Assembly: GCF_034355335.1 (NCBI RefSeq)
Contig: NZ_CP136422.1
Coordinates: 4,126,501 to 4,190,500 of the forward strand
Source: Blautia coccoides
Lineage (GTDB): Bacteria; Bacillota; Clostridia; Lachnospirales; Lachnospiraceae
Length of the DNA stretch: 64,000 nt
Direction of reading: 5' to 3'
The position numbers and the translations under genes are program-made. The notes under the pieces are model-generated. The model searched no databases, was not told where the DNA came from, and worked only from the letters and a program-made list of their open reading frames with translations. How positions within the stretch are numbered: position 1 is the first letter of the stretch; every line of letters begins with the position of its first letter. Shown one piece after another: positions 1 to 64,000 of this stretch.

Positions 1-305
1 AGAGTCATTTTGACCAGCCTTTGACAGTCCGGGGCCTGGCGGAAAAATTCGGATACCATCCCACCTATCTGTCCGCCCTGATCAAACAGTACACCGGTTA
101 TCCCCTTGTCACCTACATCAACCGCACACGCATCAGCGTATCAAAAAATCTGCTGAACAGCCATTCCCTGACTATCCGGCAGATTTCTTCCATGTGCGGA
201 TTCACTGATGAAAAACATTTCATGAAGCTGTTCCGGCAGTTTGAGGGCATGACCCCCACACAATACCGAAAAGCCTTTGACCAGAAAAAGATCAACACAC
301 TCTAA
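1..305 (+). CDS. AraC-family regulator, C-terminal DNA-binding part (5' end outside window)
   Basis: The reading frame is open from the first bases of the window, so only the last ~100 residues are seen. They form the double helix-turn-helix of AraC/XylS regulators: the first HTH includes LAEKFGYHPTYLSALIKQYTG and the second ends in the family signature GFTDEKHFMKLFRQFEGMTP followed by TQYRKAF. It is about 65% identical by eye to the C-terminus of the AraC gene ending at 12973, so the two are paralogues. The stop is TAA at 303-305. The ligand and target genes cannot be read because the sensor domain lies upstream of the window. Confidence 0.9.
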   Translation, partial: SHFDQPLTVRGLAEKFGYHPTYLSALIKQYTGYPLVTYINRTRISVSKNLLNSHSLTIRQISSMCGFTDEKHFMKLFRQFEGMTPTQYRKAFDQKKINTL

Positions 306-361
306 CTATATGTTTTGAACCGCCTGGCCATAGTGCCGTATCACCGACTGGCACCTCCATG

Positions 362-766
362 TCAATAGTCCGCCCAGTCCGGGCAGTCACTCCCACTGTC
401 CATGGAGGCCTTAATATCACTGTAATAGCTCAGTTTACGGCTTATCTGCTTCTGCGCAGACTTCAGCTTTTCTATCTGCTTTGCCACATGCTCTTCCTGC
501 TCTTTTAAAAGCGCAAGGATTTCATTGATATGCTCACGCTCCTCCTCTTCGTATGCAAAAAATTCCAAAAGCTGTGCCATAGACATTCCTGTCTCCTTAA
601 AACAGCAGATGGCTCCCAGGCGGTTTATATGCTCCTCCGTATAGATCCGCTGCTTTGCCTCTGTCTTTTCCACAGCAGGCAAAAGCCGGATCTCCTCATA
701 ATATCTCAGGGTGGACGCAGGGAGGTCAAACATCTGGGATACTTGTCTTATTGTGTATGTTTTCAT
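362..766 (-). CDS. MerR-family transcriptional regulator
   Basis: About 134 residues. The N-terminus has the MerR winged HTH (TIRQVSQMFDLPASTLRYYEE, with LRYYE as the signature), followed by a long dimerisation helix rich in E, K and Q (about 75-120). The C-terminus has one cysteine but no CxxC-type metal site, so a metal sensor is unlikely; it resembles the MerR proteins that respond to small molecules or stress. An upstream GGAG favours the second of two adjacent ATG codons (766 rather than 769). It is divergent from the aldo/keto reductase, and the shared spacer holds a 19-bp-spacer promoter with a centred palindrome, the classic MerR target. Confidence 0.88.
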   Translation of the reverse strand: MKTYTIRQVSQMFDLPASTLRYYEEIRLLPAVEKTEAKQRIYTEEHINRLGAICCFKETGMSMAQLLEFFAYEEEEREHINEILALLKEQEEHVAKQIEKLKSAQKQISRKLSYYSDIKASMDSGSDCPDWADY

Positions 767-835
767 CATAATCTCCTCATTTTCGGCAAGTGGAAGTCTG
801 AAGTTGGGGCAAATGTGACAAAGTTAAGATTTTTA

Positions 836-866
836 TTGACTTCAAGTATACTTGAAGTGTTAGACT
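836..866 (+). promoter_or_regulatory. MerR-type promoter and operator for the aldo/keto reductase
   Basis: TTGACT (836-841) and TAGACT (861-866) are separated by 19 bp instead of 17. A perfect 20-bp palindrome, ACTTCAAGTATACTTGAAGT (839-858), lies between and overlaps the -35. Long spacers twisted into register by a bound MerR dimer are the hallmark of this regulator family. The site faces the reductase at 914. Confidence 0.82.
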
Positions 867-913
867 TTGTAAAGAGACAACGATACAAAGAAACTTAGAA
901 AAGGAGATCACTT

Positions 914-1909
914 ATGTACAGAGCAAATGACAAACGATATGATACCATGACATACAACCGCTGCGGACACAGCGGCTTAAAGCTTCCGGCAGTCTCTTTG
1001 GGATTGTGGCATAATTTTGGAGACACTGCGGTATATGAGAATATGAAAAAACTTTGCTTTACCGCTTTTGACAACGGCATCACCCACTTTGACCTGGCTA
1101 ACAATTACGGCCCTGAACCGGGAAGCGCGGAAAAAAATTTCGGAAGGATCGTAAAGGAAAACCTTTCCTCTTACAGAGATGAAATGATCATCAGCACCAA
1201 GGCAGGCTATGATATGTGGCCGGGTCCCTACGGTGACTGGGGCAGCAAAAAATATCTGACTGCCAGTCTGGACCAGAGTCTCTTGCGCATGGGCCTTGAT
1301 TATGTGGATATCTTCTACCATCACAGAATGGACCCGGAGACGCCGCTTGAGGAAACCATGGGTGCCCTGGATCAGACAGTGAGAAGCGGAAAAGCCCTTT
1401 ATGTGGGACTCTCCAACTATGACGGCGAAACCATGAAAAAGGCGGCAGCCATCTTAACGGACCTGAAATGCCCCTTTGTGATCAACCAGAATTCCTATAA
1501 CATTTTCAACCGCACCATAGAAAATAATGGTTTAAAAAAGGCATGTGAAGAGGAGAAAAAAGGAATCATCTCCTTCAGCCCCCTGGCACAGGGCATGCTC
1601 ACTGACCGCTACTTAAAAGGAATCCCCTCGGACAGCCGGGTGGTCACGGACGGACGCTTCTTAAATGCAGGCCAGCTCACAGAAGACCGCCTGGACTGCA
1701 TCCGCGGTCTGAACGAAATTGCCGCACAGCGCGGGGAGAGTCTTGCGCAGATGGCGCTTAAATGGGTATTAAAAGATGGTGTGGTGACCAGTGTACTTGT
1801 TGGTGCATCCAAAGCAGAACAGATACTTGATAATTTGAACGTACAAAAAAGTGCTCCGTTTACGGAAGAGGAACTGAAAAAAATTGACGCTCTGTCCACG
1901 CAGCGGTAA
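914..1909 (+). CDS. Aldo/keto reductase (YghZ / potassium-channel beta-subunit type)
   Basis: 331 residues, the usual size for the AKR14/Kv-beta-like subgroup of NADPH-dependent carbonyl reductases. It starts with CGHSGLKLPAVSLGLW and carries HFDLANNYGP (catalytic Asp and Tyr), a catalytic Lys in STKAGYDMWPGPYG, the catalytic His in DIFYHHRMDP and the cofactor-binding SVLVGASKAEQILDNL near the end. Members reduce methylglyoxal, glyceraldehyde-3-phosphate and other aldehydes. AAGGAG at 901-906 sets the ATG. The MerR-type promoter upstream suggests induction by an electrophile or other small molecule, which would fit aldehyde detoxification; that role is inferred. Confidence 0.9.
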   Translation: MYRANDKRYDTMTYNRCGHSGLKLPAVSLGLWHNFGDTAVYENMKKLCFTAFDNGITHFDLANNYGPEPGSAEKNFGRIVKENLSSYRDEMIISTKAGYDMWPGPYGDWGSKKYLTASLDQSLLRMGLDYVDIFYHHRMDPETPLEETMGALDQTVRSGKALYVGLSNYDGETMKKAAAILTDLKCPFVINQNSYNIFNRTIENNGLKKACEEEKKGIISFSPLAQGMLTDRYLKGIPSDSRVVTDGRFLNAGQLTEDRLDCIRGLNEIAAQRGESLAQMALKWVLKDGVVTSVLVGASKAEQILDNLNVQKSAPFTEEELKKIDALSTQR

Positions 1910-1972
1910 GCAGCCGAAAAGAGTAGACGCTCTGTCTATGCAGCTGTTTAATACCTGTGAGGTAAGGAAATG

Positions 1973-2563
1973 TTACGCCGGTAATTTTATGGTCTCCCAT
2001 TGAAAAGGAACTGCTGCGCAGACCTGACAGACATAGTCTTTTTCAATGGGAATTTCCTCCATGACTGCATTCTCCATGGAAAGCTCGGAGAGGTTCCTTG
2101 TAATGCCCTCCCCGCTCCATTTGAGGTAGCTCTCCTTTTGTGCCCAGAAAACTGCAAATGCCATTTCCGAGTCCTCGGCATCTCTGACCGCTTCCTGTTC
2201 CCCGGCATTCATGGTTCGTTCCAGGAGCCTTTTTCCTCTCACTGGCTGACGGACCTGGATGTCAATGCCTACCGGAATGCCTGCGGCGGCACAGACCGCG
2301 TATTCCCCGGAATGGCTGATATTGAAATGGATCTCAGGGTAGCCATGTAAATAGGGCTTGCCGTTTTGTTCCTTTGTCAGCATGCCCTCCAACTGTGCAA
2401 GTCCCTCCTCCCCTTCCGGAAAGGAAAACCCATACAGTTGTTTCAAGGCATGTTTGAGAAGCATCCGTCCGGCCCGGGTCTCTGTCCTTCCTTTTTCCCC
2501 TCTCTCTTCTACTCTGCCTGTCAGAGCTTCTGTCTTCCCGTAAAAAACCCAAATCTTTTCCAA
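1973..2563 (-). CDS. 4'-phosphopantetheinyl transferase (Sfp superfamily)
   Basis: 196 residues. It transfers the phosphopantetheine arm of CoA to a serine of carrier proteins. The Mg2+-binding GIDIQ motif and the FWAQKESYLKWSGEG motif (W-x2-KE-x3-K) are both present, as is the upstream HFNISHSGEYAVCA segment. The start is TTG at 2561-2563; its GGAG site lies inside the stop codon region of the helicase gene (stop 2569-2571), so translation is probably coupled. It is last in gltX-helicase-PPTase. Substrates could be the AcpP encoded at 39303-39536 or a secondary-metabolite carrier; no AcpS-type enzyme is visible in the window. Confidence 0.9.
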   Translation of the reverse strand: MEKIWVFYGKTEALTGRVEERGEKGRTETRAGRMLLKHALKQLYGFSFPEGEEGLAQLEGMLTKEQNGKPYLHGYPEIHFNISHSGEYAVCAAAGIPVGIDIQVRQPVRGKRLLERTMNAGEQEAVRDAEDSEMAFAVFWAQKESYLKWSGEGITRNLSELSMENAVMEEIPIEKDYVCQVCAAVPFQWETIKLPA

Positions 2564-2568
2564 AACCT

Positions 2569-4428
2569 CTACTCCTTCTTTTCCGGCACAAGGCCGCTCT
2601 CCGTAAGAAATCTGGACACTTCCAGCTCCTTATCGTGCCTGCTCTTTGCATAAAGTATGTAAAGCTCTTTCCTTGCCCTTGTCATACCCACATAGAAAAG
2701 CCGCCGCTCCTCCTCTATGCTGCTGTCTGAAACTGCTTTATGATAGGGAATCGTCCCTTCATTTACATCCATGAGAAACACCCTGTCAAATTCCAGTCCT
2801 TTGATGCTGTGCAGCGTGGAAACTGTGACGCCTTTTTTCTCAATATCCTGCTTCTTTGCCTGCTCCTTCAGCTTTTCCGTGTAATCTGAAATATGCGCAA
2901 ACCATTCTCCAAAGTTCTTATATCCTTTGGCACTCTCTGCCAGCTCCTCCAAGACTTCATACAGGTCATCCACTTTGATCTTCCGGTAAGAGGCATAATC
3001 CTTCAGATATTCCTCATACCCAATCCCATACCGGATATAATTGATTGCCCCGTAGGGTGTCATGCGCTTCAGCGTTGTCAGGTCTTCCTCCAGCTTGTCG
3101 ATCCTGTCACACATCCAGTCCTTCCCCTCGTAAAACCAGCGAAGGCCTTCAAAGGACACAGTGGCATCATCTAGCGCTTCTCTGGATATATAGCGGTTCG
3201 GCCGGTTCATGACCTGCAGAAACTCCCGGCGGCTTCTGTCGCCCTGGGCCAGCTTTATATAGGAAATAACGTTTCTGGAGATCCAGTGTTCATACAGGTT
3301 TGGCAGGGCATCCCGCATCTGAAAGGGGATCTGATACTCCATAAGCGTCTCCACAAGAAATCTGGCGCCCAGATTTGTGCGGTAGAGAATGGCAGTCTCC
3401 TCATAGGGACATCCCTCCTGCAGCGCCTTTTTGATACACTCTTTTACAAAAAGCTCCTCTTCCTTGCCGTCTTCAAACTCGCGTATAACAACCGGTTTTC
3501 CCTCCTCATTATCCGTAAAAAACTCTTTCGGATAACGGTTCTTATTCTTCCCTATCACTTTTTTTGAGGCCTCTACGATGGCCTTTGTGGAACGGTAATT
3601 ACATGCCAAAAGCTCTGTCCCCGCATTGGGAAAATCCTTTGGAAAATGCAGCATGATCTCCGGCCTTGCCCCCCGGAACGCGTAAATGGACTGGTCATCA
3701 TCCCCTACGATAAAGAGGTTATTCTGCGGCGCTGCCAGAAGCTTCACAATGTCATACTGAAGCTGATTGATGTCCTGGAATTCATCTACAAGTACATACC
3801 GAAACTTGCTCTGCCATCCGGCCAGGATGTCCTTTCTGTTTGTGAGAAGGTCATAACAATACAGCAGCATATCATCAAAATCCAGAAGTCTGGACTGTCT
3901 GCAGGCTTCCACATAAGAGTGGTAGATCTTTCTGAAGGTATCATCCGGACAATTGGCAGAATAATAATGCTCTATAGGCATTCTGCCGTTCTTCACTATG
4001 GAGATTTCCTGTACCAGACCTTCAAAAAATTCCTTTTCATCATCGATCCGCATTCTCTGGCGGTATACGATCTCCTTTAGAATATCGTATTTTTTCTCCT
4101 CCCCCAGAATATTCTTTGCGGACAGCCGATAGGCATGGCGCAGGATTCCGTAAAAGATCCCGTGAAAAGTGCCAAACGTCACTTCCCTGTACGGTCCTGT
4201 CATTCCTTCCTTTTCACACAGGCGTAAAAAACGCTCCTTCATCTCCCTGGCAGCCGCTTTTGTAAACGTCACCACCAGTATGGATGAAGGAGTCACCTGA
4301 TATTCCTTTATTAAGTTAGCCACCCTCCTGGTGATGGTGGTGGTCTTCCCTGAACCAGGGCCTGCAAGAAGCATCATAGGGCCCTGGTCATGGGAAACTG
4401 CCCGTTCCTGTGAGGAATTTTTCTGCAT
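2569..4428 (-). CDS. UvrD/Rep-family superfamily 1 ATP-dependent DNA helicase
   Basis: 619 residues, shorter than PcrA/UvrD (about 720). The N-terminal half has Walker A (GPGSGKTTT, about 23-31), motif Ia VVTFTKAAAREMKER, the DEFQD Walker B box and GDDDQSIYAFRGA. The C-terminal half has STLHSIKGLEFDRVFL and EERRLFYVGMTRARKEL. All seven SF1A motifs are recognisable, so it should be an active 3'-5' helicase. The C-terminal tail that binds RNA polymerase in PcrA is missing or short. The stop is 5 bp before the PPTase start, and gltX ends 26 bp upstream. It is not clearly pcrA itself. Confidence 0.92.
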   Translation of the reverse strand: MQKNSSQERAVSHDQGPMMLLAGPGSGKTTTITRRVANLIKEYQVTPSSILVVTFTKAAAREMKERFLRLCEKEGMTGPYREVTFGTFHGIFYGILRHAYRLSAKNILGEEKKYDILKEIVYRQRMRIDDEKEFFEGLVQEISIVKNGRMPIEHYYSANCPDDTFRKIYHSYVEACRQSRLLDFDDMLLYCYDLLTNRKDILAGWQSKFRYVLVDEFQDINQLQYDIVKLLAAPQNNLFIVGDDDQSIYAFRGARPEIMLHFPKDFPNAGTELLACNYRSTKAIVEASKKVIGKNKNRYPKEFFTDNEEGKPVVIREFEDGKEEELFVKECIKKALQEGCPYEETAILYRTNLGARFLVETLMEYQIPFQMRDALPNLYEHWISRNVISYIKLAQGDRSRREFLQVMNRPNRYISREALDDATVSFEGLRWFYEGKDWMCDRIDKLEEDLTTLKRMTPYGAINYIRYGIGYEEYLKDYASYRKIKVDDLYEVLEELAESAKGYKNFGEWFAHISDYTEKLKEQAKKQDIEKKGVTVSTLHSIKGLEFDRVFLMDVNEGTIPYHKAVSDSSIEEERRLFYVGMTRARKELYILYAKSRHDKELEVSRFLTESGLVPEKKE

Positions 4429-4454
4429 ATATGGGTTACTCCATTTTCGTTTGT

Positions 4455-5915
4455 TTATGCCCGGCTCAGTTTTTCCACTGCAGTGTGCAGGCGTTTCATG
4501 GATTCCTCTTTTCCCAGCACCTCCAGGATTTCTGTGGCACCTGCAGGTGTCATCTGTTTGCCGGAAAGGGCGGTGCGTATCGGCCAGAGGATCTGTCCGT
4601 TTTTATAACCGTTCTCCTTTGCAAAACCGCAGAGCAGGTTATACAGCGCGTCATTTGTATAGTCCTCAAATCCTTCCAGGACAGGAATGATCTTATTCAG
4701 AACCTCCAGGGAAATCTCAGGATTGGTTTTCATTTTCTTATGTGTGTACATGGACACATCGTACTCGGGTACTTCCTCAAAGAAATCAATGAGTGCCGGA
4801 ATATCCGGGAAAACTTCGATTCTTGTTTTCACCATCTGCGCAATTTTCTTCAGGTCCAAATCCTTCTTTACAGCCTCTTTTATGAACGGAACAGCCGTCT
4901 CACAGAACTTGTCAAAATCCATGGCTTTGATGTACTCACCATTCATCCATTTCAGCTTTGTCATATCAAACACAGCCGGGGATTTGCTCATGTGATGATA
5001 GTCAAACTCTTTTACCAGCTCTTCCAGACTGAAAATTTCCCTGTTGTCCTCTGGGCACCATCCAAGGAGTGCCACATAATTTACAATGGCCTCTGTGAGG
5101 AATCCCTGATCCAACAAATCCTCATAGGAAGAGTGGCCGGAACGTTTGCTCAGCTTTTTGTGTTCCTCGTTGGTGATCAATGGACAGTGCACATAAGTGG
5201 GAATCTCCCAGCCGAATGCCTCGTAGATCCTGTTATATTTCGGTGAAGAAGAAAGGTATTCATTCCCCCGAACCACATGTGTAATACCCATGAGATGATC
5301 GTCGATCACATTTGCAAAGTTGTATGTGGGATATCCGTCGGATTTGATCAGGATCAGATCATCCAGTTCATTGTTGGGCACGGTAATGTCTCCGTAAATA
5401 TCATCATGGAAGGTTGTGGTCCCCTCTGTGGGCATATTAAAGCGGATCACATGAGGCTCTCCTGCTGCCAGTTTTGCTTCCACCTCTTCCTTATCAAGGT
5501 GCAGGCAGTGTTTGTCATAGACTGCAATCTCTTTGCTGTCCTCGCCCACACTTGATTTCAGGGAATCCAGACGCTCTTTTGTACAGAAGCAGTAGTAAGC
5601 ATCCCCCTGTTCGATCAGTTGTCTGGCATACTTCAGATAAATACCCTGGGCATTTCTCTCACTCTGTACATAGGGACCATAGCCCCCGTCCTTGTCCGGG
5701 CCTTCGTCATGGATCAGGCCTGTCTTCGCCAGTGTGCGGTAAATGATCTCCAGTGCGCCGTCCACAAAGCGTTCCTGGTCTGTATCCTCAATACGCAGCA
5801 TAAAACTTCCGTTCTCATGCTTTGCGATCAGATAGGCATATAAAGCAGTTCTCAAATTTCCCACATGCATTCTTCCTGTGGGGCTGGGGGCAAATCTCGT
5901 TCTTACGGTACTCAT
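4455..5915 (-). CDS. gltX: Glutamyl-tRNA synthetase
   Basis: 486 residues; class I aminoacyl-tRNA synthetase charging tRNA-Glu. The HIGH-type motif appears as [17 protein letters not shown] near the start, the IEDTD segment follows, and the KMSKS-type loop is KKLSKRSG. Only Glu-specific features are seen, but in Firmicutes this enzyme often also charges tRNA-Gln for amidation. Three in-frame starts exist (TTG 5924, ATG 5921, ATG 5915). AAGGAG at 5926-5931 is 10 nt from the last and 4 nt from the second; I prefer 5915, giving [14 protein letters not shown]. It has its own sigma-A promoter overlapping the end of the GH127 gene. Confidence 0.96.
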
Positions 5916-6003
5916 TATCATCAATCTCCTTATGGGTTATTATTCATCTGGCTGTTCAGCAAGCTTTTCTGAACTCTGAAATGAAATTTCATATACACTT
6001 TAA

Positions 6004-6036
6004 AAAGGGGTAAATGGACATTGGCCAAATACCCCA
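6004..6036 (-). terminator. Hairpin with T-run between GH127 and gltX
   Basis: On the minus strand GGGGTA (6035-6030) pairs with TACCCC (6012-6007), with an inner TGG/CCA helix across a symmetric T-T internal loop, followed by five T. It fits an intrinsic terminator for the GH127 operon. It also lies just downstream of the gltX promoter, so it would be the first structure of the gltX transcript. Confidence 0.6.
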
Positions 6037-6046
6037 TATCATTGAA

Positions 6047-6075
6047 ATTATACCGTAAGGTTTTCTACTTTTCAA
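6047..6075 (-). promoter_or_regulatory. Sigma-A promoter of gltX
   Basis: On the minus strand TTGAAA (6075-6070) and TATAAT (6052-6047) are 17 bp apart. The -35 overlaps the last codons of the GH127 gene (stop at 6065). The predicted start near 6040 leaves a leader of about 125 nt before gltX. Confidence 0.72.
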
Positions 6076-7957
6076 GTGGGGAATCATGATTTTTCCCCTT
6101 CAGCGGAAAATAAACCTGATATTCCTCATATCCCACCTGATAGAGCGGAACAAAACGGATGCCTCTGTCCTGCCCCACCGTCTTATATGTGTTCTGCCAG
6201 TATGCCCACTCTCTTTCATTGTCAGAAACCAGCACCTGTTTTGGGGCATCCAAATCTGTATAGAGCGTCCGCTCTTCCCTGCACAGCCCTGCAAGCACCA
6301 CAGGTCCGTCCAGATAAGCCGCCATGTCAGGTCTGCCTGGCAGATGATCCACATGGATCCCTTTGGGAATCTCAACATGGACCGTGTCCTGTTTCCAGAC
6401 TCTCTTTATCTCAGCAAAACTGCCCTTCTCAGCACGGATCTCAATCACTTCCCCGTTTACAAGGAAGACCGGTGCTCCCTGTGCCCACCAGGGTACTCTG
6501 ATATAAAGGGAGAATTCCTTTTCCTGCTCTGCCCGTATCTCTAGGTCAAAGACCAGTCGATCCGGATGGAACGGCTGACGGGCCGCGGCTGACGTTATTT
6601 TCTGACGCCCGGGAGAATCACTGGAGAGATGTTCACTTCCGCTCAGAGTATTGATCTTCTGCCGCACAGTAACAGTCGTATTCCCAACCGTTCCCACATA
6701 TTCCGTGTCAAAATACTGGCATACATACAGGCTGTCTGATCCCACATAATACATTCCATTGTTGTGTGCGGCGTTTGCCTGGACCAAAGACCCGTGACAG
6801 CAGAAGAAATCCTGTGTCCTGCTGCTCCACGCCTTCTGTCCGCCTGCCCGCAGGGGAAGAAAGTAAGTGAGGAGTCCTTCCTCCGGATACTGTGATTTTC
6901 TGCCATGAGTAAAGCTTCCCTGCCAATACCCCTGAGCCATAATGCCGTTATACAGATTTCTTTCCCAGTAATCCATATACAGGGCATCCTTTGTATGGCG
7001 GAACAGAAAATCTGCCAGCCGCATCATGTTGTATACCGTACAGTGCTCCTGGTTCTTATCCCCCAGTCTGTAGGCCAAATGCATCTTCGGACTCCATATC
7101 TCACCGCAGGTCTGTCCACCTGTTGCATAGGTTCCTCTCTGGGTGACTGCCATTTCCCAATAGGCTTTTACAATTTCCAGCCATTTTTCTTCTCCTGTCA
7201 CCTCATAGGCCGCCGCTGCCCCCAGGATCTCGGGAATCGTAGTGTTGGCATGCATATTGGTCAGCACATCTTTTCCTTCCAGAAGGCCGTCAAACAGATC
7301 ACAGCGGTAATACCGCTCCATCAGTTCCCTGAACATACTCTTCTTTGTGATCTTATACAGCAGAACCCATATCTCCAGCATTCCGCCGGTCTCCACATCT
7401 AAGATCCCCTGGAACTGCTCCTTTGTATAGCGTCCGCTCCAGTCATAGAACCATTCACCAAAATGTACGGCAATCTCCAGGGCTTTTTCATTTCCGGCCA
7501 GCTCATACATATCAAGAAGTCCCATAAAAGTCTTATGTACTGTGTACTGAGGCGCCCAGACACGTTTTTTGTTCCCGATCCAGTAAAAATATTTCTCCGG
7601 GATGGAGGCAGCCCATCTGCCGCCGTTTTCCCTCTGGCATTTTTCCAGAATGTCCACGATCTCATCTGCTTTTGCCTTCACCATCCGGTCCCCTGTGGCT
7701 TCAAAATGCATGGCCGCTGCTGAAAGCCAGTGACCCAGAAAATGTCCGCGAAGTTCACACAGGGGAGATTCCCATCCCCCATGGATGCCGGACGGCAGTT
7801 CTGATGTCTTATAGAGTCCTGCCTCCAGAGTGTAGGGAAGGAGCAGATTCTCATTGTCAAGCTCCAACAGATATTTTTTATTTTCCTCCCGGCGGCGCAC
7901 CAGCTCCTGATCCTGGATTGTCACCTGGCGGCCTTTTGCCATCGTCAACTTGTCCAT
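6065..7957 (-). CDS. GH127-family beta-L-arabinofuranosidase
   Basis: 630 residues, typical for GH127 (formerly DUF1680). The enzymes release beta-L-arabinofuranose from plant oligosaccharides with a cysteine nucleophile held by zinc. The zinc and nucleophile set is visible: Glu304 and Cys306 (QEHCTVYNMM) and the Cys386-Cys387 pair (FFCCHGSL), matching the Glu/Cys/Cys/Cys site of the Bifidobacterium enzyme. There is no signal peptide, so it works in the cytoplasm on imported oligosaccharide. GGGAG upstream sets the ATG at 7957. It is the last gene of the ABC importer operon, which implies an arabinose-containing substrate. Other GH127 specificities cannot be excluded. Confidence 0.9.
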   Translation of the reverse strand: MDKLTMAKGRQVTIQDQELVRRREENKKYLLELDNENLLLPYTLEAGLYKTSELPSGIHGGWESPLCELRGHFLGHWLSAAAMHFEATGDRMVKAKADEIVDILEKCQRENGGRWAASIPEKYFYWIGNKKRVWAPQYTVHKTFMGLLDMYELAGNEKALEIAVHFGEWFYDWSGRYTKEQFQGILDVETGGMLEIWVLLYKITKKSMFRELMERYYRCDLFDGLLEGKDVLTNMHANTTIPEILGAAAAYEVTGEEKWLEIVKAYWEMAVTQRGTYATGGQTCGEIWSPKMHLAYRLGDKNQEHCTVYNMMRLADFLFRHTKDALYMDYWERNLYNGIMAQGYWQGSFTHGRKSQYPEEGLLTYFLPLRAGGQKAWSSRTQDFFCCHGSLVQANAAHNNGMYYVGSDSLYVCQYFDTEYVGTVGNTTVTVRQKINTLSGSEHLSSDSPGRQKITSAAARQPFHPDRLVFDLEIRAEQEKEFSLYIRVPWWAQGAPVFLVNGEVIEIRAEKGSFAEIKRVWKQDTVHVEIPKGIHVDHLPGRPDMAAYLDGPVVLAGLCREERTLYTDLDAPKQVLVSDNEREWAYWQNTYKTVGQDRGIRFVPLYQVGYEEYQVYFPLKGKNHDSPLEK

Positions 7958-7980
7958 ACGTCATCTCCCATCTTATTTTT

Positions 7981-8613
7981 TCACTTCTCTGCATACCATC
8001 CGCATTTTTCCGCTTCCGGGGTATAGCGGATCAAAACTTTTTCCATGAAGATGGAGAAAAGAAGGGTTCCCGCCACTGGAAGGCAGAATACAAACAGCGG
8101 TATATACCACATGGCTGCCACGCACAGGAGCACAGTCAGAACCATGAGGATCGTATATGGAAAATGCTTCACCATCAGCCCGACCGAGAACCGCAGGACC
8201 TCAAAGCATTTCATACTGCATCTGGAAACAACAGGAAACGCATAGCATCCTACAGAAAGCACGACAAATGCCAGACACCCGTAAACGGTTGTGGTAAAGA
8301 ACCGGAAACTGTCATCTCTGATCGCTGCCGCAAAGACAAAATTCACATAGAACAGCAGCATTCCCAACAGATAGAGAAGCCATATCCCCAGTGCGGGGAA
8401 AAAATTCATTTTAAACGCGTGGAAAAATGTCTTTGTCACATATCCTCTGTTTTTTCGGATGGCTTTTACAGAAGTATAATAAAGCGCAGTAGTTGAGGCA
8501 CCGATGGTGACAATGGGCAGACAACAGATAAACCACAGTGTGCTTAACCATATGATATCGATCACCTTACCGATCCCTGCCATGATTGGTGAATCATATT
8601 CCATAAAACTCAT
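7981..8613 (-). CDS. DUF624 (YesL-like) integral membrane protein
   Basis: 210 residues with about five hydrophobic segments, beginning VIDIIWLSTLWFICCLPIVTIG, which is the typical DUF624/YesL N-terminus (C-C-L-P-I-V-T-I-G). Members sit beside CUT1 sugar importers and glycosidases in Firmicutes, as yesL does in the Bacillus rhamnogalacturonan locus; their function is unknown. The ATG at 8613 has GGAG 8 nt upstream, better than the longer ORF start at 8646. It lies between the second permease and GH127. Confidence 0.85.
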   Translation of the reverse strand: MSFMEYDSPIMAGIGKVIDIIWLSTLWFICCLPIVTIGASTTALYYTSVKAIRKNRGYVTKTFFHAFKMNFFPALGIWLLYLLGMLLFYVNFVFAAAIRDDSFRFFTTTVYGCLAFVVLSVGCYAFPVVSRCSMKCFEVLRFSVGLMVKHFPYTILMVLTVLLCVAAMWYIPLFVFCLPVAGTLLFSIFMEKVLIRYTPEAEKCGWYAEK

Positions 8614-8672
8614 AGTATCATCTCCATTTCCATATCTGTGAGCCACGGCTGTTTTGCCACCTCACAGTCACG

Positions 8673-9506
8673 TCAGTCTTTCATTCCTGACATCATAACA
8701 CCTTTTACGAAAGCGTCCTGGGCACATAAAAATGCGATCAGTACCGGGAGCACCGCGATCACGGAAGAAGCCATCAGCACCGGCCAGTCTGTGGAATACA
8801 TGCCCTTCATACTGGCAAGTCCCAGAGGAAGCGTATATTTTCTGGCGTCGTTAATATAAATAAGTGGTGTGAAATAGTCATTCCAAACATTCATAAAACA
8901 GAAAATGCACAGTGTGGCAATGGTTGATTTTGCCATGGGGAAGGCGATCCTGAGAAAGGTCACGATCGGATTACACCCGTCAATTTTTGCTGCCTCCACC
9001 AATTCGTTGGGAACGGTGATAAAAAACTGCCTCATAAGGAACGTTCCGAAAGCAGACACAGAAGCCGGCAGCATTAAAGACCACAGTGTATTTACCAGTC
9101 CGTACATGGACATCTGTAAAAAGTTTGTGATGACCGTTACATGGAACGGAATCATCATGGTTGCCAGATATAAGGTAAATATCTTATCCCTGCCTTTAAA
9201 ATTCATTTTAGCAAATACATAACCCGCTGTGGCAGATGTAAATACCTGGAAGAACACAACCCAGGCAGAAACCTTCACACTGTTCAGGAAATACGCAAAG
9301 TAATCAAATCTGCTGGAAATCTGTGTGTAATTCTCCCACACCAGCCGTTCTCCAAACAAGGTTGGCGGAAATACAAAAACCTCTCCCAGACTTTTAAAGG
9401 ATGATGAAAGCATCCAGAAAAAGGGAACCAGCATGATCACGGATCCTAAAATAAGAATCAGATGAGCTATTATTTTGCCAATCAGCTTTTTTTTCTTATT
9501 ATTCAT
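8673..9506 (-). CDS. Sugar ABC transporter permease, CUT1 family (MalG/LacG-like)
   Basis: 277 residues and six predicted transmembrane helices. The EAA loop that docks on the ATPase is clear: NELVEAAKIDGCNPIVTFLR, then FPMAKS. The start MNNKKKKLIGKIIAHL is positively charged, placing the N-terminus inside. It pairs with the permease at 9522-10415. No ATPase gene is present, as usual for Firmicute CUT1 systems that share an MsmK/MsiK-type ATPase encoded elsewhere. Confidence 0.93.
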   Translation of the reverse strand: MNNKKKKLIGKIIAHLILILGSVIMLVPFFWMLSSSFKSLGEVFVFPPTLFGERLVWENYTQISSRFDYFAYFLNSVKVSAWVVFFQVFTSATAGYVFAKMNFKGRDKIFTLYLATMMIPFHVTVITNFLQMSMYGLVNTLWSLMLPASVSAFGTFLMRQFFITVPNELVEAAKIDGCNPIVTFLRIAFPMAKSTIATLCIFCFMNVWNDYFTPLIYINDARKYTLPLGLASMKGMYSTDWPVLMASSVIAVLPVLIAFLCAQDAFVKGVMMSGMKD

Positions 9507-9521
9507 GGTCTGACTCCCCCC

Positions 9522-10415
9522 TTAATAAATTTCCCGCATGTTCTTTTCCATGCGCATATTGAACACAGTTATGATCATAACTATGAAAAACAGCAGGTAC
9601 GCGATCGCACAGGCATAACCCAGTTTAAAATACTGGAAGGCGTTCTGATACAAATAATGCACCAAAACAGAAGAAGAACGTCCCGGTCCGCCCTTTGTCA
9701 TCAGCATTACCTGGTCGAATACCTGGAAAGAACTGATGATGGACATGACGAAAATAAAAAATGTTGTGGGACGCAGCATAGGCACAGTGATATACCTGAA
9801 CTGCTGCCATTTATTTGCTCCGTCAAGCTCTGATGCCTCGTAATAGCTGGTGGAAATCCCCTGAAGTCCTGACAGAAAAATGATCATATTGTAACCGGCA
9901 TTTTTCCATATGCCTACAATTGCCAGTGAAACCAACGATGTGGAGGTATTCAACAGCCATTTTGGTCCCTGAATACCAAACAGAGACAAAACATAGTTTA
10001 AAATACCGTAATCCGGGTTATAGATCCACTGCCATACAATAGCCACAACAACCATGGATGTGATCGCCGGCAAAAAAAACGCTGCCCTGTAAAATCTTCT
10101 GAAACCAATCTCCTGATCCAGCATAACAGCCAGAAGCAGAGAAAAACACATCCCCACCGGCACTGTAATGACTGTATAAATTATGGTATTTTTTGTAACT
10201 TCCCAAATGATAGGGTCTTTGAACATGGTTATGTAGTTCTGCAGACCTACAAATTTCGGAGTTGTCAGCATATCATATTTTGTAAAGCTGAGAACCAGAG
10301 TTGCCACTACTGGTATCAGCATGAATAACAGAAATCCAATGATATTGGGAGCCAGCATGAACCATGCCCACTTACTGTCATCCTTTAACTTACTTATTTT
10401 CTTTGTATTTCCCAA
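9522..10415 (-). CDS. Sugar ABC transporter permease, CUT1 family (MalF/UgpA-like)
   Basis: 297 residues with six membrane segments; the EAA loop reads YYEASELDGANKWQQFRYIT followed by VPML. I place the start at TTG 10415 because AGGAGG lies 6 nt upstream (10422-10427), giving an N-terminus MGNTKKISKLKDD of normal length. The longer frame (to 10469) would place that Shine-Dalgarno inside the gene and overlap a terminator-like hairpin. It follows the binding protein and precedes the MalG-type partner. Confidence 0.92.
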   Translation of the reverse strand: MGNTKKISKLKDDSKWAWFMLAPNIIGFLLFMLIPVVATLVLSFTKYDMLTTPKFVGLQNYITMFKDPIIWEVTKNTIIYTVITVPVGMCFSLLLAVMLDQEIGFRRFYRAAFFLPAITSMVVVAIVWQWIYNPDYGILNYVLSLFGIQGPKWLLNTSTSLVSLAIVGIWKNAGYNMIIFLSGLQGISTSYYEASELDGANKWQQFRYITVPMLRPTTFFIFVMSIISSFQVFDQVMLMTKGGPGRSSSVLVHYLYQNAFQYFKLGYACAIAYLLFFIVMIITVFNMRMEKNMREIY

Positions 10416-10451
10416 TCTTACCCTCCTGTCCCAGGCTGTCCCCTGCCTGCA

Positions 10452-10492
10452 TAAAAATGCATCCTGCACAGCTCACGCAATGCAGGATGCAT
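10452..10492 (-). terminator. Hairpin between binding protein and permease genes (partial terminator)
   Basis: ATGCATCCTGCA (10457-10468) and TGCAGGATGCAT (10481-10492) form a perfect 12-bp stem, with five T on the minus strand. Its place between the binding-protein stop and the first permease fits partial termination or 3'-end protection, which in such operons makes binding protein more abundant than permease. Confidence 0.7.
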
Positions 10493-10504
10493 CGTTTTTA
10501 CCAC

Positions 10505-11863
10505 TTACTGCTGTAATGCGTCTTGAATTGCCTCATCGATCCTGGTATCCATATTCTGTAATGTGGTGTCAATATCCTGATCCTGCTTAAAGTACATATC
10601 TGTCTCTTCGGCAATGATATCTCTGGCCTGTGAGGTCAACTGCAGCGCTGTAGGATCAACAGCGGCATCTCTGAAATATGTAAGCATCTTTTTGTAGCTG
10701 TCCCCATGGACTTTTTCATCATACCACTGTGCCACTGCGTCATCTTCATACATAGAATACCTGTTTGGCATCCACAGTCCGCTCTTAACCAACGCGCCCT
10801 GATAATCCATTCCTGACAGGAACTGAAGGAACTGCCAAGCTTCATCCTTATGTTTACTGGTTTCTGCGATACAGTGCAGATGAGCTTGTCCTGTGGTAAG
10901 CACTTTTCCGTAAGAGGGAAGAGGTGCCATGCCAATATTCATGTCAGAAGCCGCCAATTCCTGAAGAGACCAAGAACCGTCTACCAGCATAGCCACTTTA
11001 CCTGTCTGGAGCATCTGTTTTGCGGACATTCCTACCGCATCCAGTGTGGAAGCGTCAGGAGCGGAGCCGTCTTCGGTACGGATCGCTTTGATGATCTCAA
11101 ACACTTCTTTGTTCTCCGGGGAATTCATTGTGCTCTTGGTATAATCCTCGTTATATCTGGTTCCCCCGTTTGAGAGAAGCTGTGCATTCAAGGTATCTGC
11201 CACTGTTTCCAGTCCATACACACCATAGATATCATCTGATGTCAGCTTTTTCGCAACATCCCTGAATTCATCAATAGTCCAGCAGTTCTCCGGATCTGCA
11301 CTCGGATAATCAATTCCTTTTTGGTCAAATACATCCTTATTATAATAAACGATCGGAGATACTGTACAAGAAGAGATACCGTAAACATGTCCATCCACTT
11401 CCATGATCTGACGGGAAGAATCTATGAAATCATCCAGAGGATAATTCTCGTCAAACTGATCTGTAATATCCCACAATGCCCCTTTGGAAACAATGGCACG
11501 GTAACTCTCCGCTGATACAAACATAACATCCGGCAAAGACCCCGCCGCCGCCGATGAAAGCAGCTTTGCATTGTATTCAGAACCGGCAAGTCCAGGTGTA
11601 TAATTCACCTTTATATTTGGATTTTCTTTTTCAAATGCCGCAATACCATCCTTCACTGCCTGGGTCTCCAGAGGGGATGCCTCCCATCCCATAAAGGTAA
11701 GCTGTACGACTCCGTCTTTTGATTCTTCCCCGGAATCGGAAGAAGAATCGGTACTGCCTGTATCACCAGAACCATCCGGTCTGGACGGCGCACCACAGCC
11801 TGTTACGGCAGTTGCAGCCATTGTTGCGGCGAGAACAAACGCCATGATCTGTCTCTTTTTCAT
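10505..11863 (-). CDS. Sugar ABC transporter substrate-binding lipoprotein (family 1)
   Basis: 452 residues. The N-terminus is a lipoprotein signal (MKKRQIMAFVLAATMAATAV) with lipobox VTGC, so the mature protein is anchored outside the membrane at Cys23. A Gly/Ser/Asp-rich linker follows, then an extracellular solute-binding family 1 fold, including VMFVSAESYRAIVSKGALWDIT and KVAMLVDGSWS. It is first in the operon binding protein-permease-permease-DUF624-GH127. A GGAGG site precedes the ATG. The ligand is likely an arabinose-containing oligosaccharide, inferred only from the GH127. Confidence 0.93.
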   Translation of the reverse strand: MKKRQIMAFVLAATMAATAVTGCGAPSRPDGSGDTGSTDSSSDSGEESKDGVVQLTFMGWEASPLETQAVKDGIAAFEKENPNIKVNYTPGLAGSEYNAKLLSSAAAGSLPDVMFVSAESYRAIVSKGALWDITDQFDENYPLDDFIDSSRQIMEVDGHVYGISSCTVSPIVYYNKDVFDQKGIDYPSADPENCWTIDEFRDVAKKLTSDDIYGVYGLETVADTLNAQLLSNGGTRYNEDYTKSTMNSPENKEVFEIIKAIRTEDGSAPDASTLDAVGMSAKQMLQTGKVAMLVDGSWSLQELAASDMNIGMAPLPSYGKVLTTGQAHLHCIAETSKHKDEAWQFLQFLSGMDYQGALVKSGLWMPNRYSMYEDDAVAQWYDEKVHGDSYKKMLTYFRDAAVDPTALQLTSQARDIIAEETDMYFKQDQDIDTTLQNMDTRIDEAIQDALQQ

Positions 11864-11908
11864 TTAATAAACCCTCCTGATCTATCATCCTTATTATGAG
11901 TTGCGCGC

Positions 11909-11920
11909 TGCTTGCAAGCA
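11909..11920. promoter_or_regulatory. Palindrome TGCTTGCAAGCA in the leader of sugar locus 1
   Basis: A perfect 12-bp palindrome 45 bp upstream of the binding-protein start, in the spacer shared with the divergent AraC gene. On the minus strand TTGGAA and TAATGT, 17 bp apart, lie further upstream and could be the promoter. The palindrome could bind a regulator, but no second copy was found, so the assignment is weak. Confidence 0.35.
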
Positions 11921-12071
11921 CTTTTTATTTGATGACATTATGTTACCATATCAGAATTTCCAAACAACGTACAATACACAAGAAAAAGTGGTCATTTCCA
12001 ATTATTTGTTATTTTCCTTGTCCGAAGTCTGTCTTTTTGTGATACTATAAAGCAAGACAGGAGGGAATACC

Positions 12072-12973
12072 ATGCTATATTTCATATCCGATGCCAGCAA
12101 GCCTGTAGAATATATCTCCTGCGGCAACCTGGCCAGCAAAGATGGCTTTATACATCCCAAAAGAAATATTGATTCTTTTGTCCTGATCATTGTGATAAAA
12201 GGAACATTGCACATAACCCAAAATATGACGAATTATGATGTCAAAGAGAATGAATTTATCCTCCTCTTTCCTGATACACTCCACTACGGGTATCGTCCCA
12301 CAGAAGGTGAACTCTCCTATTATTGGGTTCATTTCTATGTGAGGGATCCCGATTATTCCATCTACAATCGCGGAAGCCTCCTGAGAAACCGCCCCATATT
12401 TAAAGCCTCTACCAACATTACTTCTACCCCCCCCCCCGGGAAAATTTTCTGCTTCCCGAATACGGGGAGTTATCTGTAGAAAAGCGTTCCAGGCTTCTTT
12501 TTGTACAGCTTCTTGATATTGCAAAAAGAGAAAATTATATGGCCACCTGGAGATGCCATTATGCTCTGAACCTGCTCCTCATGGAAGTTACCGACGAGTC
12601 ATTTCAGATCAACCGTTTTCTGGATTCCACTGTTCCTATTCATGTTCTGGATGTAATGGAGTGGATCCGCACCCACTATGACCAGCCCCTCAGCGTGGCT
12701 TCAATAGCAGAACAGTTTGGGTATCATCCCACCTATCTGACCAATATTTTCAAGAAATACACCGGTTATCCCATCCTCACCTATGTAAATCGGACACGGA
12801 TCGCTGTTGCCAAAAACCTGCTCACCAACCGGACACTGTCTATCTACCGGATCGCAGATATGTGTGGATTTTCGGATGAAAAATATTTTATGAAACTGTT
12901 TAAGCGCTATGAAGGCATCACACCTACCCAATACAGAAAGGCTTTCCATCAGAAAAAAGTCAATCTTACCTGA
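12072..12973 (+). pseudogene. AraC-family regulator of sugar locus 1, frameshifted at a run of 11 C
   Basis: The first frame (12072-12479) encodes a cupin-like sensor domain (YISCGNLASKDGFIHPKRNID, DTLHYGYRPTEGELSYYWVHFYV). The second frame continues as NFLLPEYGELSVEKRSRLLF and runs through the full AraC double HTH to 12973 (FGYHPTYLTNIFKKYTGYP, GFSDEKYFMKLFKRYEGITP). The break is at the C-run 12427-12437. Either 12 or 9 C would fuse the frames into one protein of about 300 residues. AGGAGG precedes the ATG. It is divergent from the ABC-GH127 operon and is the obvious candidate for its regulator. It may be a sequencing error, a true pseudogene or a phase-variable gene. Confidence 0.85.
12427..12437 (+). 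repeat. Homopolymer of 11 C inside the AraC gene
   Basis: Eleven consecutive C at the exact point where the reading frame changes. Such runs are prone to slippage both in cells and in sequencing. Confidence 0.9.
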
Positions 12974-12996
12974 TGGATATAAGCATAAAAAAGCAT

Positions 12997-13035
12997 AAAA
13001 AACGGGACACGCTGCCGGTGCGCAGACGTGTCCCG
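12997..13035 (-). terminator. Intrinsic terminator of the purine catabolic operon
   Basis: CGGGACACG (13003-13011) pairs with CGTGTCCCG (13027-13035), a perfect 9-bp GC-rich stem followed on the minus strand by six T. It lies directly after the iron-sulfur subunit gene, between convergent genes. Confidence 0.85.
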
Positions 13036-13054
13036 CTGATCTGTTCTTATTCTG

Positions 13055-13543
13055 TTATTCCCGGTTCACCGTCCGGTAAGTCTCCTCCACGATCCTCTCC
13101 ATTGCATTCAGAATATTCTCGTACCCCGTACAGCGGCACAGATGCCCGGAGATCAGCTTTTTCAGCTCTTCCCTGCTGTATCTCTTTCCTGTTCCCACGA
13201 TTTCCACAGCGCTCATGATCAGGCCCGGTGTGCAGAAACCGCACTGGACTGCTGCCTCCTCCACAAAGGCCTTCTGGATTGGAGAAAGTTCTCCGTTTTT
13301 GCCCTTTAATCCCTCCACGGTCATGATATGTTTTCCCTCTGCCCACATGGTCAGATAAATACACGAATCGATGGCTTCTCCGTCCACCAAAACGGTGCAG
13401 GCACCGCATTCCCCAACCTCACAGCCGCGTTTCACACTGGTAAGACCCAGGCGGTTTCTCAGGGTATCCAAAAGGGCCTCCCTGTCATCCACTGCCAGTT
13501 CTGTCTCTTTGCCATTGACTGTCATGGTTATGATCTTAAGCAT
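13055..13543 (-). CDS. Xanthine dehydrogenase, [2Fe-2S] iron-sulfur subunit
   Basis: 162 residues, the small subunit of a three-gene molybdenum hydroxylase. It passes electrons from the molybdenum site to FAD. Two cluster sites are complete: a plant-ferredoxin type with CEVGECGACTVLVDGEAIDSC (4 Cys) and the C-terminal QCGFCTPG plus HLCRCTGY (4 Cys). ATG 13543 has GGGAGG 9 nt upstream; the longer GTG start at 13552 abuts that site and is less likely. The start overlaps the end of the FAD subunit by 8 bp, so the subunits are probably made together. Confidence 0.92.
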   Translation of the reverse strand: MLKIITMTVNGKETELAVDDREALLDTLRNRLGLTSVKRGCEVGECGACTVLVDGEAIDSCIYLTMWAEGKHIMTVEGLKGKNGELSPIQKAFVEEAAVQCGFCTPGLIMSAVEIVGTGKRYSREELKKLISGHLCRCTGYENILNAMERIVEETYRTVNRE

Positions 13544-14429
13544 CCGACTCACCTCCCTCTGCTTTTTTTATGGCTTCCTCTGTGGTCCGCACGGACAGCT
13601 CACGTACAAGCTGAAGACGGAATTCCCGGGATGCGCGCCAGCTTGAGCGCGGCGTTACTTCAGAGGCTGCCCCTTCACGAATTCTTTCATACAATCCAGG
13701 GTCTGTTATGTCCATGCCTGCTGCCGTTTTTTCCGTCTGATAGCAGCGTATAGGAGTAGGCGCAGCTACGCCGAATCCCAGCCGGAGTTCCTCAATCTTT
13801 CTCTTATCCCGGCTCAGCTTTACATGTACCGCGCAGCCAAGAGTGGCGATCTCCATTGCATTTCTTTTTCCGTATTTTGTATAATGCCCGTAAAATCCTT
13901 CATAATTGTCCCTGGTGATCTTTATGGCGGTAAGGATTTCCGCGTGTTTCCTGCAGGTCCGGCCCGGGCCTGTGTAAAACTCTGTTATGGGCACTTCCCG
14001 AATGCCCTCTTTTCCTGTCAACTCCAGCACCGCGTTCAAAGTAAACAGTGCAGCCGCGCTGTCCGCGCTTGTCACACCATTACAGACATTTCCTCCGATG
14101 GTTCCTATATTCCGTATCTGGGGGCCTCCTACCTGGTCCACTGCCCACCCAAGCGCCGGAATGTGCCTTTGGATCACAGGGTCATAGGTTATGTGGGAAA
14201 ACGTCGTGGCAGGCCCTATCACAATGGTGCCGTCCGATTCCATCCTGACACCTGTAAGCGAAGGAATCCCATGTATACTCACTAGAGAACAGCCCGCAAG
14301 TTTTCCCTCTCTTATTTTGATCAGCACATCACTTCCGCCTGAGATCACAACAGCGTCCTTATCTGCCTCCAGCGCTCTCACAGCATCCTGTACATCACTG
14401 GCCTGATAATATTTCTCAATATCATACAT
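13536..14429 (-). CDS. Xanthine dehydrogenase, FAD-binding subunit
   Basis: 297 residues, CoxM/XdhB type. The FAD-contacting segments are visible: VVISGGSDVLIKIREG and the QIRNIGTIGGNVCNGVTSADSAAAL region, with the C-terminal CO-dehydrogenase flavoprotein domain after about residue 170. The start at 14429 (MYDIEKYYQ) overlaps the upstream stop by 8 bp and has a G-rich site upstream; the ORF can be read back to 14456, but that lies inside the molybdenum subunit gene. The middle position between molybdenum and Fe-S subunits matches known XDH operons. Confidence 0.91.
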   Translation of the reverse strand: MYDIEKYYQASDVQDAVRALEADKDAVVISGGSDVLIKIREGKLAGCSLVSIHGIPSLTGVRMESDGTIVIGPATTFSHITYDPVIQRHIPALGWAVDQVGGPQIRNIGTIGGNVCNGVTSADSAAALFTLNAVLELTGKEGIREVPITEFYTGPGRTCRKHAEILTAIKITRDNYEGFYGHYTKYGKRNAMEIATLGCAVHVKLSRDKRKIEELRLGFGVAAPTPIRCYQTEKTAAGMDITDPGLYERIREGAASEVTPRSSWRASREFRLQLVRELSVRTTEEAIKKAEGGESDA

Positions 14430-16824
14430 GTGATCCGCCCCCTTCCAAATCCTCATTTTTTCTTCCGATCAATCCCTCTTTTATAAAGCGCTCCACAAGC
14501 TTCTGAGGTGACAGAGGCAGGGAATCAAAAGCGACCCCGGTGGCGTTGAGCACAGCGTTTCTGATAGCCGGGGCCACAGGAATGGCCGGCGGCTCACCGA
14601 GGGCTTTGTTTCCGAAAGGACCAGTAGGATCCTCAAGTTCCACAAAATCCGTATGCAGATTAGGTGTATCCATAGCTGTGGGTATCTTATAGTCCAGAAG
14701 GTTGGCATTCAGCGGCCTTCCTGTCTTCTCATCCACCAGCAGCTCCTCACTCAGAGCATAGCCGATCCCCATACTCATTCCCCCGTGTACCTGCGCTCTG
14801 GCAAGGGCCGGATTCATCAGTTTCCCGCTGTCGTGTACATTGATGATATCCAGTATCCTGATCTTACCAACCGGTATATCCACCTCAACCTCCACAAAAC
14901 AAACACCTGAGGCAAAGGAATTTTCCTTGCAGTGGCTGGTAGTCTCAGCCGTGATATGCACCGATTTCTCCAAACTGTACAGTGCCTCCTCCGCGAGGGC
15001 CGCAAGTGAGAGCCAAACCTCCCCGGAGGCTTTGTCTATTATCTGGTTTTCTTTGATATCCAGTCTCTTCCATGCAGAAGTCTGCCCACATGCTTCCAGA
15101 GCTTCAGGATCTGCCGCTTTGTTTGATGTTATCTCTTCCTCTGACAGCTTCAGCTTAAATGCCGCATATTCCAGAATTTTCTGTTTGAACAGTTCCCCTG
15201 TCTTCTTGACGGCTTTTCCGCTCACATAGGTCTGCCGGGACGCGTAGGCTCCTGTATCAAAAGGTGTGGTATCCGTATCCTGTACGGTCTCAATATGTAC
15301 CCGGTCCTCAGTTATGCCGGTTATCTCTGCCGCCATCTGGGTAAACACCGTGTCAGCTCCCTGACCTATCTCTGTTGCCCCCATAAAGAGCTGCATGGAG
15401 CCGTCCTGGTTCAATACCATTCGGCAGGATGAGGTCTCTAGGGAAATGGGGTAAACTCCTGTTTTATAGTTGAATATGGCCATGCCGACGCCCCTTCTCA
15501 CAGGCCCGGACTGGTTCTCATATGCCTTTCTCTTTTCCTCCCAGCGGATGTGTTCCCTGCCCTTTTCTATACAGGCCTTCAGCCCATAGGAATGGAAAGC
15601 GATGCCCAGATGAGGGTCTTTATAACCCTCCTTCACACAATTTTTCAGCCGGAATTCCAGAGTATCCATGCCCACAGCGCAGGCCAGATCATCCGTCACA
15701 CACTCTGTCACAAAATCTCCCTGGGGGATTCCGTATCCCCGCATGGCTCCGCCTGTCATGAGATTGGTGTAAACCGTGTAGCTGTCAGATTCCAGAACCT
15801 TCTCATCCTGATAAAGCTGCTTGAAAATATTGGCTGCATTGGCGGCAATGGCGTGAGCATGGGAGGCGTAAGCGCCCTGGTTAGAGTATGCCTCATACTT
15901 TCTCGCCACCAGTGTGCCGTCTTTTCTGACTGCCCCCTTGATCTTCCAGGTAAACGCATGGCGTACGCGGGTACAGCCAAGAGTCTCTTCTCTGGACAGC
16001 TCCAGTCTGACACCGCGGCCGCCTGCCTGGGTACATAAAAATGCGTTCAAAGGCTCATACAGCACATCCTGCTTGTTTCCGAAGCCTCCTCCTATATATG
16101 GCTTGATAACCCTGATCTGCCCAATGGGAATCCCAAGAGCCTGACTGACCACCCGCCTCACAATATGAGGGATCTGGGTGGATGTCACAATGACAATCCT
16201 CCCCTTCTCCATATAAGCATAGGAGACAGGCACCTCAATATGGCAGTGCTGAACCGGCTGTGTCCTGTATTCCTTCTCAATGACAGTCAGCCCTTCTTCT
16301 TTTACAGCCTCCTCAAAACTTCCCTCTCCCAGCACAAAGCCGGTATGCGCGATCACATTTCCCGGTTTTTCCTCGTGCAGAAGAGGCGCATCTTCTTTCA
16401 TGGATTCCTGAGGATCCAGGATCACCGGGTACTCTTCATACTCCACTTTGATCTTATCCGCAGCCCGCTTGGCGGCAATATCATCCTCCGCGATCACAGC
16501 TGCGATATCATCCCCGTACATGCGGACCCGCCGGTTCAAAAGCTTTCTGTCCTTAATATCCTGATGTGCCTTTTCCACTGACCAGGGGTGCCCCGGCGTA
16601 GGAAACTGGATATCCGGCACATCGAAGCAGGTGACGATCTTCACCACTCCCGGAACCTTTAAGGCTTCCTCCAAATCAAAGCTTTTCACCCATCCGTTCG
16701 CAATGGTGCTGTGCACCACTTTTGCTGTATACAAATTCTGCGGCATTAAATCCGCTGTGTACTTCGCCTGTCCTGTGACCTTTTCCCAGGCGTCCACACG
16801 ATTTATTGAACTGCCAACTCCCAT
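14422..16824 (-). CDS. Xanthine dehydrogenase, molybdenum-binding subunit
   Basis: 800 residues, the catalytic subunit that hydroxylates xanthine at the molybdenum cofactor. GGGFGNKQD (245-253), GGAMRGYGIPQGD, EIGQGADTVF and the final ALGEPPAIPVAPAIRNA with catalytic Glu744 are all present, so the active site is intact. It lies 87 bp after guanine deaminase, in the same direction, and precedes the FAD and Fe-S subunits. Substrate is inferred: the linked guanine deaminase makes xanthine, so xanthine dehydrogenase is favoured over the related aldehyde or nicotinate hydroxylases. Confidence 0.93.
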   Translation of the reverse strand: MGVGSSINRVDAWEKVTGQAKYTADLMPQNLYTAKVVHSTIANGWVKSFDLEEALKVPGVVKIVTCFDVPDIQFPTPGHPWSVEKAHQDIKDRKLLNRRVRMYGDDIAAVIAEDDIAAKRAADKIKVEYEEYPVILDPQESMKEDAPLLHEEKPGNVIAHTGFVLGEGSFEEAVKEEGLTVIEKEYRTQPVQHCHIEVPVSYAYMEKGRIVIVTSTQIPHIVRRVVSQALGIPIGQIRVIKPYIGGGFGNKQDVLYEPLNAFLCTQAGGRGVRLELSREETLGCTRVRHAFTWKIKGAVRKDGTLVARKYEAYSNQGAYASHAHAIAANAANIFKQLYQDEKVLESDSYTVYTNLMTGGAMRGYGIPQGDFVTECVTDDLACAVGMDTLEFRLKNCVKEGYKDPHLGIAFHSYGLKACIEKGREHIRWEEKRKAYENQSGPVRRGVGMAIFNYKTGVYPISLETSSCRMVLNQDGSMQLFMGATEIGQGADTVFTQMAAEITGITEDRVHIETVQDTDTTPFDTGAYASRQTYVSGKAVKKTGELFKQKILEYAAFKLKLSEEEITSNKAADPEALEACGQTSAWKRLDIKENQIIDKASGEVWLSLAALAEEALYSLEKSVHITAETTSHCKENSFASGVCFVEVEVDIPVGKIRILDIINVHDSGKLMNPALARAQVHGGMSMGIGYALSEELLVDEKTGRPLNANLLDYKIPTAMDTPNLHTDFVELEDPTGPFGNKALGEPPAIPVAPAIRNAVLNATGVAFDSLPLSPQKLVERFIKEGLIGRKNEDLEGGGSHV

Positions 16825-16911
16825 ACATCATCCCTCTTTTCCTTCGGTGAACAGCAATGCCTGTTCCATACCGCGTAAACTGAAAAATAAGTTCTATACA
16901 GCTTATTGCAT

Positions 16912-18204
16912 TTAGAAAATCCTTCTCCCTGCCACATATTTTCCGGTCATATCCCTGTCATCTGAAAGATATACCACACGTTCCAGACGTTCCTTCAGGG
17001 TCAGCTCCCTGGGTGTCTTCAATCTTGTGTCATCTACAACTACCGCGTCAAATTCATATCCTTTTTCAAAGCTTCCCACCTGTCCGAAGAAAGCTCCCCC
17101 GCCCTTGGTTCCCATATAAAACACTTCATCCACTGTGAGCGGTTTTTGCGTTTCATCTTCCAGACGCCAGCGGAGCTTAGAGGCCTGCACTGCCCCCACC
17201 ATCACCTGAAACAGGGAGAGCACATGACCGCCGGCAATATCGCTTCCCAGACCCACATGGATCCCCTCTTCCAGATACCTACGAATCGGTGCCACACCGG
17301 AAGACAAGTCCGTATTGGAATGAGGACAATGTGCCGCGAAGACTCCGTTTTTCTTCATCAGGCCTATCTCCTCCTCTGTGGGATGTACACAGTGTGCCAT
17401 GACTGCCGGATAAGTTCCCCCGAACATACCAAACTGCTCATAGGCATCCCCGTAAAAGGCTGACCAGGGGCAAAGCTCCTTCACCCATGCGATCTCCCCT
17501 TTATTTTCAGAGAGATGTGACTGAATGGGAAGGTCATATTCCCTGCGTATCCCGCTCAGCATTTCCATAAGACGATCTGAACAGCTTGGGATAAACCGGG
17601 GTGTGAGGATCGGCCTGATATTTTTATACCTTCCGCCCACTTCCTTAAGCCACAGAAGGGTATCTTCTGCAGAGCGTTCTGCGCTTTCCTCACAGAGATA
17701 GTCCGGTGCGTTCCGATCCATATTTACTTTTCCCACCATTGCTTTCAGACCTGTCTCCTCCAGCATATCCATCAAAAGAACGGTTGCCGGCACATGACGC
17801 GTGGCGAAGATACACGCCCTGGTCGTTGCGCTTTTTTTCAGATCCTCTGTAAAAATATGGTATGCCTTCCCGGCATATTCCATATCCCCATACTTCCCTT
17901 CCTCGGGAAAGGTCCTGGTCTCCAGCCACTCCAGAAGTTCCATATCCATGCCCAGGCCTGTAAACGCATACTGGGGCGCATGCAGATGCAGATCCACCAG
18001 ACCGGGCAGGATCAGAGCGTCTTTGTAGTCTGTCAGAGGATAATCTTTAAATTCCTCTGGCAGTTTTTCAAACACCCCCTGGCAGATTCCGTCTCTGCAT
18101 ACCAGATAGGCATTCGGAACGGTTCTGAGCGTCTCTGCGGTCTCACTATAGCAGATATTTCCCTTCAATATAAAGGTACCTGCCCTGTTTTCTTCTTTTC
18201 TCAT
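16912..18204 (-). CDS. guaD: Guanine deaminase (amidohydrolase superfamily)
   Basis: 430 residues. It converts guanine to xanthine and ammonia. The amidohydrolase metal site is seen as PGLVDLHLHAPQYAFTG (the HAPQ form is characteristic of guanine deaminase), with TPRFIPSCSDRLM, QSHLSENKGE, MAHCVHPT and LGSDIAGG supplying the remaining His and Asp ligands. AGGAGG 6 nt upstream fixes ATG 18204; the longer TTG start at 18222 has no ribosome site. It is the first gene of the purine operon, preceded by a sigma-A promoter and a guanine-type riboswitch. Confidence 0.92.
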   Translation of the reverse strand: MRKEENRAGTFILKGNICYSETAETLRTVPNAYLVCRDGICQGVFEKLPEEFKDYPLTDYKDALILPGLVDLHLHAPQYAFTGLGMDMELLEWLETRTFPEEGKYGDMEYAGKAYHIFTEDLKKSATTRACIFATRHVPATVLLMDMLEETGLKAMVGKVNMDRNAPDYLCEESAERSAEDTLLWLKEVGGRYKNIRPILTPRFIPSCSDRLMEMLSGIRREYDLPIQSHLSENKGEIAWVKELCPWSAFYGDAYEQFGMFGGTYPAVMAHCVHPTEEEIGLMKKNGVFAAHCPHSNTDLSSGVAPIRRYLEEGIHVGLGSDIAGGHVLSLFQVMVGAVQASKLRWRLEDETQKPLTVDEVFYMGTKGGGAFFGQVGSFEKGYEFDAVVVDDTRLKTPRELTLKERLERVVYLSDDRDMTGKYVAGRRIF

Positions 18205-18279
18205 GTTCTTCCTCCTATGCAAGGAGCGATCGGCTGAATCCGGCGCCTGTTATCTTCTATACAGAATTATTTTAAAAAT

Positions 18280-18356
18280 AAAAAACCAGCCACCGAAACC
18301 AGACTGCAAAGCCCCCAATTATCAGGGGACTTATAGTCAGCTATTTCGGTAGCTGG
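18280..18356 (-). terminator. Riboswitch-controlled terminator before guaD
   Basis: The 3' arm TTTCGGTGGCTGG (18298-18286) followed by six T can pair with CCAGCTACCGAAA (18356-18344), with one G-U pair over 13 bp. The 5' arm is the P3 stem and loop of the purine aptamer. Aptamer folding and terminator folding are therefore mutually exclusive. A small CCCC/GGGG hairpin lies in between. Confidence 0.78.
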
Positions 18357-18395
18357 TAGAAACGTTCAACCCGCATTATGAACATATATAAGTCC
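18327..18395 (-). ncRNA. Purine riboswitch aptamer, guanine type
   Basis: Read on the minus strand: a 9-bp P1 (GGACTTATA with TATAAGTCC), a P2 arm (GTTCA/TGAAC), the invariant core GTTTCTACC, a 6-bp P3 (CAGCTA/TAGCTG) with loop CCGAAA, and GACTATA closing the junction. The specificity position (C74 in xpt numbering) is C, predicting guanine or hypoxanthine rather than adenine. The P3 loop is one nucleotide shorter than usual, and the P2 loop is longer than the usual seven, so tertiary contacts may differ. Confidence 0.85.
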
Positions 18396-18433
18396 TGTTT
18401 TTCACCGTATTACTACAGCGAATTACTATCATT

Positions 18434-18462
18434 AGTATAGTATACACAGATTGAAAAGTCAA
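18434..18462 (-). promoter_or_regulatory. Sigma-A promoter of the guaD-xdh operon
   Basis: TTGACT (18462-18457), a 17-bp spacer and TATACT (18439-18434) on the minus strand. Transcription would start about 30 nt before the riboswitch aptamer. Confidence 0.82.
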
Positions 18463-18514
18463 TATTCGTAAAACAAAGATTCGTGAAACCAAGATTCTCA
18501 AATCCCGCGTCAGG

Positions 18515-19696
18515 CTATTTGCCGAATGTGCCTTCCACATCGCTCCAGTGCTCATCCGCGTAAGCCAGCAATGTATGTGCCTGTTCCATGGACATTTCAG
18601 GGAAAAGGAGGAAAAGGCTGTGGGAACCGTATTTCTGCACGATCCTGTCTACATTTTTGATCCAGTCCTCAAACTCTCCGGAATAGACCTTGATCCACAA
18701 GGATTTTCCCGCTGCTCTGGCCTTATCATAAATCACGTCCCAGTCCTCCAGGGTTCCGTCCGGGCCTGCATCCCCGCTGGTCCACTGAAGTGCACGGATT
18801 CCTTCCACCTCTAAAACGGCGTCCAGATGTTTGATGGCATCCGGTCCATCCAGATGATAGAGGACCTGATCAGCCTTTGCCGCCTGGCTTCTCAGAGGTT
18901 CCAGAATGAAATCCCTGAAGTTTGTGGGAGACATCATGGCTGAAAAATCACATTGCAGCTTGACTGTCCGGCCCGGACCCCAGATCTGGAATACCGTGTA
19001 GGCATTGCCTCCCTGGGAATCTTTGATGACATCATAAAATCTGTCATAATATTCATAATAGATTTTCTCTATCTGCTTTACTCTCTCCTCAATGATTTCC
19101 GGTTCGTCTATCATATCGTACAGGATATCCTGTGCGCCCCGCAGAGAGGCCAGAACATCTATGTTTTCCATTAAATCCGGCATGTCGATCAGAAAATCAT
19201 CCCCAACCAGTTCTTTACACCGCTTTACAAATTCCAGATGCTTCTGGAACCATTTGCTGTCCGGGTCAAATCTGAATTCCGGAACCTCCTCCCAGTCCTC
19301 CAGACAGGGCTTGAACCAAACGGTATCCTCTTTAAATCCAATGTCGGAACCCAGATAGGCAGCCAGGGAACCGGGGCCGAAATCCACATCCAGATTCGGA
19401 AAGCTTTCCCCTAAAAATTCATGGGTTTCACAGAACTGACGGTATCTGGCAACCACTCTGTCCGCATCCAGATATTTGTCATCCATATCCTTCCACTTTA
19501 ATTCTTCAGGAAGATTATAATATTTGCCCTGGCAGATCACATCACGGCATCCGCCCTCCACCGGTTTTCCCTCCGAGTACGGTTCGATCTCCGGCTTTCT
19601 TGCGATCACACACATGAGAGGCCTTCCCGTGTTCTGCTGTTTCCAGTAATTTTTAAATTTCTCCTGTGTCTGCTCCCAGTTTTTCTTATACATCAT
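18515..19696 (-). CDS. Uroporphyrinogen decarboxylase (URO-D) superfamily protein of unknown function
   Basis: 393 residues. Sequence pattern and length suggest the URO-D/methyltransferase-like TIM barrel: FLIDMPDLMENIDVLASLRG, the F-Q-I-W-G-P-G-R-T stretch, VLYHLDGPDAIKHLDAVLEV and IRALQWTSGDAGPDG. The cysteines and histidines expected of a zinc methyltransferase are not obvious, and it is too divergent to be HemE. GGAGG 8 nt upstream gives ATG 19696 rather than 19711. It lies 25 bp after GH31 and ends a sugar operon, so a role in sugar-derivative metabolism is likely but the reaction is unknown. Confidence 0.7.
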   Translation of the reverse strand: MMYKKNWEQTQEKFKNYWKQQNTGRPLMCVIARKPEIEPYSEGKPVEGGCRDVICQGKYYNLPEELKWKDMDDKYLDADRVVARYRQFCETHEFLGESFPNLDVDFGPGSLAAYLGSDIGFKEDTVWFKPCLEDWEEVPEFRFDPDSKWFQKHLEFVKRCKELVGDDFLIDMPDLMENIDVLASLRGAQDILYDMIDEPEIIEERVKQIEKIYYEYYDRFYDVIKDSQGGNAYTVFQIWGPGRTVKLQCDFSAMMSPTNFRDFILEPLRSQAAKADQVLYHLDGPDAIKHLDAVLEVEGIRALQWTSGDAGPDGTLEDWDVIYDKARAAGKSLWIKVYSGEFEDWIKNVDRIVQKYGSHSLFLLFPEMSMEQAHTLLAYADEHWSDVEGTFGK

Positions 19697-19721
19697 AGCT
19701 CTTTCCTCCATTATCCTGTTT

Positions 19722-22151
19722 TTACAGACAAACCTTTACAGGTTCCCCTTTATATATAAATTCTTTTGTTTTTCCACTGCACACAGCCATACATTTTCTG
19801 TGTTTTATACTTTGAGGGAAGTCATAGGCTGCGTCCCCTATTTCCAGAACTCTTTCCCTGTCCTTCCATACCAGAGAAATCCTGTTGCATCTGCCCTGTT
19901 CGTACTCATATCCGTCCCCTGCGTCTTCGTAAAGAGTAAAGCGTGCATCACAGCCCGGATATATATGGAACTCCACAGCGCTGTCCTTTTCCTCCTGGGC
20001 ATAAGTAAGTCCCTGCTCCATGGGAAGAATACTGCCTGCTTTCACAAACACGGGTATGGAGGAAAGCTCTGTCTTCCTCTGGATCCACTGTCTGCCCTCA
20101 TAATATGTCCCGTCCTGAAGATCATACCACCCCGGGCCTTCCGGCAGGTAACACTTCCAGGTCTTCTCTCTGTCTAACGGCCTGCTCTCCTTTTCGTAGT
20201 ACATAGGTTCTGTCACCGGACATACAAGAAGGCTGCTGCCGAACATGAACTGGCTGTCCATACCCGCCGCTGTCTTATCCTCCGGGAAATCAAAGAGAAG
20301 GCTTCGCAGCATAGTGTAATCCTCCCAGTATACTTTTCCTGCCAGAGAGTAGATATACGGCATCAGGCGGTAGCGCAGACAGACTGCGTCCTGAAGCGCA
20401 TCATAGAACATCTCTCCCGGCTTGCCGAAGTTCCAGATCTCCCTTGGCGTATCTGTTCCATGGGAACGGAACATGGGCAGGAACACCCCGTACTGGAACC
20501 AGCGCACATACAACTCCCGGTATCCCAGGTCACTAACCCCTTCCTCGTAATCACCTTTCCAGAACCATTTCGGTGCCGGATCCGTATTACAGTTACATCC
20601 GCGGTTCTGCCATTTATCCTTCACTGTAAAAAACGCGCCGATATCCAGTGTCCAGTACGGCATTCCGCTCATACAGAAGTTCAGGCCCTCTGTGATCTGT
20701 TTTTTAAAATTCTTCCAGGTGGCACACGTATCCCCTGACCATAACACCGTGCCGTACCGCTGGGAAGATGCATAACCGGAACGGGTTAGATTCAATACTC
20801 TTTTATCCGGTGCGGCTTTTCTCTGGTTCTCATAAATTCCCTGTGCATGGGCCACTGCATAGAGGTTCGCCCTTTCCGGACCCAGGAATTTTTTATGCTC
20901 TCCTCCCACCAGCGCATACCGTTCCCATGGCTCTCTCAATTCCCCTCCGTTCCAGTCCGCTCCGCTGAACGGCTCTGTGGAATCACACCACCAGGCGTCA
21001 AATCCGCCCGAAAACAGATCTCTTTCCGCCTGTCTCCAGTACATTTTTCTGGCTTCTTCACGAAACGCATCATAGGTGGACAGGTCATGAAGCAGGTATC
21101 CCGCCTCCTCAAATTCCCTGTGATCCTCTGTCCCGCCGTTCATGTTCGGCCAGACAGATACCATAGTATGCACATGCATGTTATGAAGCTCTTCCATAGC
21201 TGCAGTCAAATCAGGATAACGTGTCTTATCCACAACCTTGTTTCCCCAGCAGCCGTCTTCCCAGGTAAGCCAGTCCTGCACGATACAGTCAAGAGGCACT
21301 CCCCGTTTCCGGTACTCTGCTGCCACCTCCACAAGCTCCTGCTGGCTTTTGTATGCCTCCTTTGACTGCACATATCCAAATGCCCATTTTGGAAGCATCA
21401 CTGCCCTGCCGGTCAGTGTCCTAAAACCCGACACAATTTCATCCAGTGTGTCACCGGCAATAAAGTAATGATCCATCTGCTCCACTGTATCCAGAAACAG
21501 ATAGGAACCTCTGGCGTCATCCCCGAATGTCATAAGAGAGCCGCAGTCCGCCAGAATTCCGTAACCCCTGTCTGATACCAGAAATGGTATGGGAATCCGC
21601 ATGTTGTGCTGATAGAGATACTGGACATTTCCTCTGTAGTCGTAAATGCCCTCCTCTCCCTGTCCCAGTCCATGAATCTGCTCCCCGTCCTGCCAGGAAA
21701 AATACAGTTTTCCTCTGTACGCCATATGGTCTGTGTGGGGCACCAGGTTTTTCACAAAGCTCCTCTCGCCGTCCACGGTCTTTACACGCTCAATGACCGG
21801 CTTCTCCCCGCCTGTGGAATACACCTCCACCGGGGTATCGACAAGCTCCTGTCCTATCTGCTTCAAAAGCAGCGTACCGTCAGGCTTTTTATATGTGATC
21901 TGCCCGGTGTTCCTGCAGATTTCCAGACTCATATAAGGCGCGGTGATCTTCAGCATATCCCCTTCCTGACAAACCTCCAGAGGCGTATCGGGAGGACGCC
22001 TGATATCAAGAGGTGACTCATCCAGGATCCTGTCCTTTTTCGTAAAGACACAGCGAATTATTTTTTCTCCGCATCCCTGAAGGAAAATCTGTCCATTCTC
22101 AGTAAATACCAGAATTCCCTTCTCTGTCTGTTCATAACCTGTGACTTTCAT
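19722..22151 (-). CDS. GH31-family alpha-glycosidase
   Basis: 809 residues, cytoplasmic (no signal peptide). Domain order is an N-terminal beta-sandwich (1-240), a catalytic TIM barrel (about 250-590) and C-terminal beta domains including a DUF5110-like part with HIYPGCDARFTLYEDAGDGYEYEQG. The nucleophile is Asp390 in FDAWWCDSTEPF, and Asp474 in VLWSGDTCATW is the likely acid/base. WWxDxTEP is typical of the GH31 group containing alpha-xylosidases and alpha-glucosidases; exact specificity cannot be read. AAGGAG precedes ATG 22151. It follows two CUT1 permeases, implying intracellular cleavage of an imported alpha-linked oligosaccharide. Confidence 0.92.
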   Translation of the reverse strand: MKVTGYEQTEKGILVFTENGQIFLQGCGEKIIRCVFTKKDRILDESPLDIRRPPDTPLEVCQEGDMLKITAPYMSLEICRNTGQITYKKPDGTLLLKQIGQELVDTPVEVYSTGGEKPVIERVKTVDGERSFVKNLVPHTDHMAYRGKLYFSWQDGEQIHGLGQGEEGIYDYRGNVQYLYQHNMRIPIPFLVSDRGYGILADCGSLMTFGDDARGSYLFLDTVEQMDHYFIAGDTLDEIVSGFRTLTGRAVMLPKWAFGYVQSKEAYKSQQELVEVAAEYRKRGVPLDCIVQDWLTWEDGCWGNKVVDKTRYPDLTAAMEELHNMHVHTMVSVWPNMNGGTEDHREFEEAGYLLHDLSTYDAFREEARKMYWRQAERDLFSGGFDAWWCDSTEPFSGADWNGGELREPWERYALVGGEHKKFLGPERANLYAVAHAQGIYENQRKAAPDKRVLNLTRSGYASSQRYGTVLWSGDTCATWKNFKKQITEGLNFCMSGMPYWTLDIGAFFTVKDKWQNRGCNCNTDPAPKWFWKGDYEEGVSDLGYRELYVRWFQYGVFLPMFRSHGTDTPREIWNFGKPGEMFYDALQDAVCLRYRLMPYIYSLAGKVYWEDYTMLRSLLFDFPEDKTAAGMDSQFMFGSSLLVCPVTEPMYYEKESRPLDREKTWKCYLPEGPGWYDLQDGTYYEGRQWIQRKTELSSIPVFVKAGSILPMEQGLTYAQEEKDSAVEFHIYPGCDARFTLYEDAGDGYEYEQGRCNRISLVWKDRERVLEIGDAAYDFPQSIKHRKCMAVCSGKTKEFIYKGEPVKVCL

Positions 22152-22173
22152 CTTTTCTCCTTTCCCGCCGGAC

Positions 22174-23007
22174 TCACCCTTTGACAGCTCCCGCGGTCTG
22201 ACCGCCCACTATATATTTCTGACAAACAAGATACATGATGATGACCGGAGCACAGGTCAGCAGAATGTCGGCGCAGATCAGATTCCAACTCTTCTGGAAC
22301 TGACCGAAGAAGTTATACACTGCCAATGTCATAGGCCATTTTGTGGAGGAGTTCAGGAAATACAGCGGCATTACAAATTCATTCCAGTCATTTAAGAAAC
22401 ACAGTACGCCGGCCGTCACCATTGCCGGTTTCAGCATGGGAAGCACGATTCCAAAAAACAGTCTTCCCGGCCCGCAGCCGTCTATAACCGCAGCCTCATC
22501 CAGCTCTACAGGCACCTTGCCCACAAAACCATAAATGAGAAAGACCATAAACGGAAGCTGCACTGCCACATACAGCAGAATAATGCCGATGCTGGTATTG
22601 TTCAGGTGGGTTATCTGCATTACCTTCATAAGTGCCACATAGTTGATAGGAATCACAATCCCCAGCACCATGTACATGTAAAGAGCCTGATTGCTCTTAC
22701 TGCTTCTTCTGGAGAAGACATAAGCCGCCATAGCCGCCAGAAAAACCGTGATCAATGTGGCACTGCACGCATACAGCATGCTGTTCAGGAAACTGGTCAG
22801 AAGCTTTCCTTTTTCGATCACCACTGCAAAATTGGTAAATACCCATTCTGTGGGGAGCTTCAAAGTCATGGTCATGGCCTCTGCATCTGATTTAAAAGCA
22901 TTAATGATGATCAGAAAAAGAGGGATGAGCATGATCAGCGAAATGATCCATGACAAAACATTTTTCAGTACATTTATAATAGTTTTTTTGGTCTTACTGT
23001 TCATCAT
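22174..23007 (-). CDS. Sugar ABC transporter permease, CUT1 family (MalG-like)
   Basis: 277 residues, six membrane segments. The EAA loop reads VPVELDEAAVIDGCGPGRLFFG followed by LPMLKPA. The start overlaps the preceding permease stop by 4 bp, so the two subunits are translationally coupled. The N-terminus MMNSKTKKTIINVLKNV is cytoplasmic. It feeds the GH31/URO-D-like pair downstream; the matching binding protein is encoded separately at 26715-28058. Confidence 0.93.
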   Translation of the reverse strand: MMNSKTKKTIINVLKNVLSWIISLIMLIPLFLIIINAFKSDAEAMTMTLKLPTEWVFTNFAVVIEKGKLLTSFLNSMLYACSATLITVFLAAMAAYVFSRRSSKSNQALYMYMVLGIVIPINYVALMKVMQITHLNNTSIGIILLYVAVQLPFMVFLIYGFVGKVPVELDEAAVIDGCGPGRLFFGIVLPMLKPAMVTAGVLCFLNDWNEFVMPLYFLNSSTKWPMTLAVYNFFGQFQKSWNLICADILLTCAPVIIMYLVCQKYIVGGQTAGAVKG

Positions 23008-23879
23008 TCTTTCACCTCATTTCCGGTGAGAACCCGGATCATAAAGAATCCGATGATCACCATAAACACAAACATAATGGAGCTGATCGTGGTTCCCACC
23101 GCGTACATTCCCTGGGAGAACTGTTTAAACACTGCCGTATACATAACCTCTGTGGTGTGTCCGGGTCCGCCGTTGGTCAGGGCGTATACCATATCGAACA
23201 CCTTCAGGCCGTACAGCACATTTAAAACAACAGTGACTGCCAGTGTTGGCCGCAGCAGCGGCAGGGTTATCTTCGTAAACTTCTTCCATCCGCCCGCTCC
23301 GTCGATCCCGGCAGCCTCGTAGTAGGTGGTGGATATGGATAAAATACCCACGATCAGGATGGTCATGATATAACCGGTCCCTCTCCAGACATCCACGCCC
23401 ATTACGGAGAAAAACGCGATCTTAGGGTCTGTCAGCCATTTCTGTGTCAACCCCTCCATGCCGATGGTTCTCAGAAATTCATTGAGAAGTCCTGTCTTCG
23501 GGTTGAGGATAGAAGTAAATACAAGACCGATGATCAGGATGGAAAGTACAGAAGGCATGTACATGACACCCCTGTGAAAATTTTTCAGTTTGATGTCTTT
23601 TGAGAGCGCCAGGGCAAAGATAAGAGCCAGGCCGGTCTTCATCACTGTGGTCACAACCGTGAACAGAAGCGTGTTCCCTATGTACTTCATATAACTTTCA
23701 TTACTTCCCAGGATCTGCCGGAAATTTTCCAGCCCCACAAAATGCACCTCCGTGGAATACGATGACCAGTCTGTAAAGGAATATCCGATACCAACCAGAC
23801 CGGGCAGCACATAAAGCGCCGAATAGATGATCAAGGCTCCAATGGCAAAATACCATGGATAAATTTTTGACTTTTTCAC
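23004..23879 (-). CDS. Sugar ABC transporter permease, CUT1 family (MalF-like)
   Basis: 291 residues with six predicted helices; starts MKKSKIYPWYFAIGALII and has the EAA loop TTYYEAAGIDGAGGWKKFTK followed by ITLPLLRP. It is the first gene of the permease-permease-GH31-URO-D-like operon. It diverges from the sensor kinase at 24045 across a 165-bp spacer, which must hold both promoters. Confidence 0.93.
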   Translation of the reverse strand: MKKSKIYPWYFAIGALIIYSALYVLPGLVGIGYSFTDWSSYSTEVHFVGLENFRQILGSNESYMKYIGNTLLFTVVTTVMKTGLALIFALALSKDIKLKNFHRGVMYMPSVLSILIIGLVFTSILNPKTGLLNEFLRTIGMEGLTQKWLTDPKIAFFSVMGVDVWRGTGYIMTILIVGILSISTTYYEAAGIDGAGGWKKFTKITLPLLRPTLAVTVVLNVLYGLKVFDMVYALTNGGPGHTTEVMYTAVFKQFSQGMYAVGTTISSIMFVFMVIIGFFMIRVLTGNEVKE

Positions 23880-23983
23880 TAAAATACCTCCCTGTTTTCC
23901 TTTTGATACTGTAATCTTACCTCATTATCCATTTCACTCACATGGGCAGGAATAATCAATTTATGTATTTTTTTAACCGCATA

Positions 23984-24013
23984 TTGACATTCCTTCAGCA
24001 AATGTGCCATACT
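23984..24013 (+). promoter_or_regulatory. Probable sigma-A promoter of the sensor kinase operon
   Basis: TTGACA (23984-23989) and CATACT (24008-24013) with an 18-bp spacer, about 30 bp before the kinase start. Confidence 0.6.
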
Positions 24014-24044
24014 TCTTCCAGTGACTATTTTTAAGGGAGCGCAT

Positions 24045-25853
24045 ATGAAAAAGAAGAACCTACCACCTAAGAGTATTCAGAAAATCCTGAGAAACAGTTT
24101 TCTTGCTACCATGCTTTTTGTGCTGCTGTCCGCCACAGCCGTTTTTGTTGCTGTCCAGTATAAGAGCATGAAATCCAGTATCACCAGCAGTATCCAGCAG
24201 ACCTGTTCCTCTGTGGCAAAGGATGTGGACCTGCAGATCAGCCAGATGGATACTGTGAGCATCAATGTGCTGTACTCCCATCTGATCAAGGATACCTTTG
24301 AAAATTACTCGGATCCGGACAGCTCGCTGACGGAGTACATGAAAAACCAGGCCGCCTCCATGCTCACCGGACTTCTGACCTCCATCCGAGGGGCCAACAG
24401 TACAGTCCGGCAGATAAATCTATATAATCTGGACCGGGGCTGTCTTGGCTCCGGCAATTATATCGGCTACCAGGATATCACAGCCTCCGAGCAGGACTGG
24501 TATGAGCCTACGATAAAGCGGGACGGATACCGTTATGTGGCTCCGCCCTCCCGCAATCAGTTTCTCTCCACCAGCAGCGGAACCAATAAGGACAGGTACT
24601 ATCTGTCCCTGTACCGCCTCTATTTCAACAATTACCGGAAGCCCGCCGGTATTGTGGAAGTCATGCAATACTATGACACCACCTTTGAGAGAGCCTACCA
24701 TCCGGATAGCAGCTATAATATTAAAATAATCGTGTATGACCCGGAGGGAAATGTACTGTTCCCTCTTTCAGAGGAGTCCGGGGATCTGTTCGATTATTTT
24801 GGCAGCCGTGACGGCGCGTCCAGAAAAACTCTGAAAAATACCGCCAGCGGCCGGAAAGAATATGTGTACTACAGCGATATGGAGCTGAGCGGCTTCACCA
24901 CCGCAGTTGCCGTGGAGGAATCCCAGGTGTTTGCGCCCATTTTGAAAAACCTGACCCCTATCCTGCTCATAGTGGCGCTAATGACTGCCCTCTGTTATTT
25001 CATTGCCTACAAACTGTCCCAGCGGCTTGGACGCCCTTTGATACATATGTATGAATACCTGTCTGACGTGGATTTTGTGGAGCACTGGAAGGGGCTTCCC
25101 GTGGAGGATTCCCATGTAAGGGAAATAGACAAGCTGCGGGACTCCTTAAATGAATTCCAGGAACGGCAGAAAGATACCGTCCACTCCATGATGCTTTTAA
25201 AGGAACAGGAACTGCAGTCCCAGATGCTGGCTCTCCAGTCCCAGATGAACCCCCACTTTCTCTACAACTCCCTGGCCACATTGAGTGCCATGGCCGAGGA
25301 GGGCATGACCAGTGAGATCAGTCAGATGTGTATGGATATCACCGCTATCTTACGCTATATATCCTCCAACAAGCAGACCGTCTCCACCCTGGAGGACGAG
25401 CTGGAACATGCGATCCGCTACTTAAACTGCCTGAAGCTCCGCTTTGGCGATGCCCTGACCTTTGACGTGGATGTGGAGGATGAAATGCTGGAGATCACCA
25501 TGCCCAAGCTCTGTATTCAGTTACTGGTTGAAAACGCTGTAAAATTCACCACACAGAGTACGCCCCCGCCATGGCATATCACCATTGAGGGGTTTATGGA
25601 CAGAACAGAATGGTGTGTGTCCGTTAAGGACAATGGAACAGGATTCTCCAGAGAAGTCATCGACTCACTCCAGGAGAAGATCAACGAAATACGAAAAAGC
25701 GGCCTGCTTCCCAGCCTGGAGCTGGACGGCATGGGGCTAATGAATATTTACATCCGCTTTTACCTCACTTATCACGCTGTATTTATTTTCAATCTGGGCA
25801 ATCTGCCGGAGGGCGGTGCCATTGTCACCATAGGAGGAAAAATAAATGATTAA
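24045..25853 (+). CDS. Sensor histidine kinase, YesM type
   Basis: 602 residues. Transmembrane helix 1 is at about 17-37, an extracellular sensor region follows to about 300, helix 2 is at about 303-322, then a HAMP-like linker and the LytS/YesM kinase core. His404 in QSQMNPHFLYNSL is the phosphorylated residue; LCIQLLVENAVKF is the N-box, and KDNGTGF plus LDGMGLMNI form the ATP lid. GGGAG upstream fixes ATG 24045 rather than 24021. The response regulator starts 8 bp inside its end. Such pairs sense extracellular sugar and activate neighbouring ABC importers, here probably the flanking permease and binding-protein units. Confidence 0.92.
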   Translation: MKKKNLPPKSIQKILRNSFLATMLFVLLSATAVFVAVQYKSMKSSITSSIQQTCSSVAKDVDLQISQMDTVSINVLYSHLIKDTFENYSDPDSSLTEYMKNQAASMLTGLLTSIRGANSTVRQINLYNLDRGCLGSGNYIGYQDITASEQDWYEPTIKRDGYRYVAPPSRNQFLSTSSGTNKDRYYLSLYRLYFNNYRKPAGIVEVMQYYDTTFERAYHPDSSYNIKIIVYDPEGNVLFPLSEESGDLFDYFGSRDGASRKTLKNTASGRKEYVYYSDMELSGFTTAVAVEESQVFAPILKNLTPILLIVALMTALCYFIAYKLSQRLGRPLIHMYEYLSDVDFVEHWKGLPVEDSHVREIDKLRDSLNEFQERQKDTVHSMMLLKEQELQSQMLALQSQMNPHFLYNSLATLSAMAEEGMTSEISQMCMDITAILRYISSNKQTVSTLEDELEHAIRYLNCLKLRFGDALTFDVDVEDEMLEITMPKLCIQLLVENAVKFTTQSTPPPWHITIEGFMDRTEWCVSVKDNGTGFSREVIDSLQEKINEIRKSGLLPSLELDGMGLMNIYIRFYLTYHAVFIFNLGNLPEGGAIVTIGGKIND

Positions 25854-26604
25854 GATCTCTCATTTTAATATTTTACTGGTGGAGGATGAGATCCTGCTTA
25901 TGCAGAGTCTGGCTCGTCATATCGAAGAGCTGGATATGGGGTTCCGCGTTGTCTGCCAGACTGCCAACGGCCAGGATGCCCTAAAGCGTCTGGAAAAGGA
26001 AAACATCCATCTGGTCATCACTGATATCCGCATGCCGGTCATGGACGGTCTGGAGCTTGCCAAGGAGATCCATCTGAAATATCCCAGTATCAAGACTGTC
26101 ATACTTTCCGGCTACGCAGAATTTGAATACGCCAAGGAAGCGCTCTCCCAGGGGGTTGTTGATTATCTTCTGAAACCCGTTGCCGCTGACCAACTGGAAA
26201 ATACCCTGAGCAAAGTAAAGCTGGAGCTGGAGAAGACCTATGAACTGGAGGAAGACACCTCCCTCACAGGGCAGAATGCCGCCCAGGTGGTGGAATATGC
26301 AACGCTTTATTTAAAGGAACACTACATGGATGATGTGGATTTCAGCGCCTTCTCGCAGAAACTGGGTTTCAGCTCTGCCTATCTTACAAAGCTGTTCAAC
26401 AAATACAAGGGCTGTACCCCGCTGAAATATCTCACGGATATACGCATCCATCAGGCCAGGGATCTGCTGCTGAACACAGACCTGACCATCCGGGAGGTAG
26501 GGGAAAGGGTCGGATATCCTGACCAGTTCCATTTCAGCAAGACTTTCCGAAAGACAACCGGAGCCAGCCCGTCAGCCTTTCGCAGCCAGTCCGACGAAAA
26601 ATAA
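25846..26604 (+). CDS. Response regulator with AraC DNA-binding domain, YesN type
   Basis: 252 residues. The receiver domain (1-125) has the acidic pair LVEDE, phospho-acceptor Asp60 in ITDIRMPVMDG, and Lys110 in DYLLKPV. The C-terminus is an AraC double HTH (about 150-248) with FSSAYLTKLFNKYKGCTPLKYL and VGYPDQFHFSKTFRKTTGASP. At 252 residues it is much shorter than Bacillus YesN because the middle linker is nearly absent. It overlaps the kinase by 8 bp and is surely its partner. A bidirectional terminator follows. Confidence 0.93.
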   Translation: MIKISHFNILLVEDEILLMQSLARHIEELDMGFRVVCQTANGQDALKRLEKENIHLVITDIRMPVMDGLELAKEIHLKYPSIKTVILSGYAEFEYAKEALSQGVVDYLLKPVAADQLENTLSKVKLELEKTYELEEDTSLTGQNAAQVVEYATLYLKEHYMDDVDFSAFSQKLGFSSAYLTKLFNKYKGCTPLKYLTDIRIHQARDLLLNTDLTIREVGERVGYPDQFHFSKTFRKTTGASPSAFRSQSDEK

Positions 26605-26646
26605 AAAAAACGGCCCGGAGCTTCCCTAACTGTTGCGCCCCGGAGC

Positions 26647-26700
26647 AAAAAAATGCACTGCCCAAATGGTTTCCCACATACGGCAGTGCACTTTTTATTT
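26647..26700. terminator. Bidirectional terminator
   Basis: TGCACTGCC (26654-26662) and GGCAGTGCA (26682-26690) form a perfect 9-bp stem flanked by seven A on the left and CTTTTTATTT on the right. It separates the convergent response regulator and binding-protein genes. Confidence 0.87.
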
Positions 26701-26714
26701 ACTTTACCGGTTTT

Positions 26715-28058
26715 TTAATTCCATGCCTCATCCCCGGCTGCTTTTGCCTGGGTTTCCCGTCTGGAATCGATTGCCTGGAGAACCTCCTCAGAAGTCATTT
26801 CATCAATAAACATGGATACCATATCCTGTCCGATATCTCCCCACTGTGGGTTCAGATATTTGATGACATCCTGGAATACCACGCCCTGTTTTTCAAAAGA
26901 ATCCAGGAATTCCTGGGTGTACGCGCTGTAAGCCGGTGTCTGTCCCAGATCATAGGGCAGGTTTTCCACTTTAGGCTCGTTGTCTATCATATGCTGTACG
27001 CTATCTTTTTTCGTGATATATTCCAGATATTGTTTCGCCTCGTCTACATGTTTGGAACCTGAATAAATAAAGCGTGACGGTCCGCAGGGATGCACGTTCA
27101 GCACGTCATTGTCCAGTGTGGGGATCAAAAACATACCGAAATCATCCTCTGTATATGTACCATCAGATGCCGCGGCGATCTCCGCGATGGTGCCCGGTTT
27201 TGCCATACTCATGGCAAACTCTCCTGTTCCCAGCGCCACAGGCAGATCCGCATATTCATCAGACAGATAGTTATCTCCGAAATAGCCTTTGTCAGCCAGT
27301 TCCTTCACCTGGTCTAAAACGGTCTTAAATTCTTCCACGTCTGCAAATTTGGTCTCATTGTTGTTCAGCTTGTCCGTAATACCGGGAAGCACATCCTCGT
27401 ATTTTCCTCCGATCTCACAGAACCACATTACATGGTGCCATCCGTCACCTGCGCACTCATAAAATGGAGTGACACCTTTATCCAGAAGTGTCTGACAGAC
27501 GCTCTCGAATTCCGCAAAAGTCTTAGGTTCTTTTAAACCGTTTTCCTCAAACATCTTCTTGTTGTATACAACATAGAAATCTGTAGTGGTATCAAAATAT
27601 GTTGCCCCGTAGAGCTTTCCGTTCACACTGGTCTGCTCTTTGGCAAACTCGTTGTATGCGGCAACCCACGGTTCCCCTGACAGTTCCACTGCATTTTTTT
27701 CTATACTGTACTGGGATACCAGGTCATAGCTTCCTGACTGACCGCCGAAAATGTCGGGTCCCTCACCGCTGTTCAGCTTTGTCATCAGCAGATTATAATA
27801 CTGGTCTGAGGGAACGATCTGATAGTCCACCTTGATCCCTGTCTCCTCCTCAAATTTTTGTCCCAGCTCCATCTCCGCGTCATATACCCAGTCCTGGCTG
27901 GCCATGATGGTGAGTGTGGTGTCTGATTTTTTACCGGAGCCGCCCTCCGCTTCTGCTCCTGTCTCTTTGCTGTCGGAACCACCGCTTCCTCCGCATCCTG
28001 TCATCATTGCCGCTGCCATAGCCCCGCATAACAAACATACCGCCAATTTCTTTTTCAT
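26715..28058 (-). CDS. Sugar ABC transporter substrate-binding lipoprotein (family 1)
   Basis: 447 residues. Signal peptide MKKKLAVCLLCGAMAAAM with lipobox MTGC, then a Gly/Ser/Glu-rich tether and a family 1 solute-binding fold (TLTIMASQDWVYDAEMELGQ, SGEGPDIFGGQSGSYDLVSQ, YVVYNKKMFEENGLKEPKTF). It is a single-gene unit, closed by the bidirectional terminator, and lies on the other side of the kinase/regulator pair from the two CUT1 permeases it most likely serves. It is divergent from the GH20 gene. The ligand is not known. Confidence 0.92.
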   Translation of the reverse strand: MKKKLAVCLLCGAMAAAMMTGCGGSGGSDSKETGAEAEGGSGKKSDTTLTIMASQDWVYDAEMELGQKFEEETGIKVDYQIVPSDQYYNLLMTKLNSGEGPDIFGGQSGSYDLVSQYSIEKNAVELSGEPWVAAYNEFAKEQTSVNGKLYGATYFDTTTDFYVVYNKKMFEENGLKEPKTFAEFESVCQTLLDKGVTPFYECAGDGWHHVMWFCEIGGKYEDVLPGITDKLNNNETKFADVEEFKTVLDQVKELADKGYFGDNYLSDEYADLPVALGTGEFAMSMAKPGTIAEIAAASDGTYTEDDFGMFLIPTLDNDVLNVHPCGPSRFIYSGSKHVDEAKQYLEYITKKDSVQHMIDNEPKVENLPYDLGQTPAYSAYTQEFLDSFEKQGVVFQDVIKYLNPQWGDIGQDMVSMFIDEMTSEEVLQAIDSRRETQAKAAGDEAWN

Positions 28059-28267
28059 TTTAGGAATACCTCCCTTGGATTTGATAGTTAAAGTATAACA
28101 ATCCCACCGCTTTTATACCATGTATCTTCTCTCCCTGTTTTTGTCATTTTTTAACTTATATCTCATATAATATACGTCATCTTTGTATATTTTGTCCAGT
28201 ATCTTCTTTTCATATTTGTGCATTATTAGTTACTATTGTTTCATACCAGATTTCACAGATTCTTTCG

Positions 28268-28296
28268 TTGACTCCTACCTTAAACTCCTTTACAAT
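28268..28296 (+). promoter_or_regulatory. Sigma-A promoter of the GH20 gene
   Basis: TTGACT (28268-28273), 17 bp, TACAAT (28291-28296). The predicted start near 28303 lies before AAGGAG (28321-28326), supporting the ATG at 28334. Confidence 0.8.
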
Positions 28297-28333
28297 AAAG
28301 GAACATTGTAAAATGAATAAAAGGAGATTGCTT

Positions 28334-30220
28334 ATGGGAATTTTTAACCTTGAACATATAGATCCGTCCCTGATACCCGGAGCCATGCTGACCGCGGAAT
28401 ATCTGGAAAAAGATATGGTCACAGACCGCCGCGTAGATATTCTCACAGAAAAAGGCGCAAGCGGCCTGTCCCTCCGTCTGGACGGGAACACAGCCCGCAT
28501 TACATACAGCAGAACCACTGAATTTTTCCGGGGCCTGGGTATCATAAAGGAATGGATAAACGAAAACCGCCAAAGCGCTGCCAAGGAAGAACATCCTGCG
28601 TTTGAGCATCTGACCTACATGGCGGACTGTTCCCGCAACGCTGTGTGCAGCCCTGATTTTCTGAAAAAGCTACTTGTCAAGCTCTCCCTGATGGGATATG
28701 ACCGTCTTATGCTGTACACAGAGGACACTTATGAGGTGGAGGGTTACCCCTATTTCGGGCATTTCCGCGGCAGATACAGCAGACAGGAGCTGCGGGAACT
28801 GGACCGTTTTGCCTCTTCACTGGGCATTGAGATGGTACCCTGTATCCAGACTCTGGCTCACTTAAACGCCATTTTCCGGTGGCCTGCCTTTGAACAGGTC
28901 CATGACACGGGAGACATTCTCCTGTGCAAAAGCGAGGATACCTACAGACTGATCGAAGCCATGATACGCACCTGGTCAGAGACCTTTCAAAGCCGCATCA
29001 TCAACATAGGAATGGATGAGGCGGAGATGATCGGCCGCGGCGCGTACCTGAACCGATTCGGCTATGAGGAGCGCATTGACATTATGGAGCGCCATCTGCA
29101 CCGTGTCCTGGAAATCTGTGAAAAATACGGATATACCGCTATGATGTGGAGCGATATGTTCTTCAAAATGATCTCCGGAGGGGAATATTATGGGAAGGAA
29201 TTCCACATCACAGAGGAGATCAAAAAGAAAATCCCCGCAAATGTGGAGCTTCTCTACTGGGATTACTATTCCAGAGACGAGGAAACCTATGAGCAGATGA
29301 TGAAATACCACAGAGAACTGGCCCCAAATGTGGGATTTGCCGGCGGAGCCTGGAAGTGGAATGGATATGCGCCCCTTTTAAACCACAGCATGCAGGTATC
29401 CCGGCTTGCCCTCAGACAGTGTCAAAAGCACGGGATCACCAATGTACTGGTGACAGGCTGGGGCGATGACGGCGGTGAGGCTTCCCAGTCCTCTGTACTG
29501 CCTGTGCTCTCTCTTTTTGCAGAGTATGACTATACACGATCTGTCAACGACTGTGACCTGGCACCCCGTCTTTTGGCATGTACCGGCGCTGTGCTTCAGG
29601 ATTTTCTGAAATTGGACCTTCCTAATCTGACACCCGGAAACCTGCTGCCGGGAAAAATAAGTGCTGCCCCTGCCAAATATCTGCTGTATCAGGATGTTCT
29701 TATGGGCATCTATGACTGCCATGTGGATATACAGTCCTTCCCCAAGCATTACCGCCGCTGTGCCGAAGAGTTCCGGCTCATTGCAGAAAAGGGCGGGGAA
29801 TACGCCTGTATCTTCCGGACCCTGCAGCGTCTCAGTGAAGTGCTTGCAGCAAAGGCTGTCCTGGGCATCAAAGCCAAAGCCGCTTATGAAGCAGAGGACA
29901 GAGCAGCTCTTTTTGAGACCGCTGATGCCTGTATCAATACCGCCGGACTGGTGGACCAGTTTAAGAATGCGTTACAGGACCAGTGGTTCCGTGAAAATAA
30001 AAGCTTCGGATATGAGGTTCTGGACATCCGTCTGGGTGGTCTCAAAGAACGGCTCAGAAGCTGCGCTGCCCGCATGAGGGATTATGCAGAAGGCAAGATC
30101 ATCTGCATTGAGGAGTTGGAGGAGCGCCGCCTGCCCCTTCTGGCAGATAAGACCGGACAGCCTCTCTCCCCGGTCTGTGATAATATCTGGCGTGAGATGG
30201 TGACTGCCTCTGTAATATAA
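28334..30220 (+). CDS. GH20-family beta-N-acetylhexosaminidase
   Basis: 628 residues, no signal peptide. GH20 enzymes remove terminal GlcNAc or GalNAc by substrate-assisted catalysis. The catalytic Asp228-Glu229 pair is in INIGMDEAEMIGRG; other barrel landmarks are FEHLTYMADCSRNA, GYDRLMLYTEDTYE, EMVPCIQTLAHL and GFAGGAWKWNG. The first ~95 residues form the usual non-catalytic alpha/beta domain and residues after about 420 a helical tail. It resembles GH20 enzymes of the streptococcal GH20C type. AAGGAG 7 nt upstream selects 28334. It is monocistronic and adjacent to locus 2. Confidence 0.9.
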   Translation: MGIFNLEHIDPSLIPGAMLTAEYLEKDMVTDRRVDILTEKGASGLSLRLDGNTARITYSRTTEFFRGLGIIKEWINENRQSAAKEEHPAFEHLTYMADCSRNAVCSPDFLKKLLVKLSLMGYDRLMLYTEDTYEVEGYPYFGHFRGRYSRQELRELDRFASSLGIEMVPCIQTLAHLNAIFRWPAFEQVHDTGDILLCKSEDTYRLIEAMIRTWSETFQSRIINIGMDEAEMIGRGAYLNRFGYEERIDIMERHLHRVLEICEKYGYTAMMWSDMFFKMISGGEYYGKEFHITEEIKKKIPANVELLYWDYYSRDEETYEQMMKYHRELAPNVGFAGGAWKWNGYAPLLNHSMQVSRLALRQCQKHGITNVLVTGWGDDGGEASQSSVLPVLSLFAEYDYTRSVNDCDLAPRLLACTGAVLQDFLKLDLPNLTPGNLLPGKISAAPAKYLLYQDVLMGIYDCHVDIQSFPKHYRRCAEEFRLIAEKGGEYACIFRTLQRLSEVLAAKAVLGIKAKAAYEAEDRAALFETADACINTAGLVDQFKNALQDQWFRENKSFGYEVLDIRLGGLKERLRSCAARMRDYAEGKIICIEELEERRLPLLADKTGQPLSPVCDNIWREMVTASVI

Positions 30221-30348
30221 ACTGTTTAAAGAGATTATATTATAAAATTTTTAGAAAATATGATTTTTATTCCATTTAATCATTGACTATTTTTTCTAAA
30301 AGAATTAATATAAAGATAACAAATAAAACGTGGAAAGGGGTGTTCATA

Positions 30349-30678
30349 ATGTTGGAGAGATTGATAATCACTTTAATTTTTGCCGCTGGATTCCTGTTAG
30401 TCTGCTGGACTTTGATGGAATACTGGCTTCGTTCTTCCAGACGCACAACAGAAACGGGGTTACGTGATAAAACCATTTTTGTGATTGGCAAGTTCTGTCA
30501 GGCCATTCAGCAGAAAAAGAACTTCCGCCACATCTGGATGGAAGAAGAATTCGGAAATGCCCATCTGAACGACTTTCACAGTGTCAAAAACACAGCAGAG
30601 ACAAATGAGCACGCCGAAGGCAGAGAACAGGGAAGCCAATATCAAGAGAAAAAATATAAAATGAAGGTCAATATGTAA
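30349..30678 (+). CDS. Small single-pass membrane protein, unknown
   Basis: 109 residues; not recognised. It starts MLERLIITLIFAAGFLLVCW, one transmembrane helix (about 5-25), followed by a charged cytoplasmic tail with WMEEEFGNAHLNDFHSV and a Gln/Glu/Lys-rich end. AAAGGGGTG upstream supports ATG 30349; the frame can be read back to 30283 without a ribosome site. It stands alone between the GH20 gene and the fatty-acid cluster. Codon use looks normal, so it is probably a real gene. Confidence 0.6.
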   Translation: MLERLIITLIFAAGFLLVCWTLMEYWLRSSRRTTETGLRDKTIFVIGKFCQAIQQKKNFRHIWMEEEFGNAHLNDFHSVKNTAETNEHAEGREQGSQYQEKKYKMKVNM

Positions 30679-30754
30679 AGCCTTCATCAAATAAATCCTC
30701 TTTTTAAGAGGCCCGGTCCGAATCCCTCGGCCGGGCCTCTTCTCAGCACAAAAG

Positions 30755-30789
30755 TCTTCATGAAAATCTTCATAAAATCTTCTTATAAT
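30755..30789 (+). promoter_or_regulatory. Direct-repeat operator fused to a -10 element (PhoB/OmpR-type layout)
   Basis: TCTTCATGAAAA (30755), TCTTCATAAAA (30767) and TCTTCTTATAAT (30778) repeat with 12- and 11-bp spacing and end in TATAAT (30784-30789); no usual -35 is present. Tandem 11-bp half-sites replacing the -35 are the mark of PhoB/OmpR-family activators. Confidence 0.5.
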
Positions 30790-30795
30790 TCCGGA

Positions 30796-30862
30796 AACAG
30801 GTGATACATACAAAAAACTGCCGCTTCCACAGTTTCCCGCAGATCGGCAGTTTTCATTTTTT
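30796..30862 (+). ncRNA. Possible short RNA from the direct-repeat promoter to the terminator
   Basis: The promoter at 30755-30789 points into a stretch of only about 65 nt before the 10-bp terminator hairpin at 30814-30854 and its T-run. No start codon with a ribosome site lies in between. A small RNA is the simplest reading, but no expression evidence is available and the promoter could be a remnant. Confidence 0.3.
30814..30862. terminator. Terminator of the fatty-acid operon (bidirectional)
   Basis: AAAACTGCCG (30814-30823) and CGGCAGTTTT (30845-30854) form a 10-bp stem. On the minus strand it follows the last gene of the fab operon by about 20 bp and ends in a T-run; on the plus strand seven T follow at 30856-30862. 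Confidence 0.85.
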
Positions 30863-30873
30863 TACGCAATCCC

Positions 30874-31923
30874 TTATTTTAGTTCATTCATGATATCTTC
30901 CACTGTCTCTATCTTATGGGAACGGTAAGCATTAGAGCCGCAGAACAGCAGCGCGTCCTCCACCCGTCCCTCCGCAGCATTCACCAGCGCCTGTGTGATA
31001 CAGTAAGGTATCTCCGCCGGCCTGCAGGTGACGATGCAGTGATAACAGTGTTCAATCCTGCATTTTTCAGTCTTTACCCTGTCCATAAACGGATTTTTGA
31101 TGGCTCTTCCCGGCATCCCCACAGGACTCTGTACGATGCAGATGTCCTCTTTTTCCGCCTGAAGGTATGCCTGTTTGTATTCCGGCGCTGCATCGCACTC
31201 CTCTGTGGTCACGAAACGGGTTCCCATCTGTACTCCGTCCGCACCAAGTGAAAGCGCATGGTCCATGTCCGCTCTATCATAAATACCGCCGGCTACCACC
31301 ACCGGGATCTTCTTGCTGAATTTCTCCCCATATTCCTTTACTTTCTCTATGATGGATCGAATCACTCCGTCATAAGATTCATCCGTAAAGGTATCCAGCT
31401 CTTCCCGGGAAAATCCCAAATGGCCTCCGGCTTTTGGTCCTTCAATGACAACCAGATCCGGTGCCTTTTTATATTTTCTCTCCCACATACGGCAGATGAC
31501 ATTCAGAGATTTTAAGGAGGATACAATGGGAGCTATCTTTGTTTTGGTGCCCTCCACATATTTCGGCAGATCTATGGGCAATCCGGCTCCCGATATGATC
31601 AGATCCACGCCTGCCTTCACCGCTGTCTTTACATATTCCTCGTATCTCTGAGTGGCCACCATGATGTTCACACCTATGATACCGCCTTTTGCAATCTCTC
31701 TGGCTTTCCTGATCTCCTTTTCAATGGCTCTGTAATTTGCCTCAAAGGGATGCTGTCTGAAATCCGGCTCCCGCCAGCCGATCTGCGCGGTGGATATGAC
31801 GCCTACCCCTCCGCAGGCAGCCACACTGCCCGCCAGACGGGAAAGGCTGATACCCACTCCCATACCGCCCTGTATCACAGGAATTTTAGCTGTTAAATCA
31901 CCTATAATTAATGGTTTCCTCAT
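30874..31923 (-). CDS. FMN-dependent FabK-like enoyl-ACP reductase / nitronate monooxygenase family
   Basis: 349 residues, a TIM barrel of the 2-nitropropane dioxygenase family: PVIQGGMGVGISLSRLAG, GVNIMVATQRYEEYVK, EGPKAGGHLGFSREELDTF (conserved His), VVVAGGIYDRADMDHALSLGADGVQMGTRF and ATP-independent flavin-phosphate binding glycine loops. A C-terminal extension carries CRIEHCYHCIVTCRPAEIPYC, five cysteines not found in classical FabK (about 310-320 residues). It is the last gene of a complete fatty-acid operon that has no other enoyl reductase, so FabK function is favoured, but a nitronate monooxygenase cannot be ruled out. Confidence 0.78.
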   Translation of the reverse strand: MRKPLIIGDLTAKIPVIQGGMGVGISLSRLAGSVAACGGVGVISTAQIGWREPDFRQHPFEANYRAIEKEIRKAREIAKGGIIGVNIMVATQRYEEYVKTAVKAGVDLIISGAGLPIDLPKYVEGTKTKIAPIVSSLKSLNVICRMWERKYKKAPDLVVIEGPKAGGHLGFSREELDTFTDESYDGVIRSIIEKVKEYGEKFSKKIPVVVAGGIYDRADMDHALSLGADGVQMGTRFVTTEECDAAPEYKQAYLQAEKEDICIVQSPVGMPGRAIKNPFMDRVKTEKCRIEHCYHCIVTCRPAEIPYCITQALVNAAEGRVEDALLFCGSNAYRSHKIETVEDIMNELK

Positions 31924-31941
31924 ATTCTAACTCTTTCTGGC

Positions 31942-33699
31942 TCACATTTTTCTGAATCGCTCGTACCGGAGGGCTGCCAGCTCTTCCGGCGTCTTTTCTT
32001 CCATCTCTGTAAGGAACTGATGCATCCGATTCTTCATATCTTCTGCGATCTCATGCAGGTTCTGCGCACAGGCAGGAGTCTCCTCCGCAATCACATGCTC
32101 AATGATCCCCAAATCTTTCAAATCCCTGGCTGTGATCTTCATTACCTCTGCCGCTTCTTTGGCTCTCTTGCTGTCTTTCCAGAGAATGGATGCGAATCCC
32201 TCCGGTGAGAGTACGGAATATGTGGCATTTTCCATCATCCAGACTTCATTGCCCACACCCAGAGCCAGAGCGCCGCCGCTTCCGCCCTCACCGATGACAA
32301 TACTCAGCACCGGCACCTTCAGATCAGACATCTCCAGGAGATTTCTGGCTATGGCCTCCCCCTGTCCTCTCTCTTCTGCCTCAATTCCGCAGAACGCGCC
32401 GGGGGTGTCAATGAAATTGATGATCGGGCGGTTGAACTTCTCTGCCTGTTTCATAAGCCGCAGAGCTTTTCTGTACCCTTCCGGGGAGGGCATGCCAAAG
32501 TTTCTCAGAATATTGTCCTTGGTATTTCTCCCCTTCTGTACGCCGATCACAGTTACCGGCTGCCCGTCCAGCACTGCCAGGCCTCCCACAATGGCACCGT
32601 CATCACGAAATGCCCGGTCCCCGTGCAGTTCCATAAATTCTTCAAAAACAGTCTCTATATAATCAAGGCTGGTAGGACGTTTGGAATCCCTTGCTGTCTC
32701 CACACGCTCCCAGGCAGTCATACTCTTATCCCGGTTCCTGCGCCTGCGCTTTTTCTCCCCTTCCTCCGCCATTTCCGGCAGAGAAATTCTGGTAAACTGG
32801 CAGTAGCCGTTCTTTCTCTCATGGAGCTTTACAAGTCCTGACAGGGTTTTTTTGAGCAGATTCCTTGTCACGATCCCATCAATGATTCCATGTTCCATTA
32901 AAAATTCCGCCTTTTGAAAGCCTTCCGGGAGCTTCTGCCCTATGGTCTGCGCGATCACCCTTGGGCCTGCAAACCCAATCAGTGCGCCCGGCTCTGCCAG
33001 GATAATATCTCCCAGCATAGCAAAGCTGGCTGTCACTCCGCCTGTAGTGGGATCTGTGAGAACAGGTATATAGAGAAGGCCTGCCTCGCTGTGCCTTTTA
33101 ATGGCAGCCGAGGTCTTAGCCATCTGCATCAGGGATACCATCCCCTCCTGCATTCTGGCACCGCCGGAACAGCAGAACAGGATCACCGGCAGCTTTTCCT
33201 CTACAGCCCGCTCAAAAGAACGGGTGATCTTCTCTCCCACCACATATCCCATGCTCCCCATGAGAAAACGGGCATCGCAGACACCCAGCACAACTCTCGT
33301 GCCGTCGATCCTGGCCTCTCCGATACGGATAGCCTCCTCCAAATGTGTCTTTTCCTGCTGTTTCGCGATTTTCTCCTCATACTCAGGATAGTCCAGGGGA
33401 TTAAAGGTATGAAGCCCTGTACACCATTCCTGGAAAGAACCTTTATCTGCCACCATACGGATTCGGGTCTTGGCCTTGATCCGGAAATATCCCTTGCATT
33501 TCGGACATACATAATCATTTTTTACAACGTCTTCCTTGTAGAGGAGTTCTCCGCACTTGGGACATTTCACCCATAAGCCTTCCGGAACGGAAGGTGCGTT
33601 TTCACTGGCCGGCATCTCTTCCCCGGATATTTTACTCTCCTCTGTCTCCGGCTCCTGTACATTGGTAGTCTTCTTGAATAAATCCTTTAATCTGGACAT
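31942..33699 (-). CDS. accDA: Acetyl-CoA carboxylase carboxyltransferase, AccD-AccA fusion
   Basis: 585 residues in one chain. Residues about 40-310 are the beta subunit, with the zinc ribbon Cys46, Cys49, Cys65 and Cys68 and the crotonase-like core ([21 protein letters not shown]). A basic linker ([13 protein letters not shown]) joins it to the alpha subunit from Met327 ([22 protein letters not shown] to the end). It transfers CO2 from carboxybiotin to acetyl-CoA, making malonyl-CoA. The fusion fixes 1:1 stoichiometry. AAGGAG 9 nt upstream sets the start. It sits between accC and the FabK-like gene. Confidence 0.94.
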
Positions 33700-33712
33700 A
33701 TCTGCCTGCTCC

Positions 33713-35053
33713 TTACTCGTAATGCTCTTCTATAAAATGTGTCGTCACATTTCCATCCAGAAAATCCTTCTGGTTCAATATATCATACTGGAAATCCAGG
33801 TTCGTCTGCACGCCTTCAATGATAACCTCACCCAGAGTGCTGCGCATCTTTGCTATGGCACCGGCTCTGTCTTTGTCGTGGACGATCACCTTCATGATCA
33901 TGGAATCATAGTTGGGCGGTATCTGATAACCGTTATATACGGCCGTATCAATACGGACACCATTTCCGCCCGGAACATGCAGATTCTCGATCACACCCGG
34001 ACACGGCATGAAATTCTTTGCCGGATTCTCCGCATTGATCCTGCACTCAATGGCATGGCCGCTCATACAGATATCCTCCTGCTTCACAGAAAGAGGAAGG
34101 CCTGCTGCCACCCGGATCTGTTCCTTGACCAGGTCCACACCTGAGACAAATTCTGTTACCGGGTGTTCAACCTGGATCCTTGTATTCATTTCCATAAAGA
34201 AAAATTCACCGTTCTTATCCAGCAGGAACTCTATGGTTCCGGCACTCTCGTATCCCACCGCTTTTGCGGCACGCACGGCAGTCTCTCCCATTTCCCTGCG
34301 CAGCTTTTCTGTAATGGCACAGGAAGGGGATTCCTCGATCATTTTCTGGTGACGACGCTGGATGGAGCAGTCACGCTCTCCCAACTGCACCACCTGACCG
34401 AACCGGTCTCCTATGATCTGTACCTCAATGTGGCGCGGTCTGCCCACATACCGTTCCAGATACATGGTGTTGTCCGCAAAAGCATTTACTGACTCCCTCT
34501 GGGCAGTGCTGAAATTTTCCTCAAAATCATCCCTGCTCTCAGATATACGCATGCCTTTTCCACCGCCGCCTGAAGATGCCTTTATCATAATGGGGAAACC
34601 GATCTTTTCCGCCTCTTTCAAAGCTTCCTCCACTGTATAAACCGGTTCTTTTGTTCCCGGCACAACAGGGACACCTGCTTCCATCATAGTTCTTCTGGCC
34701 TCGGATTTATTTCCCATCTTGTTGATGACTGCTGCAGACGGGCCAATAAATGTCACATTACACTTCTCACACATCTCCACAAATTTGCTGTTCTCTGATA
34801 AAAAGCCGAATCCCGGATGGATGGCTTCCGCTTTTGTGGCGATGGTGGCACTCAGTATCCTCTCCATGTTCAGGTAGCTCTCTGATGCTGCTGCGGGGCC
34901 GATGCAGACTGCCTCATCCGCAAGCTGCGCGTGGAGGGCATCCCTGTCCGCCTCAGAATAGACAGCCACGGTCTTGATCCCCATCTCTCTGCAGGCACGG
35001 ATAATGCGTACTGCGATTTCTCCTCTGTTTGCGATTAATATCTTCTGAAACAT
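33713..35053 (-). CDS. accC: Biotin carboxylase subunit of acetyl-CoA carboxylase
   Basis: 446 residues, standard length. It carboxylates the biotin on AccB using ATP and bicarbonate. The biotin carboxylase N-domain starts [20 protein letters not shown]; the ATP-grasp glycine loop is [32 protein letters not shown] and [14 protein letters not shown] are the catalytic signatures. It is followed by accDA after 13 bp and preceded by fabZ after 10 bp, so the four carboxylase parts are made from one message. Confidence 0.97.
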
Positions 35054-35063
35054 ATCCTATCTC

Positions 35064-35492
35064 CTATCCGATCACAAATGTCATCTCAGCGGATGTGGTT
35101 ATTTTGCCGTCCTGGTTTCTGGCAACTGCTTTCCCCACGCCGATAGGCCCTTTTTCCTTTATGATCTCCAGTTCCAGGGTCAGGACATCTCCCGGAACTA
35201 CTTTTGTCTTAAATTTAGCCGAATTGATGGCACCAAAATATGCTGTTTTTCCTTTGTTTTCCGGCTTGCTCAGAATTGCAACGGCTCCCACCTGGGCCAG
35301 CGCTTCCAGTTGGAGCACTCCGGGCATAACCGGCTCCTGGGGGAAATGTCCCGCAAAGTACGGCTCATTGTAGCTCACGCATTTCTTTCCCACCCCGCGG
35401 ACACCCGGTTCCAGCTCCTCGATGGTATCGATCAGCAGAAACGGCTGTCTGTGAGGGATGATCTCCATAATTTCCTTTGTGGTAAGTTTCAT
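35064..35492 (-). CDS. fabZ: 3-hydroxyacyl-ACP dehydratase
   Basis: 142 residues, hotdog fold. It dehydrates 3-hydroxyacyl-ACP in each elongation round. The catalytic pair is His49 (YFAGHFPQEPVMPGVLQ) and Glu63 (LEALAQ); IPHRQPFLLIDTI is the usual N-terminal signature. It lies between accB and accC, an order common in Clostridia. Confidence 0.96.
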   Translation of the reverse strand: MKLTTKEIMEIIPHRQPFLLIDTIEELEPGVRGVGKKCVSYNEPYFAGHFPQEPVMPGVLQLEALAQVGAVAILSKPENKGKTAYFGAINSAKFKTKVVPGDVLTLELEIIKEKGPIGVGKAVARNQDGKITTSAEMTFVIG

Positions 35493-35503
35493 ATCTATAC
35501 CTC

Positions 35504-36001
35504 CTAACGGATCACGAACAGCGGCTGTCCGTACTCTACAACATCTTCATTTTCCACCAGGATCTGCTCCACGGTTCCGTCAAATTCAGATTCTATTTCA
35601 TTCATCAGCTTCATGGCCTCCACAATTCCCAGAACCTGGCCTTTTTTTACAGTATCCCCAACTTTTACAAATGCTTCCGCGTCCGGTGACGGCGCGTTAT
35701 AAAAGGTTCCTACCAACGGAGATTTCACCACATTTCCGGAAAGGATGGTCTCTTCTCCATCCTGGAGGGAAACTTCTGTCTGGGATGGTCCTGCCTGTGC
35801 CTGGATGTTCTGCATAACAGGGCCGCCGGCTGCAGGTCCCAGGTCCTGTCCGGGTGCAGGCGCCATCACAGGCGCTGCGATGATTTTTGTCTGCTTGTTG
35901 GTCTTCATGGAGATTTTTAAATTGCCCTCCTCCATGGAAAACTGGGTCAGGTTTGAGTCACTGACTGTTTTTATTAACTGAATGATCTTATCAAATTCCA
36001 T
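35504..36001 (-). CDS. accB: Biotin carboxyl carrier protein of acetyl-CoA carboxylase
   Basis: 165 residues. The C-terminal biotinyl domain holds Lys131 in VEAMKLMNEIES, and the thumb region PLVGTFYNAPSPDAEAFVKVG is typical of AccB. A Pro/Ala/Gly/Gln-rich linker (about 42-75) joins it to the N-terminal helix MEFDKIIQLIKTVSDSNLT. It is in the fab operon between fabF and fabZ. Confidence 0.97.
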   Translation of the reverse strand: MEFDKIIQLIKTVSDSNLTQFSMEEGNLKISMKTNKQTKIIAAPVMAPAPGQDLGPAAGGPVMQNIQAQAGPSQTEVSLQDGEETILSGNVVKSPLVGTFYNAPSPDAEAFVKVGDTVKKGQVLGIVEAMKLMNEIESEFDGTVEQILVENEDVVEYGQPLFVIR

Positions 36002-36011
36002 ATCCGGCCTC

Positions 36012-37247
36012 CTAGTCTTCGTACTTTTTGATCAGCAGGCTGGCGTTGTGTCCGCCAAAGCCCAGGGAATTGGTGAGCGCATAGGGAATTTCCATCTCCA
36101 CGCCGCTTCCTGTCACATAATCCAGGTCACACTCCTCGTCAGACATCTGATATCCTGCGGTTACATGTACAAAATTATTTTCCATCTCTTTTATACAGGC
36201 GATAAATTCCACTGCCCCTGCGGCTCCCAGCAAATGTCCGATCATGGATTTTGTGGAATTGACTTTCATTTTATATGCATGCTCTCCGAACAGCTTTTTG
36301 ATGGCTCTTGTCTCAAACAGATCATTGTGGTGGGTGCTGGTTCCATGGGCATTGATGTAGGTCACATCCTCCAGGGATACCTCTGCCTCATCCACAGCGT
36401 TCTTCATGGCTCTGGCAGCGCCTTCCCCATCCTCAGCCGGAGAAGTAATATGGTAAGCGTCACTAGTGGCACCGTATCCCACAACCTCGGCCAGAATCTT
36501 GGCCCCGCGCTTCTTTGCATGCTCCAGTTCCTCTAAGACCACAATACCGGCGCCCTCTCCCATGACAAACCCATCTCTTTCTTTGTCAAAAGGAATGGAA
36601 CAGCGGTCCGGGTCTGTGGATTTTGACAGAGCAGTCAAAGCCGCAAATCCGCTGACTCCAACTGGAGTAATGCAGGATTCCGCACCTCCTGCCACCATAA
36701 TATCAGCATCCCCGAACTGGATGGTCCTGTAGGCTTCACCGATACAATGGGTACCTGATGCACAGGCAGTCACCACATTGATGCTCTTTCCTTTCAGACC
36801 AAACTGAATGGACACATTTCCTGCTGCCATGTTGGAGATCATCATAGGTACCATGAGAGGATTCACACGGTTCGGTCCCTTTTCCAACAGTTTTTTATGC
36901 TCTCTCTCGATGGTCTGCAGACTTCCGATACCAGAGCCAATGGAGCATCCCACTCTGTATGGGTCCTCCTCCTCCAGAGCGTATCCTGACTGTTCAATAG
37001 CTTCTTTTGCCGCTGCCACTGCGTACTGGCAGAACAGTTCCATACGTTTTGCCGCTTTTACATCCATGTATTCCTTGCCCACGAAGCCTTTTACTTCCCC
37101 TGCAAGGTGCGCTTTATATTCAGAAGCATCAAATTTGGTTATCTCCCCAAATCCATGCTTTCCTTCCTTTATTCCATTCCAAAATTCATCTACATTTAAT
37201 CCCAGCGGGGTAATGGCACCCATTCCCGTCACTACTACTCTTCTCAT
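36012..37247 (-). CDS. fabF: 3-oxoacyl-ACP synthase II
   Basis: 411 residues, condensing enzyme of the thiolase fold that elongates acyl-ACP with malonyl-ACP. The catalytic triad is complete: Cys162 in VVTACASGTH, His in NAHGTSTHHNDLFE and His in KSMIGHLLGAAGAVE. It is encoded 9 bp after fabG. No fabH-type initiating synthase is present in the cluster, so that gene must lie elsewhere. Confidence 0.97.
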   Translation of the reverse strand: MRRVVVTGMGAITPLGLNVDEFWNGIKEGKHGFGEITKFDASEYKAHLAGEVKGFVGKEYMDVKAAKRMELFCQYAVAAAKEAIEQSGYALEEEDPYRVGCSIGSGIGSLQTIEREHKKLLEKGPNRVNPLMVPMMISNMAAGNVSIQFGLKGKSINVVTACASGTHCIGEAYRTIQFGDADIMVAGGAESCITPVGVSGFAALTALSKSTDPDRCSIPFDKERDGFVMGEGAGIVVLEELEHAKKRGAKILAEVVGYGATSDAYHITSPAEDGEGAARAMKNAVDEAEVSLEDVTYINAHGTSTHHNDLFETRAIKKLFGEHAYKMKVNSTKSMIGHLLGAAGAVEFIACIKEMENNFVHVTAGYQMSDEECDLDYVTGSGVEMEIPYALTNSLGFGGHNASLLIKKYED

Positions 37248-37256
37248 GAAATCCTC

Positions 37257-37997
37257 CTATATGTTCATACCGCCGTCCACACTGATGACCTGGCCGGTAA
37301 TGTAATCTGCTTTCTCTGATGCCAGAAATGCCACCATTTCGGCAATATCTTCCGGTTTTCCAAACTTACCCAGGGGTATCTGAGCGCAGGCTGCCTCTTT
37401 GATATCCTCTTTCAGCACATCTGTCATCTCTGTCTCTACAAATCCAGGAGCTACGGCATTGACTGTGATCCCTCTGCTCGCCAGCTCTCTGGCCATGGTC
37501 TTTGTAAGTCCGATGACACCGGCTTTGCTGGCCGCATAATTGGCCTGTCCTGCATTTCCCAGAATTCCAGATACAGATGAAATGTTGATGATCTTGCCGC
37601 TTCTCTGCTTTAACATCTGGCGGGAGACATGGCGGATCGTATTGAAGGCGCCTTTCAGATTCGTTTCGATCACTGCGTCAAAATCCTCTTCCTTCATTTT
37701 CATGATCAGGCTGTCTCTTGTGATCCCCGCGTTGTTTACAAGAATATCCAGATGTCCGTACTCTTTGATCACATTCTGGATCATCTCCTGACACGCCTGA
37801 AAATCTCCTACACTGCACTGATACAGGGATGCTTGGCCGCCTCTGCTTTTGATACTGTCTACAACTTCCTGTGCCCGTTCCCGGGAACCATTATAATTTA
37901 CCGCTACTGCCGCGCCCTGTGCCGCAAGCGTAAGAGCAATGGCTCTGCCGATACCACGGCTTGCCCCGGTCACTAAGGCTACTTTATTTTCCAACAT
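37257..37997 (-). CDS. fabG: 3-oxoacyl-ACP reductase
   Basis: 246 residues, short-chain dehydrogenase. The NADPH site is [12 protein letters not shown] is present, and the catalytic residues are Ser141, Tyr154 and Lys158 ([21 protein letters not shown]). It ends with [14 protein letters not shown], as FabG proteins do. GAGG 9 nt upstream favours ATG 37997 over the GTG at 38012. It reduces 3-oxoacyl-ACP in the elongation cycle. Confidence 0.96.
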
Positions 37998-38121
37998 AAC
38001 ACTATACCTCACTTTTTCTGGATCTTTATGTCTCTTTCACACTTCTGATGTCTGAGTTTTTTTAATGCTTCAGGTGCTTTGGTTTTTGTTTCTATATACT
38101 ATTGGTGCTTTGGTTTCGTCT

Positions 38122-39063
38122 TTATTCTACTTCCGACGCCCGGTTTTTCAGCGCTTCTGCTGTCTTTCCAAAATCTTCTACCGTCTGGATGTTCAGCATT
38201 TTCACATCACGGCTGATCTTCCGCATAAATCCGCTTAAAGTTTTTCCGGGTCCGATCTCCACAAAAGTATCTGTTCCGTCTGTGATCATTTTCTCCACAC
38301 ACTGCTGCCATTTCACGGAGGAGGATACCTGTCTTACCAGTAAATCCTTGACCTGGGAAGCCTCTGTCACATATTCTGCTGTCACATTGGTGATATAGGG
38401 AATCTTTGGTTCCCTGACATTCACCCCTTCCAACACCTCTGCAAGTTTTTCTCCGGCACCTGTCAGCATAGCTGAATGAAACGGTCCTGAAACTTTCAGA
38501 GGAACGATCCTTCTGGCACCCAGTTCTTTCAGTTTTTCAGAAGCCTTTGCCACTGCCTCTTCTTCCCCTGTGATCACAATCTGTCCGGGACAATTATAAT
38601 TTGCTATGGAAACAACCCCTTCTGTCTCCCGGCAGGCATTTTCTATCACTGCTGCATCTGTTCCCATGACCGCGGACATAGCGCCTCCTGTGGGCACTGC
38701 TTCCTGCATGAAAATCCCTCTTTTGCGCACTACAGAGAATGCATCCTCCAAAGAGAGCACTCCCGACGCAATACAAGCTCCGTACTCGCCAAGGCTGAGA
38801 CCTGCACTCACATCAGGTACAAGCCCTTCCTGCTCCATTGCTTTTAATATGGTTGCTTCCACACTCAGCATGGCAATCTGTGTATACTCTGTAATATTGA
38901 TCTCCTCATTCTCTGTAAAACAGATTTTTGGAATATCCAGACCGGATACCTGGCTGGCTTTATCTATCACCTGTCTGCAGACAGGCATTTTATCGTAAAA
39001 ATCCTGACCCATTCCCACGTACTGTGCTCCCTGGCCCGGAAATATAAATGCTGTTTTGCCCAT
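38122..39063 (-). CDS. fabD: Malonyl-CoA:ACP transacylase
   Basis: 313 residues. It loads malonyl groups on AcpP. The substrate-binding start FIFPGQGAQYVGMG, active-site Ser90 in AGLSLGEYGA and His196 in VSGPFHSAML are present. The residue before the nucleophile motif is Leu (GLSLGE) where many FabD have His (GHSLGE). The gap to fabG (about 125 bp) is the largest inside the elongation block, apart from that to acpP. Confidence 0.95.
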   Translation of the reverse strand: MGKTAFIFPGQGAQYVGMGQDFYDKMPVCRQVIDKASQVSGLDIPKICFTENEEINITEYTQIAMLSVEATILKAMEQEGLVPDVSAGLSLGEYGACIASGVLSLEDAFSVVRKRGIFMQEAVPTGGAMSAVMGTDAAVIENACRETEGVVSIANYNCPGQIVITGEEEAVAKASEKLKELGARRIVPLKVSGPFHSAMLTGAGEKLAEVLEGVNVREPKIPYITNVTAEYVTEASQVKDLLVRQVSSSVKWQQCVEKMITDGTDTFVEIGPGKTLSGFMRKISRDVKMLNIQTVEDFGKTAEALKNRASEVE

Positions 39064-39090
39064 AATCGTTCAAACTCCTTTGGCTGTAGA

Positions 39091-39111
39091 ATATTTTGTA
39101 TTTCAAAGTAA
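39091..39111. promoter_or_regulatory. Possible second fatty-acid operator before fabD
   Basis: ATATTTTG, 5 bp, CAAAGTAA: an imperfect copy of the 8-5-8 inverted repeat upstream of acpP, 28 bp before the fabD start. Two bases break the symmetry. Confidence 0.4.
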
Positions 39112-39130
39112 TTGTTTTTAAAAATAGAAC

Positions 39131-39160
39131 CTGCCATGGCAGTACAAACTGCCGCGGCAG
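39131..39160. other. Twin palindromes able to form a hairpin between acpP and fabD
   Basis: CTGCCATGGCAG (39131-39142) and CTGCCGCGGCAG (39149-39160) are each 12-bp palindromes 6 bp apart. They can also pair with each other (10 of 12 bp, loop of 6), followed on the minus strand by a T-rich stretch. This may be an attenuator separating acpP from the rest of the operon. Confidence 0.45.
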
Positions 39161-39302
39161 ATTCCACTCATCTGCACTATGATCGTTACTGTTCTGTCCT
39201 TCCCGTTCCGTCGCTTTTAGCTGTTTACCTTCTGTCTCTGACAGTAACATGCAAAAATCCGTTCAAACCGCATTCGGCCATAGGATTTTGCTCTCTATCC
39301 AT

Positions 39303-39536
39303 TTATTCTTCAACGCCTTTATTTTTCAGGTAATCCATAACAGCGCCCACAGTTGTCAGTTCCTGTAATTCCTCAGCAGGAATTTCTACAGAATATTCAT
39401 CCTCAAGTGCCATAACCAGTTCGAATAAATCCAGAGAATCTGCTCCTAAATCATCCTTAAAATTTGTTTCCGGATGGATTTCGCTTTCTTCACAATTTAA
39501 CTGCTCTGCAATGATTTCCTTCATTTTTTCTAACAT
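39303..39536 (-). CDS. acpP: Acyl carrier protein
   Basis: 77 residues, acidic, four-helix carrier protein. Ser34 in LGADSLDLFEL is the phosphopantetheine attachment site. AGGAG upstream supports ATG 39536. It is first in the fatty-acid operon, 240 bp before fabD, behind a strong promoter. It would be activated by a phosphopantetheinyl transferase such as the one at 1973-2563. Confidence 0.96.
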   Translation of the reverse strand: MLEKMKEIIAEQLNCEESEIHPETNFKDDLGADSLDLFELVMALEDEYSVEIPAEELQELTTVGAVMDYLKNKGVEE

Positions 39537-39612
39537 GATTTCTTATTCTCCTTTAAAATACATCTTATTCAAATCCAACTTGTGAATTTGTTTTTCTGAT
39601 TTGATTTTTGAA

Positions 39613-39657
39613 ATACTTTGATGACCAAAGTATATCTTCTTTACCACCATTTGTCAA
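39613..39657 (-). promoter_or_regulatory. Promoter of the fatty-acid operon overlapped by an inverted-repeat operator
   Basis: TTGACA (39657-39652), 17 bp, TATACT (39634-39629) on the minus strand, a near-consensus sigma-A promoter. ATACTTTG-5 bp-CAAAGTAT (39613-39633), a perfect 8-bp inverted repeat, covers the -10 and the start site. The TTTGA/TCAAA core resembles MarR-family FabT/FabR sites of Firmicute fab clusters, so repression by long-chain acyl products is likely. No regulator gene is in the window. Confidence 0.78.
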
Positions 39658-39796
39658 CCCTTTTCTCTGTACAACTGTTCAGTAACTGTTACGATTCAGC
39701 ATTTCGGCTTCATGGCAACAAAAACATGCACATAGACTATAAAAACCGCAGTCTGGCGCGTGGCTGCCCTTAGTGCCGTTATTTAATTTAGATGAA

Positions 39797-41011
39797 CTAG
39801 GTTTCAAATTTTATCTGTTTTGATACGCTCAGGGCAATTCCCATTTCTATCATAAGAAAGAGGATCGACGTACCTCCGTAACTTACAAACGGCAGTGTGA
39901 TCCCGGTGGTAGGGATCAGGTTGATGACCACACAGATGTTCAAGATAACCTGAAGGGCGATATGGAAAAATATCCCGCTGACGATCATGGAACCGTACAG
40001 ATCCGGTGCATTCTGAGCGATGAAAAACAACCGGTATAAAAGGTATCCAAACAGCGCCAGTACAATCATCCCGCCAAACACGCCAAGCTCTTCACAGATG
40101 ATAGAAAAAATCATATCATTCTGTGCCTCAGGAACAGGTCCCAATTTCTGTACACTGTTGCCCAGCCCTTTTCCGAAAAATCCTCCGGAGCCGATAGCAT
40201 ACAGCGCCTGCATGATCTGGTAGCCGCCGTCCTTGGAATACTGCTCAGGCTGCAGCCATACCATGATCCGGCGAAGACGGAAGTCCTCAATGCTGCCCGC
40301 TCCGCTTCCCAGCGTCATATGCAGGATAATGATCACAGCCACCAGCACACCGCCCACTATAGCTCCTCCGATCAGAAACGGCTTCATTTTAGGATGGGCC
40401 ATAAAGATCAGTAAAACAGTGATGGCTCCGATTATAATACCTGTACTTAGGTTATCTGTCAAGAGGAAAGCGCCCAGAGCAAGCACACCGCCCACTGCCA
40501 GAAGCAGGACCATGGACTGCCACTGCTTTATCTTCCGCCCAATCTTGATAATCAGACAGGGGATGAAGGTGATGACAGCTATCTTTGCGATCTCAGAAGG
40601 CTGGAACTGCGTCCATGAAGGGCCGAACTTCAGCCATCGCTTTGCGCCGTTGACCGTGACACCTAAGGGTGTCGGCACCAGACACATAAGGATCATGGAC
40701 ACCACATAAATAAACGGAGACAGGTGAAACAGCACATGATAGTCAAATCTGGAAATCCACAGTGCAAATCCTATGCTGACTGCGCTGATGAGCGCCTGTT
40801 TTCCAAAGTAAGCCATATCACTGCCTCTCTTCACCTGTGCCAGATAGGAACTGGTACTATAAAGCATTACCAGTCCAAAGCATGTGAGAAGCAACACAAC
40901 AGCTACCAGATTAAAATCATAGTAGCGCACTCTGTTTGCGAACCGGCCTACAGGCTGGCCTCTTTTTCTCTTTTTTGCTGTTCCGGCTTTTTTAGCCACA
41001 TTTACTGCCAT
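39797..41011 (-). CDS. ftsW: Peptidoglycan glycosyltransferase FtsW (SEDS family)
   Basis: 404 residues with about ten membrane segments. The SEDS signatures are present: NGAKRWLKFGP, QPSEIAKIAVI, KGLGNSVQKLGPVPEAQNDMIFSIICEELG and TTGITLPFVSYGGTS. The cytoplasmic start is basic (KKAGTAKKRKRGQP). The PEAQNDMIFSIICEELG loop and overall length fit FtsW (septal) rather than RodA, though naming between the two by eye is not certain. GGAGG precedes the ATG. It is not in a dcw cluster here; neighbours are acpP upstream of its end and a GDPD gene. Confidence 0.87.
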   Translation of the reverse strand: MAVNVAKKAGTAKKRKRGQPVGRFANRVRYYDFNLVAVVLLLTCFGLVMLYSTSSYLAQVKRGSDMAYFGKQALISAVSIGFALWISRFDYHVLFHLSPFIYVVSMILMCLVPTPLGVTVNGAKRWLKFGPSWTQFQPSEIAKIAVITFIPCLIIKIGRKIKQWQSMVLLLAVGGVLALGAFLLTDNLSTGIIIGAITVLLIFMAHPKMKPFLIGGAIVGGVLVAVIIILHMTLGSGAGSIEDFRLRRIMVWLQPEQYSKDGGYQIMQALYAIGSGGFFGKGLGNSVQKLGPVPEAQNDMIFSIICEELGVFGGMIVLALFGYLLYRLFFIAQNAPDLYGSMIVSGIFFHIALQVILNICVVINLIPTTGITLPFVSYGGTSILFLMIEMGIALSVSKQIKFET

Positions 41012-41117
41012 TTGTTTCCTCCACTTTATTCACGTCTGCCGTACCTTTTAAAATGAGAAAGAGCAACTGTCCAGCCCTAGAGTGGTACAGTTACGGTAAG
41101 GCACATTTTAAGCTGTC

Positions 41118-42938
41118 TTATATTCTAAGGGCATATTTCATAAGCTCCCAAAAACCTGTCTCCGTCTCACTTTCCCGGTTCATTACTTTACGCACCAGGA
41201 CTGGATTATCGGTAATGATATTGTCCACACCCACATCCATCATGCGCTTGATATCACCGCGGTAATTGACTGTCCATGCATGGACCTCTTTACCTAAAGA
41301 ATGGGCCTCCCTGACAAATTCTTCATCAATATATGTGTACTTTACACTGAAAAAATCTGCCGCTGTGATCCTGGAGATGCTTCCGTATGTCATGGTCATG
41401 ATATAACCGGTTCTGATATTGGGATTTGCCTTTTTCACCTGCTGAAGAAATCCATAATTCATGGACGTGATGACACAGTGATCCTCAAATCCATTCTGCT
41501 CAATCACTCTGACCACCTTTTTTACAATGCCCTTATTTTTACCATTATACTTAATCTCTATATTTAAGTCCAGTCTTCCTTTACAAAATTTTAAAACCTC
41601 GTCCAGAGTGGGGATTTTTTCACCTCTGAACTTTTTGTGGAAACTAGAACCGGCATCCAGTTTTTCAATTTCCGCATAGTTCATCTCCCACACATTTTTA
41701 TTGACACCGGCTGTCCGCTTCAGGGAATTGTCATGAAGCAGCACCAATTCCCCGTCTTGTGTCTCCTGTACGTCAATTTCCGCAAAATCCGCACCACTGT
41801 CTATGGTATATCCAAGAGAACTTATGGTATTTTCCGGCGCCATCAATGCACCGCCCCGATGGGCTGTGACTCCCATGGTAGTCAGCAGGCTGTTCACCGC
41901 GCTGTCGTGTGATGAGGCCAGGACCACAAGATACGCCCCTTCTCCGATAAGCAGTATCAAGGTGAGGACTGCCGCTATTTTCCGTCTGCCCACCCTTGAA
42001 AACCAAATGTGGTTCCGAATGATCGCCTCCATGGCAGCCTCTGTCTGGGGCTGCACATGAAATCTGGCATATATCACATACACAAACGCCAGACTGCAGA
42101 TCAGCTGCACTGCACCGGCAAATATCCCCAGTGCCATATCAATCCAACTACTGTATACAAGGACTGTGCTGACCACAGAGGTACCTGATTTTGTAAACAT
42201 GGCAATCCCAGTCATCCCTGCCAGCACCAGCACATATACCACACCGATAAATACCAGCATTCCTATATGGAGCAGAATAAACCCGAGAAGTGTCTTTTTC
42301 CACTGCTTTTTCAACAGCCTGAGACCGTCTTTCATTCCCTTGACGCTCTTCTGCTCCTCCAGAAGACAATAGGGCAGGGAAAATATAAATAAAAACGAAA
42401 CCAACAGTATGGTTCCCAAAAGCCCATATAAAATCCAATGGGGACTGACAACCTTATAAATCTGCCTGGCTGTAAATTCCAATACTCTGATATAGGAAAT
42501 TTCCCGGATGAGAAAATACATGGACAAAAAAGGCGCTGCCAGAATAATGCACCAAAACCAGGATATATGACTGTTTTTAAGGAAATCCCAGGACCGCTTC
42601 ACACCTTCAATGAGCATATCACTGGTATAGATTTTCCGCCCCTGATAGGAATGTCTGAAACAAGACAAAAGAGCTGAGATCTCTATCAGAAACAGCAGTA
42701 GGATAAGTATTAAAATCCCCAAAAGCAGCACAACTGACAGAGGACTTGCAAGAAATTTTAAATAGTTTTCAGCAGTCAGATAACTGAAATTCTGCGCTTT
42801 CAAAGAGTAGTTGACCGCAGCGGAGACAGCATGCATGACCAATAGAAAAGAGGCCGTTCTGTAGCCTGTCTCAAAAAGCAATAGACTGATCATATTCTTT
42901 TTTACTGCTCTCCACATACTTCTGAAAATCTGCTTCAT
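41118..42938 (-). CDS. Membrane-bound glycerophosphodiester phosphodiesterase
   Basis: 606 residues. The first ~340 form a multi-helix membrane domain of the GDPD-associated type (YRTASFLLVMHAVSAAVNYSL and following helices), and the C-terminal GDPD barrel starts near residue 355 with VTAHRGGALMAPENTISSL. Catalytic and metal residues are seen in FAEIDVQETQDGELVLLHD, LNIEIKY and VHAWTVNYRGD. It would split glycerophosphodiesters such as lipid head groups or lipoteichoic-acid fragments at the membrane surface. Which face the barrel occupies depends on an uncertain helix count. Confidence 0.88.
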   Translation of the reverse strand: MKQIFRSMWRAVKKNMISLLLFETGYRTASFLLVMHAVSAAVNYSLKAQNFSYLTAENYLKFLASPLSVVLLLGILILILLLFLIEISALLSCFRHSYQGRKIYTSDMLIEGVKRSWDFLKNSHISWFWCIILAAPFLSMYFLIREISYIRVLEFTARQIYKVVSPHWILYGLLGTILLVSFLFIFSLPYCLLEEQKSVKGMKDGLRLLKKQWKKTLLGFILLHIGMLVFIGVVYVLVLAGMTGIAMFTKSGTSVVSTVLVYSSWIDMALGIFAGAVQLICSLAFVYVIYARFHVQPQTEAAMEAIIRNHIWFSRVGRRKIAAVLTLILLIGEGAYLVVLASSHDSAVNSLLTTMGVTAHRGGALMAPENTISSLGYTIDSGADFAEIDVQETQDGELVLLHDNSLKRTAGVNKNVWEMNYAEIEKLDAGSSFHKKFRGEKIPTLDEVLKFCKGRLDLNIEIKYNGKNKGIVKKVVRVIEQNGFEDHCVITSMNYGFLQQVKKANPNIRTGYIMTMTYGSISRITAADFFSVKYTYIDEEFVREAHSLGKEVHAWTVNYRGDIKRMMDVGVDNIITDNPVLVRKVMNRESETETGFWELMKYALRI

Positions 42939-43091
42939 GCCCTGTCACTTCCTGCCTCTGTCTCTGTCAGCCTGCAGATGCTTCGCGGCTGTTTCTTCTA
43001 TTCTAACAAATATTATACCCTGAACACAAGTATACAAATGATTCTTCTTAAAATAATAATAATTTATACCAGAAATCCCTATTGCAATGCC

Positions 43092-43119
43092 TTGACTTTC
43101 TCCCCCTCTATATTATAAT
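43092..43119 (+). promoter_or_regulatory. Sigma-A promoter of the unknown gene at 43160
   Basis: TTGACT (43092-43097), 16 bp, TATAAT (43114-43119), about 40 bp before the start codon. Confidence 0.68.
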
Positions 43120-43159
43120 AAATTTAGGTAGTTAAAAACATGTAGTGGAGGGTAACGTT

Positions 43160-43684
43160 ATGACACCAGATGAATTGTATACGCAGGCTAAGGAATCTCC
43201 TGTCCTGTCGCGGGAGGTAACAGACACTTTATTGGAATCACTGGAGTACAGCAGCATTTCTTTTTTAAACCAGGCCGTTGAAATCCTCGGGATCTTCAGA
43301 GCACGTCTGGAACGTGGTGACAGAATCACTTTGGAGACTTCAGGAGATGTTTTAAATCTTAGAAGTTTCCGAAAATTTGTAGAAAACACATTTTCAGACT
43401 ATATTTACGGCCATGTATTCGCAGAGGACAGTGAGCAGAAGAGAAGCTATTTCCATCTGGATGCCTGTGAGGGCGGTTACTCCCTTGTTCTGGCTGAGGA
43501 TGGCAAACAAAACCTTTTTGAATGGATTTCTTCACCCAACGAGAGGTTTTCATTTGTCTATATGAAGGCCACCAAGATTGTGTACATAAAGAATATCCGG
43601 ACAGGGGACTATTTCCCGTTCATATCTGAAAACGGAAAATACTGCAGGTATGACAAGATACAGGGAATGCTTGTGGAAGTATAG
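43160..43684 (+). CDS. Conserved-looking cytoplasmic protein, unknown function
   Basis: 174 residues; not recognised. GGAGGG upstream selects ATG 43160 (MTPDELYTQAKESPVLSREV). The N-terminal 70 residues are predicted helical and acidic; the C-terminal part reads as beta-strands (YFHLDACEGGYSLVLAEDGKQ, RFSFVYMKATKIVYIKNI). No signal peptide, membrane helix or metal motif is seen. It has its own strong promoter and is followed by a small repeat element and a terminator, so it is a single-gene unit. Confidence 0.7.
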   Translation: MTPDELYTQAKESPVLSREVTDTLLESLEYSSISFLNQAVEILGIFRARLERGDRITLETSGDVLNLRSFRKFVENTFSDYIYGHVFAEDSEQKRSYFHLDACEGGYSLVLAEDGKQNLFEWISSPNERFSFVYMKATKIVYIKNIRTGDYFPFISENGKYCRYDKIQGMLVEV

Positions 43685-43701
43685 ATTTCCTGTTTTGCCT
43701 G

Positions 43702-43830
43702 GAGCGTGTCTGAAAAATGCTTTCGGCAGGCTGTGCGTCACATTTTACGGGAAATTTTGAGTCGACAAGGGAGGCGCAGCGGGCTGCGTTGACCGAATCG
43801 ATGTACTAGAGTGTACCTGGAATCAGGATA
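43702..43830. repeat. Small intergenic repeat element, copy 1
   Basis: This stretch matches the element at 49529-49692 in its left half: GTCACATTTTACGGGAAATT compares with GCCACAGTTTACGGGAGATT, and both continue with an AAGGGNGGC-type block and a GCGGGC core. The left end GCGTGTCTGAAAAATG resembles the reverse complement of the right end of copy 2. The right boundary is unclear. Confidence 0.5.
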
Positions 43831-43874
43831 TGGGTTGGAACAGGATTTTATGCTGTATAAAAGACAGCCATGAA

Positions 43875-43922
43875 TAAAGGATGCCGCTGATCACATTTCA
43901 GTGATACAGCGCATCCTTTTTA
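43875..43922. terminator. Bidirectional terminator
   Basis: AAAGGATGC and GCATCCTTT with inner GCTG/CAGC and TCAC/GTGA helices form a long interrupted stem around loop ATTTCA, with T-runs on both sides. It lies between the convergent unknown gene and the ACT-domain gene. Confidence 0.8.
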
Positions 43923-43937
43923 TTTGTAACAATGTTC

Positions 43938-44375
43938 TTATTTGTACAGCTCATCTAAATCGTCCTGGCAGAGGGGCTTAACACCGTTCTTTGTCAGGGC
44001 CTCAATTGCTTTTTCATTGTCTCCCACTCTTAAGATCATACATGCCTTATCTTTCACGCCTGCAGTGAATGCATAGGTGTATTCCACATTGATCTGGTTG
44101 TCACCCAATATCTGCATAACTTTTCCGAGACTTCCAGGCTTATTAGAAATGGCAATCGCCAATACCTTTGTGATGGAACATATGTAGCCACAGTCTTTCA
44201 AAACCCGGACTGCATTGAACGGGTCATCCAAGATCAGGCGGATGATGCCAAAATCCTTTGTCTCAGCCAGAGACAATGCCCTCATATTTATTTTATTTTC
44301 ATTCAGAGCATTCGCCAGCTCTGCCAGCATACCCGGTTTATTTTCCACAAATACAGAAATCTGTTTTACTGTCAT
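43938..44375 (-). CDS. Tandem ACT-domain protein
   Basis: 145 residues made of two ACT domains: about 1-68 (ISVFVENKPGMLAELANAL) and 69-140 (LAIAISNKPGSLGKVMQIL). ACT domains bind amino acids. Proteins of this type lie next to phenylacetate-CoA ligase genes in many Clostridia and are probably its amino-acid-sensing partner. The ligase gene ends 17 bp upstream, so the two form an operon. G-rich ribosome site before the ATG. Confidence 0.88.
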   Translation of the reverse strand: MTVKQISVFVENKPGMLAELANALNENKINMRALSLAETKDFGIIRLILDDPFNAVRVLKDCGYICSITKVLAIAISNKPGSLGKVMQILGDNQINVEYTYAFTAGVKDKACMILRVGDNEKAIEALTKNGVKPLCQDDLDELYK

Positions 44376-44392
44376 AAAAATCCCCCCTTTTT

Positions 44393-45694
44393 CTAGTAAA
44401 GATTACGGTTATCAATTACACGTTTCGCCTTGCCTTCGCTTCGGGCGATGGTCTTAGGCGCAACCAGTTTTACAACTGCATAGATACCCAGCATGGACTT
44501 CAGTGCCTCGATCAGCTCACGCTCTCTTACTTCAATCTCCCGGATAGAGTCAGAGAACATTTCCGGAGTCATCTCCACCTGAACTTCCAGCTTGTCGCTG
44601 TTCTTTTCACGGCTTACGATGATCTGGTAGTTAGCCGGATAACCCTTGTTGAGGAGTACCGTTTCAATCTGGCTCGGGAATACATTGACTCCTTTGACGA
44701 TGAGCATATCATCACTTCTGCCCATGGGCTTCGACATGCGCACATGAGTTCTTCCGCAGGAACATTTTTCACGGTTCAGTACACAGATATCCCTGGTTCT
44801 GTAACGCAGAAGAGGGAATGCTTCTTTTGTGATGCTGGTAAATACCAGCTCGCCCTTCTCTCCGTCCGGAAGAACTTCACCTGTGACCGGATCAATGATC
44901 TCAGCAATAAAATGGTCCTCATTAATATGCATCCCGCCCTGTGCGCTGCATTCAAAGGATACACCCGGGCCGGAAATCTCAGTGAGTCCATAGATATCAT
45001 ACGCACGGATTCCAAGCTTGTCCTCCACATCACGGCGCATTTCCTCACTCCATGCCTCTGCTCCAAATATACCTGCTTTCAGCTTGATCTTGTCTCTAAG
45101 CCCTCTCTCACAGATTGTCTCCGCCAGATAAGCCGCATAAGATGGGGTACAGCAGAGGATCGTGGAACCAAGGTCACACATGAACTGTATCTGTCTGTCC
45201 GTATTACCGGAGGACATAGGAAGTGTCAGAGATCCTACCTTATGGGAACCGCCGTTCAGACCAGGCCCTCCTGTAAACAATCCATAACCATAGCATACAT
45301 GTACTACATCATCTTTTGTTCCGCCTGCTGCCATGATTGCTCTGGCACAACAGTCATCCCACAAATCTATATCATGCTGAGTATAGAATGCCACCACTCT
45401 TCTGCCCGTCGTGCCGCTGGTTGACTGGATACGCACACAGTCAGAAAGAGGGACTGCCAGCAATCCATAGGGATACGCTTCACGCAGATCTTCTTTTGTC
45501 AGGAATGGAAGCTTATGCAGGTCATCCATAGACTTGATATCCTCGGGTACAAGGCCCACTTCCTCCATTTTTGCTCTGTAATAGGGCACGTTGTCATATA
45601 CGTGCTTTACCTGTTTTGTCAGACGTTCGTCCTGCCATTCACGAATCTGCTCTCTTGAGGCACATTCGACTTCCGGCTGATAATAATTCTCCAT
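44393..45694 (-). CDS. Phenylacetate-CoA ligase (PaaK type)
   Basis: 433 residues, adenylate-forming enzyme activating aryl acids as CoA thioesters. The AMP site is QSTSGTTGRRVVAFYT, with YDIYGLTEISGPGVSFEC and RYRTRDICVL downstream and a C-terminal domain with GVNVFPSQIE. CSCGRTH is the small cysteine motif of PaaK enzymes. AAGGA supports ATG 45694 over 45718. Paired with an ACT protein it resembles the aromatic amino-acid fermentation module that also includes indolepyruvate oxidoreductase, but those genes are not in the window. Substrates such as phenylacetate or indoleacetate are inferred. Confidence 0.9.
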   Translation of the reverse strand: MENYYQPEVECASREQIREWQDERLTKQVKHVYDNVPYYRAKMEEVGLVPEDIKSMDDLHKLPFLTKEDLREAYPYGLLAVPLSDCVRIQSTSGTTGRRVVAFYTQHDIDLWDDCCARAIMAAGGTKDDVVHVCYGYGLFTGGPGLNGGSHKVGSLTLPMSSGNTDRQIQFMCDLGSTILCCTPSYAAYLAETICERGLRDKIKLKAGIFGAEAWSEEMRRDVEDKLGIRAYDIYGLTEISGPGVSFECSAQGGMHINEDHFIAEIIDPVTGEVLPDGEKGELVFTSITKEAFPLLRYRTRDICVLNREKCSCGRTHVRMSKPMGRSDDMLIVKGVNVFPSQIETVLLNKGYPANYQIIVSREKNSDKLEVQVEMTPEMFSDSIREIEVRERELIEALKSMLGIYAVVKLVAPKTIARSEGKAKRVIDNRNLY

Positions 45695-45907
45695 TGCTGT
45701 AAATTCCTTTCCATCCATTTTACTCTAAAACGGCATCCCGGACCATATATCACTTTTGTCCTGACATGCCTGCCGCCGGGTACTGACCCACATCGGCCCG
45801 TTTTTATTATTATATCATTTTAGCGCTTCAGCGTAAAGAATATTTAACATTTTATGCAGTCCTTCATAAGATATTACTGTATAAGTAAATTAAAAGGATA
45901 AACAGAT

Positions 45908-46198
45908 ATGGAAAAATGTCGAATGAATTATCAGGGCGTCCGTCCGTACTATCCGCCGAATAGAGAAATGCCGGCCCGCGATAACTGCCGCCGTACACCC
46001 TGTGGCTGTAACTGTAATTGTGATATGGTAGACAACACCTCAATCTATGAACATGCCGACAAGCTGCCGCTTACTATGGCATATGTACCCATGCAAAAAT
46101 TCAAAACTACCTTTGAACTTTGCAAAGCGCTGCAGATGGGAACCATCTTCCCTGAACTTTGCAAGCCATTCTGTGGAAAGAGAGGTGGATGTCGATGA
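45908..46198 (+). CDS. cotJA: Spore coat associated protein CotJA
   Basis: 96 residues. The CotJA core is PLTMAYVPMQKFKTTFELCKALQMGTIFPELCKPF, preceded by a Cys/Arg-rich leader (CRRTPCGCNCNCD) typical of Lachnospiraceae. CotJA helps place CotJC in the inner coat. It overlaps cotJB by 4 bp. An AAAAGGAT site lies upstream. A mother-cell sigma-E promoter would be expected, but I could not place one with confidence in 45830-45900. Confidence 0.9.
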   Translation: MEKCRMNYQGVRPYYPPNREMPARDNCRRTPCGCNCNCDMVDNTSIYEHADKLPLTMAYVPMQKFKTTFELCKALQMGTIFPELCKPFCGKRGGCR

Positions 46199-46455
46199 AG
46201 GAATGCAGACGCAGCAAATCCCAGTTAATGCAGCTGATCAATGAAGTCAGCTTCGCCGTCAACGATATGAATCTCTACCTTGACACTCACCCGGATGACA
46301 AGTCCGCTATGGAATTTATGTGCGATAAAATCCGCATCCGCGAAGAAGCGCTGAAAGAATACGCCATGTACTATGGCCCGCTTACCATTGCAACTGCTGA
46401 TGATGACTGCAGCAACTCATGGGATTGGGTAATGCAGCCGTGGCCTTGGGAATAG
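46195..46455 (+). CDS. cotJB: Spore coat protein CotJB
   Basis: 86 residues. The family pattern is clear: LMQLINEVSFAVNDMNLYLDTHPDD, then KIRIREEALKEYAMYYGPLT and the aromatic C-terminus WDWVMQPWPWE. ATG 46195 overlaps the cotJA stop (ATGA) with GAGGTGG upstream; 46189 is an alternative start. It is intact. Confidence 0.92.
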   Translation: MKECRRSKSQLMQLINEVSFAVNDMNLYLDTHPDDKSAMEFMCDKIRIREEALKEYAMYYGPLTIATADDDCSNSWDWVMQPWPWE

Positions 46456-46473
46456 AGAGGAGTGTGCTAGAAT

Positions 46474-46725
46474 ATGTGGAATTATGAGAAGAGATTACAG
46501 TATCCGATAAATATTAAGACTCCGAATGCCAAGGCTGCTTTGTTTATTATGAGTCAGTATGGTGGACCAGATGGAGAAATTGCCGCTTCTATGCGTTATC
46601 TGTCACAGCGGTTCGCCATGCCGAATCGCATCGCCATGGGTACCCTGAATGATATAGGTACATCGTTCTTGCTATTGCCCCCATATCTCCCCATCGTACT
46701 ACGCCAGGTTAAGTATGCCACATAG
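46474..46725 (+). pseudogene. cotJC: cotJC, truncated after about 62 codons
   Basis: The first ~62 residues are plain CotJC (manganese-catalase-like coat protein): MWNYEKRLQYPINIKTPNAK, SQYGGPDGEIAASMRYLSQR, LNDIGT. The family continues with a metal-binding EELAHLE-type helix and totals about 190 residues, but here the frame runs into SFLLLPPYLPIVLRQVKYAT and stops. So the metal site and most of the protein are lost. The 3' part was not found in either strand of 46726-50194. A serine recombinase gene lies 205 bp downstream on the other strand, suggesting an insertion or a rearrangement. Confidence 0.85.
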
Positions 46726-46929
46726 TAACCACATTCTGATGGAAAGAAGTAACTTATTGTTATTATTCACAGCCACTGTTCCACGAGATTTGTTATGCTT
46801 TTTATATGCTTGCGCATGAAAATCCCGAGGCAGCCGGCGCAGTTTGGAGCAGAATACTCCGCCTCTATGCATGGCGAAGCGTATTGCTGTTCACAGAACT
46901 GCCCTTTTTGCAGTGCTATTCCATCTCAA
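46726..46929. other. Intergenic stretch after truncated cotJC
   Basis: No convincing gene or terminator. It includes GTTATTATTCAC and a GC-richer block near 46845-46890. It is the left border of whatever interrupted cotJC. Confidence 0.4.
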
Positions 46930-48570
46930 CTAAAGAATCTCTAAGATATCCTCCGGACCGTCTTCCACAATAGCTGCTTCCAATATTTCTGTATTATAAT
47001 TATCCCGTTTCCCACTGCTGTGAATCCGCATCTTTATTCCAAACGGAACATATTTTATCCACACACATACCATCTGTCCCTGATAAACCACTATTTTATC
47101 GATTAATTCCCTGAAAAGAGCATCTTCTGCTCCATGAAAATTCAATATTCTATCAACTGACTCCTTATAGTTCTCAAAACAAGATTTCCTTTCCTCCTCT
47201 GCGGCTTTCTCCTTTTTCGCTTTTAAAAGCCTTTTTTCCAGCTTTTCCTTCTGTCCGTCATACCAATTTTTCTGTTCTGCCAATTCTTTGGTATCTAACA
47301 TTCCCTCCAGTACCAGATCAACACATTTTTTCTTTTTTCCCTCTATTTCTTCTATTTTTCTTTCAATAAAAGAAATATCTTCCATATATATGTCTTTTTG
47401 ATCCAGTCTTTTTATTCTTTGCAGAATTTCTGTTATCACAGTTTCTCGGTCAAAATTCACCTGTTTTAGAGCATAACATACACAGGATCGCAGTGCCAGG
47501 TCACTGACTGCAGTGTTGTCACAGCAGGGTCTGTTACCTTCTCCCTCTTTTTTTACCTTTCCATGATTTGCGTGATTATAGCATCTCCACGTTCTGTAAT
47601 TACTCCCGTCCCCACGTTTTTTTGAGCGGACCACAAAACTTCCTCCGCATTCCCCACACTTGACTTTTCCGCTGCACCAATAGCGGGTGCCTTGTAATGA
47701 CTTGCTGTTTTTAGATAATGATCTCCTTTTCAGCTCTCTCTGTGTTCTGTCCCATAATTCTCTGTCAATGATAGATATATGATGTTCCTTCAAATATACC
47801 ATTTCTTCCTCACCCTCATTTTTCTTTTTCCTGTGGGAAAGGAAATCCGGAGTGATTGTTTTTTTCTGGCATAAATCGCCGGCATATTTCTCATTTTTCA
47901 GCACCTTAAGGATCATGGTATTAGACCATGTATCTCCCCGTTTCGGCTGTATCCCTTCCTCCATCAGTTCCCTGGCAATAACATAGGTACCCTTCTGCTC
48001 ATTTGTATACTTATGAAAGATGGCCCTGACCACCTCTGCCTCCTCCTCATTTACATATAGTCTGCCGGCCTTCACTGTATACCCAAGCAGGTCTCTCCCG
48101 AATACCACTCCCTGCTCCATCCTGCGTTTCTGTCCCCATTTCACACGTTCGGAAATCTTTCTGCTTTCATCCTGGGCAAGCGTTGCCATAATGGACAGAC
48201 GCAGTTCGCCGTCCCCGTCCATTGTATCAATATTGTCTATAGTAAAAATAACCCGAACGCCTTTTGCCTTCAGTTTTCTTATATAAGAGAGTGTATCCAC
48301 AGTGTTTCTGGCAAACCTAGACACTTCTTTTGTGAGGATCAAATCTATTTTCCCTGCCATGGCATCCCGGATCATCCGATTGAACCCTTTTCGGTTTGCA
48401 GTCTGTGTTCCGCTGATGCCCTCATCATAATAAATACCCGTCAATTCCCATCCTTCATGCTGATGGATGTATTCGGTAAAGTAATTCCGCTGGCTGTTAA
48501 GGGAGTTTGCCTGGTCTTCTTTCTCTGTAGATACTCTCCCATATGCAGCTGCCCTTACTCTATTTCCCAC
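46930..48570 (-). CDS. Large serine recombinase (site-specific integrase)
   Basis: 546 residues. The resolvase domain (1-145) has catalytic Ser14 in AAAYGRVSTEKEDQ and the arginines of KEVSRFARNTVDTLSYIRKL. The recombinase domain follows, with KVLKNEKYAGDLCQKK, then a zinc ribbon (VKCGECGGSF ... YRTWRCYNH) and a coiled coil rich in E and K (about 400-475). Length and layout match integrases of Firmicute mobile elements such as TnpX/phage types. The start is GTG 48570 with GGAGG upstream. Base composition is AT-richer than the neighbours. No capsid, conjugation or cargo genes adjoin it, so it appears to be a remnant or minimal element. Confidence 0.93.
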   Translation of the reverse strand: MGNRVRAAAYGRVSTEKEDQANSLNSQRNYFTEYIHQHEGWELTGIYYDEGISGTQTANRKGFNRMIRDAMAGKIDLILTKEVSRFARNTVDTLSYIRKLKAKGVRVIFTIDNIDTMDGDGELRLSIMATLAQDESRKISERVKWGQKRRMEQGVVFGRDLLGYTVKAGRLYVNEEEAEVVRAIFHKYTNEQKGTYVIARELMEEGIQPKRGDTWSNTMILKVLKNEKYAGDLCQKKTITPDFLSHRKKKNEGEEEMVYLKEHHISIIDRELWDRTQRELKRRSLSKNSKSLQGTRYWCSGKVKCGECGGSFVVRSKKRGDGSNYRTWRCYNHANHGKVKKEGEGNRPCCDNTAVSDLALRSCVCYALKQVNFDRETVITEILQRIKRLDQKDIYMEDISFIERKIEEIEGKKKKCVDLVLEGMLDTKELAEQKNWYDGQKEKLEKRLLKAKKEKAAEEERKSCFENYKESVDRILNFHGAEDALFRELIDKIVVYQGQMVCVWIKYVPFGIKMRIHSSGKRDNYNTEILEAAIVEDGPEDILEIL

Positions 48571-48705
48571 CTAAAAAGCCTCCAACCTATATAAGTCCAG
48601 TTTTCGCCTGCCCACGCCCATACATAGCTGCCGCGGTCCTCTCTCTATTACGCACAGATAATCCTGGATGCTACACGCACGATTCGCAGATGCTTTACGG
48701 ATACT

Positions 48706-48891
48706 TCATGAATCCAATTCATTCAGAAGCTCACCAAGCTGCTCATCCGTAAGCAGACTTCCCGCATGAAGTTCTCTGCAAATCCCCTTTTTTAACTGTC
48801 TGCTGAAATCTTTTTCCTGCTCCGCTGTCAACACAATACGCTGCCCATTTTCCTGTTTTAGAAAAATACTCTTTTCCTTGCTGTCCTCCAC
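48706..48891 (-). CDS. Small charged protein upstream of the recombinase
   Basis: 61 residues: MEDSKEKSIFLKQENGQRIV, then LTAEQEKDFSRQLKKGICRELHAG and LLTDEQLGELLNELDS. Not firmly assigned. The last third looks like a short helical SHOCT-like motif. GTG start at 48891 with AGGAG 7 nt upstream. It is 135 bp from the recombinase and in the same direction, so it might be an excision or control partner; that is a guess from position only. Confidence 0.6.
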   Translation of the reverse strand: MEDSKEKSIFLKQENGQRIVLTAEQEKDFSRQLKKGICRELHAGSLLTDEQLGELLNELDS

Positions 48892-49253
48892 AAGATGTCT
48901 CCTATTATTTATGCCCTTATAATAGAATATGCAGAAAAAGTAATTTTGCCATAGTTACTAATGGCCTGAAATTGTCACATTTCCAATTCTTACGTCATAA
49001 CAATAATCCCATCGGAACATCTTATCGCAAGAACAATAACCGAGATGCTCCACACATGCACTCGAAAATCTTGTAAATGAATGCTAAGAGTAACGCTCCA
49101 GTAAGTCAGCCCATTTACTGTGCTGTCCGAAAAAATGTCCTACAGTCAGGCAAGAATCCTTTCACCAAAATGAATCTGCATAGATTTGTTCATAACTGTG
49201 AATTCATTATACAGTTATCGGTAAAAATATTTACTTTTGAAAACAATAAAATA
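48892..49253. other. AT-rich intergenic stretch
   Basis: About 360 bp without a supported gene. A weak minus-strand promoter (TTACTT, 16 bp, TATAAG near 48910-48940) could serve the gene at 48706-48891. Nothing else recognised; no 3' fragment of cotJC was seen. Confidence 0.5.
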
Positions 49254-49294
49254 CCTGGAAGCAGCAGCTACATCCTATCTGCTGCTTCCAGGTA
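49254..49294 (-). terminator. Terminator of the small zinc-ribbon gene
   Basis: ACCTGGAAGCAGCAG (49254-49268) and CTGCTGCTTCCAGGT (49280-49294) form a perfect 15-bp stem with an 11-nt loop, followed on the minus strand by a T-rich stretch. It lies 18 bp after the stop of the gene at 49313. Confidence 0.83.
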
Positions 49295-49312
49295 CTTCGC
49301 ACAAATCTCTTA

Positions 49313-49507
49313 CTATTTTTCTTCCTTTTCTGTTTTCAAAGGTTCCACTTCTTCCGCTTTAAATACATATCCGCAGGAACAAGCAGTCTCCTCGATCACT
49401 CTGCCTCTTACCGTAAAAACTTCCACTTCTTCACCGCATTTCGGACATGTCCTGTCCTCCGGTATTGGGGTTCTGTATTTGCTTTCGCATCCATCTAAAA
49501 CTGCCAT
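49313..49507 (-). CDS. Small zinc-ribbon-like protein, unknown
   Basis: 64 residues starting MAVLDGCESKYRTPIPEDRT. CPKCG and CSCG, about 20 residues apart, could hold one zinc; the tail is Glu/Lys-rich. AGGAGGTG upstream favours ATG 49507 over the GTG at 49516. It has its own terminator. Function unknown; perhaps a nucleic-acid or protein-binding accessory factor. Confidence 0.65.
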   Translation of the reverse strand: MAVLDGCESKYRTPIPEDRTCPKCGEEVEVFTVRGRVIEETACSCGYVFKAEEVEPLKTEKEEK

Positions 49508-49528
49508 GTCTTTCACCTCCTGATGCGC

Positions 49529-49692
49529 TAGAATGTGTTGTATGTCACTTTCTGCAAAATGTTCGCCACAGTTTACGGGAGATTCATTCTATCATAAAGG
49601 GGGCACGGCGGGCCACGTCACCCCAATGAAGGGAGAATATACCGCCAAGTGCAGTGTGCAGACTACAGGAATGAATTTTTAGACACATTCTA
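49529..49692. repeat. Small inverted-repeat element (MITE-like), copy 2
   Basis: Bounded by the perfect 10-bp terminal inverted repeat TAGAATGTGT (49529-49538) and ACACATTCTA (49683-49692), about 164 bp long and non-coding. The internal block GCCACAGTTTACGGGAGATT and the GGCGGGCCACGTCACC core match copy 1 at 43702-43830. Confidence 0.65.
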
Positions 49693-49838
49693 ATGAATTA
49701 TATATCGCTTATCACAATATATTGTATCTCTTATCCGCAATTAAAACAAGCCGCTTTTCAATATATTGCTGCTAAAACGTGACTGTTTGTTATTGTTCAC
49801 GCTTTGATCAGCAGCACACTTCACTATGCACATTTCTG

Positions 49839-49946
49839 TCCTTTATGGTAATTCTACTCTTTATGATTATTCTACCTTTTATGGTAGTTCTGCCTTTTAT
49901 AGTGGTTCTTCCCTTTATGGTAGTTCTTCCCTTTATAGATGTTAAA
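49839..49946 (+). repeat. Minisatellite, six 18-bp units
   Basis: Units start at 49839, 49857, 49875, 49893, 49911 and 49929; the consensus is close to CCTTTTATGGTAGTTCTT and the last unit is degenerate. The length is a multiple of three, so any reading frame crossing it gives a hexapeptide repeat (for example LPFMVV), but no ribosome site supports translation. Confidence 0.8.
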
Positions 49947-50194
49947 TACAACGGTTTGCATTTTGCTGCCGGCTAACTCGAACGTTTGCTGCGCATCGCG
50001 CTGGCAATCCCGGAAATTTTCATGCGTTCTGATTTTCACATATACTGACTTTCACATATACTGATTTTCATATACTCTGTATGAAAATACATTGTTAAAC
50101 AACCGCCATGCAAACAGGAACACAATAACACACCAGATACACATTACATGGTTTCATAAATTCTCGCGCGCGATCAGGCACAGTCTTTTGTTCT

Positions 50195-50965
50195 TTATTT
50201 TACTAGATATCCCCCATCTACAGGTATTATAGCTCCGCCCAGATAATCGCTTGCATGGGAGGCCAGAAATATGCAAGTGCCCTTCATATCATCCCAGGTT
50301 CCCCATCGGTTGGCGGGAATCCTGTCTGTGATCTGCTGATATCTGGGATTTTCCGGGTCCAAAAGAGCAGCATTCATCTCTGTTGCCATATATCCGGGAG
50401 CAATGGCATTTACATTGACACCTCTGGCGATCCAGTCGTTGCTCAGTTCCTTTGTAAGCTGCGTCACTCCGCCCTTTGCCGCCGTATAGGCAGGAACAGT
50501 CTGTCCCCCAAACCAGGATACCATAGAAGCAATGTTGATGATCTTCCCGTATCCCTTTTCCAACATGATTTTGGCTGCCTCCTGACACAGGATAAATACG
50601 GAATTCAGATTCACATTCAGAACCTCATCCCACTCTTCCACTGGGAAGACCTCTGCACTGTGCCGTCTCTGAATGCCATGGGCTGTCACAAGAATATCCA
50701 AATCCTTTCCAAGCTTTTCCACACATTCCCTAAAACAACTGTACACTTCCTCACGTATGGCCAGATTCGCTTTCACGCCATGGCATTTAAATCCTCTTTC
50801 ACGAAACTGTTCCGCTGTTTCATGGACTTTATCAGATGTCCCCACTATGGCAACCTCACAGCCGGCCTCCATAAGGCCTTCTGCCATTCCATATCCCAAA
50901 CCTCTTGTTCCGCCTGTCACGATCGCCTTTTTTCCTTCGATATTAAATAATTCATTTCCCTTCAT
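50195..50965 (-). CDS. Short-chain dehydrogenase, gluconate 5-dehydrogenase / mannonate oxidoreductase-like
   Basis: 256 residues, classical SDR. VTGGTRGLGYGMAEGL binds NAD(P), catalytic Ser-Tyr-Lys are in IASMVSWFGGQTVPAYTAAKGG, and the C-terminal NAIAPGYMATEMNAAL ... RIPANRWGTWDDMKG ... DYLGGAIIPVDGGYLVK follows the KduD/IdnO group. I start it at ATG 50965 (MKGNELFNIEGKKA); the only Shine-Dalgarno is 28 nt upstream, but a hairpin in between closes the gap to 9 nt. It is last in the TRAP/ManD operon, so it likely reduces or oxidises a sugar acid such as fructuronate/mannonate. Confidence 0.88.
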   Translation of the reverse strand: MKGNELFNIEGKKAIVTGGTRGLGYGMAEGLMEAGCEVAIVGTSDKVHETAEQFRERGFKCHGVKANLAIREEVYSCFRECVEKLGKDLDILVTAHGIQRRHSAEVFPVEEWDEVLNVNLNSVFILCQEAAKIMLEKGYGKIINIASMVSWFGGQTVPAYTAAKGGVTQLTKELSNDWIARGVNVNAIAPGYMATEMNAALLDPENPRYQQITDRIPANRWGTWDDMKGTCIFLASHASDYLGGAIIPVDGGYLVK

Positions 50966-51000
50966 ATCTATGCCGCAGGATAGAAAATCCTGCCCTCCTT
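50966..51000 (-). promoter_or_regulatory. Ribosome-binding site with a hairpin between Shine-Dalgarno and start
   Basis: AAGGAGG (51000-50994) is 28 nt from the ATG at 50965. GCAGGAT-TTTCT-ATCCTGC (50993-50975) is a perfect 7-bp hairpin; when folded it leaves an effective spacing of 9 nt (50974-50966). No other ribosome site is present for this gene. Confidence 0.65.
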
Positions 51001-51027
51001 TCAAAAAGCCATACTTACATACAGCAG

Positions 51028-52062
51028 CTAAAACATGATCACCATTTTCTTAACTGACGGGTCCGGATTGTCCATATACTCAAATACTTTATCAATCTGG
51101 CTGAAGCTTATAAATGTAGTGGCAATCCCCTCTGTATTAAACTTCTTATTTTCCATACATTCAATGGTTGGTTCAAATTTAAAACAGGACATTCTTGTTC
51201 CGATAATGTCAAGTTCCCTTTGATTGATCATGGCCTGTGTGATCTCTTCCGGTTTCGTACAGAAGCCCAGAGGTACCACACGTCCTGCATTACAGACAAT
51301 TCCCGGCCGCATGATCATAGTAAGAGAGCCGGGGAAGCAGGCCGAATCAAATGCAATGGTCACCCCATGTCCTTCGGTGATTTTCTGTACAGCTTCAGCC
51401 AGGTTCTCTTTCTTTGTATTGATCACATGATCCGCACCGTATTCCTTTGCCCGTTCCAGAGAGCTGTCACTGATATCACAGCAGATAACAGTTTTACATC
51501 CCTTTGCCTTACAGGTCTGCAGGATGATCGCCCCGATTGTTCCTGCCCCCAGGATCAAAACGATGTCCTCCGACACTACCCGTCCTCTGGCAGTACAATG
51601 GGCACCGATCGCATAGGGTTCCACAAGTGCAGCATCCTCCCATGACACACTGTCGTCGATCCTGTAAACTTCCTTAGCGGGCGCTGTAAAATATTCCCTC
51701 CAGCCGCCGTCCATCCCGGATCCTCTGACCATTACCTTTTCACACACATTTTTTCTTCCGATCCTACACTGATAACATTCCCCGCAGGTGTGGATCAGGT
51801 CCACGATCACATGATCCCCCTCTTTTACATTTGTCACATTTTTCCCTGCTTTCGCAACAATTCCTGCATTTTCATGGCCGGGAATACGGGGATATGTAGA
51901 ACAGGGATTTGCGCCGTGATAAATATGATGGTCACTTCCGCATACACCTGCTGCCTTCATCTGGATCAGAACCTCATCATCACCGGGTACGGGAACAGGG
52001 ACTTCACGCACTTCTGTATGATGAGGCTTTACAACCACTACTTCCTTCATCGTATTCTTCAT
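51028..52062 (-). CDS. Zinc-dependent sugar-acid/polyol dehydrogenase (MDR family, RspB-like)
   Basis: 344 residues, medium-chain dehydrogenase. Catalytic zinc ligands are in AAGVCGSDHHIYHG and PGHENAG; the four-Cys structural zinc site is CGECYQCRIGRKNVC; NAD-binding is VLILGAGTIGAIIL. The start at ATG 52062 follows a GGAAAG site; 52050 is an alternative. Relatives are L-threonine, sorbitol and L-gulonate 5-dehydrogenases. Together with a ManD/RspA homologue in the same operon it matches the RspA-RspB pair, suggesting L-gulonate to fructuronate oxidation. That substrate is inferred. Confidence 0.88.
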   Translation of the reverse strand: MKNTMKEVVVVKPHHTEVREVPVPVPGDDEVLIQMKAAGVCGSDHHIYHGANPCSTYPRIPGHENAGIVAKAGKNVTNVKEGDHVIVDLIHTCGECYQCRIGRKNVCEKVMVRGSGMDGGWREYFTAPAKEVYRIDDSVSWEDAALVEPYAIGAHCTARGRVVSEDIVLILGAGTIGAIILQTCKAKGCKTVICCDISDSSLERAKEYGADHVINTKKENLAEAVQKITEGHGVTIAFDSACFPGSLTMIMRPGIVCNAGRVVPLGFCTKPEEITQAMINQRELDIIGTRMSCFKFEPTIECMENKKFNTEGIATTFISFSQIDKVFEYMDNPDPSVKKMVIMF

Positions 52063-52160
52063 TTTCTTTCCTTTCCGGGTCATTTCCCCTGCCCGGAAAA
52101 GTTCCGGGCGCATTTATTCTTCTTATGATCTAATCACCTATCCGGTCTAAGATCACACTG

Positions 52161-52280
52161 CCAATGCTGAATATTTTGTCATCCTGCAAGGCGGAGGAAG
52201 GAAGCCGAGTGTTTCCTCCCATGGCCGCCCGCAACATAGAAGATGACAAAATAGACAGTGCTGGAAGTGTGACTTCCGGC
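52161..52280. repeat. Structured inverted-repeat element between dctM and the dehydrogenase
   Basis: TATTTTGTCATC (52172-52183) and GATGACAAAATA (52242-52253) are a perfect 12-bp inverted repeat, extended outward imperfectly (CCAATGCTG with CAGTGCTGG). Inside, GGAGGAA (52193-52199) pairs with TTCCTCC (52213-52219). A third hairpin GCTGGAAGT-GTG-ACTTCCGGC (52260-52280) follows. Three nested or adjacent stems suggest an RNA-level element or a small transposed repeat. Confidence 0.65.
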
Positions 52281-52308
52281 AGGATGGAACACCAGTATCA
52301 ACTATCTG

Positions 52309-53592
52309 TCAGGATACAAGATTCGGCAGCAATGTGGAGAGTGCCGGGACATAGGCAAAAATAACAGCGCATACCACTTCTACAGCCACAAAAGGAATCA
52401 GATTCTTCGCCACCTTGCTGACCGGCTGCTCTGAAAATCCGCAGGCCACAAACATGGTAGTACCAAAAGGCGGTGTGGCCTGACCAAGTGCCAGCAAAAA
52501 TACGAACAGCATACCAAAATGTACTGGATCCACGCCGAATGCCACTGCGATGGGTGCCAGGATCGGACCCAGGATCAGATTGGTGGCACCCACCTCCAGA
52601 AACATACCGCAGATAAGAAGCAGAACAATGATCAATGCCAGGAACACATATTTATTGCTTGCCACTGCCATAAATGCGTTGGTAACCGCAACCGGAATCT
52701 TATAATATGTGATCAGATATCCAAACATCTGTGCCGTAACTACCAGAAACATAAGATTTGCGGTACTTACAGCGGTTCCTTTCAGAATCTCCCAGACATC
52801 TTTACCACTGATCTCCCTGTAAATCGCAATACATACCAGAAATCCGTAGAACACTGCAACCACAGCGGATTCCGTTGGGGTAAAAATACCTGCGTAAATG
52901 CCGCCCAGGATCACGATGGGCATGATCAAAGCCCAGACTGCATCTTTGAAGGAGAGAAGGAATCTCTTAAAGGAAAATCCTGTCTCTTTAGGGAAATCAC
53001 ATTTTTTTGCTTTATAAAAGGCATATACGCAGAGAAGGATTCCGCACAGAATACCCGGAAGGACACCTGCCATCAGCAGTTTTGCCACGGATACACCTGT
53101 AATGTTACCATAAATAACAAATACTGTGGACGGCGGAATGACAATTCCCAGTGTTCCGCCAATTGCCTGTACGGCTGCCGCATAATCTTTAGGATATCCC
53201 CGTTTTACCATTTCCGGATACATCAGTCCGCCGATGGCCGCTGTTGTCGCCACAGAGGAGCCGGAAATTGCCGCAAAAAAAGTACATGCCACTATGGATA
53301 CAAGGGAGATACCTCCTGAGATCCATCCGACAAAGGAATCCGCAAAGGCCACCAGCCTTTTGGATAATCCTCCCTTTGACATAATGTCACCTGCCAGGAA
53401 AAACGCGGGCAGAGCCAGCATGGAAAAATTATCACACCCCGTAAAAATCTTTTGTGTGATCATGGCAAAGGATAATGCCGGGTCTAAAAATATGGCACAG
53501 ATACATGCTCCCCCCAGGGCCCAGGTAATCGGCAGGCCGAGAAGCATGAGAACGATCAGTACAACGATCAAAGCTACCGCGGAAGCTGACAT
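52309..53592 (-). CDS. dctM: TRAP transporter large permease (DctM family)
   Basis: 427 residues with about twelve membrane helices. The DctM pattern is seen in GLPITWALGGACICAIFL, GDIMSKGGLSKRLVAFADSFVGWISGG, FFAAISGSSVATTAAIGGLMYPEM, GGTLGIVIPPSTVFVIYG and LALGQATPPFGTTMFVA. It is the ion-coupled channel of a tripartite sugar-acid importer. It directly follows dctQ (shared base) and dctP. Confidence 0.95.
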   Translation of the reverse strand: MSASAVALIVVLIVLMLLGLPITWALGGACICAIFLDPALSFAMITQKIFTGCDNFSMLALPAFFLAGDIMSKGGLSKRLVAFADSFVGWISGGISLVSIVACTFFAAISGSSVATTAAIGGLMYPEMVKRGYPKDYAAAVQAIGGTLGIVIPPSTVFVIYGNITGVSVAKLLMAGVLPGILCGILLCVYAFYKAKKCDFPKETGFSFKRFLLSFKDAVWALIMPIVILGGIYAGIFTPTESAVVAVFYGFLVCIAIYREISGKDVWEILKGTAVSTANLMFLVVTAQMFGYLITYYKIPVAVTNAFMAVASNKYVFLALIIVLLLICGMFLEVGATNLILGPILAPIAVAFGVDPVHFGMLFVFLLALGQATPPFGTTMFVACGFSEQPVSKVAKNLIPFVAVEVVCAVIFAYVPALSTLLPNLVS

Positions 53593-54092
53593 CAGTTATT
53601 TCCCCCTTTCTCTTCTGTTGTTTTTATTTTAATGGTTTCTTGCAGTTTAAAGACTACAGAGATCACCGCAAGTCCGAATCCAAGACACAAAATCCCGTAC
53701 ATAACATTCATGGGAATCCTCATAGCCGGACTCATCTGGTATCCTCCAATGCGGAGCATGCCAAACGTGCTGTAAAAAAACACAGCGGATATAGCCAATG
53801 CTAAAACCTGTCTTCCTATCTCAAAAGCCTTTTTCACCCCGGATGGCAGAAAGTTATCAATAATGTCAATGCGGACCATAAGATTCTGGGAAATACCAAT
53901 ATTGATACCCAGCAGAATCATTGCCACGAACAGATATCTGGATGCCTCCTCAGACCAGGGTATGCTGTAAAAAATAACATATCTGGTAAAGGTCTGCACC
54001 AGAATGATCACCATAATTGCCACAAGTATGACCGCAGTCAATGCATTCACAGCACTCTGCAGCCTGCCAAAAGCCTGCTTTGCTTTCTCCAT
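53592..54092 (-). CDS. dctQ: TRAP transporter small permease (DctQ family)
   Basis: 166 residues with four membrane helices; PWSEEASRYLFVAMILLGINIGI is the DctQ signature (W-x-E-E-x-x-R). It bridges the binding protein and DctM. It lies 15 bp from dctP and touches the dctM start. Confidence 0.94.
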   Translation of the reverse strand: MEKAKQAFGRLQSAVNALTAVILVAIMVIILVQTFTRYVIFYSIPWSEEASRYLFVAMILLGINIGISQNLMVRIDIIDNFLPSGVKKAFEIGRQVLALAISAVFFYSTFGMLRIGGYQMSPAMRIPMNVMYGILCLGFGLAVISVVFKLQETIKIKTTEEKGGNN

Positions 54093-54107
54093 ATTCCTTC
54101 TCCTCCG

Positions 54108-55109
54108 CTATTTTGCTGCCGCTATTTTGTCAAGGGTCTCTTTGTAATCCGCACCGTAAGTATCTCTGACACTCTGTGTCTCTTTGATCAGCTCTGTCTT
54201 ATCCGGATAAGTCACGGACATGCCCTGTTCCTCCAGTGTGGTAATGGCTTCTTTGTCCATCTGCCGGCTCAGCTCACGCTCTGCCAGATTGGCTTCCTCC
54301 ATACACTCCGAGATCAGCTTTTGGTCCTCCTCTGTAAGTGATTCCCAGGTCTTGGGCGCCATCAGAACGTACACCGTGGAATATACATGCTCTGTGATCG
54401 CCATATGTTTATTCACTTCCACCACGTTATTCTTGTCGATAACCGTCGCCGGATTTTCCTGGCCGTCAATGGCCCCCTGCTGCATTGCAGTGTAAGCCTC
54501 ACTCCAAGCCATAGGCACCGGATCCGCCCCCAATGCCTTCCAGAGTTTCTGATGGATCTCATTTTCCATAACACGGATCCTCAGCCCCTTCACATCTTCT
54601 GCGCTGTTGATGTCCCTCTTGGAATTTGTCAGGTTACGGAACCCGGATTCCCAGATCCCAAGTCCCTTTAGCTCTACCTTTTCCAGTTTTTTAAGAAAAT
54701 CCTGCCCTATCTCTCCCATGAATACCTTGTCCGCATGCTCCGTCCCCTCAATCACATAGGGCAGGTCAAAAGCGGCAATCTCAGGAATAAAATTTGCCAA
54801 CACGCTTTGATTTACCACCGCAATATCCAGATTTCCAAGCTCACACGCCTCGATATTATCTCTCTCTGAGCCAAGCTGTCCATTGTGGAAAACAGATATT
54901 TCAATTCTGCCCTCTGACTTTTCTTTAACATTCTCGGCAAAAGTCTCCATAGAAATACCGATTGCTCCGTCCGCTGCTGATGTCTGTGCCATTCTCAGAC
55001 TCACATTTCCGTCTTCATCATAAATATTGCTGTCTTTGCCGCATCCTGCCACAGTCATTGCCATGAACACTCCAGCCATAGACAATGCTGCCAGTTTCTT
55101 TCCCTTCAT
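54108..55109 (-). CDS. dctP: TRAP transporter substrate-binding lipoprotein (DctP family)
   Basis: 333 residues. Signal peptide with lipobox VAGC (Cys23) shows a lipid anchor. The DctP fold shows in FAENVKEKSEGRIEISVFHNGQLG and in the conserved Arg and Asn of GLRIRVMENEIHQKLWKALGADPVPMAWSEAYTAMQQGAIDGQENP, which bind a carboxylate. It should capture a sugar acid; the operon suggests an aldonate or hexuronate. GGGAGG upstream of ATG 55109. Confidence 0.95.
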   Translation of the reverse strand: MKGKKLAALSMAGVFMAMTVAGCGKDSNIYDEDGNVSLRMAQTSAADGAIGISMETFAENVKEKSEGRIEISVFHNGQLGSERDNIEACELGNLDIAVVNQSVLANFIPEIAAFDLPYVIEGTEHADKVFMGEIGQDFLKKLEKVELKGLGIWESGFRNLTNSKRDINSAEDVKGLRIRVMENEIHQKLWKALGADPVPMAWSEAYTAMQQGAIDGQENPATVIDKNNVVEVNKHMAITEHVYSTVYVLMAPKTWESLTEEDQKLISECMEEANLAERELSRQMDKEAITTLEEQGMSVTYPDKTELIKETQSVRDTYGADYKETLDKIAAAK

Positions 55110-55121
55110 GTTACCCTCCCT

Positions 55122-56369
55122 TTACGGTGTCTGCAGAGAACCGTCTCTCAATCTTGTCTGCGTCCATGTGGTGATTGTCTTCTCACATGGATATTTTGCT
55201 GCTTCTTTCTCATCTATATCCACACCAAGCCCAGGTTTATCGTTGGCATATACATACCCTTTGTCAAATTCAGGCAGCCCTTTGAATACTTCCAGCAAAG
55301 CGCCATGTGGTCCTTTCAGATCTTGGATCACAAAATTAGGAGGCTCAATACCTGACCACTCCTGCACTCCGAAATTAGGCGCTGCCAGATCAATATGGAT
55401 GTTTGCCGCATGAGCCAGAGGAGACATATCGCCAGGTCCATGCCATGCAGTGCGCACACCAAACTGTTCCGCAAAAATCTGTAGCTTTCTGGCAGGGGTA
55501 ATGCCTCCTATCTGACTGATATGTACACGAATAAAATCAATAAGCTGTTCTGCTATGAGGGATTTCCACTCCCTGGGGTTGTTGAAAAGCTCTCCCTGGG
55601 CGATGGGGATGCTGGTCTGTTCCCGCATATTTCTCAACCAGTTTGTCTGCTCCAGGGGAACCGGGTCCTCCAGGAAAAACAGATCAAAAGGCTCCAGCTC
55701 TTTTGCCAGTTTGATAGCTTCCACCGGTGCGACCCGCTCATGTACATCATGTACCAATTCCATGTCATAACCGATCCTGTCACGGATTTCCCCAAATAGC
55801 TTTACAGTGTCACGGATATATTTTCTGGAATCCAGATACATGCCGTCATGTGCCCCTCTGGGTGCCGTCCCGGGGGTCTGCCCGTAAGGTGCTCCGCCGT
55901 ATCCGCCGCACTGGCAGCGCAGGTGTGTGATTCCCATCTCCTGGAATCTCTGGATATTCTCACAGATTTCCACGATATCTTTTCCGTCCACATGGCGGTA
56001 TACCGGAATCCCTTCCCGTACTTTCCCTCCGAAAAGCTGATACAGCGGCATATTTGCCATCTTTCCTTTGATATCCCATAATGCCATATCAATGCCGGAA
56101 ATGGCGTTATTTTCAATTGGCCCATTTCTCCAGTAACCGTTTTGATGCATGAGCTGCCACAGCTCCTCAATATTCTCAGCATCCCGCCCCAAAAGAAGCG
56201 GTTTTAAGTATTCCTCAATAAGATGCTTTACTGTCAAATGGCGGTATGCAAATGTGGCGCAACCCAAACCATAAAGTCCCGGCTGGTTTGTCTCCACTCT
56301 GACTACAACAAGGTTAATACCCTCCGGTGCTGTACATATGACCCGTATGTCCTGAATTTTTACTGACAT
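55122..56369 (-). CDS. Mannonate/gluconate dehydratase, enolase superfamily (ManD/RspA family)
   Basis: 415 residues. It would dehydrate a sugar acid to 2-keto-3-deoxygluconate. Metal ligands are the Asp of MELVHDVHERV, Glu of FFLEDPVPLE and Glu of IAQGELFNNP; HGPGDMSPLAHAANIHIDLA is the ManD C-terminal barrel motif. The family includes efficient D-mannonate dehydratases, dual mannonate/gluconate enzymes and near-inactive RspA proteins, which differ at residues I cannot score by eye. AAGGAGG precedes the ATG. First gene of the operon manD-dctP-dctQ-dctM-dehydrogenase-SDR. Confidence 0.9.
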   Translation of the reverse strand: MSVKIQDIRVICTAPEGINLVVVRVETNQPGLYGLGCATFAYRHLTVKHLIEEYLKPLLLGRDAENIEELWQLMHQNGYWRNGPIENNAISGIDMALWDIKGKMANMPLYQLFGGKVREGIPVYRHVDGKDIVEICENIQRFQEMGITHLRCQCGGYGGAPYGQTPGTAPRGAHDGMYLDSRKYIRDTVKLFGEIRDRIGYDMELVHDVHERVAPVEAIKLAKELEPFDLFFLEDPVPLEQTNWLRNMREQTSIPIAQGELFNNPREWKSLIAEQLIDFIRVHISQIGGITPARKLQIFAEQFGVRTAWHGPGDMSPLAHAANIHIDLAAPNFGVQEWSGIEPPNFVIQDLKGPHGALLEVFKGLPEFDKGYVYANDKPGLGVDIDEKEAAKYPCEKTITTWTQTRLRDGSLQTP

Positions 56370-56384
56370 CTCTCTCCTCCTTAT

Positions 56385-56406
56385 ACTTGTTACTCATCAT
56401 ACAAGT
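56385..56406. promoter_or_regulatory. Half-site pair upstream of the ManD operon
   Basis: ACTTGT (56385-56390) and ACAAGT (56401-56406) face each other with 10 bp between, in the leader of the dehydratase gene. The same half-sites 3 bp apart form the gntR operator at 57177-57191. The wider spacing makes this a weaker candidate. Confidence 0.45.
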
Positions 56407-56438
56407 TAGAATATAAAACATTGTCTCTTTTCCCATAG

Positions 56439-56472
56439 GACTGCCTGGTCTCACCAGAGTGAGAAGGCAGTC
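56439..56472. terminator. Long hairpin between gntR and the ManD operon
   Basis: GACTGCCT (56439-56446) pairs with AGGCAGTC (56465-56472), and TCTCAC pairs with GTGAGA inside, interrupted by a 2-base bulge. No T-run follows on the minus strand, so it is either an inefficient terminator of gntR or a processing site. Confidence 0.5.
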
Positions 56473-56488
56473 TCAAAAACTGTCTGAT

Positions 56489-57157
56489 TCAAAGCTTCTT
56501 CATGGCTGCATCCAGATGTTCGTACATAATATCATGGGCTGCATCCGCATCGCCATTTTTAAAGGCCTTCAGAATCTGTGCATGATAATGGATTCCTGAG
56601 TCATAGCCAAACAGTTCATTCATCTGCTCATGGTTCTGCCTGGTCTCCTGAAAAACCTTGTGAAGGCTTTTTTCCAGCAGGGTATTGCCCGTGGAACGGC
56701 AGATAACTTCATGGAACTTTAAGTCCGCGTTTACAAACTTTTCCCGGTTTCCCTGGAACATCTGCATCTGCTCCAGGTATGTCTCCAGAGCGGTGATGAT
56801 CTCAGGCGTACGTTTTTCCACTGCCAGTCTGCAGGCATCCGGTTCCAGTATTTTTCTGAATTCCAGCACTTTCTCAATATCCCTGCAGTCCTCAGATGTG
56901 ATCTTGTTCTCTGTCTCATCCCAGTTCTCCACACGGCTGTTGATCAGATAAGTCCCTTTGCCGTGTACACTTTCCAGGACACCAAGCCCGATCAAATACT
57001 GCAGTGCTGTTCTGATACTGGAACGGCTCACCCCCAGTTCCTCTGTCATCTGGTTCTCAGACGGTATCTTCTCCCCAACTGTCCAGTTTCCGGATTCAAT
57101 ATTCTTCTTCAGATAATCCACTACCTGGCTGGTTACATTGACACGTTTTATTTTCAT
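56489..57157 (-). CDS. GntR-family regulator, FadR/FCD subfamily
   Basis: 222 residues. N-terminal winged HTH (about 1-70: TSQVVDYLKKNIESGNWTVG, KIPSENQMTEELGVSRSSIRTALQYLIGLGVL) and C-terminal all-helical FCD ligand domain with the metal-site residues in DLKFHEVICRSTGN and HYHAQILKAFKNGD. FCD members such as UxuR bind sugar acids. ATG 57157 has AAGGG upstream; the longer ORF to 57253 would run through its promoter and operator. It precedes the ManD/TRAP operon and almost certainly controls it. Confidence 0.92.
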   Translation of the reverse strand: MKIKRVNVTSQVVDYLKKNIESGNWTVGEKIPSENQMTEELGVSRSSIRTALQYLIGLGVLESVHGKGTYLINSRVENWDETENKITSEDCRDIEKVLEFRKILEPDACRLAVEKRTPEIITALETYLEQMQMFQGNREKFVNADLKFHEVICRSTGNTLLEKSLHKVFQETRQNHEQMNELFGYDSGIHYHAQILKAFKNGDADAAHDIMYEHLDAAMKKL

Positions 57158-57176
57158 AAATCTTCCCTTCGCCTCA

Positions 57177-57228
57177 ACTTGTAGGACAAGTGATAAGTTC
57201 ATTATATTCTTTTTTCTTTTTCTGTCAA
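57177..57228 (-). promoter_or_regulatory. gntR promoter with autoregulatory operator
   Basis: TTGACA (57228-57223), 16 bp, TATAAT (57206-57201) on the minus strand. The palindrome ACTTGT-AGG-ACAAGT (57177-57191) covers the start site. A TTGT-N3-ACAA core is typical of FCD-type GntR sites, pointing to autorepression. Confidence 0.78.
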
Positions 57229-57468
57229 TACAATTACGCAATAATTCTACCATAACGGAGGGATTTCGTAAATAATCGCCAAAAACAGCCTGAGCAACTT
57301 AGTGAAATTGACGTAACCCTTCAGGCAAGTCTGCACATCTACTGCCCTGGCTGGTTTGAAGGATTTGCCATCTCTATATGCGCACAGAGAAAAACATCTT
57401 TTAAAATAAGATATTGGATTTCTCCTCAAAATAGCTTAAAATAAAACAAGAAAGGATGGAGAAATCAT
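57229..57468. other. Intergenic stretch before the MATE gene
   Basis: No supported gene. A 60-codon minus-strand frame at 57247-57429 lacks a ribosome site and family features. The promoter of the MATE gene should lie near 57400-57440 (AT-rich), but no clear -35/-10 pair was found. Confidence 0.45.
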
Positions 57469-58854
57469 ATGGAGAACACACAACAGATAAAAGAAAACCC
57501 GCTTGGTTTTAGCCCAATCAGTAAATTACTGCCCAAATTCGCAGTACCCGCCATTATCAGTATGCTGGTAAACGCGCTGTATAATATCGTGGACCAGATT
57601 TTCATCGGGCAGGGCGTGGGAATGTACGGAAATGCCGCCACCAATGTGGCTTTTCCCATTACCACCATCACTACAGCAATGGCTCTCCTCATAGGGATCG
57701 GAGGCGCCTCCAACTTCAATCTGGAACTTGGACGCAAGCATGAAGAAAAGGCAAAGCATATTGCAGGCACAGGATTCGGCAGCCTGATACTGTGCGGGCT
57801 GGCTCTGGTCATTTTGATCCGCCTGTTTCTGAAGCCGCTGATCCTGGCGTTTGGCGCTACCCCCAAGGTACTGCCCTATGCCATGACTTATGTGGGGATC
57901 ACTACCTGGGGAATCCCGTTTTTTATGCTGACAACAGGAGGCAATCATCTGATCCGGGCAGACGGCAGTCCTACATATTCCATGATATCCATGGTCTCCG
58001 GTGCACTGATCAATACGGTACTGGACCCCTTGTTCATTTTTACCTTCGGCTGGGGAATTGCCGGAGCTGCATGGGCAACTGTCATCGGTCAGGTATTTTC
58101 CGCCTGCATGGTACTCTTTTATCTTCCCCGGTATAAAACCGTACATTTGAAACTGAAAACCCTTATCCCCAGGATACAGTGTATCAAAGCGATCGCCTCC
58201 CTTGGAATGGCCTCCTGCTTCAATCAGCTCGCCCTCACAGTGGTACAGATAACCATGAACAATGTTCTGCGGCATTATGGTTCCCACTCCGTCTACGGAA
58301 GCGATATCCCTTTGGCTGTGGTGGGTATCGTGGCAAAGGTGAATATGGTATTTCTGTCCATTGTCATCGGAATCGCCCAGGGCTCTCAGCCGATCGTTGG
58401 TTTTAATTACGGAGCTAAAAATTACTCACGGGTGAAAAAGACATATCTGTGTGCTGCCGGAACCGCAACCATACTTGCAGTGGCCGCCTTTATATGTTTT
58501 CAGATTTTCCCCAGGCAGATCGTCAGCCTTTTCGGTTCCGGTGACAAACTCTACTATCAGTTTGCCCAGAAGTATTTTCGCATTTTCATGTTCTGTACCT
58601 TCTTAAATGGACTGCAGCCGGTGACAGCTAACTTTTTCACTTCCATCGGCAAAGCCACCCGAGGTATTGTGCTTTCCATGACAAGGCAGATCCTCTTCCT
58701 GATCCCAATGATCTTGATTTTCCCTCTCTTTATGGGAATCGACGGGGTCATGTATGCCGGTCCTATTGCGGATGCGGCTGCAGGTATCCTGGCTGTCCTT
58801 CTGGTTCGGAAAGAAATAAAACGGATGCCGGCGGACGGGGCGCTTCCGGCGTAA
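57469..58854 (+). CDS. MATE-family multidrug/organic cation exporter
   Basis: 461 residues with twelve predicted helices in two related halves: LPKFAVPAIISMLVNALYNIVDQIFIGQGVG starts the first, and SCFNQLALTVVQITMNNVLR the second. GIAQGSQPIVGFNYGAKNYSRVKKT is a MATE signature. It uses a Na+ or H+ gradient to expel drugs or metabolites. GGATGGAG upstream of ATG 57469. Stands alone, convergent with the AraC gene. Substrate unknown. Confidence 0.93.
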   Translation: MENTQQIKENPLGFSPISKLLPKFAVPAIISMLVNALYNIVDQIFIGQGVGMYGNAATNVAFPITTITTAMALLIGIGGASNFNLELGRKHEEKAKHIAGTGFGSLILCGLALVILIRLFLKPLILAFGATPKVLPYAMTYVGITTWGIPFFMLTTGGNHLIRADGSPTYSMISMVSGALINTVLDPLFIFTFGWGIAGAAWATVIGQVFSACMVLFYLPRYKTVHLKLKTLIPRIQCIKAIASLGMASCFNQLALTVVQITMNNVLRHYGSHSVYGSDIPLAVVGIVAKVNMVFLSIVIGIAQGSQPIVGFNYGAKNYSRVKKTYLCAAGTATILAVAAFICFQIFPRQIVSLFGSGDKLYYQFAQKYFRIFMFCTFLNGLQPVTANFFTSIGKATRGIVLSMTRQILFLIPMILIFPLFMGIDGVMYAGPIADAAAGILAVLLVRKEIKRMPADGALPA

Positions 58855-58872
58855 TACCTGCTGAATCGTGTA

Positions 58873-58900
58873 CGGCTGCCTGCAGTTTCGCAGACAGCCG
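58873..58900. terminator. Hairpin between convergent MATE and AraC genes
   Basis: CGGCTGCCTGC (58873-58883) and GCAGACAGCCG (58890-58900) form an 11-bp stem with one mismatch or wobble. No strong T-run on either side, so the terminator call is tentative. Confidence 0.45.
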
Positions 58901-58915
58901 CACAAAGAAAGCATT

Positions 58916-59839
58916 TCATTCGTTATTTTCTTTCCTGTCAAAATTAAGCTTTTTATACTGTTTCGGTGTAATATGGTGATACTGTTTGAATATCTTTCCA
59001 AAATAACTGCTGGTACCGAATCCGGTCTCCACAGCTATCCCCAGGATACTTTTATCCGTATAACGCAGAAGTTCCTGTGCCTTCTGCAGGCGCAGGGAAA
59101 CCATGAATTCCACAGGTGTTTCACCAAGGCTTGTCTGGAACAGACGGTAGCACTCCCGCTCGCTGATATGTATACTGGACGCAATTTCCTGCACGGTTAT
59201 CTTCTCACTGTAATGTTCCTGTATATAGGAGAGCATCTGTTTGATCCGTTCATCCTCCAGGGCATTATATCCTGTCTCATTTTTCTTCTCATCCATTGCC
59301 CAGGAATAAACCATCTCCCATAACTGTGAAAAGAGGCTTCTCAGACGCAGCTCAAAAAAACGTTCCCCTTTGATACTCAGCTCTGCCCCTTCCCTCATTT
59401 TCTCAAGAAATTCCGCGCTTTCGGCATTGGAACAGTAGAGGGGCACTGCGTCCAATTGTTTTTGTTCCAAAACAGGAGCAATATATTTAATATCCAATAT
59501 GCTCCCCGACGCCCCCGCCAGAAAAGACCGGTCAAAGAACTGGGACTGCAGCCTCACATCCTCCACAGGTTCCAGGGGATGCAGATAGTGCAGAACTCCG
59601 GAATTGACAAATATCCCGTCCCCCTCATGTAGTATGAACTCATGGTGATTTGTCTTATACTGCATACTTCCCCCTAAAATATGTCCGAACTCAAATTCAT
59701 CATGCCAATGCCATGGAATATCTCCGAAGAAATACGCCTCCGGCCTGGGCACATACAGTCCATAGTGGAGCATCTGATTCTGAAAAACAATTTTTTCTTT
59801 TTTTCTTCCGTCCATATCCAGTTTTCTGAATTGTACCAT
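58916..59839 (-). CDS. AraC-family regulator with cupin sensor domain
   Basis: 307 residues. The cupin half has the sugar-pocket pattern PWHWHDEFEFGHILGGSMQYKT and EGDGIFVNSGVLHYLHP. The C-terminal double HTH is VQEIASSIHISERECYRLFQ and AVETGFGTSSYFGKIFKQYHHITPKQYKK. GGGAGGAGG favours ATG 59839; the ORF start at 59857 would overlap that site. It is divergent from the GH120 gene and is its probable regulator. Confidence 0.91.
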   Translation of the reverse strand: MVQFRKLDMDGRKKEKIVFQNQMLHYGLYVPRPEAYFFGDIPWHWHDEFEFGHILGGSMQYKTNHHEFILHEGDGIFVNSGVLHYLHPLEPVEDVRLQSQFFDRSFLAGASGSILDIKYIAPVLEQKQLDAVPLYCSNAESAEFLEKMREGAELSIKGERFFELRLRSLFSQLWEMVYSWAMDEKKNETGYNALEDERIKQMLSYIQEHYSEKITVQEIASSIHISERECYRLFQTSLGETPVEFMVSLRLQKAQELLRYTDKSILGIAVETGFGTSSYFGKIFKQYHHITPKQYKKLNFDRKENNE

Positions 59840-59872
59840 AGGCGCCTCCTCCCTCATTTATACACTTACACC

Positions 59873-59926
59873 CCGTCATGCGCTTACTATCCATCATGCC
59901 CTTATAACCCATCATGCCCTTTCCAT
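59873..59926. repeat. Three 18-bp tandem repeats in the AraC-GH120 spacer
   Basis: Units at 59873, 59891 and 59909 with consensus close to CCATCATGCCCTTATAAC. They lie just upstream of the AraC start and could carry regulator half-sites or be a plain minisatellite. Confidence 0.7.
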
Positions 59927-60059
59927 ATGGCGGGATTGTTATATTTTTAGGCAGTATGATTATTTTTATATCCTCAAATCCACAGTATAATTATATTATC
60001 ACAAGACCGAAAAGGTCAATAGAAAATATGATCCACACAGCTAAAGGAGGATAACATCT

Positions 60060-62069
60060 ATGATTTATTATGTAGCCGCAAATGCTTCCAGAAACGGATG
60101 CGGTACAAAGGAAAAACCATTCCAGACTATCAGCGAGGCCGCCGGCATCGCCTGCGCAGGGGATGAAGTCCTGGTAGCCCCGGGTATATACCGGGAATAT
60201 GTAAATCCCAAAAACGGCGGTACCGACGAAAACAGCCGCATTATATACCGCTCAGAAGAACCGCTGGCCGCTGTCATAACCGGTGCGGAGCCTGTAAAAA
60301 ACTGGACACAGTATCAGGGTGATGTTTGGATGGCCCGCATCCCCAATGGACTTTTCGGCAGCTATAATCCCTACACCACAGTGATTGCAGGTGACTGGTA
60401 CCGTGCCATGGAACCTGTACACACAGGTGAAGTATACATAAACGGTAAATCCATGTATGAGACATTTTCACTGGAAGACGTCATTGACCCGGCCATATAC
60501 AAAGGTTCCTGGGATCCGGATTTTACCATCTATAAATGGTATACCCAGCAGGACGGTGACTTTACTGTCATCTATGCCAATTTCCATGGCGCCAATCCCA
60601 ATGAGGAGAACGTGGAGATCAATGTACGCCGGAACTGCTTCTATCCCGATAAGACAGGTGTAAATTACATCACCCTGTCAGGATTCACTGTAAAACAGGC
60701 AGCAACTACCTGGGCACCGCCCACTGCTTACCAGGAAGGCATGATCGGCCCGCACTGGTCAAAAGGCTGGATCATTGAAGACTGCGAAGTCTCCGACTCC
60801 AAATGCTCCGGTATTTCCCTTGGAAAATACCTGCAGCCCAACAATGAAAACAAGTGGACCACCAAATTTTATAAAGATGGAACCCAGACAGAGCGTGACG
60901 CCATCTGCCAGGCACAGATCGAGGGATGGACAAAAGAGAACATCGGCTCCCACACTGTACGCCGCTGTAATATTCATGACTGCGGACAGACCGGTATCGT
61001 AGGACATTTAGGCGGTGTGTTCTCTGTCATTGAAGACAACCATATTCACCATATCAACAATAAACAGGATTTGGCCGGCGCCGAGATCGGCGGTATCAAA
61101 ATGCATGCTGCCATTGATGTGATCATCCGCCGCAACCATTTCCATCACTGTACCCGTGGTCTGTGGCTTGACTGGCAGGCACAGGGAACCCGTGTTACAC
61201 AGAACCTGTTCCATGACAATGTTCCGCCAAAAGGTACAGAGATCACCAACGGTCTGGCTCTCGCAGAGGATATCTTTGTTGAGGTTTCCCACGGCCCTAC
61301 ACTGATCGACAACAACCTGCTTCTGTCCGACTGCGCATGCCGCATCAGTACCCAGGGTATCGCTCTTGTGCACAACCTGATCGCAGGTTCCTTTACCTGG
61401 GTGGGTGCCGGGGTAGATAACGGCGGTCAGCATCTGCCCACGCCGCGGTATACACCATATCACGTACCGCACCGCACAGAGGTTGCAGGCTTTATGACAA
61501 TCCTGCACGGAGATGCACGTTTTTATAACAATGTATTTGTACAAAAAGAAATCCGTCAGGATCTGACCGCTTACGCCCAGGCTGAAGGCATGGGAACTAT
61601 GGATAAATGCCAGTTTATCTGCGGAACAAAGCCATACGACGGATATCCTACAGCAGAGACGTATTTTGGCCGCTTCAACGCAGAGACTGCTGTGGACCAT
61701 GACAACAAAGACATTTATTATGACCATCTCCCCATCTATACTGGAGGCAACGTATACTTTAACGGTGCCCAGCCATGTGATGCTGAGGAAAACTATAAAG
61801 TGGATAATGATAACAAAATTGAACTGAAACTGAAAGAAGAAGACGGAAAATACCGTCTGGAGACCAATCTGTATGATTTCCTGTCAAAGTTTGAGACTCC
61901 GTTCGTAAGCACAGAGATGCTTGGCGAGGCTTTTGAACCGGAACAGAAGTTTGAATCTCCTGACGGAACTCCTATCGTATTTGACCAGGATTACTTTGGA
62001 GAAAAACGTGATATCATGCCCCTTGCAGGACCGTTTGCATGCGGATGTGAATCCGGGAACGTATTATAA
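60060..62069 (+). CDS. GH120-family beta-xylosidase (right-handed beta-helix)
   Basis: 669 residues, no signal peptide. It resembles Thermoanaerobacterium XylC throughout: GTKEKPFQTISEAAGIACAG, IGPHWSKGWIIEDCE, GHLGGVFSVIEDNHIHHI, IKMHAAIDVIIRRNHFHHC, GLWLDWQAQGTRVTQNLF and DIFVEVSHGP. The nucleophile is predicted as Asp371 (WLDW) and the acid/base as Glu408 (FVEVSHGP), matching the Asp/Glu pair known for XylC. About 14 extra residues (VPPKGTEITNGLALA) lie between them. AAGGAGG sets ATG 60060. Divergent AraC gene is the likely regulator. It would split xylo-oligosaccharides inside the cell. Confidence 0.9.
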   Translation: MIYYVAANASRNGCGTKEKPFQTISEAAGIACAGDEVLVAPGIYREYVNPKNGGTDENSRIIYRSEEPLAAVITGAEPVKNWTQYQGDVWMARIPNGLFGSYNPYTTVIAGDWYRAMEPVHTGEVYINGKSMYETFSLEDVIDPAIYKGSWDPDFTIYKWYTQQDGDFTVIYANFHGANPNEENVEINVRRNCFYPDKTGVNYITLSGFTVKQAATTWAPPTAYQEGMIGPHWSKGWIIEDCEVSDSKCSGISLGKYLQPNNENKWTTKFYKDGTQTERDAICQAQIEGWTKENIGSHTVRRCNIHDCGQTGIVGHLGGVFSVIEDNHIHHINNKQDLAGAEIGGIKMHAAIDVIIRRNHFHHCTRGLWLDWQAQGTRVTQNLFHDNVPPKGTEITNGLALAEDIFVEVSHGPTLIDNNLLLSDCACRISTQGIALVHNLIAGSFTWVGAGVDNGGQHLPTPRYTPYHVPHRTEVAGFMTILHGDARFYNNVFVQKEIRQDLTAYAQAEGMGTMDKCQFICGTKPYDGYPTAETYFGRFNAETAVDHDNKDIYYDHLPIYTGGNVYFNGAQPCDAEENYKVDNDNKIELKLKEEDGKYRLETNLYDFLSKFETPFVSTEMLGEAFEPEQKFESPDGTPIVFDQDYFGEKRDIMPLAGPFACGCESGNVL

Positions 62070-62078
62070 TCCCTCCAT

Positions 62079-62137
62079 GCTTCCTGTGGGACTGCCTGTT
62101 TTTATAAAACAGGCGGTTCCGACAGGAGGCATTTTTT
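62079..62137 (+). terminator. Strong terminator after the GH120 gene
   Basis: GCCTGTTTT-TAT-AAAACAGGC is extended outward by GGGACT/GGTTCC and CCTGT/ACAGG pairs into a stem of about 20 bp, followed by six T (62132-62137). The same hairpin spans the last codons and stop of the convergent PHP gene. Confidence 0.85.
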
Positions 62138-63001
62138 CATTTCCTGCAAAAGCTTTCTGTCATCCCACAAAGCATTATGGCCTCCCAGCGTGATATTCGG
62201 CTTATGCCTGCCATGGAAATCACTGCCGCAGGTGACAAACAGGCCTTTCCTGTCTGCGGTTTCTAAATAATGCAGTGCCTCTGCCCTGCTGTGGTATGAA
62301 GAAAATGCCTCTATCCCGTCAATCTCCTCCTCTGTTATTTTGTCCAGCAGCTCCTCATCACCGCCGAGATTCTGTCCCGGATGCGCAAGAACTGCCGCGC
62401 CGCCTGCACTGTGGATCAGCGAAGCAGCGTCAGGAAGAGCCAGATAGGCGATCTCCACATAGGCCGGTTTTCCTTTTGAGAAGAAATCCCAGTAAAATCT
62501 CACATTTGGCATATCGCTTTTTGGTCCGCCCGGAAGATATGGGGCCAGTATCGCATACCTGCCCGCATCCTCCCGGTTCAGTACATTTTCAGCGATTTGC
62601 TCCCCGGTCACAACACCCTTATCTGCTTCTGCAAGAATCCTGTTCGTATCTATAGAGACACCTGTAGCTCTCCGGAAAAGTTCAATTTTTTCCTCTGCCG
62701 CATTTCTCTCCTGACGTAAAATATCACTCTCTATTTCCTCAAATTCATGACGTTTCACATCAATGCCGTACCCCAAAAGATGAAAGTCACATCCTCTGTA
62801 CACACAATCCAGCTCAACGCCGGATATCACCCTGACCTTAGCCGCAGCCTTTAAGGCCTTTTCTGCACCGCGGACAGAGTTATGGTCTGTTACTGCAATA
62901 TACTCCATCCCCCGCGCTTCACACATTCTGACGATCTCCTCCGGAGAAAACTCGCCGTCACTGCTGAAAGACGAATGCATATGAAGATCAACCTTTGACA
63001 T
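62102..63001 (-). CDS. PHP-domain phosphoesterase (TrpH/YciV-like)
   Basis: 299 residues. The PHP metal motifs are complete: DLHMHSSFSSDGE (His7, His9), TDHNSVRGAEKAL, ISGVELDC, HLLGYGID, LAHPGQNLGG and CGSDFHGRHKP. Relatives hydrolyse 3',5'-nucleoside bisphosphates or small RNAs. ATG 63001 with GGGAGG upstream is preferred over the ORF start at 63127, which lies inside the MFS gene; the remaining overlap with that gene is 14 bp, so they are probably co-translated. Confidence 0.88.
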   Translation of the reverse strand: MSKVDLHMHSSFSSDGEFSPEEIVRMCEARGMEYIAVTDHNSVRGAEKALKAAAKVRVISGVELDCVYRGCDFHLLGYGIDVKRHEFEEIESDILRQERNAAEEKIELFRRATGVSIDTNRILAEADKGVVTGEQIAENVLNREDAGRYAILAPYLPGGPKSDMPNVRFYWDFFSKGKPAYVEIAYLALPDAASLIHSAGGAAVLAHPGQNLGGDEELLDKITEEEIDGIEAFSSYHSRAEALHYLETADRKGLFVTCGSDFHGRHKPNITLGGHNALWDDRKLLQEMKKCLLSEPPVL

Positions 63002-64000
63002 GGACACACACCTCCCTTTTCCCCTGTACACGGTAATAAATAACCTGCAGGAGCAGGATTCCCGCAGTGGATATGAGATACAGACAGTGTATCCCATGAA
63101 TGGCAGCAGCAGACTGTACTGCCGCACCTGCCTCCAAAAAGCTTTTCACAGCCCCTCCGATCATTGGTCCCAAAATAAATCCGGCACCGATAACTGCCGT
63201 ATAAAAATTGTCATACATAATCCTGTTGTCCCTCGGCATCAATTCATACCTTCTGTTAAACACAGCTACCACAAAGCCCGAATTTCCAACGGAAGACGTC
63301 AGAAATGCAATAGGTATGAACAAAAGGCAGTTTTTCGGCCCTGCAAAGGACATAAACAGAGTTTCCCCTGCAAAAAGCCAGATGGAAGTCTTCAAAACAA
63401 ACTCATGCCCCCGCTTATCGCTTACTCTTCCCCAAAAGCCCAGAAGCACGATCTGAGGCAGGGATATGATCATGTACATTGCCGTCACGGTTTTGTAGGG
63501 CAGCGCCAGGTATTTCATCATATATACCATAGTAAAACTGTCCGAAATATTAAGCAGCAAATAGAACGCCAGGATATAAACTACAAACCCCATAAATCTC
63601 CGGTCCCCAAGGGGTACTTTCAGGGCATCCCCCAGTCTGCACACGTTCTTTAAAGGCCGGTATGGAGCACTGTCAGGTGTCCGCAGCAGCAGAATGATCT
63701 CACAAACACTCATCACTGCCGCTGCCGCGAACAAAACAGCAAATCCCAGATACTCTCCCTTCATAAAATCCATCCAGAAACCGCCTGCCACAGACAAAAT
63801 AACTGTAACTCCCAGGGTCAGCGTCTGTCTCAGCGATATGTAACGTCCGCTCTTCTTCTCATCCATAAAGCCCATCATCCACTGATTCAGGACCACTGTG
63901 GTCTGTGCTTGAAGGGTAAATGCCAAAACCACCATGAAAACAAAAACCCCGATCCGCATCTGCCCTGGAACTGCAACAGGGATGACAATGATAAAAAGTG
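62988..64000 (-). CDS. MFS transporter, partial (5' end outside window)
   Basis: The frame stays open to the right edge, so the N-terminus is missing; 337 residues are seen with about nine membrane helices. VTVILSVAGGFWMDFMKG, the loop GFWGRVSDKRGHEFVLKTS (MFS A-type motif of the second half) and NRRYELMPRDNRIMYDNFYTAVIGAG are visible. It resembles uncharacterised MFS permeases in sugar loci of Clostridia. Substrate unknown. It overlaps the PHP gene by 14 bp. Confidence 0.85.
   Translation of the reverse strand, partial: LFIIVIPVAVPGQMRIGVFVFMVVLAFTLQAQTTVVLNQWMMGFMDEKKSGRYISLRQTLTLGVTVILSVAGGFWMDFMKGEYLGFAVLFAAAAVMSVCEIILLLRTPDSAPYRPLKNVCRLGDALKVPLGDRRFMGFVVYILAFYLLLNISDSFTMVYMMKYLALPYKTVTAMYMIISLPQIVLLGFWGRVSDKRGHEFVLKTSIWLFAGETLFMSFAGPKNCLLFIPIAFLTSSVGNSGFVVAVFNRRYELMPRDNRIMYDNFYTAVIGAGFILGPMIGGAVKSFLEAGAAVQSAAAIHGIHCLYLISTAGILLLQVIYYRVQGKREVCVHVKG

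Follow-up and report, generated by a model that had tools for sequence, protein, structure and literature searches.

Does guanine switch its own breakdown on or off at a locus where a guanine-type riboswitch stands before a gene for guanine deaminase? Guanine riboswitches commonly lower the expression of biosynthesis, salvage or uptake genes (PMC9295807), and in general some riboswitches activate degradation pathways (PMC2258182). A preliminary description of the window (the whole 64,000-nucleotide stretch of Blautia coccoides DNA analysed here) had proposed that the riboswitch at this locus is wired as an ON switch. Anatomy and comparison with relatives lead us to consider it very likely that a guanine-type purine riboswitch acts here as a transcriptional ON switch for the guanine-degradation operon guaD-xdhA-xdhB-xdhC. 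Coordinates are those of the window, and all features described in it lie on the minus strand.

The operon and its upstream signals

The operon reads guaD, then xdhA, xdhB and xdhC. The ribosome-binding site AGGAGGA (18210..18216) precedes guaD (16912..18204), whose 430-aa product matches the guanine deaminase family TIGR02967 with 342.6 bits, under the curated cut-off of 375.4 bits, as well as PDB 2i9u with 437.2 bits and human guanine deaminase (PDB 2uz9) with 249.2 bits. An 8-oxoguanine deaminase was considered as the downstream enzyme and rejected, scoring 97.0 bits in NCBIfam (versus 342.6) and 66.6 bits with PDB 7ww2 (versus 437.2). The next three genes encode the molybdenum-binding (xdhA, 14422..16824; NF043082, 1208.7 bits, cut-off 780), FAD-binding (xdhB, 13536..14456; NF043083, 430.5 bits, cut-off 310) and iron-sulfur (xdhC, 13055..13552; NF043084, 257.4 bits, cut-off 217) subunits of xanthine dehydrogenase, in agreement with the original annotation of guanine deaminase plus xanthine dehydrogenase; the true start of xdhB may lie later, because the family match begins at residue 10. 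Upstream of the riboswitch, a consensus scan located the promoter-like sequence TTGACT-17-TATACT at 18434..18462 (10 of 12 matches), which alone counts for little because two such sites were found in the region versus 1.2 expected from shuffles. The span 18280-18462 that had drawn attention initially corresponds to the distance from this site to the end of the U-run described below.

A guanine-type aptamer with canonical pocket letters

A cmscan search of the 64-kb window returned a single Rfam match above the gathering cut-off, the purine riboswitch RF00167 at 18411-18314 (18314..18411), covering model positions 1-102 of 102 with 56.9 bits against a cut-off of 37 (E 3.9e-7). The covariance-model match, the fold and the letters together place the aptamer, from P1 to P1, at 18327..18395, with a perfect 9-pair P1 (18395-18387 with 18335-18327), a short P2 (18383-18379 with 18368-18364) and a P3 (18355-18350 with 18343-18338) capped by L3 (18349-18344). 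J2/3 reads GUUUCUACC, without insertion, and P3 is followed directly by A-C and then P1. The specificity base at position 74 (aptamer positions follow what we take to be xpt numbering) is C, at 18336, and the presence of a guanine-type aptamer upstream of guaD is thereby confirmed. The letters of the original guanine class, C at position 74 with U22, U47 and U51, are all found, and alignment to the model shows GG in L2 and CC in L3, the letters of a predicted L2-L3 contact. At positions 21-22, 47, 51, 52, 74 and 75 the window, like most of the relatives sampled below, has the letters usual for the guanine type, and position 73 is A in the window and A, T and C in 19, 8 and 4 guaD leaders of relatives, respectively. 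Among the placed aptamers of genus and family, position 74 is C in 80 of 86, T in 4 and G in 2; the two G and, among the T, those of G065 and G306 are doubtful assignments.

The preliminary description had regarded the loops as unusual and had raised the idea of a variant ligand on that account; comparison supported neither point. In the window, U47 and position 74 lie one base closer together than in xpt, a distance found in 47 of the 84 located genus and family aptamers with C or T at position 74, and 65 of these 84 have a P2/L2 arm shorter than that of xpt. With canonical pocket letters and loops of a length that many family members share, the sequence offers no basis for predicting a variant ligand. 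We infer that the ligand is guanine or hypoxanthine, and hypoxanthine may serve as a second ligand. It seems improbable that the same ON mechanism answers naturally to another purine such as 8-oxoguanine, xanthine or hypoxanthine: an ON riboswitch of this fold reportedly precedes 8-oxoguanine deaminase in Paenibacillaceae, and the operon itself also makes and uses xanthine, but the pocket letters in the window are the common guanine set, and the encoded enzyme is, by the scores given above, much nearer to guanine deaminases than to 8-oxoguanine deaminase. The marks of xanthine-II, U51G and insertions in J2/3 and J3/1 (PMC9295807), are also absent from the window. Guanine thus remains our predicted ligand.

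A terminator whose 5' arm lies in the aptamer

What, then, would the ligand do to transcription? It had been noted that the 3' arm of the hairpin at the U-run is complementary to the aptamer's P3 stem and loop over 13 bp with one G-U pair, and this is exact by letters: CCAGCTACCGAAA (18356-18344) pairs with TTTCGGTGGCTGG (18298-18286). The minimum-energy fold lengthens the core to 15 pairs, two of them G-U, between ACCAGCUACCGAAAU (18357-18343) and GUUUCGGUGGCUGGU (18299-18285). The terminator 5' arm (18343..18357) accordingly takes in the end of J2/3, the P3 5' strand, L3 and the first base of the P3 3' strand, and the 3' arm (18285..18299) runs into the U-run TTTTTT (18280..18285), whose first base is also able to pair with A18357. 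In the same fold, computed from P1 to the U-run, GACU (18338-18335) pairs with AGUC (18305-18302), and an inner hairpin (18309..18332) formed by AAGUCCCC (18332-18325) and GGGGGCUU (18316-18309) takes the P1 3' strand; by analogy with pbuE, this hairpin is the likely entry point for strand exchange. The 5' strands of all terminator helices are wholly or mostly aptamer (the P3 5' strand and L3, J3/1, and the P1 3' strand with two further C), and the aptamer and terminator pairings are mutually exclusive. None of 5000 dinucleotide shuffles of the post-aptamer stretch matched the duplex energy of -25.9 kcal/mol (mean -9.6, best -23.0), and none of the 5000 reached a 15-pair helix (longest 13).

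A conventional OFF switch, in which the ligand would free a terminator downstream of P1 and repress the operon, has precedent on its side, in that guanine riboswitches commonly reduce expression (PMC9295807) and that all four guanine riboswitches of C. difficile (PMC11477304) as well as the nupR riboswitch of B. thuringiensis (PMC9430930) are OFF switches. The energetics of the window argue against it. The segment from J2/3 to the U-run folds at -43.7 kcal/mol, whereas the stretch from the end of P1 onward folds at only -8.2 kcal/mol; when the aptamer is enforced, the only hairpin left before the U-run has 5 pairs and a 10-base loop, a poor terminator; and the 3' arm forms a duplex of -24.5 kcal/mol with the aptamer versus -7.1 kcal/mol with the post-aptamer stretch. 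None of 31 guaD leaders, moreover, was OFF-like in the fold test described below. Because no strong terminator forms without an aptamer strand, OFF wiring was rejected, and we regard it as very unlikely.

We therefore return to the ON mechanism, which would run as follows. RNA polymerase would make the aptamer first. Without ligand, the GGGGGCUU strand would invade P1, strand exchange would continue through J3/1 into P3, and the long hairpin and its six U would form, so that transcription would end ahead of guaD. A bound guanine (or hypoxanthine) would keep P1 and the junction in place, P3 would stay uninvaded, no other strong hairpin would arise before the U-run, and the operon would be transcribed; guanine should turn the operon ON because a ligand that holds P1 and the junction prevents the terminator. 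In stepwise minimum-energy folds P1 disappears once the transcript end is near 18310 and P3 only when it is near 18294, as would be expected for strand exchange entering through P1. The free fold of -48.8 kcal/mol compares with -29.8 kcal/mol for the aptamer-enforced fold, and given so large an advantage of the terminator form, the switch could work only kinetically, as pbuE is reported to do; this kinetic course and the direction in the cell are our inference. The short loops seen here might ease full strand exchange, given that in xpt a stable L2-L3 contact prevents it unless weakened (PMC7707468). Substrate-induced breakdown fits the downstream gene set guaD-xdhABC.

Could the pairing be real and the element nevertheless decayed or unused, either because the terminator always forms or because the aptamer binds without controlling it? 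Such decay would suit both the stability of the terminator, which far exceeds that of any other state, and the absence of purine riboswitches from 17 of 20 genomes in the genus, but pbuE has the same stability property and yet works kinetically (PMC7707468), and in two congeners (G003 and G008) the aptamer, from P1 to P1, is identical to that of the window, while the 3' arm and spacing differ and the pairing is nonetheless retained. We give decay very little credence and continue to favour a working ON switch.

Purine riboswitches and their downstream genes in relatives

The genome to which the window belongs (6.1 Mb) carries two purine riboswitches. At least one purine riboswitch occurs in 3 of the 20 genus genomes searched, one of the three being that of the window, and in 65 of 299 genomes, from 298 genera, of the family Lachnospiraceae. 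We took as relatives all 89 purine riboswitch matches of the genus and family searches, which come from 67 genomes. The next gene downstream is a guaD homologue in 32 (in 32 genomes), a gene for an FAD-dependent protein in 17, an NCS2 permease in 11, a BMP lipoprotein in 7, xdhA in 5, a MATE transporter in 3, Xpt in 3, a PbuX-type gene in 2, a CatA-like gene in 2 and a singleton in 5, the contig end being too near in 2; these group names rest on one to two members each. The FAD-dependent protein is uncharacterised, and its 17 loci (L034, 1628-2995; L036, 37-1443; and 15 more) form one cluster; the two members scanned carry PF21688 and PF07992, with no NCBIfam match at 1e-20.

The methods were applied in the order minimum-energy folds, arm test, fold test. 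The arm test compares the duplex of the arm alone with that of letter-shuffled arms, a pass being 4 or fewer of 200 shuffles. The fold test asks whether the partner of the roughly 14 bases before the U-run is the aptamer (ON-like) or lies only downstream of it (OFF-like), with dinucleotide shuffles for expectation, and covers 86 of the 89 matches, G161, G237 and G106 having been dropped when the script did not place the junction. By fold, guaD leaders were ON-like in 22 of 31 cases (4.9 expected from shuffles) and never OFF-like, with no U-run in range in 5 and an unclear outcome in 4. Leaders of the FAD-dependent protein were ON-like in 15 of 16 (5.5 expected), those of xdhA in 3 of 5 (1.65 expected; no U-run in range in 2), those of NCS2 permeases in 7 of 11 (2.65 expected; 2 OFF-like) and those of MATE transporters in 3 of 3 (0.6 expected). 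The contrast lies with BMP leaders (0 of 7 ON-like, 6 OFF-like, 1 unclear) and Xpt leaders (0 of 2 ON-like, 2 OFF-like), which have separate downstream terminators and together are ON-like in 0 of 9 and OFF-like in 8 of 9. Overall, 59 of 86 leaders were ON-like versus 21.4 expected, and because this chance rate is high, a single leader proves little and it is the contrast between groups that serves as evidence. The fold test also classes the two riboswitches of the window's genome as ON-like.

The arm test was passed by 18 of 28 guaD, 13 of 15 FAD-dependent, 5 of 5 xdhA, 2 of 10 NCS2, 2 of 3 MATE, 0 of 7 BMP and 0 of 2 Xpt leaders, and so disagrees with the fold test in places (for example, 2 of 10 versus 7 of 11 for NCS2, and 5 of 5 versus 3 of 5 for xdhA). 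When aptamers were swapped between leaders, a comparison that ignores kinship and omits matches without a U-run, 80 leaders paired better with their own aptamer (-14.05 versus -10.36, sd 0.29; 0 of 10000 swaps as good), as did 26 guaD leaders, from which the near-identical G003 and G008 were omitted (-13.80 versus -10.58, sd 0.48; 0 of 10000), and 12 of the 17 FAD-dependent leaders (-16.08 versus -11.64, sd 0.76; 0 of 10000), the groups having been chosen by short sequence patterns. The 7 BMP/Xpt leaders gave no own-aptamer signal in this test (9123 of 10000). A second, partly overlapping sample was drawn by scanning named species genomes with a guaD alignment. Of the 80 loci kept, 45 contain an aptamer, which lies 250 bases or less upstream of the guaD match in 41 cases and about 1.6 kb upstream in 4; the 46 aptamers with a U-run again favoured their own arms in the swap test (0 of 10000, kinship ignored), and when arms were letter-shuffled, 21 of the 46 passed at a 2% threshold. 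For the order's other families, from which 40 matches were taken without gene calls, 7 of 35 passed the 2% threshold and the swap test gave 0 of 10000 (kinship ignored); aptamer-borne terminators in these families extend the architecture beyond Lachnospiraceae.

The predicted ON wiring of the window, as originally proposed, is thus upheld by one strong terminator with its 5' arm in the aptamer, by the fit of arms to their own aptamers and by the contrast with BMP and Xpt leaders; resting on anatomy and on the comparison across leaders, this reading is well supported. Counting against it are the 9 of 31 guaD leaders of genus and family that are not ON-like by fold, the GuaD score under the curated family cut-off and the scarcity of purine riboswitches in the genus (absent from 17 of 20 genomes).

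Several single loci deserve mention. The second purine riboswitch of the window's genome (L096, gene 2837-4228 on the minus strand) precedes an NCS2-type permease (PF00860) and has C at position 73; its leader is ON-like by fold with only 7 pairs, and its arm test, at 10 of 200, was not significant. Two congeners (L090 and L091) have adenine-type T74 aptamers with strong aptamer-borne terminator arms before CatA-like acetyltransferases, and at L017 (1-1470) the gene behind a C74 aptamer encodes a homologue of adenine deaminase (TIGR01178, 465.2 bits, cut-off 472.5), the ON arm there not being significant. Tandem aptamers stand before guaD at L127 (5688-5753 and 5852-5917) and L169 (5716-5783 and 5873-5939), one of the two loci belonging to Pseudoflavonifractor gallinarum, of the Oscillospiraceae; guanine riboswitch doublets are already known (PMC9481103). 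At five loci from other families of the order (L195, L197, L199, L200 and L206), additional bases separate P3 from P1 (GTTACAGGCTAC is one example), much as the J3/1 insertions do in guanine-II and xanthine-II (PMC9295807).

Predicted masking of the guaD start codon

Many guaD leaders without an aptamer-borne terminator share a start region such as CCGAUGAAUGAACCUAU, which is complementary to J1/2, P2 and L2 of the aptamer (AUAGGUUCAUAAUCGG). Of 78 leaders examined for start-region pairing, 69 had a recognisable guaD start, and 22 of these, with related N-termini, pair the start region with the aptamer at -12.1 to -24.8 kcal/mol (L115, L119, L120, L134, L128 and L101 are examples). Fifteen of the 22 lie within the best 5% of their own synonymous-codon versions, compared with 0 of the 47 other leaders. 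The 22 were chosen after the list had been seen, by start type and energy, and include a probable duplicate (L106 and G131:C197) and one leader, G166, that also has an ON-like terminator; because they are related to each other, independent masking events are few. Two further leaders, L108 and L143, have energies within this range although they lack that start type, and they did not pass the codon control. The sequence complementarity suggests that the pairing would mask the guaD start codon unless ligand holds P2, which would amount to translational ON control. Among the 9 guaD leaders that the fold test did not class as ON-like, start pairing covers 5 (G056, G103, G122, G131 and G232) and leaves 4 unexplained, although G069, one of these 4, passes the arm test. 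The leader in the window shows no such masking: its energy of -7.1 kcal/mol is reached by 500 of 500 synonymous versions.

One aptamer, two predicted directions

Taking these leaders together, we think it reasonably probable, though less so than the ON wiring of the window itself, that in Lachnospiraceae a canonical guanine aptamer has been re-wired as the activator of a guanine-use regulon (guaD, xdhA, NCS2 permease and FAD-dependent protein) through at least two ON platforms, namely the aptamer-borne terminator and, in a Mediterraneibacter/Dorea-type subgroup, P2 masking of the guaD start codon. The BMP and Xpt leaders, for uptake and salvage, would keep OFF wiring, so that the direction of the switch would follow gene function under one ligand. 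If this is true, the same pocket would report the substrate and induce its catabolism across many genera of one family; the leaders would form a natural series for how one aptamer couples to opposite outputs, and to transcription or translation, and would offer natural guanine-ON modules; and the FAD-dependent protein would become a likely target of induction by guanine. The degradation of purines by gut bacteria is also relevant to urate in the host.

Comparison with known systems

In aptamer fold and pocket letters the element resembles original-class guanine riboswitches (xpt, C. difficile guaA/xpt and nupR), but the reported examples of that class turn off synthesis, salvage, uptake or a regulator (PMC11477304, PMC9430930, PMC9295807). 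The earlier generalisation that guanine riboswitches are mostly OFF switches stands in that sense, yet it needs qualifying, for the ON direction is predicted for three relatives of the guanine aptamer, namely guanine-II, xanthine-II and a 2'-deoxyguanosine variant (PMC9295807). Guanine-II would share with the window the guanine ligand and the predicted ON direction, but it has insertions in J2/3 and J3/1, which the window's junctions lack, and precedes phosphoribosyltransferases (PMC9295807). Control of purine-oxidation genes would be shared with both xanthine classes: xanthine-II, predicted to be ON, can precede xanthine dehydrogenase, as here, but differs by U51G, where the window has U, and by its junction insertions (PMC9295807), and xanthine-I differs in having another fold and in being an OFF switch, likely acting on translation (PMC7373994). 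The excerpts of PMC9495176 and PMC11566853 describe no guanine ON switch before guaD or xdh, the riboswitch passages on a purine-fermenting Clostridium concern glycine (PMC3519856), and a search of the open-licence literature yielded no account of a guanine riboswitch with guanine deaminase and xanthine dehydrogenase, of one in Lachnospiraceae, or of a riboswitch with xanthine dehydrogenase in Blautia.

The likeness to the ON layout of B. subtilis pbuE that had been drawn at the outset is apt. In the pbuE switch (adenine, transcriptional ON) the terminator, once strands have been exchanged through P1, consumes both P1 and P3 and represents the most stable state, and control is kinetic (PMC7707468); the window would share the P1- and P3-consuming terminator, the entry through P1, the small entry hairpin and the U-run (PMC7707468). 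Its anatomy is of the pbuE type, with a terminator 5' arm drawn from the P3 and P1 strands of the aptamer, a U-run, and no strong terminator when the aptamer holds. Unlike pbuE, which is adenine-type and precedes a different gene, the window has C at the specificity position and a catabolic operon downstream. The pbuE aptamer has U at position 74. The 8-oxoguanine riboswitch, reportedly an ON switch of this fold with a variant pocket before 8-oxoguanine deaminase in Paenibacillaceae, would share with the window a downstream deaminase of the same superfamily, but differs in pocket, enzyme and host family. Set against these systems, it is well supported that the window holds an ordinary aptamer in unusual wiring and an unusual gene context, and not a new riboswitch class.
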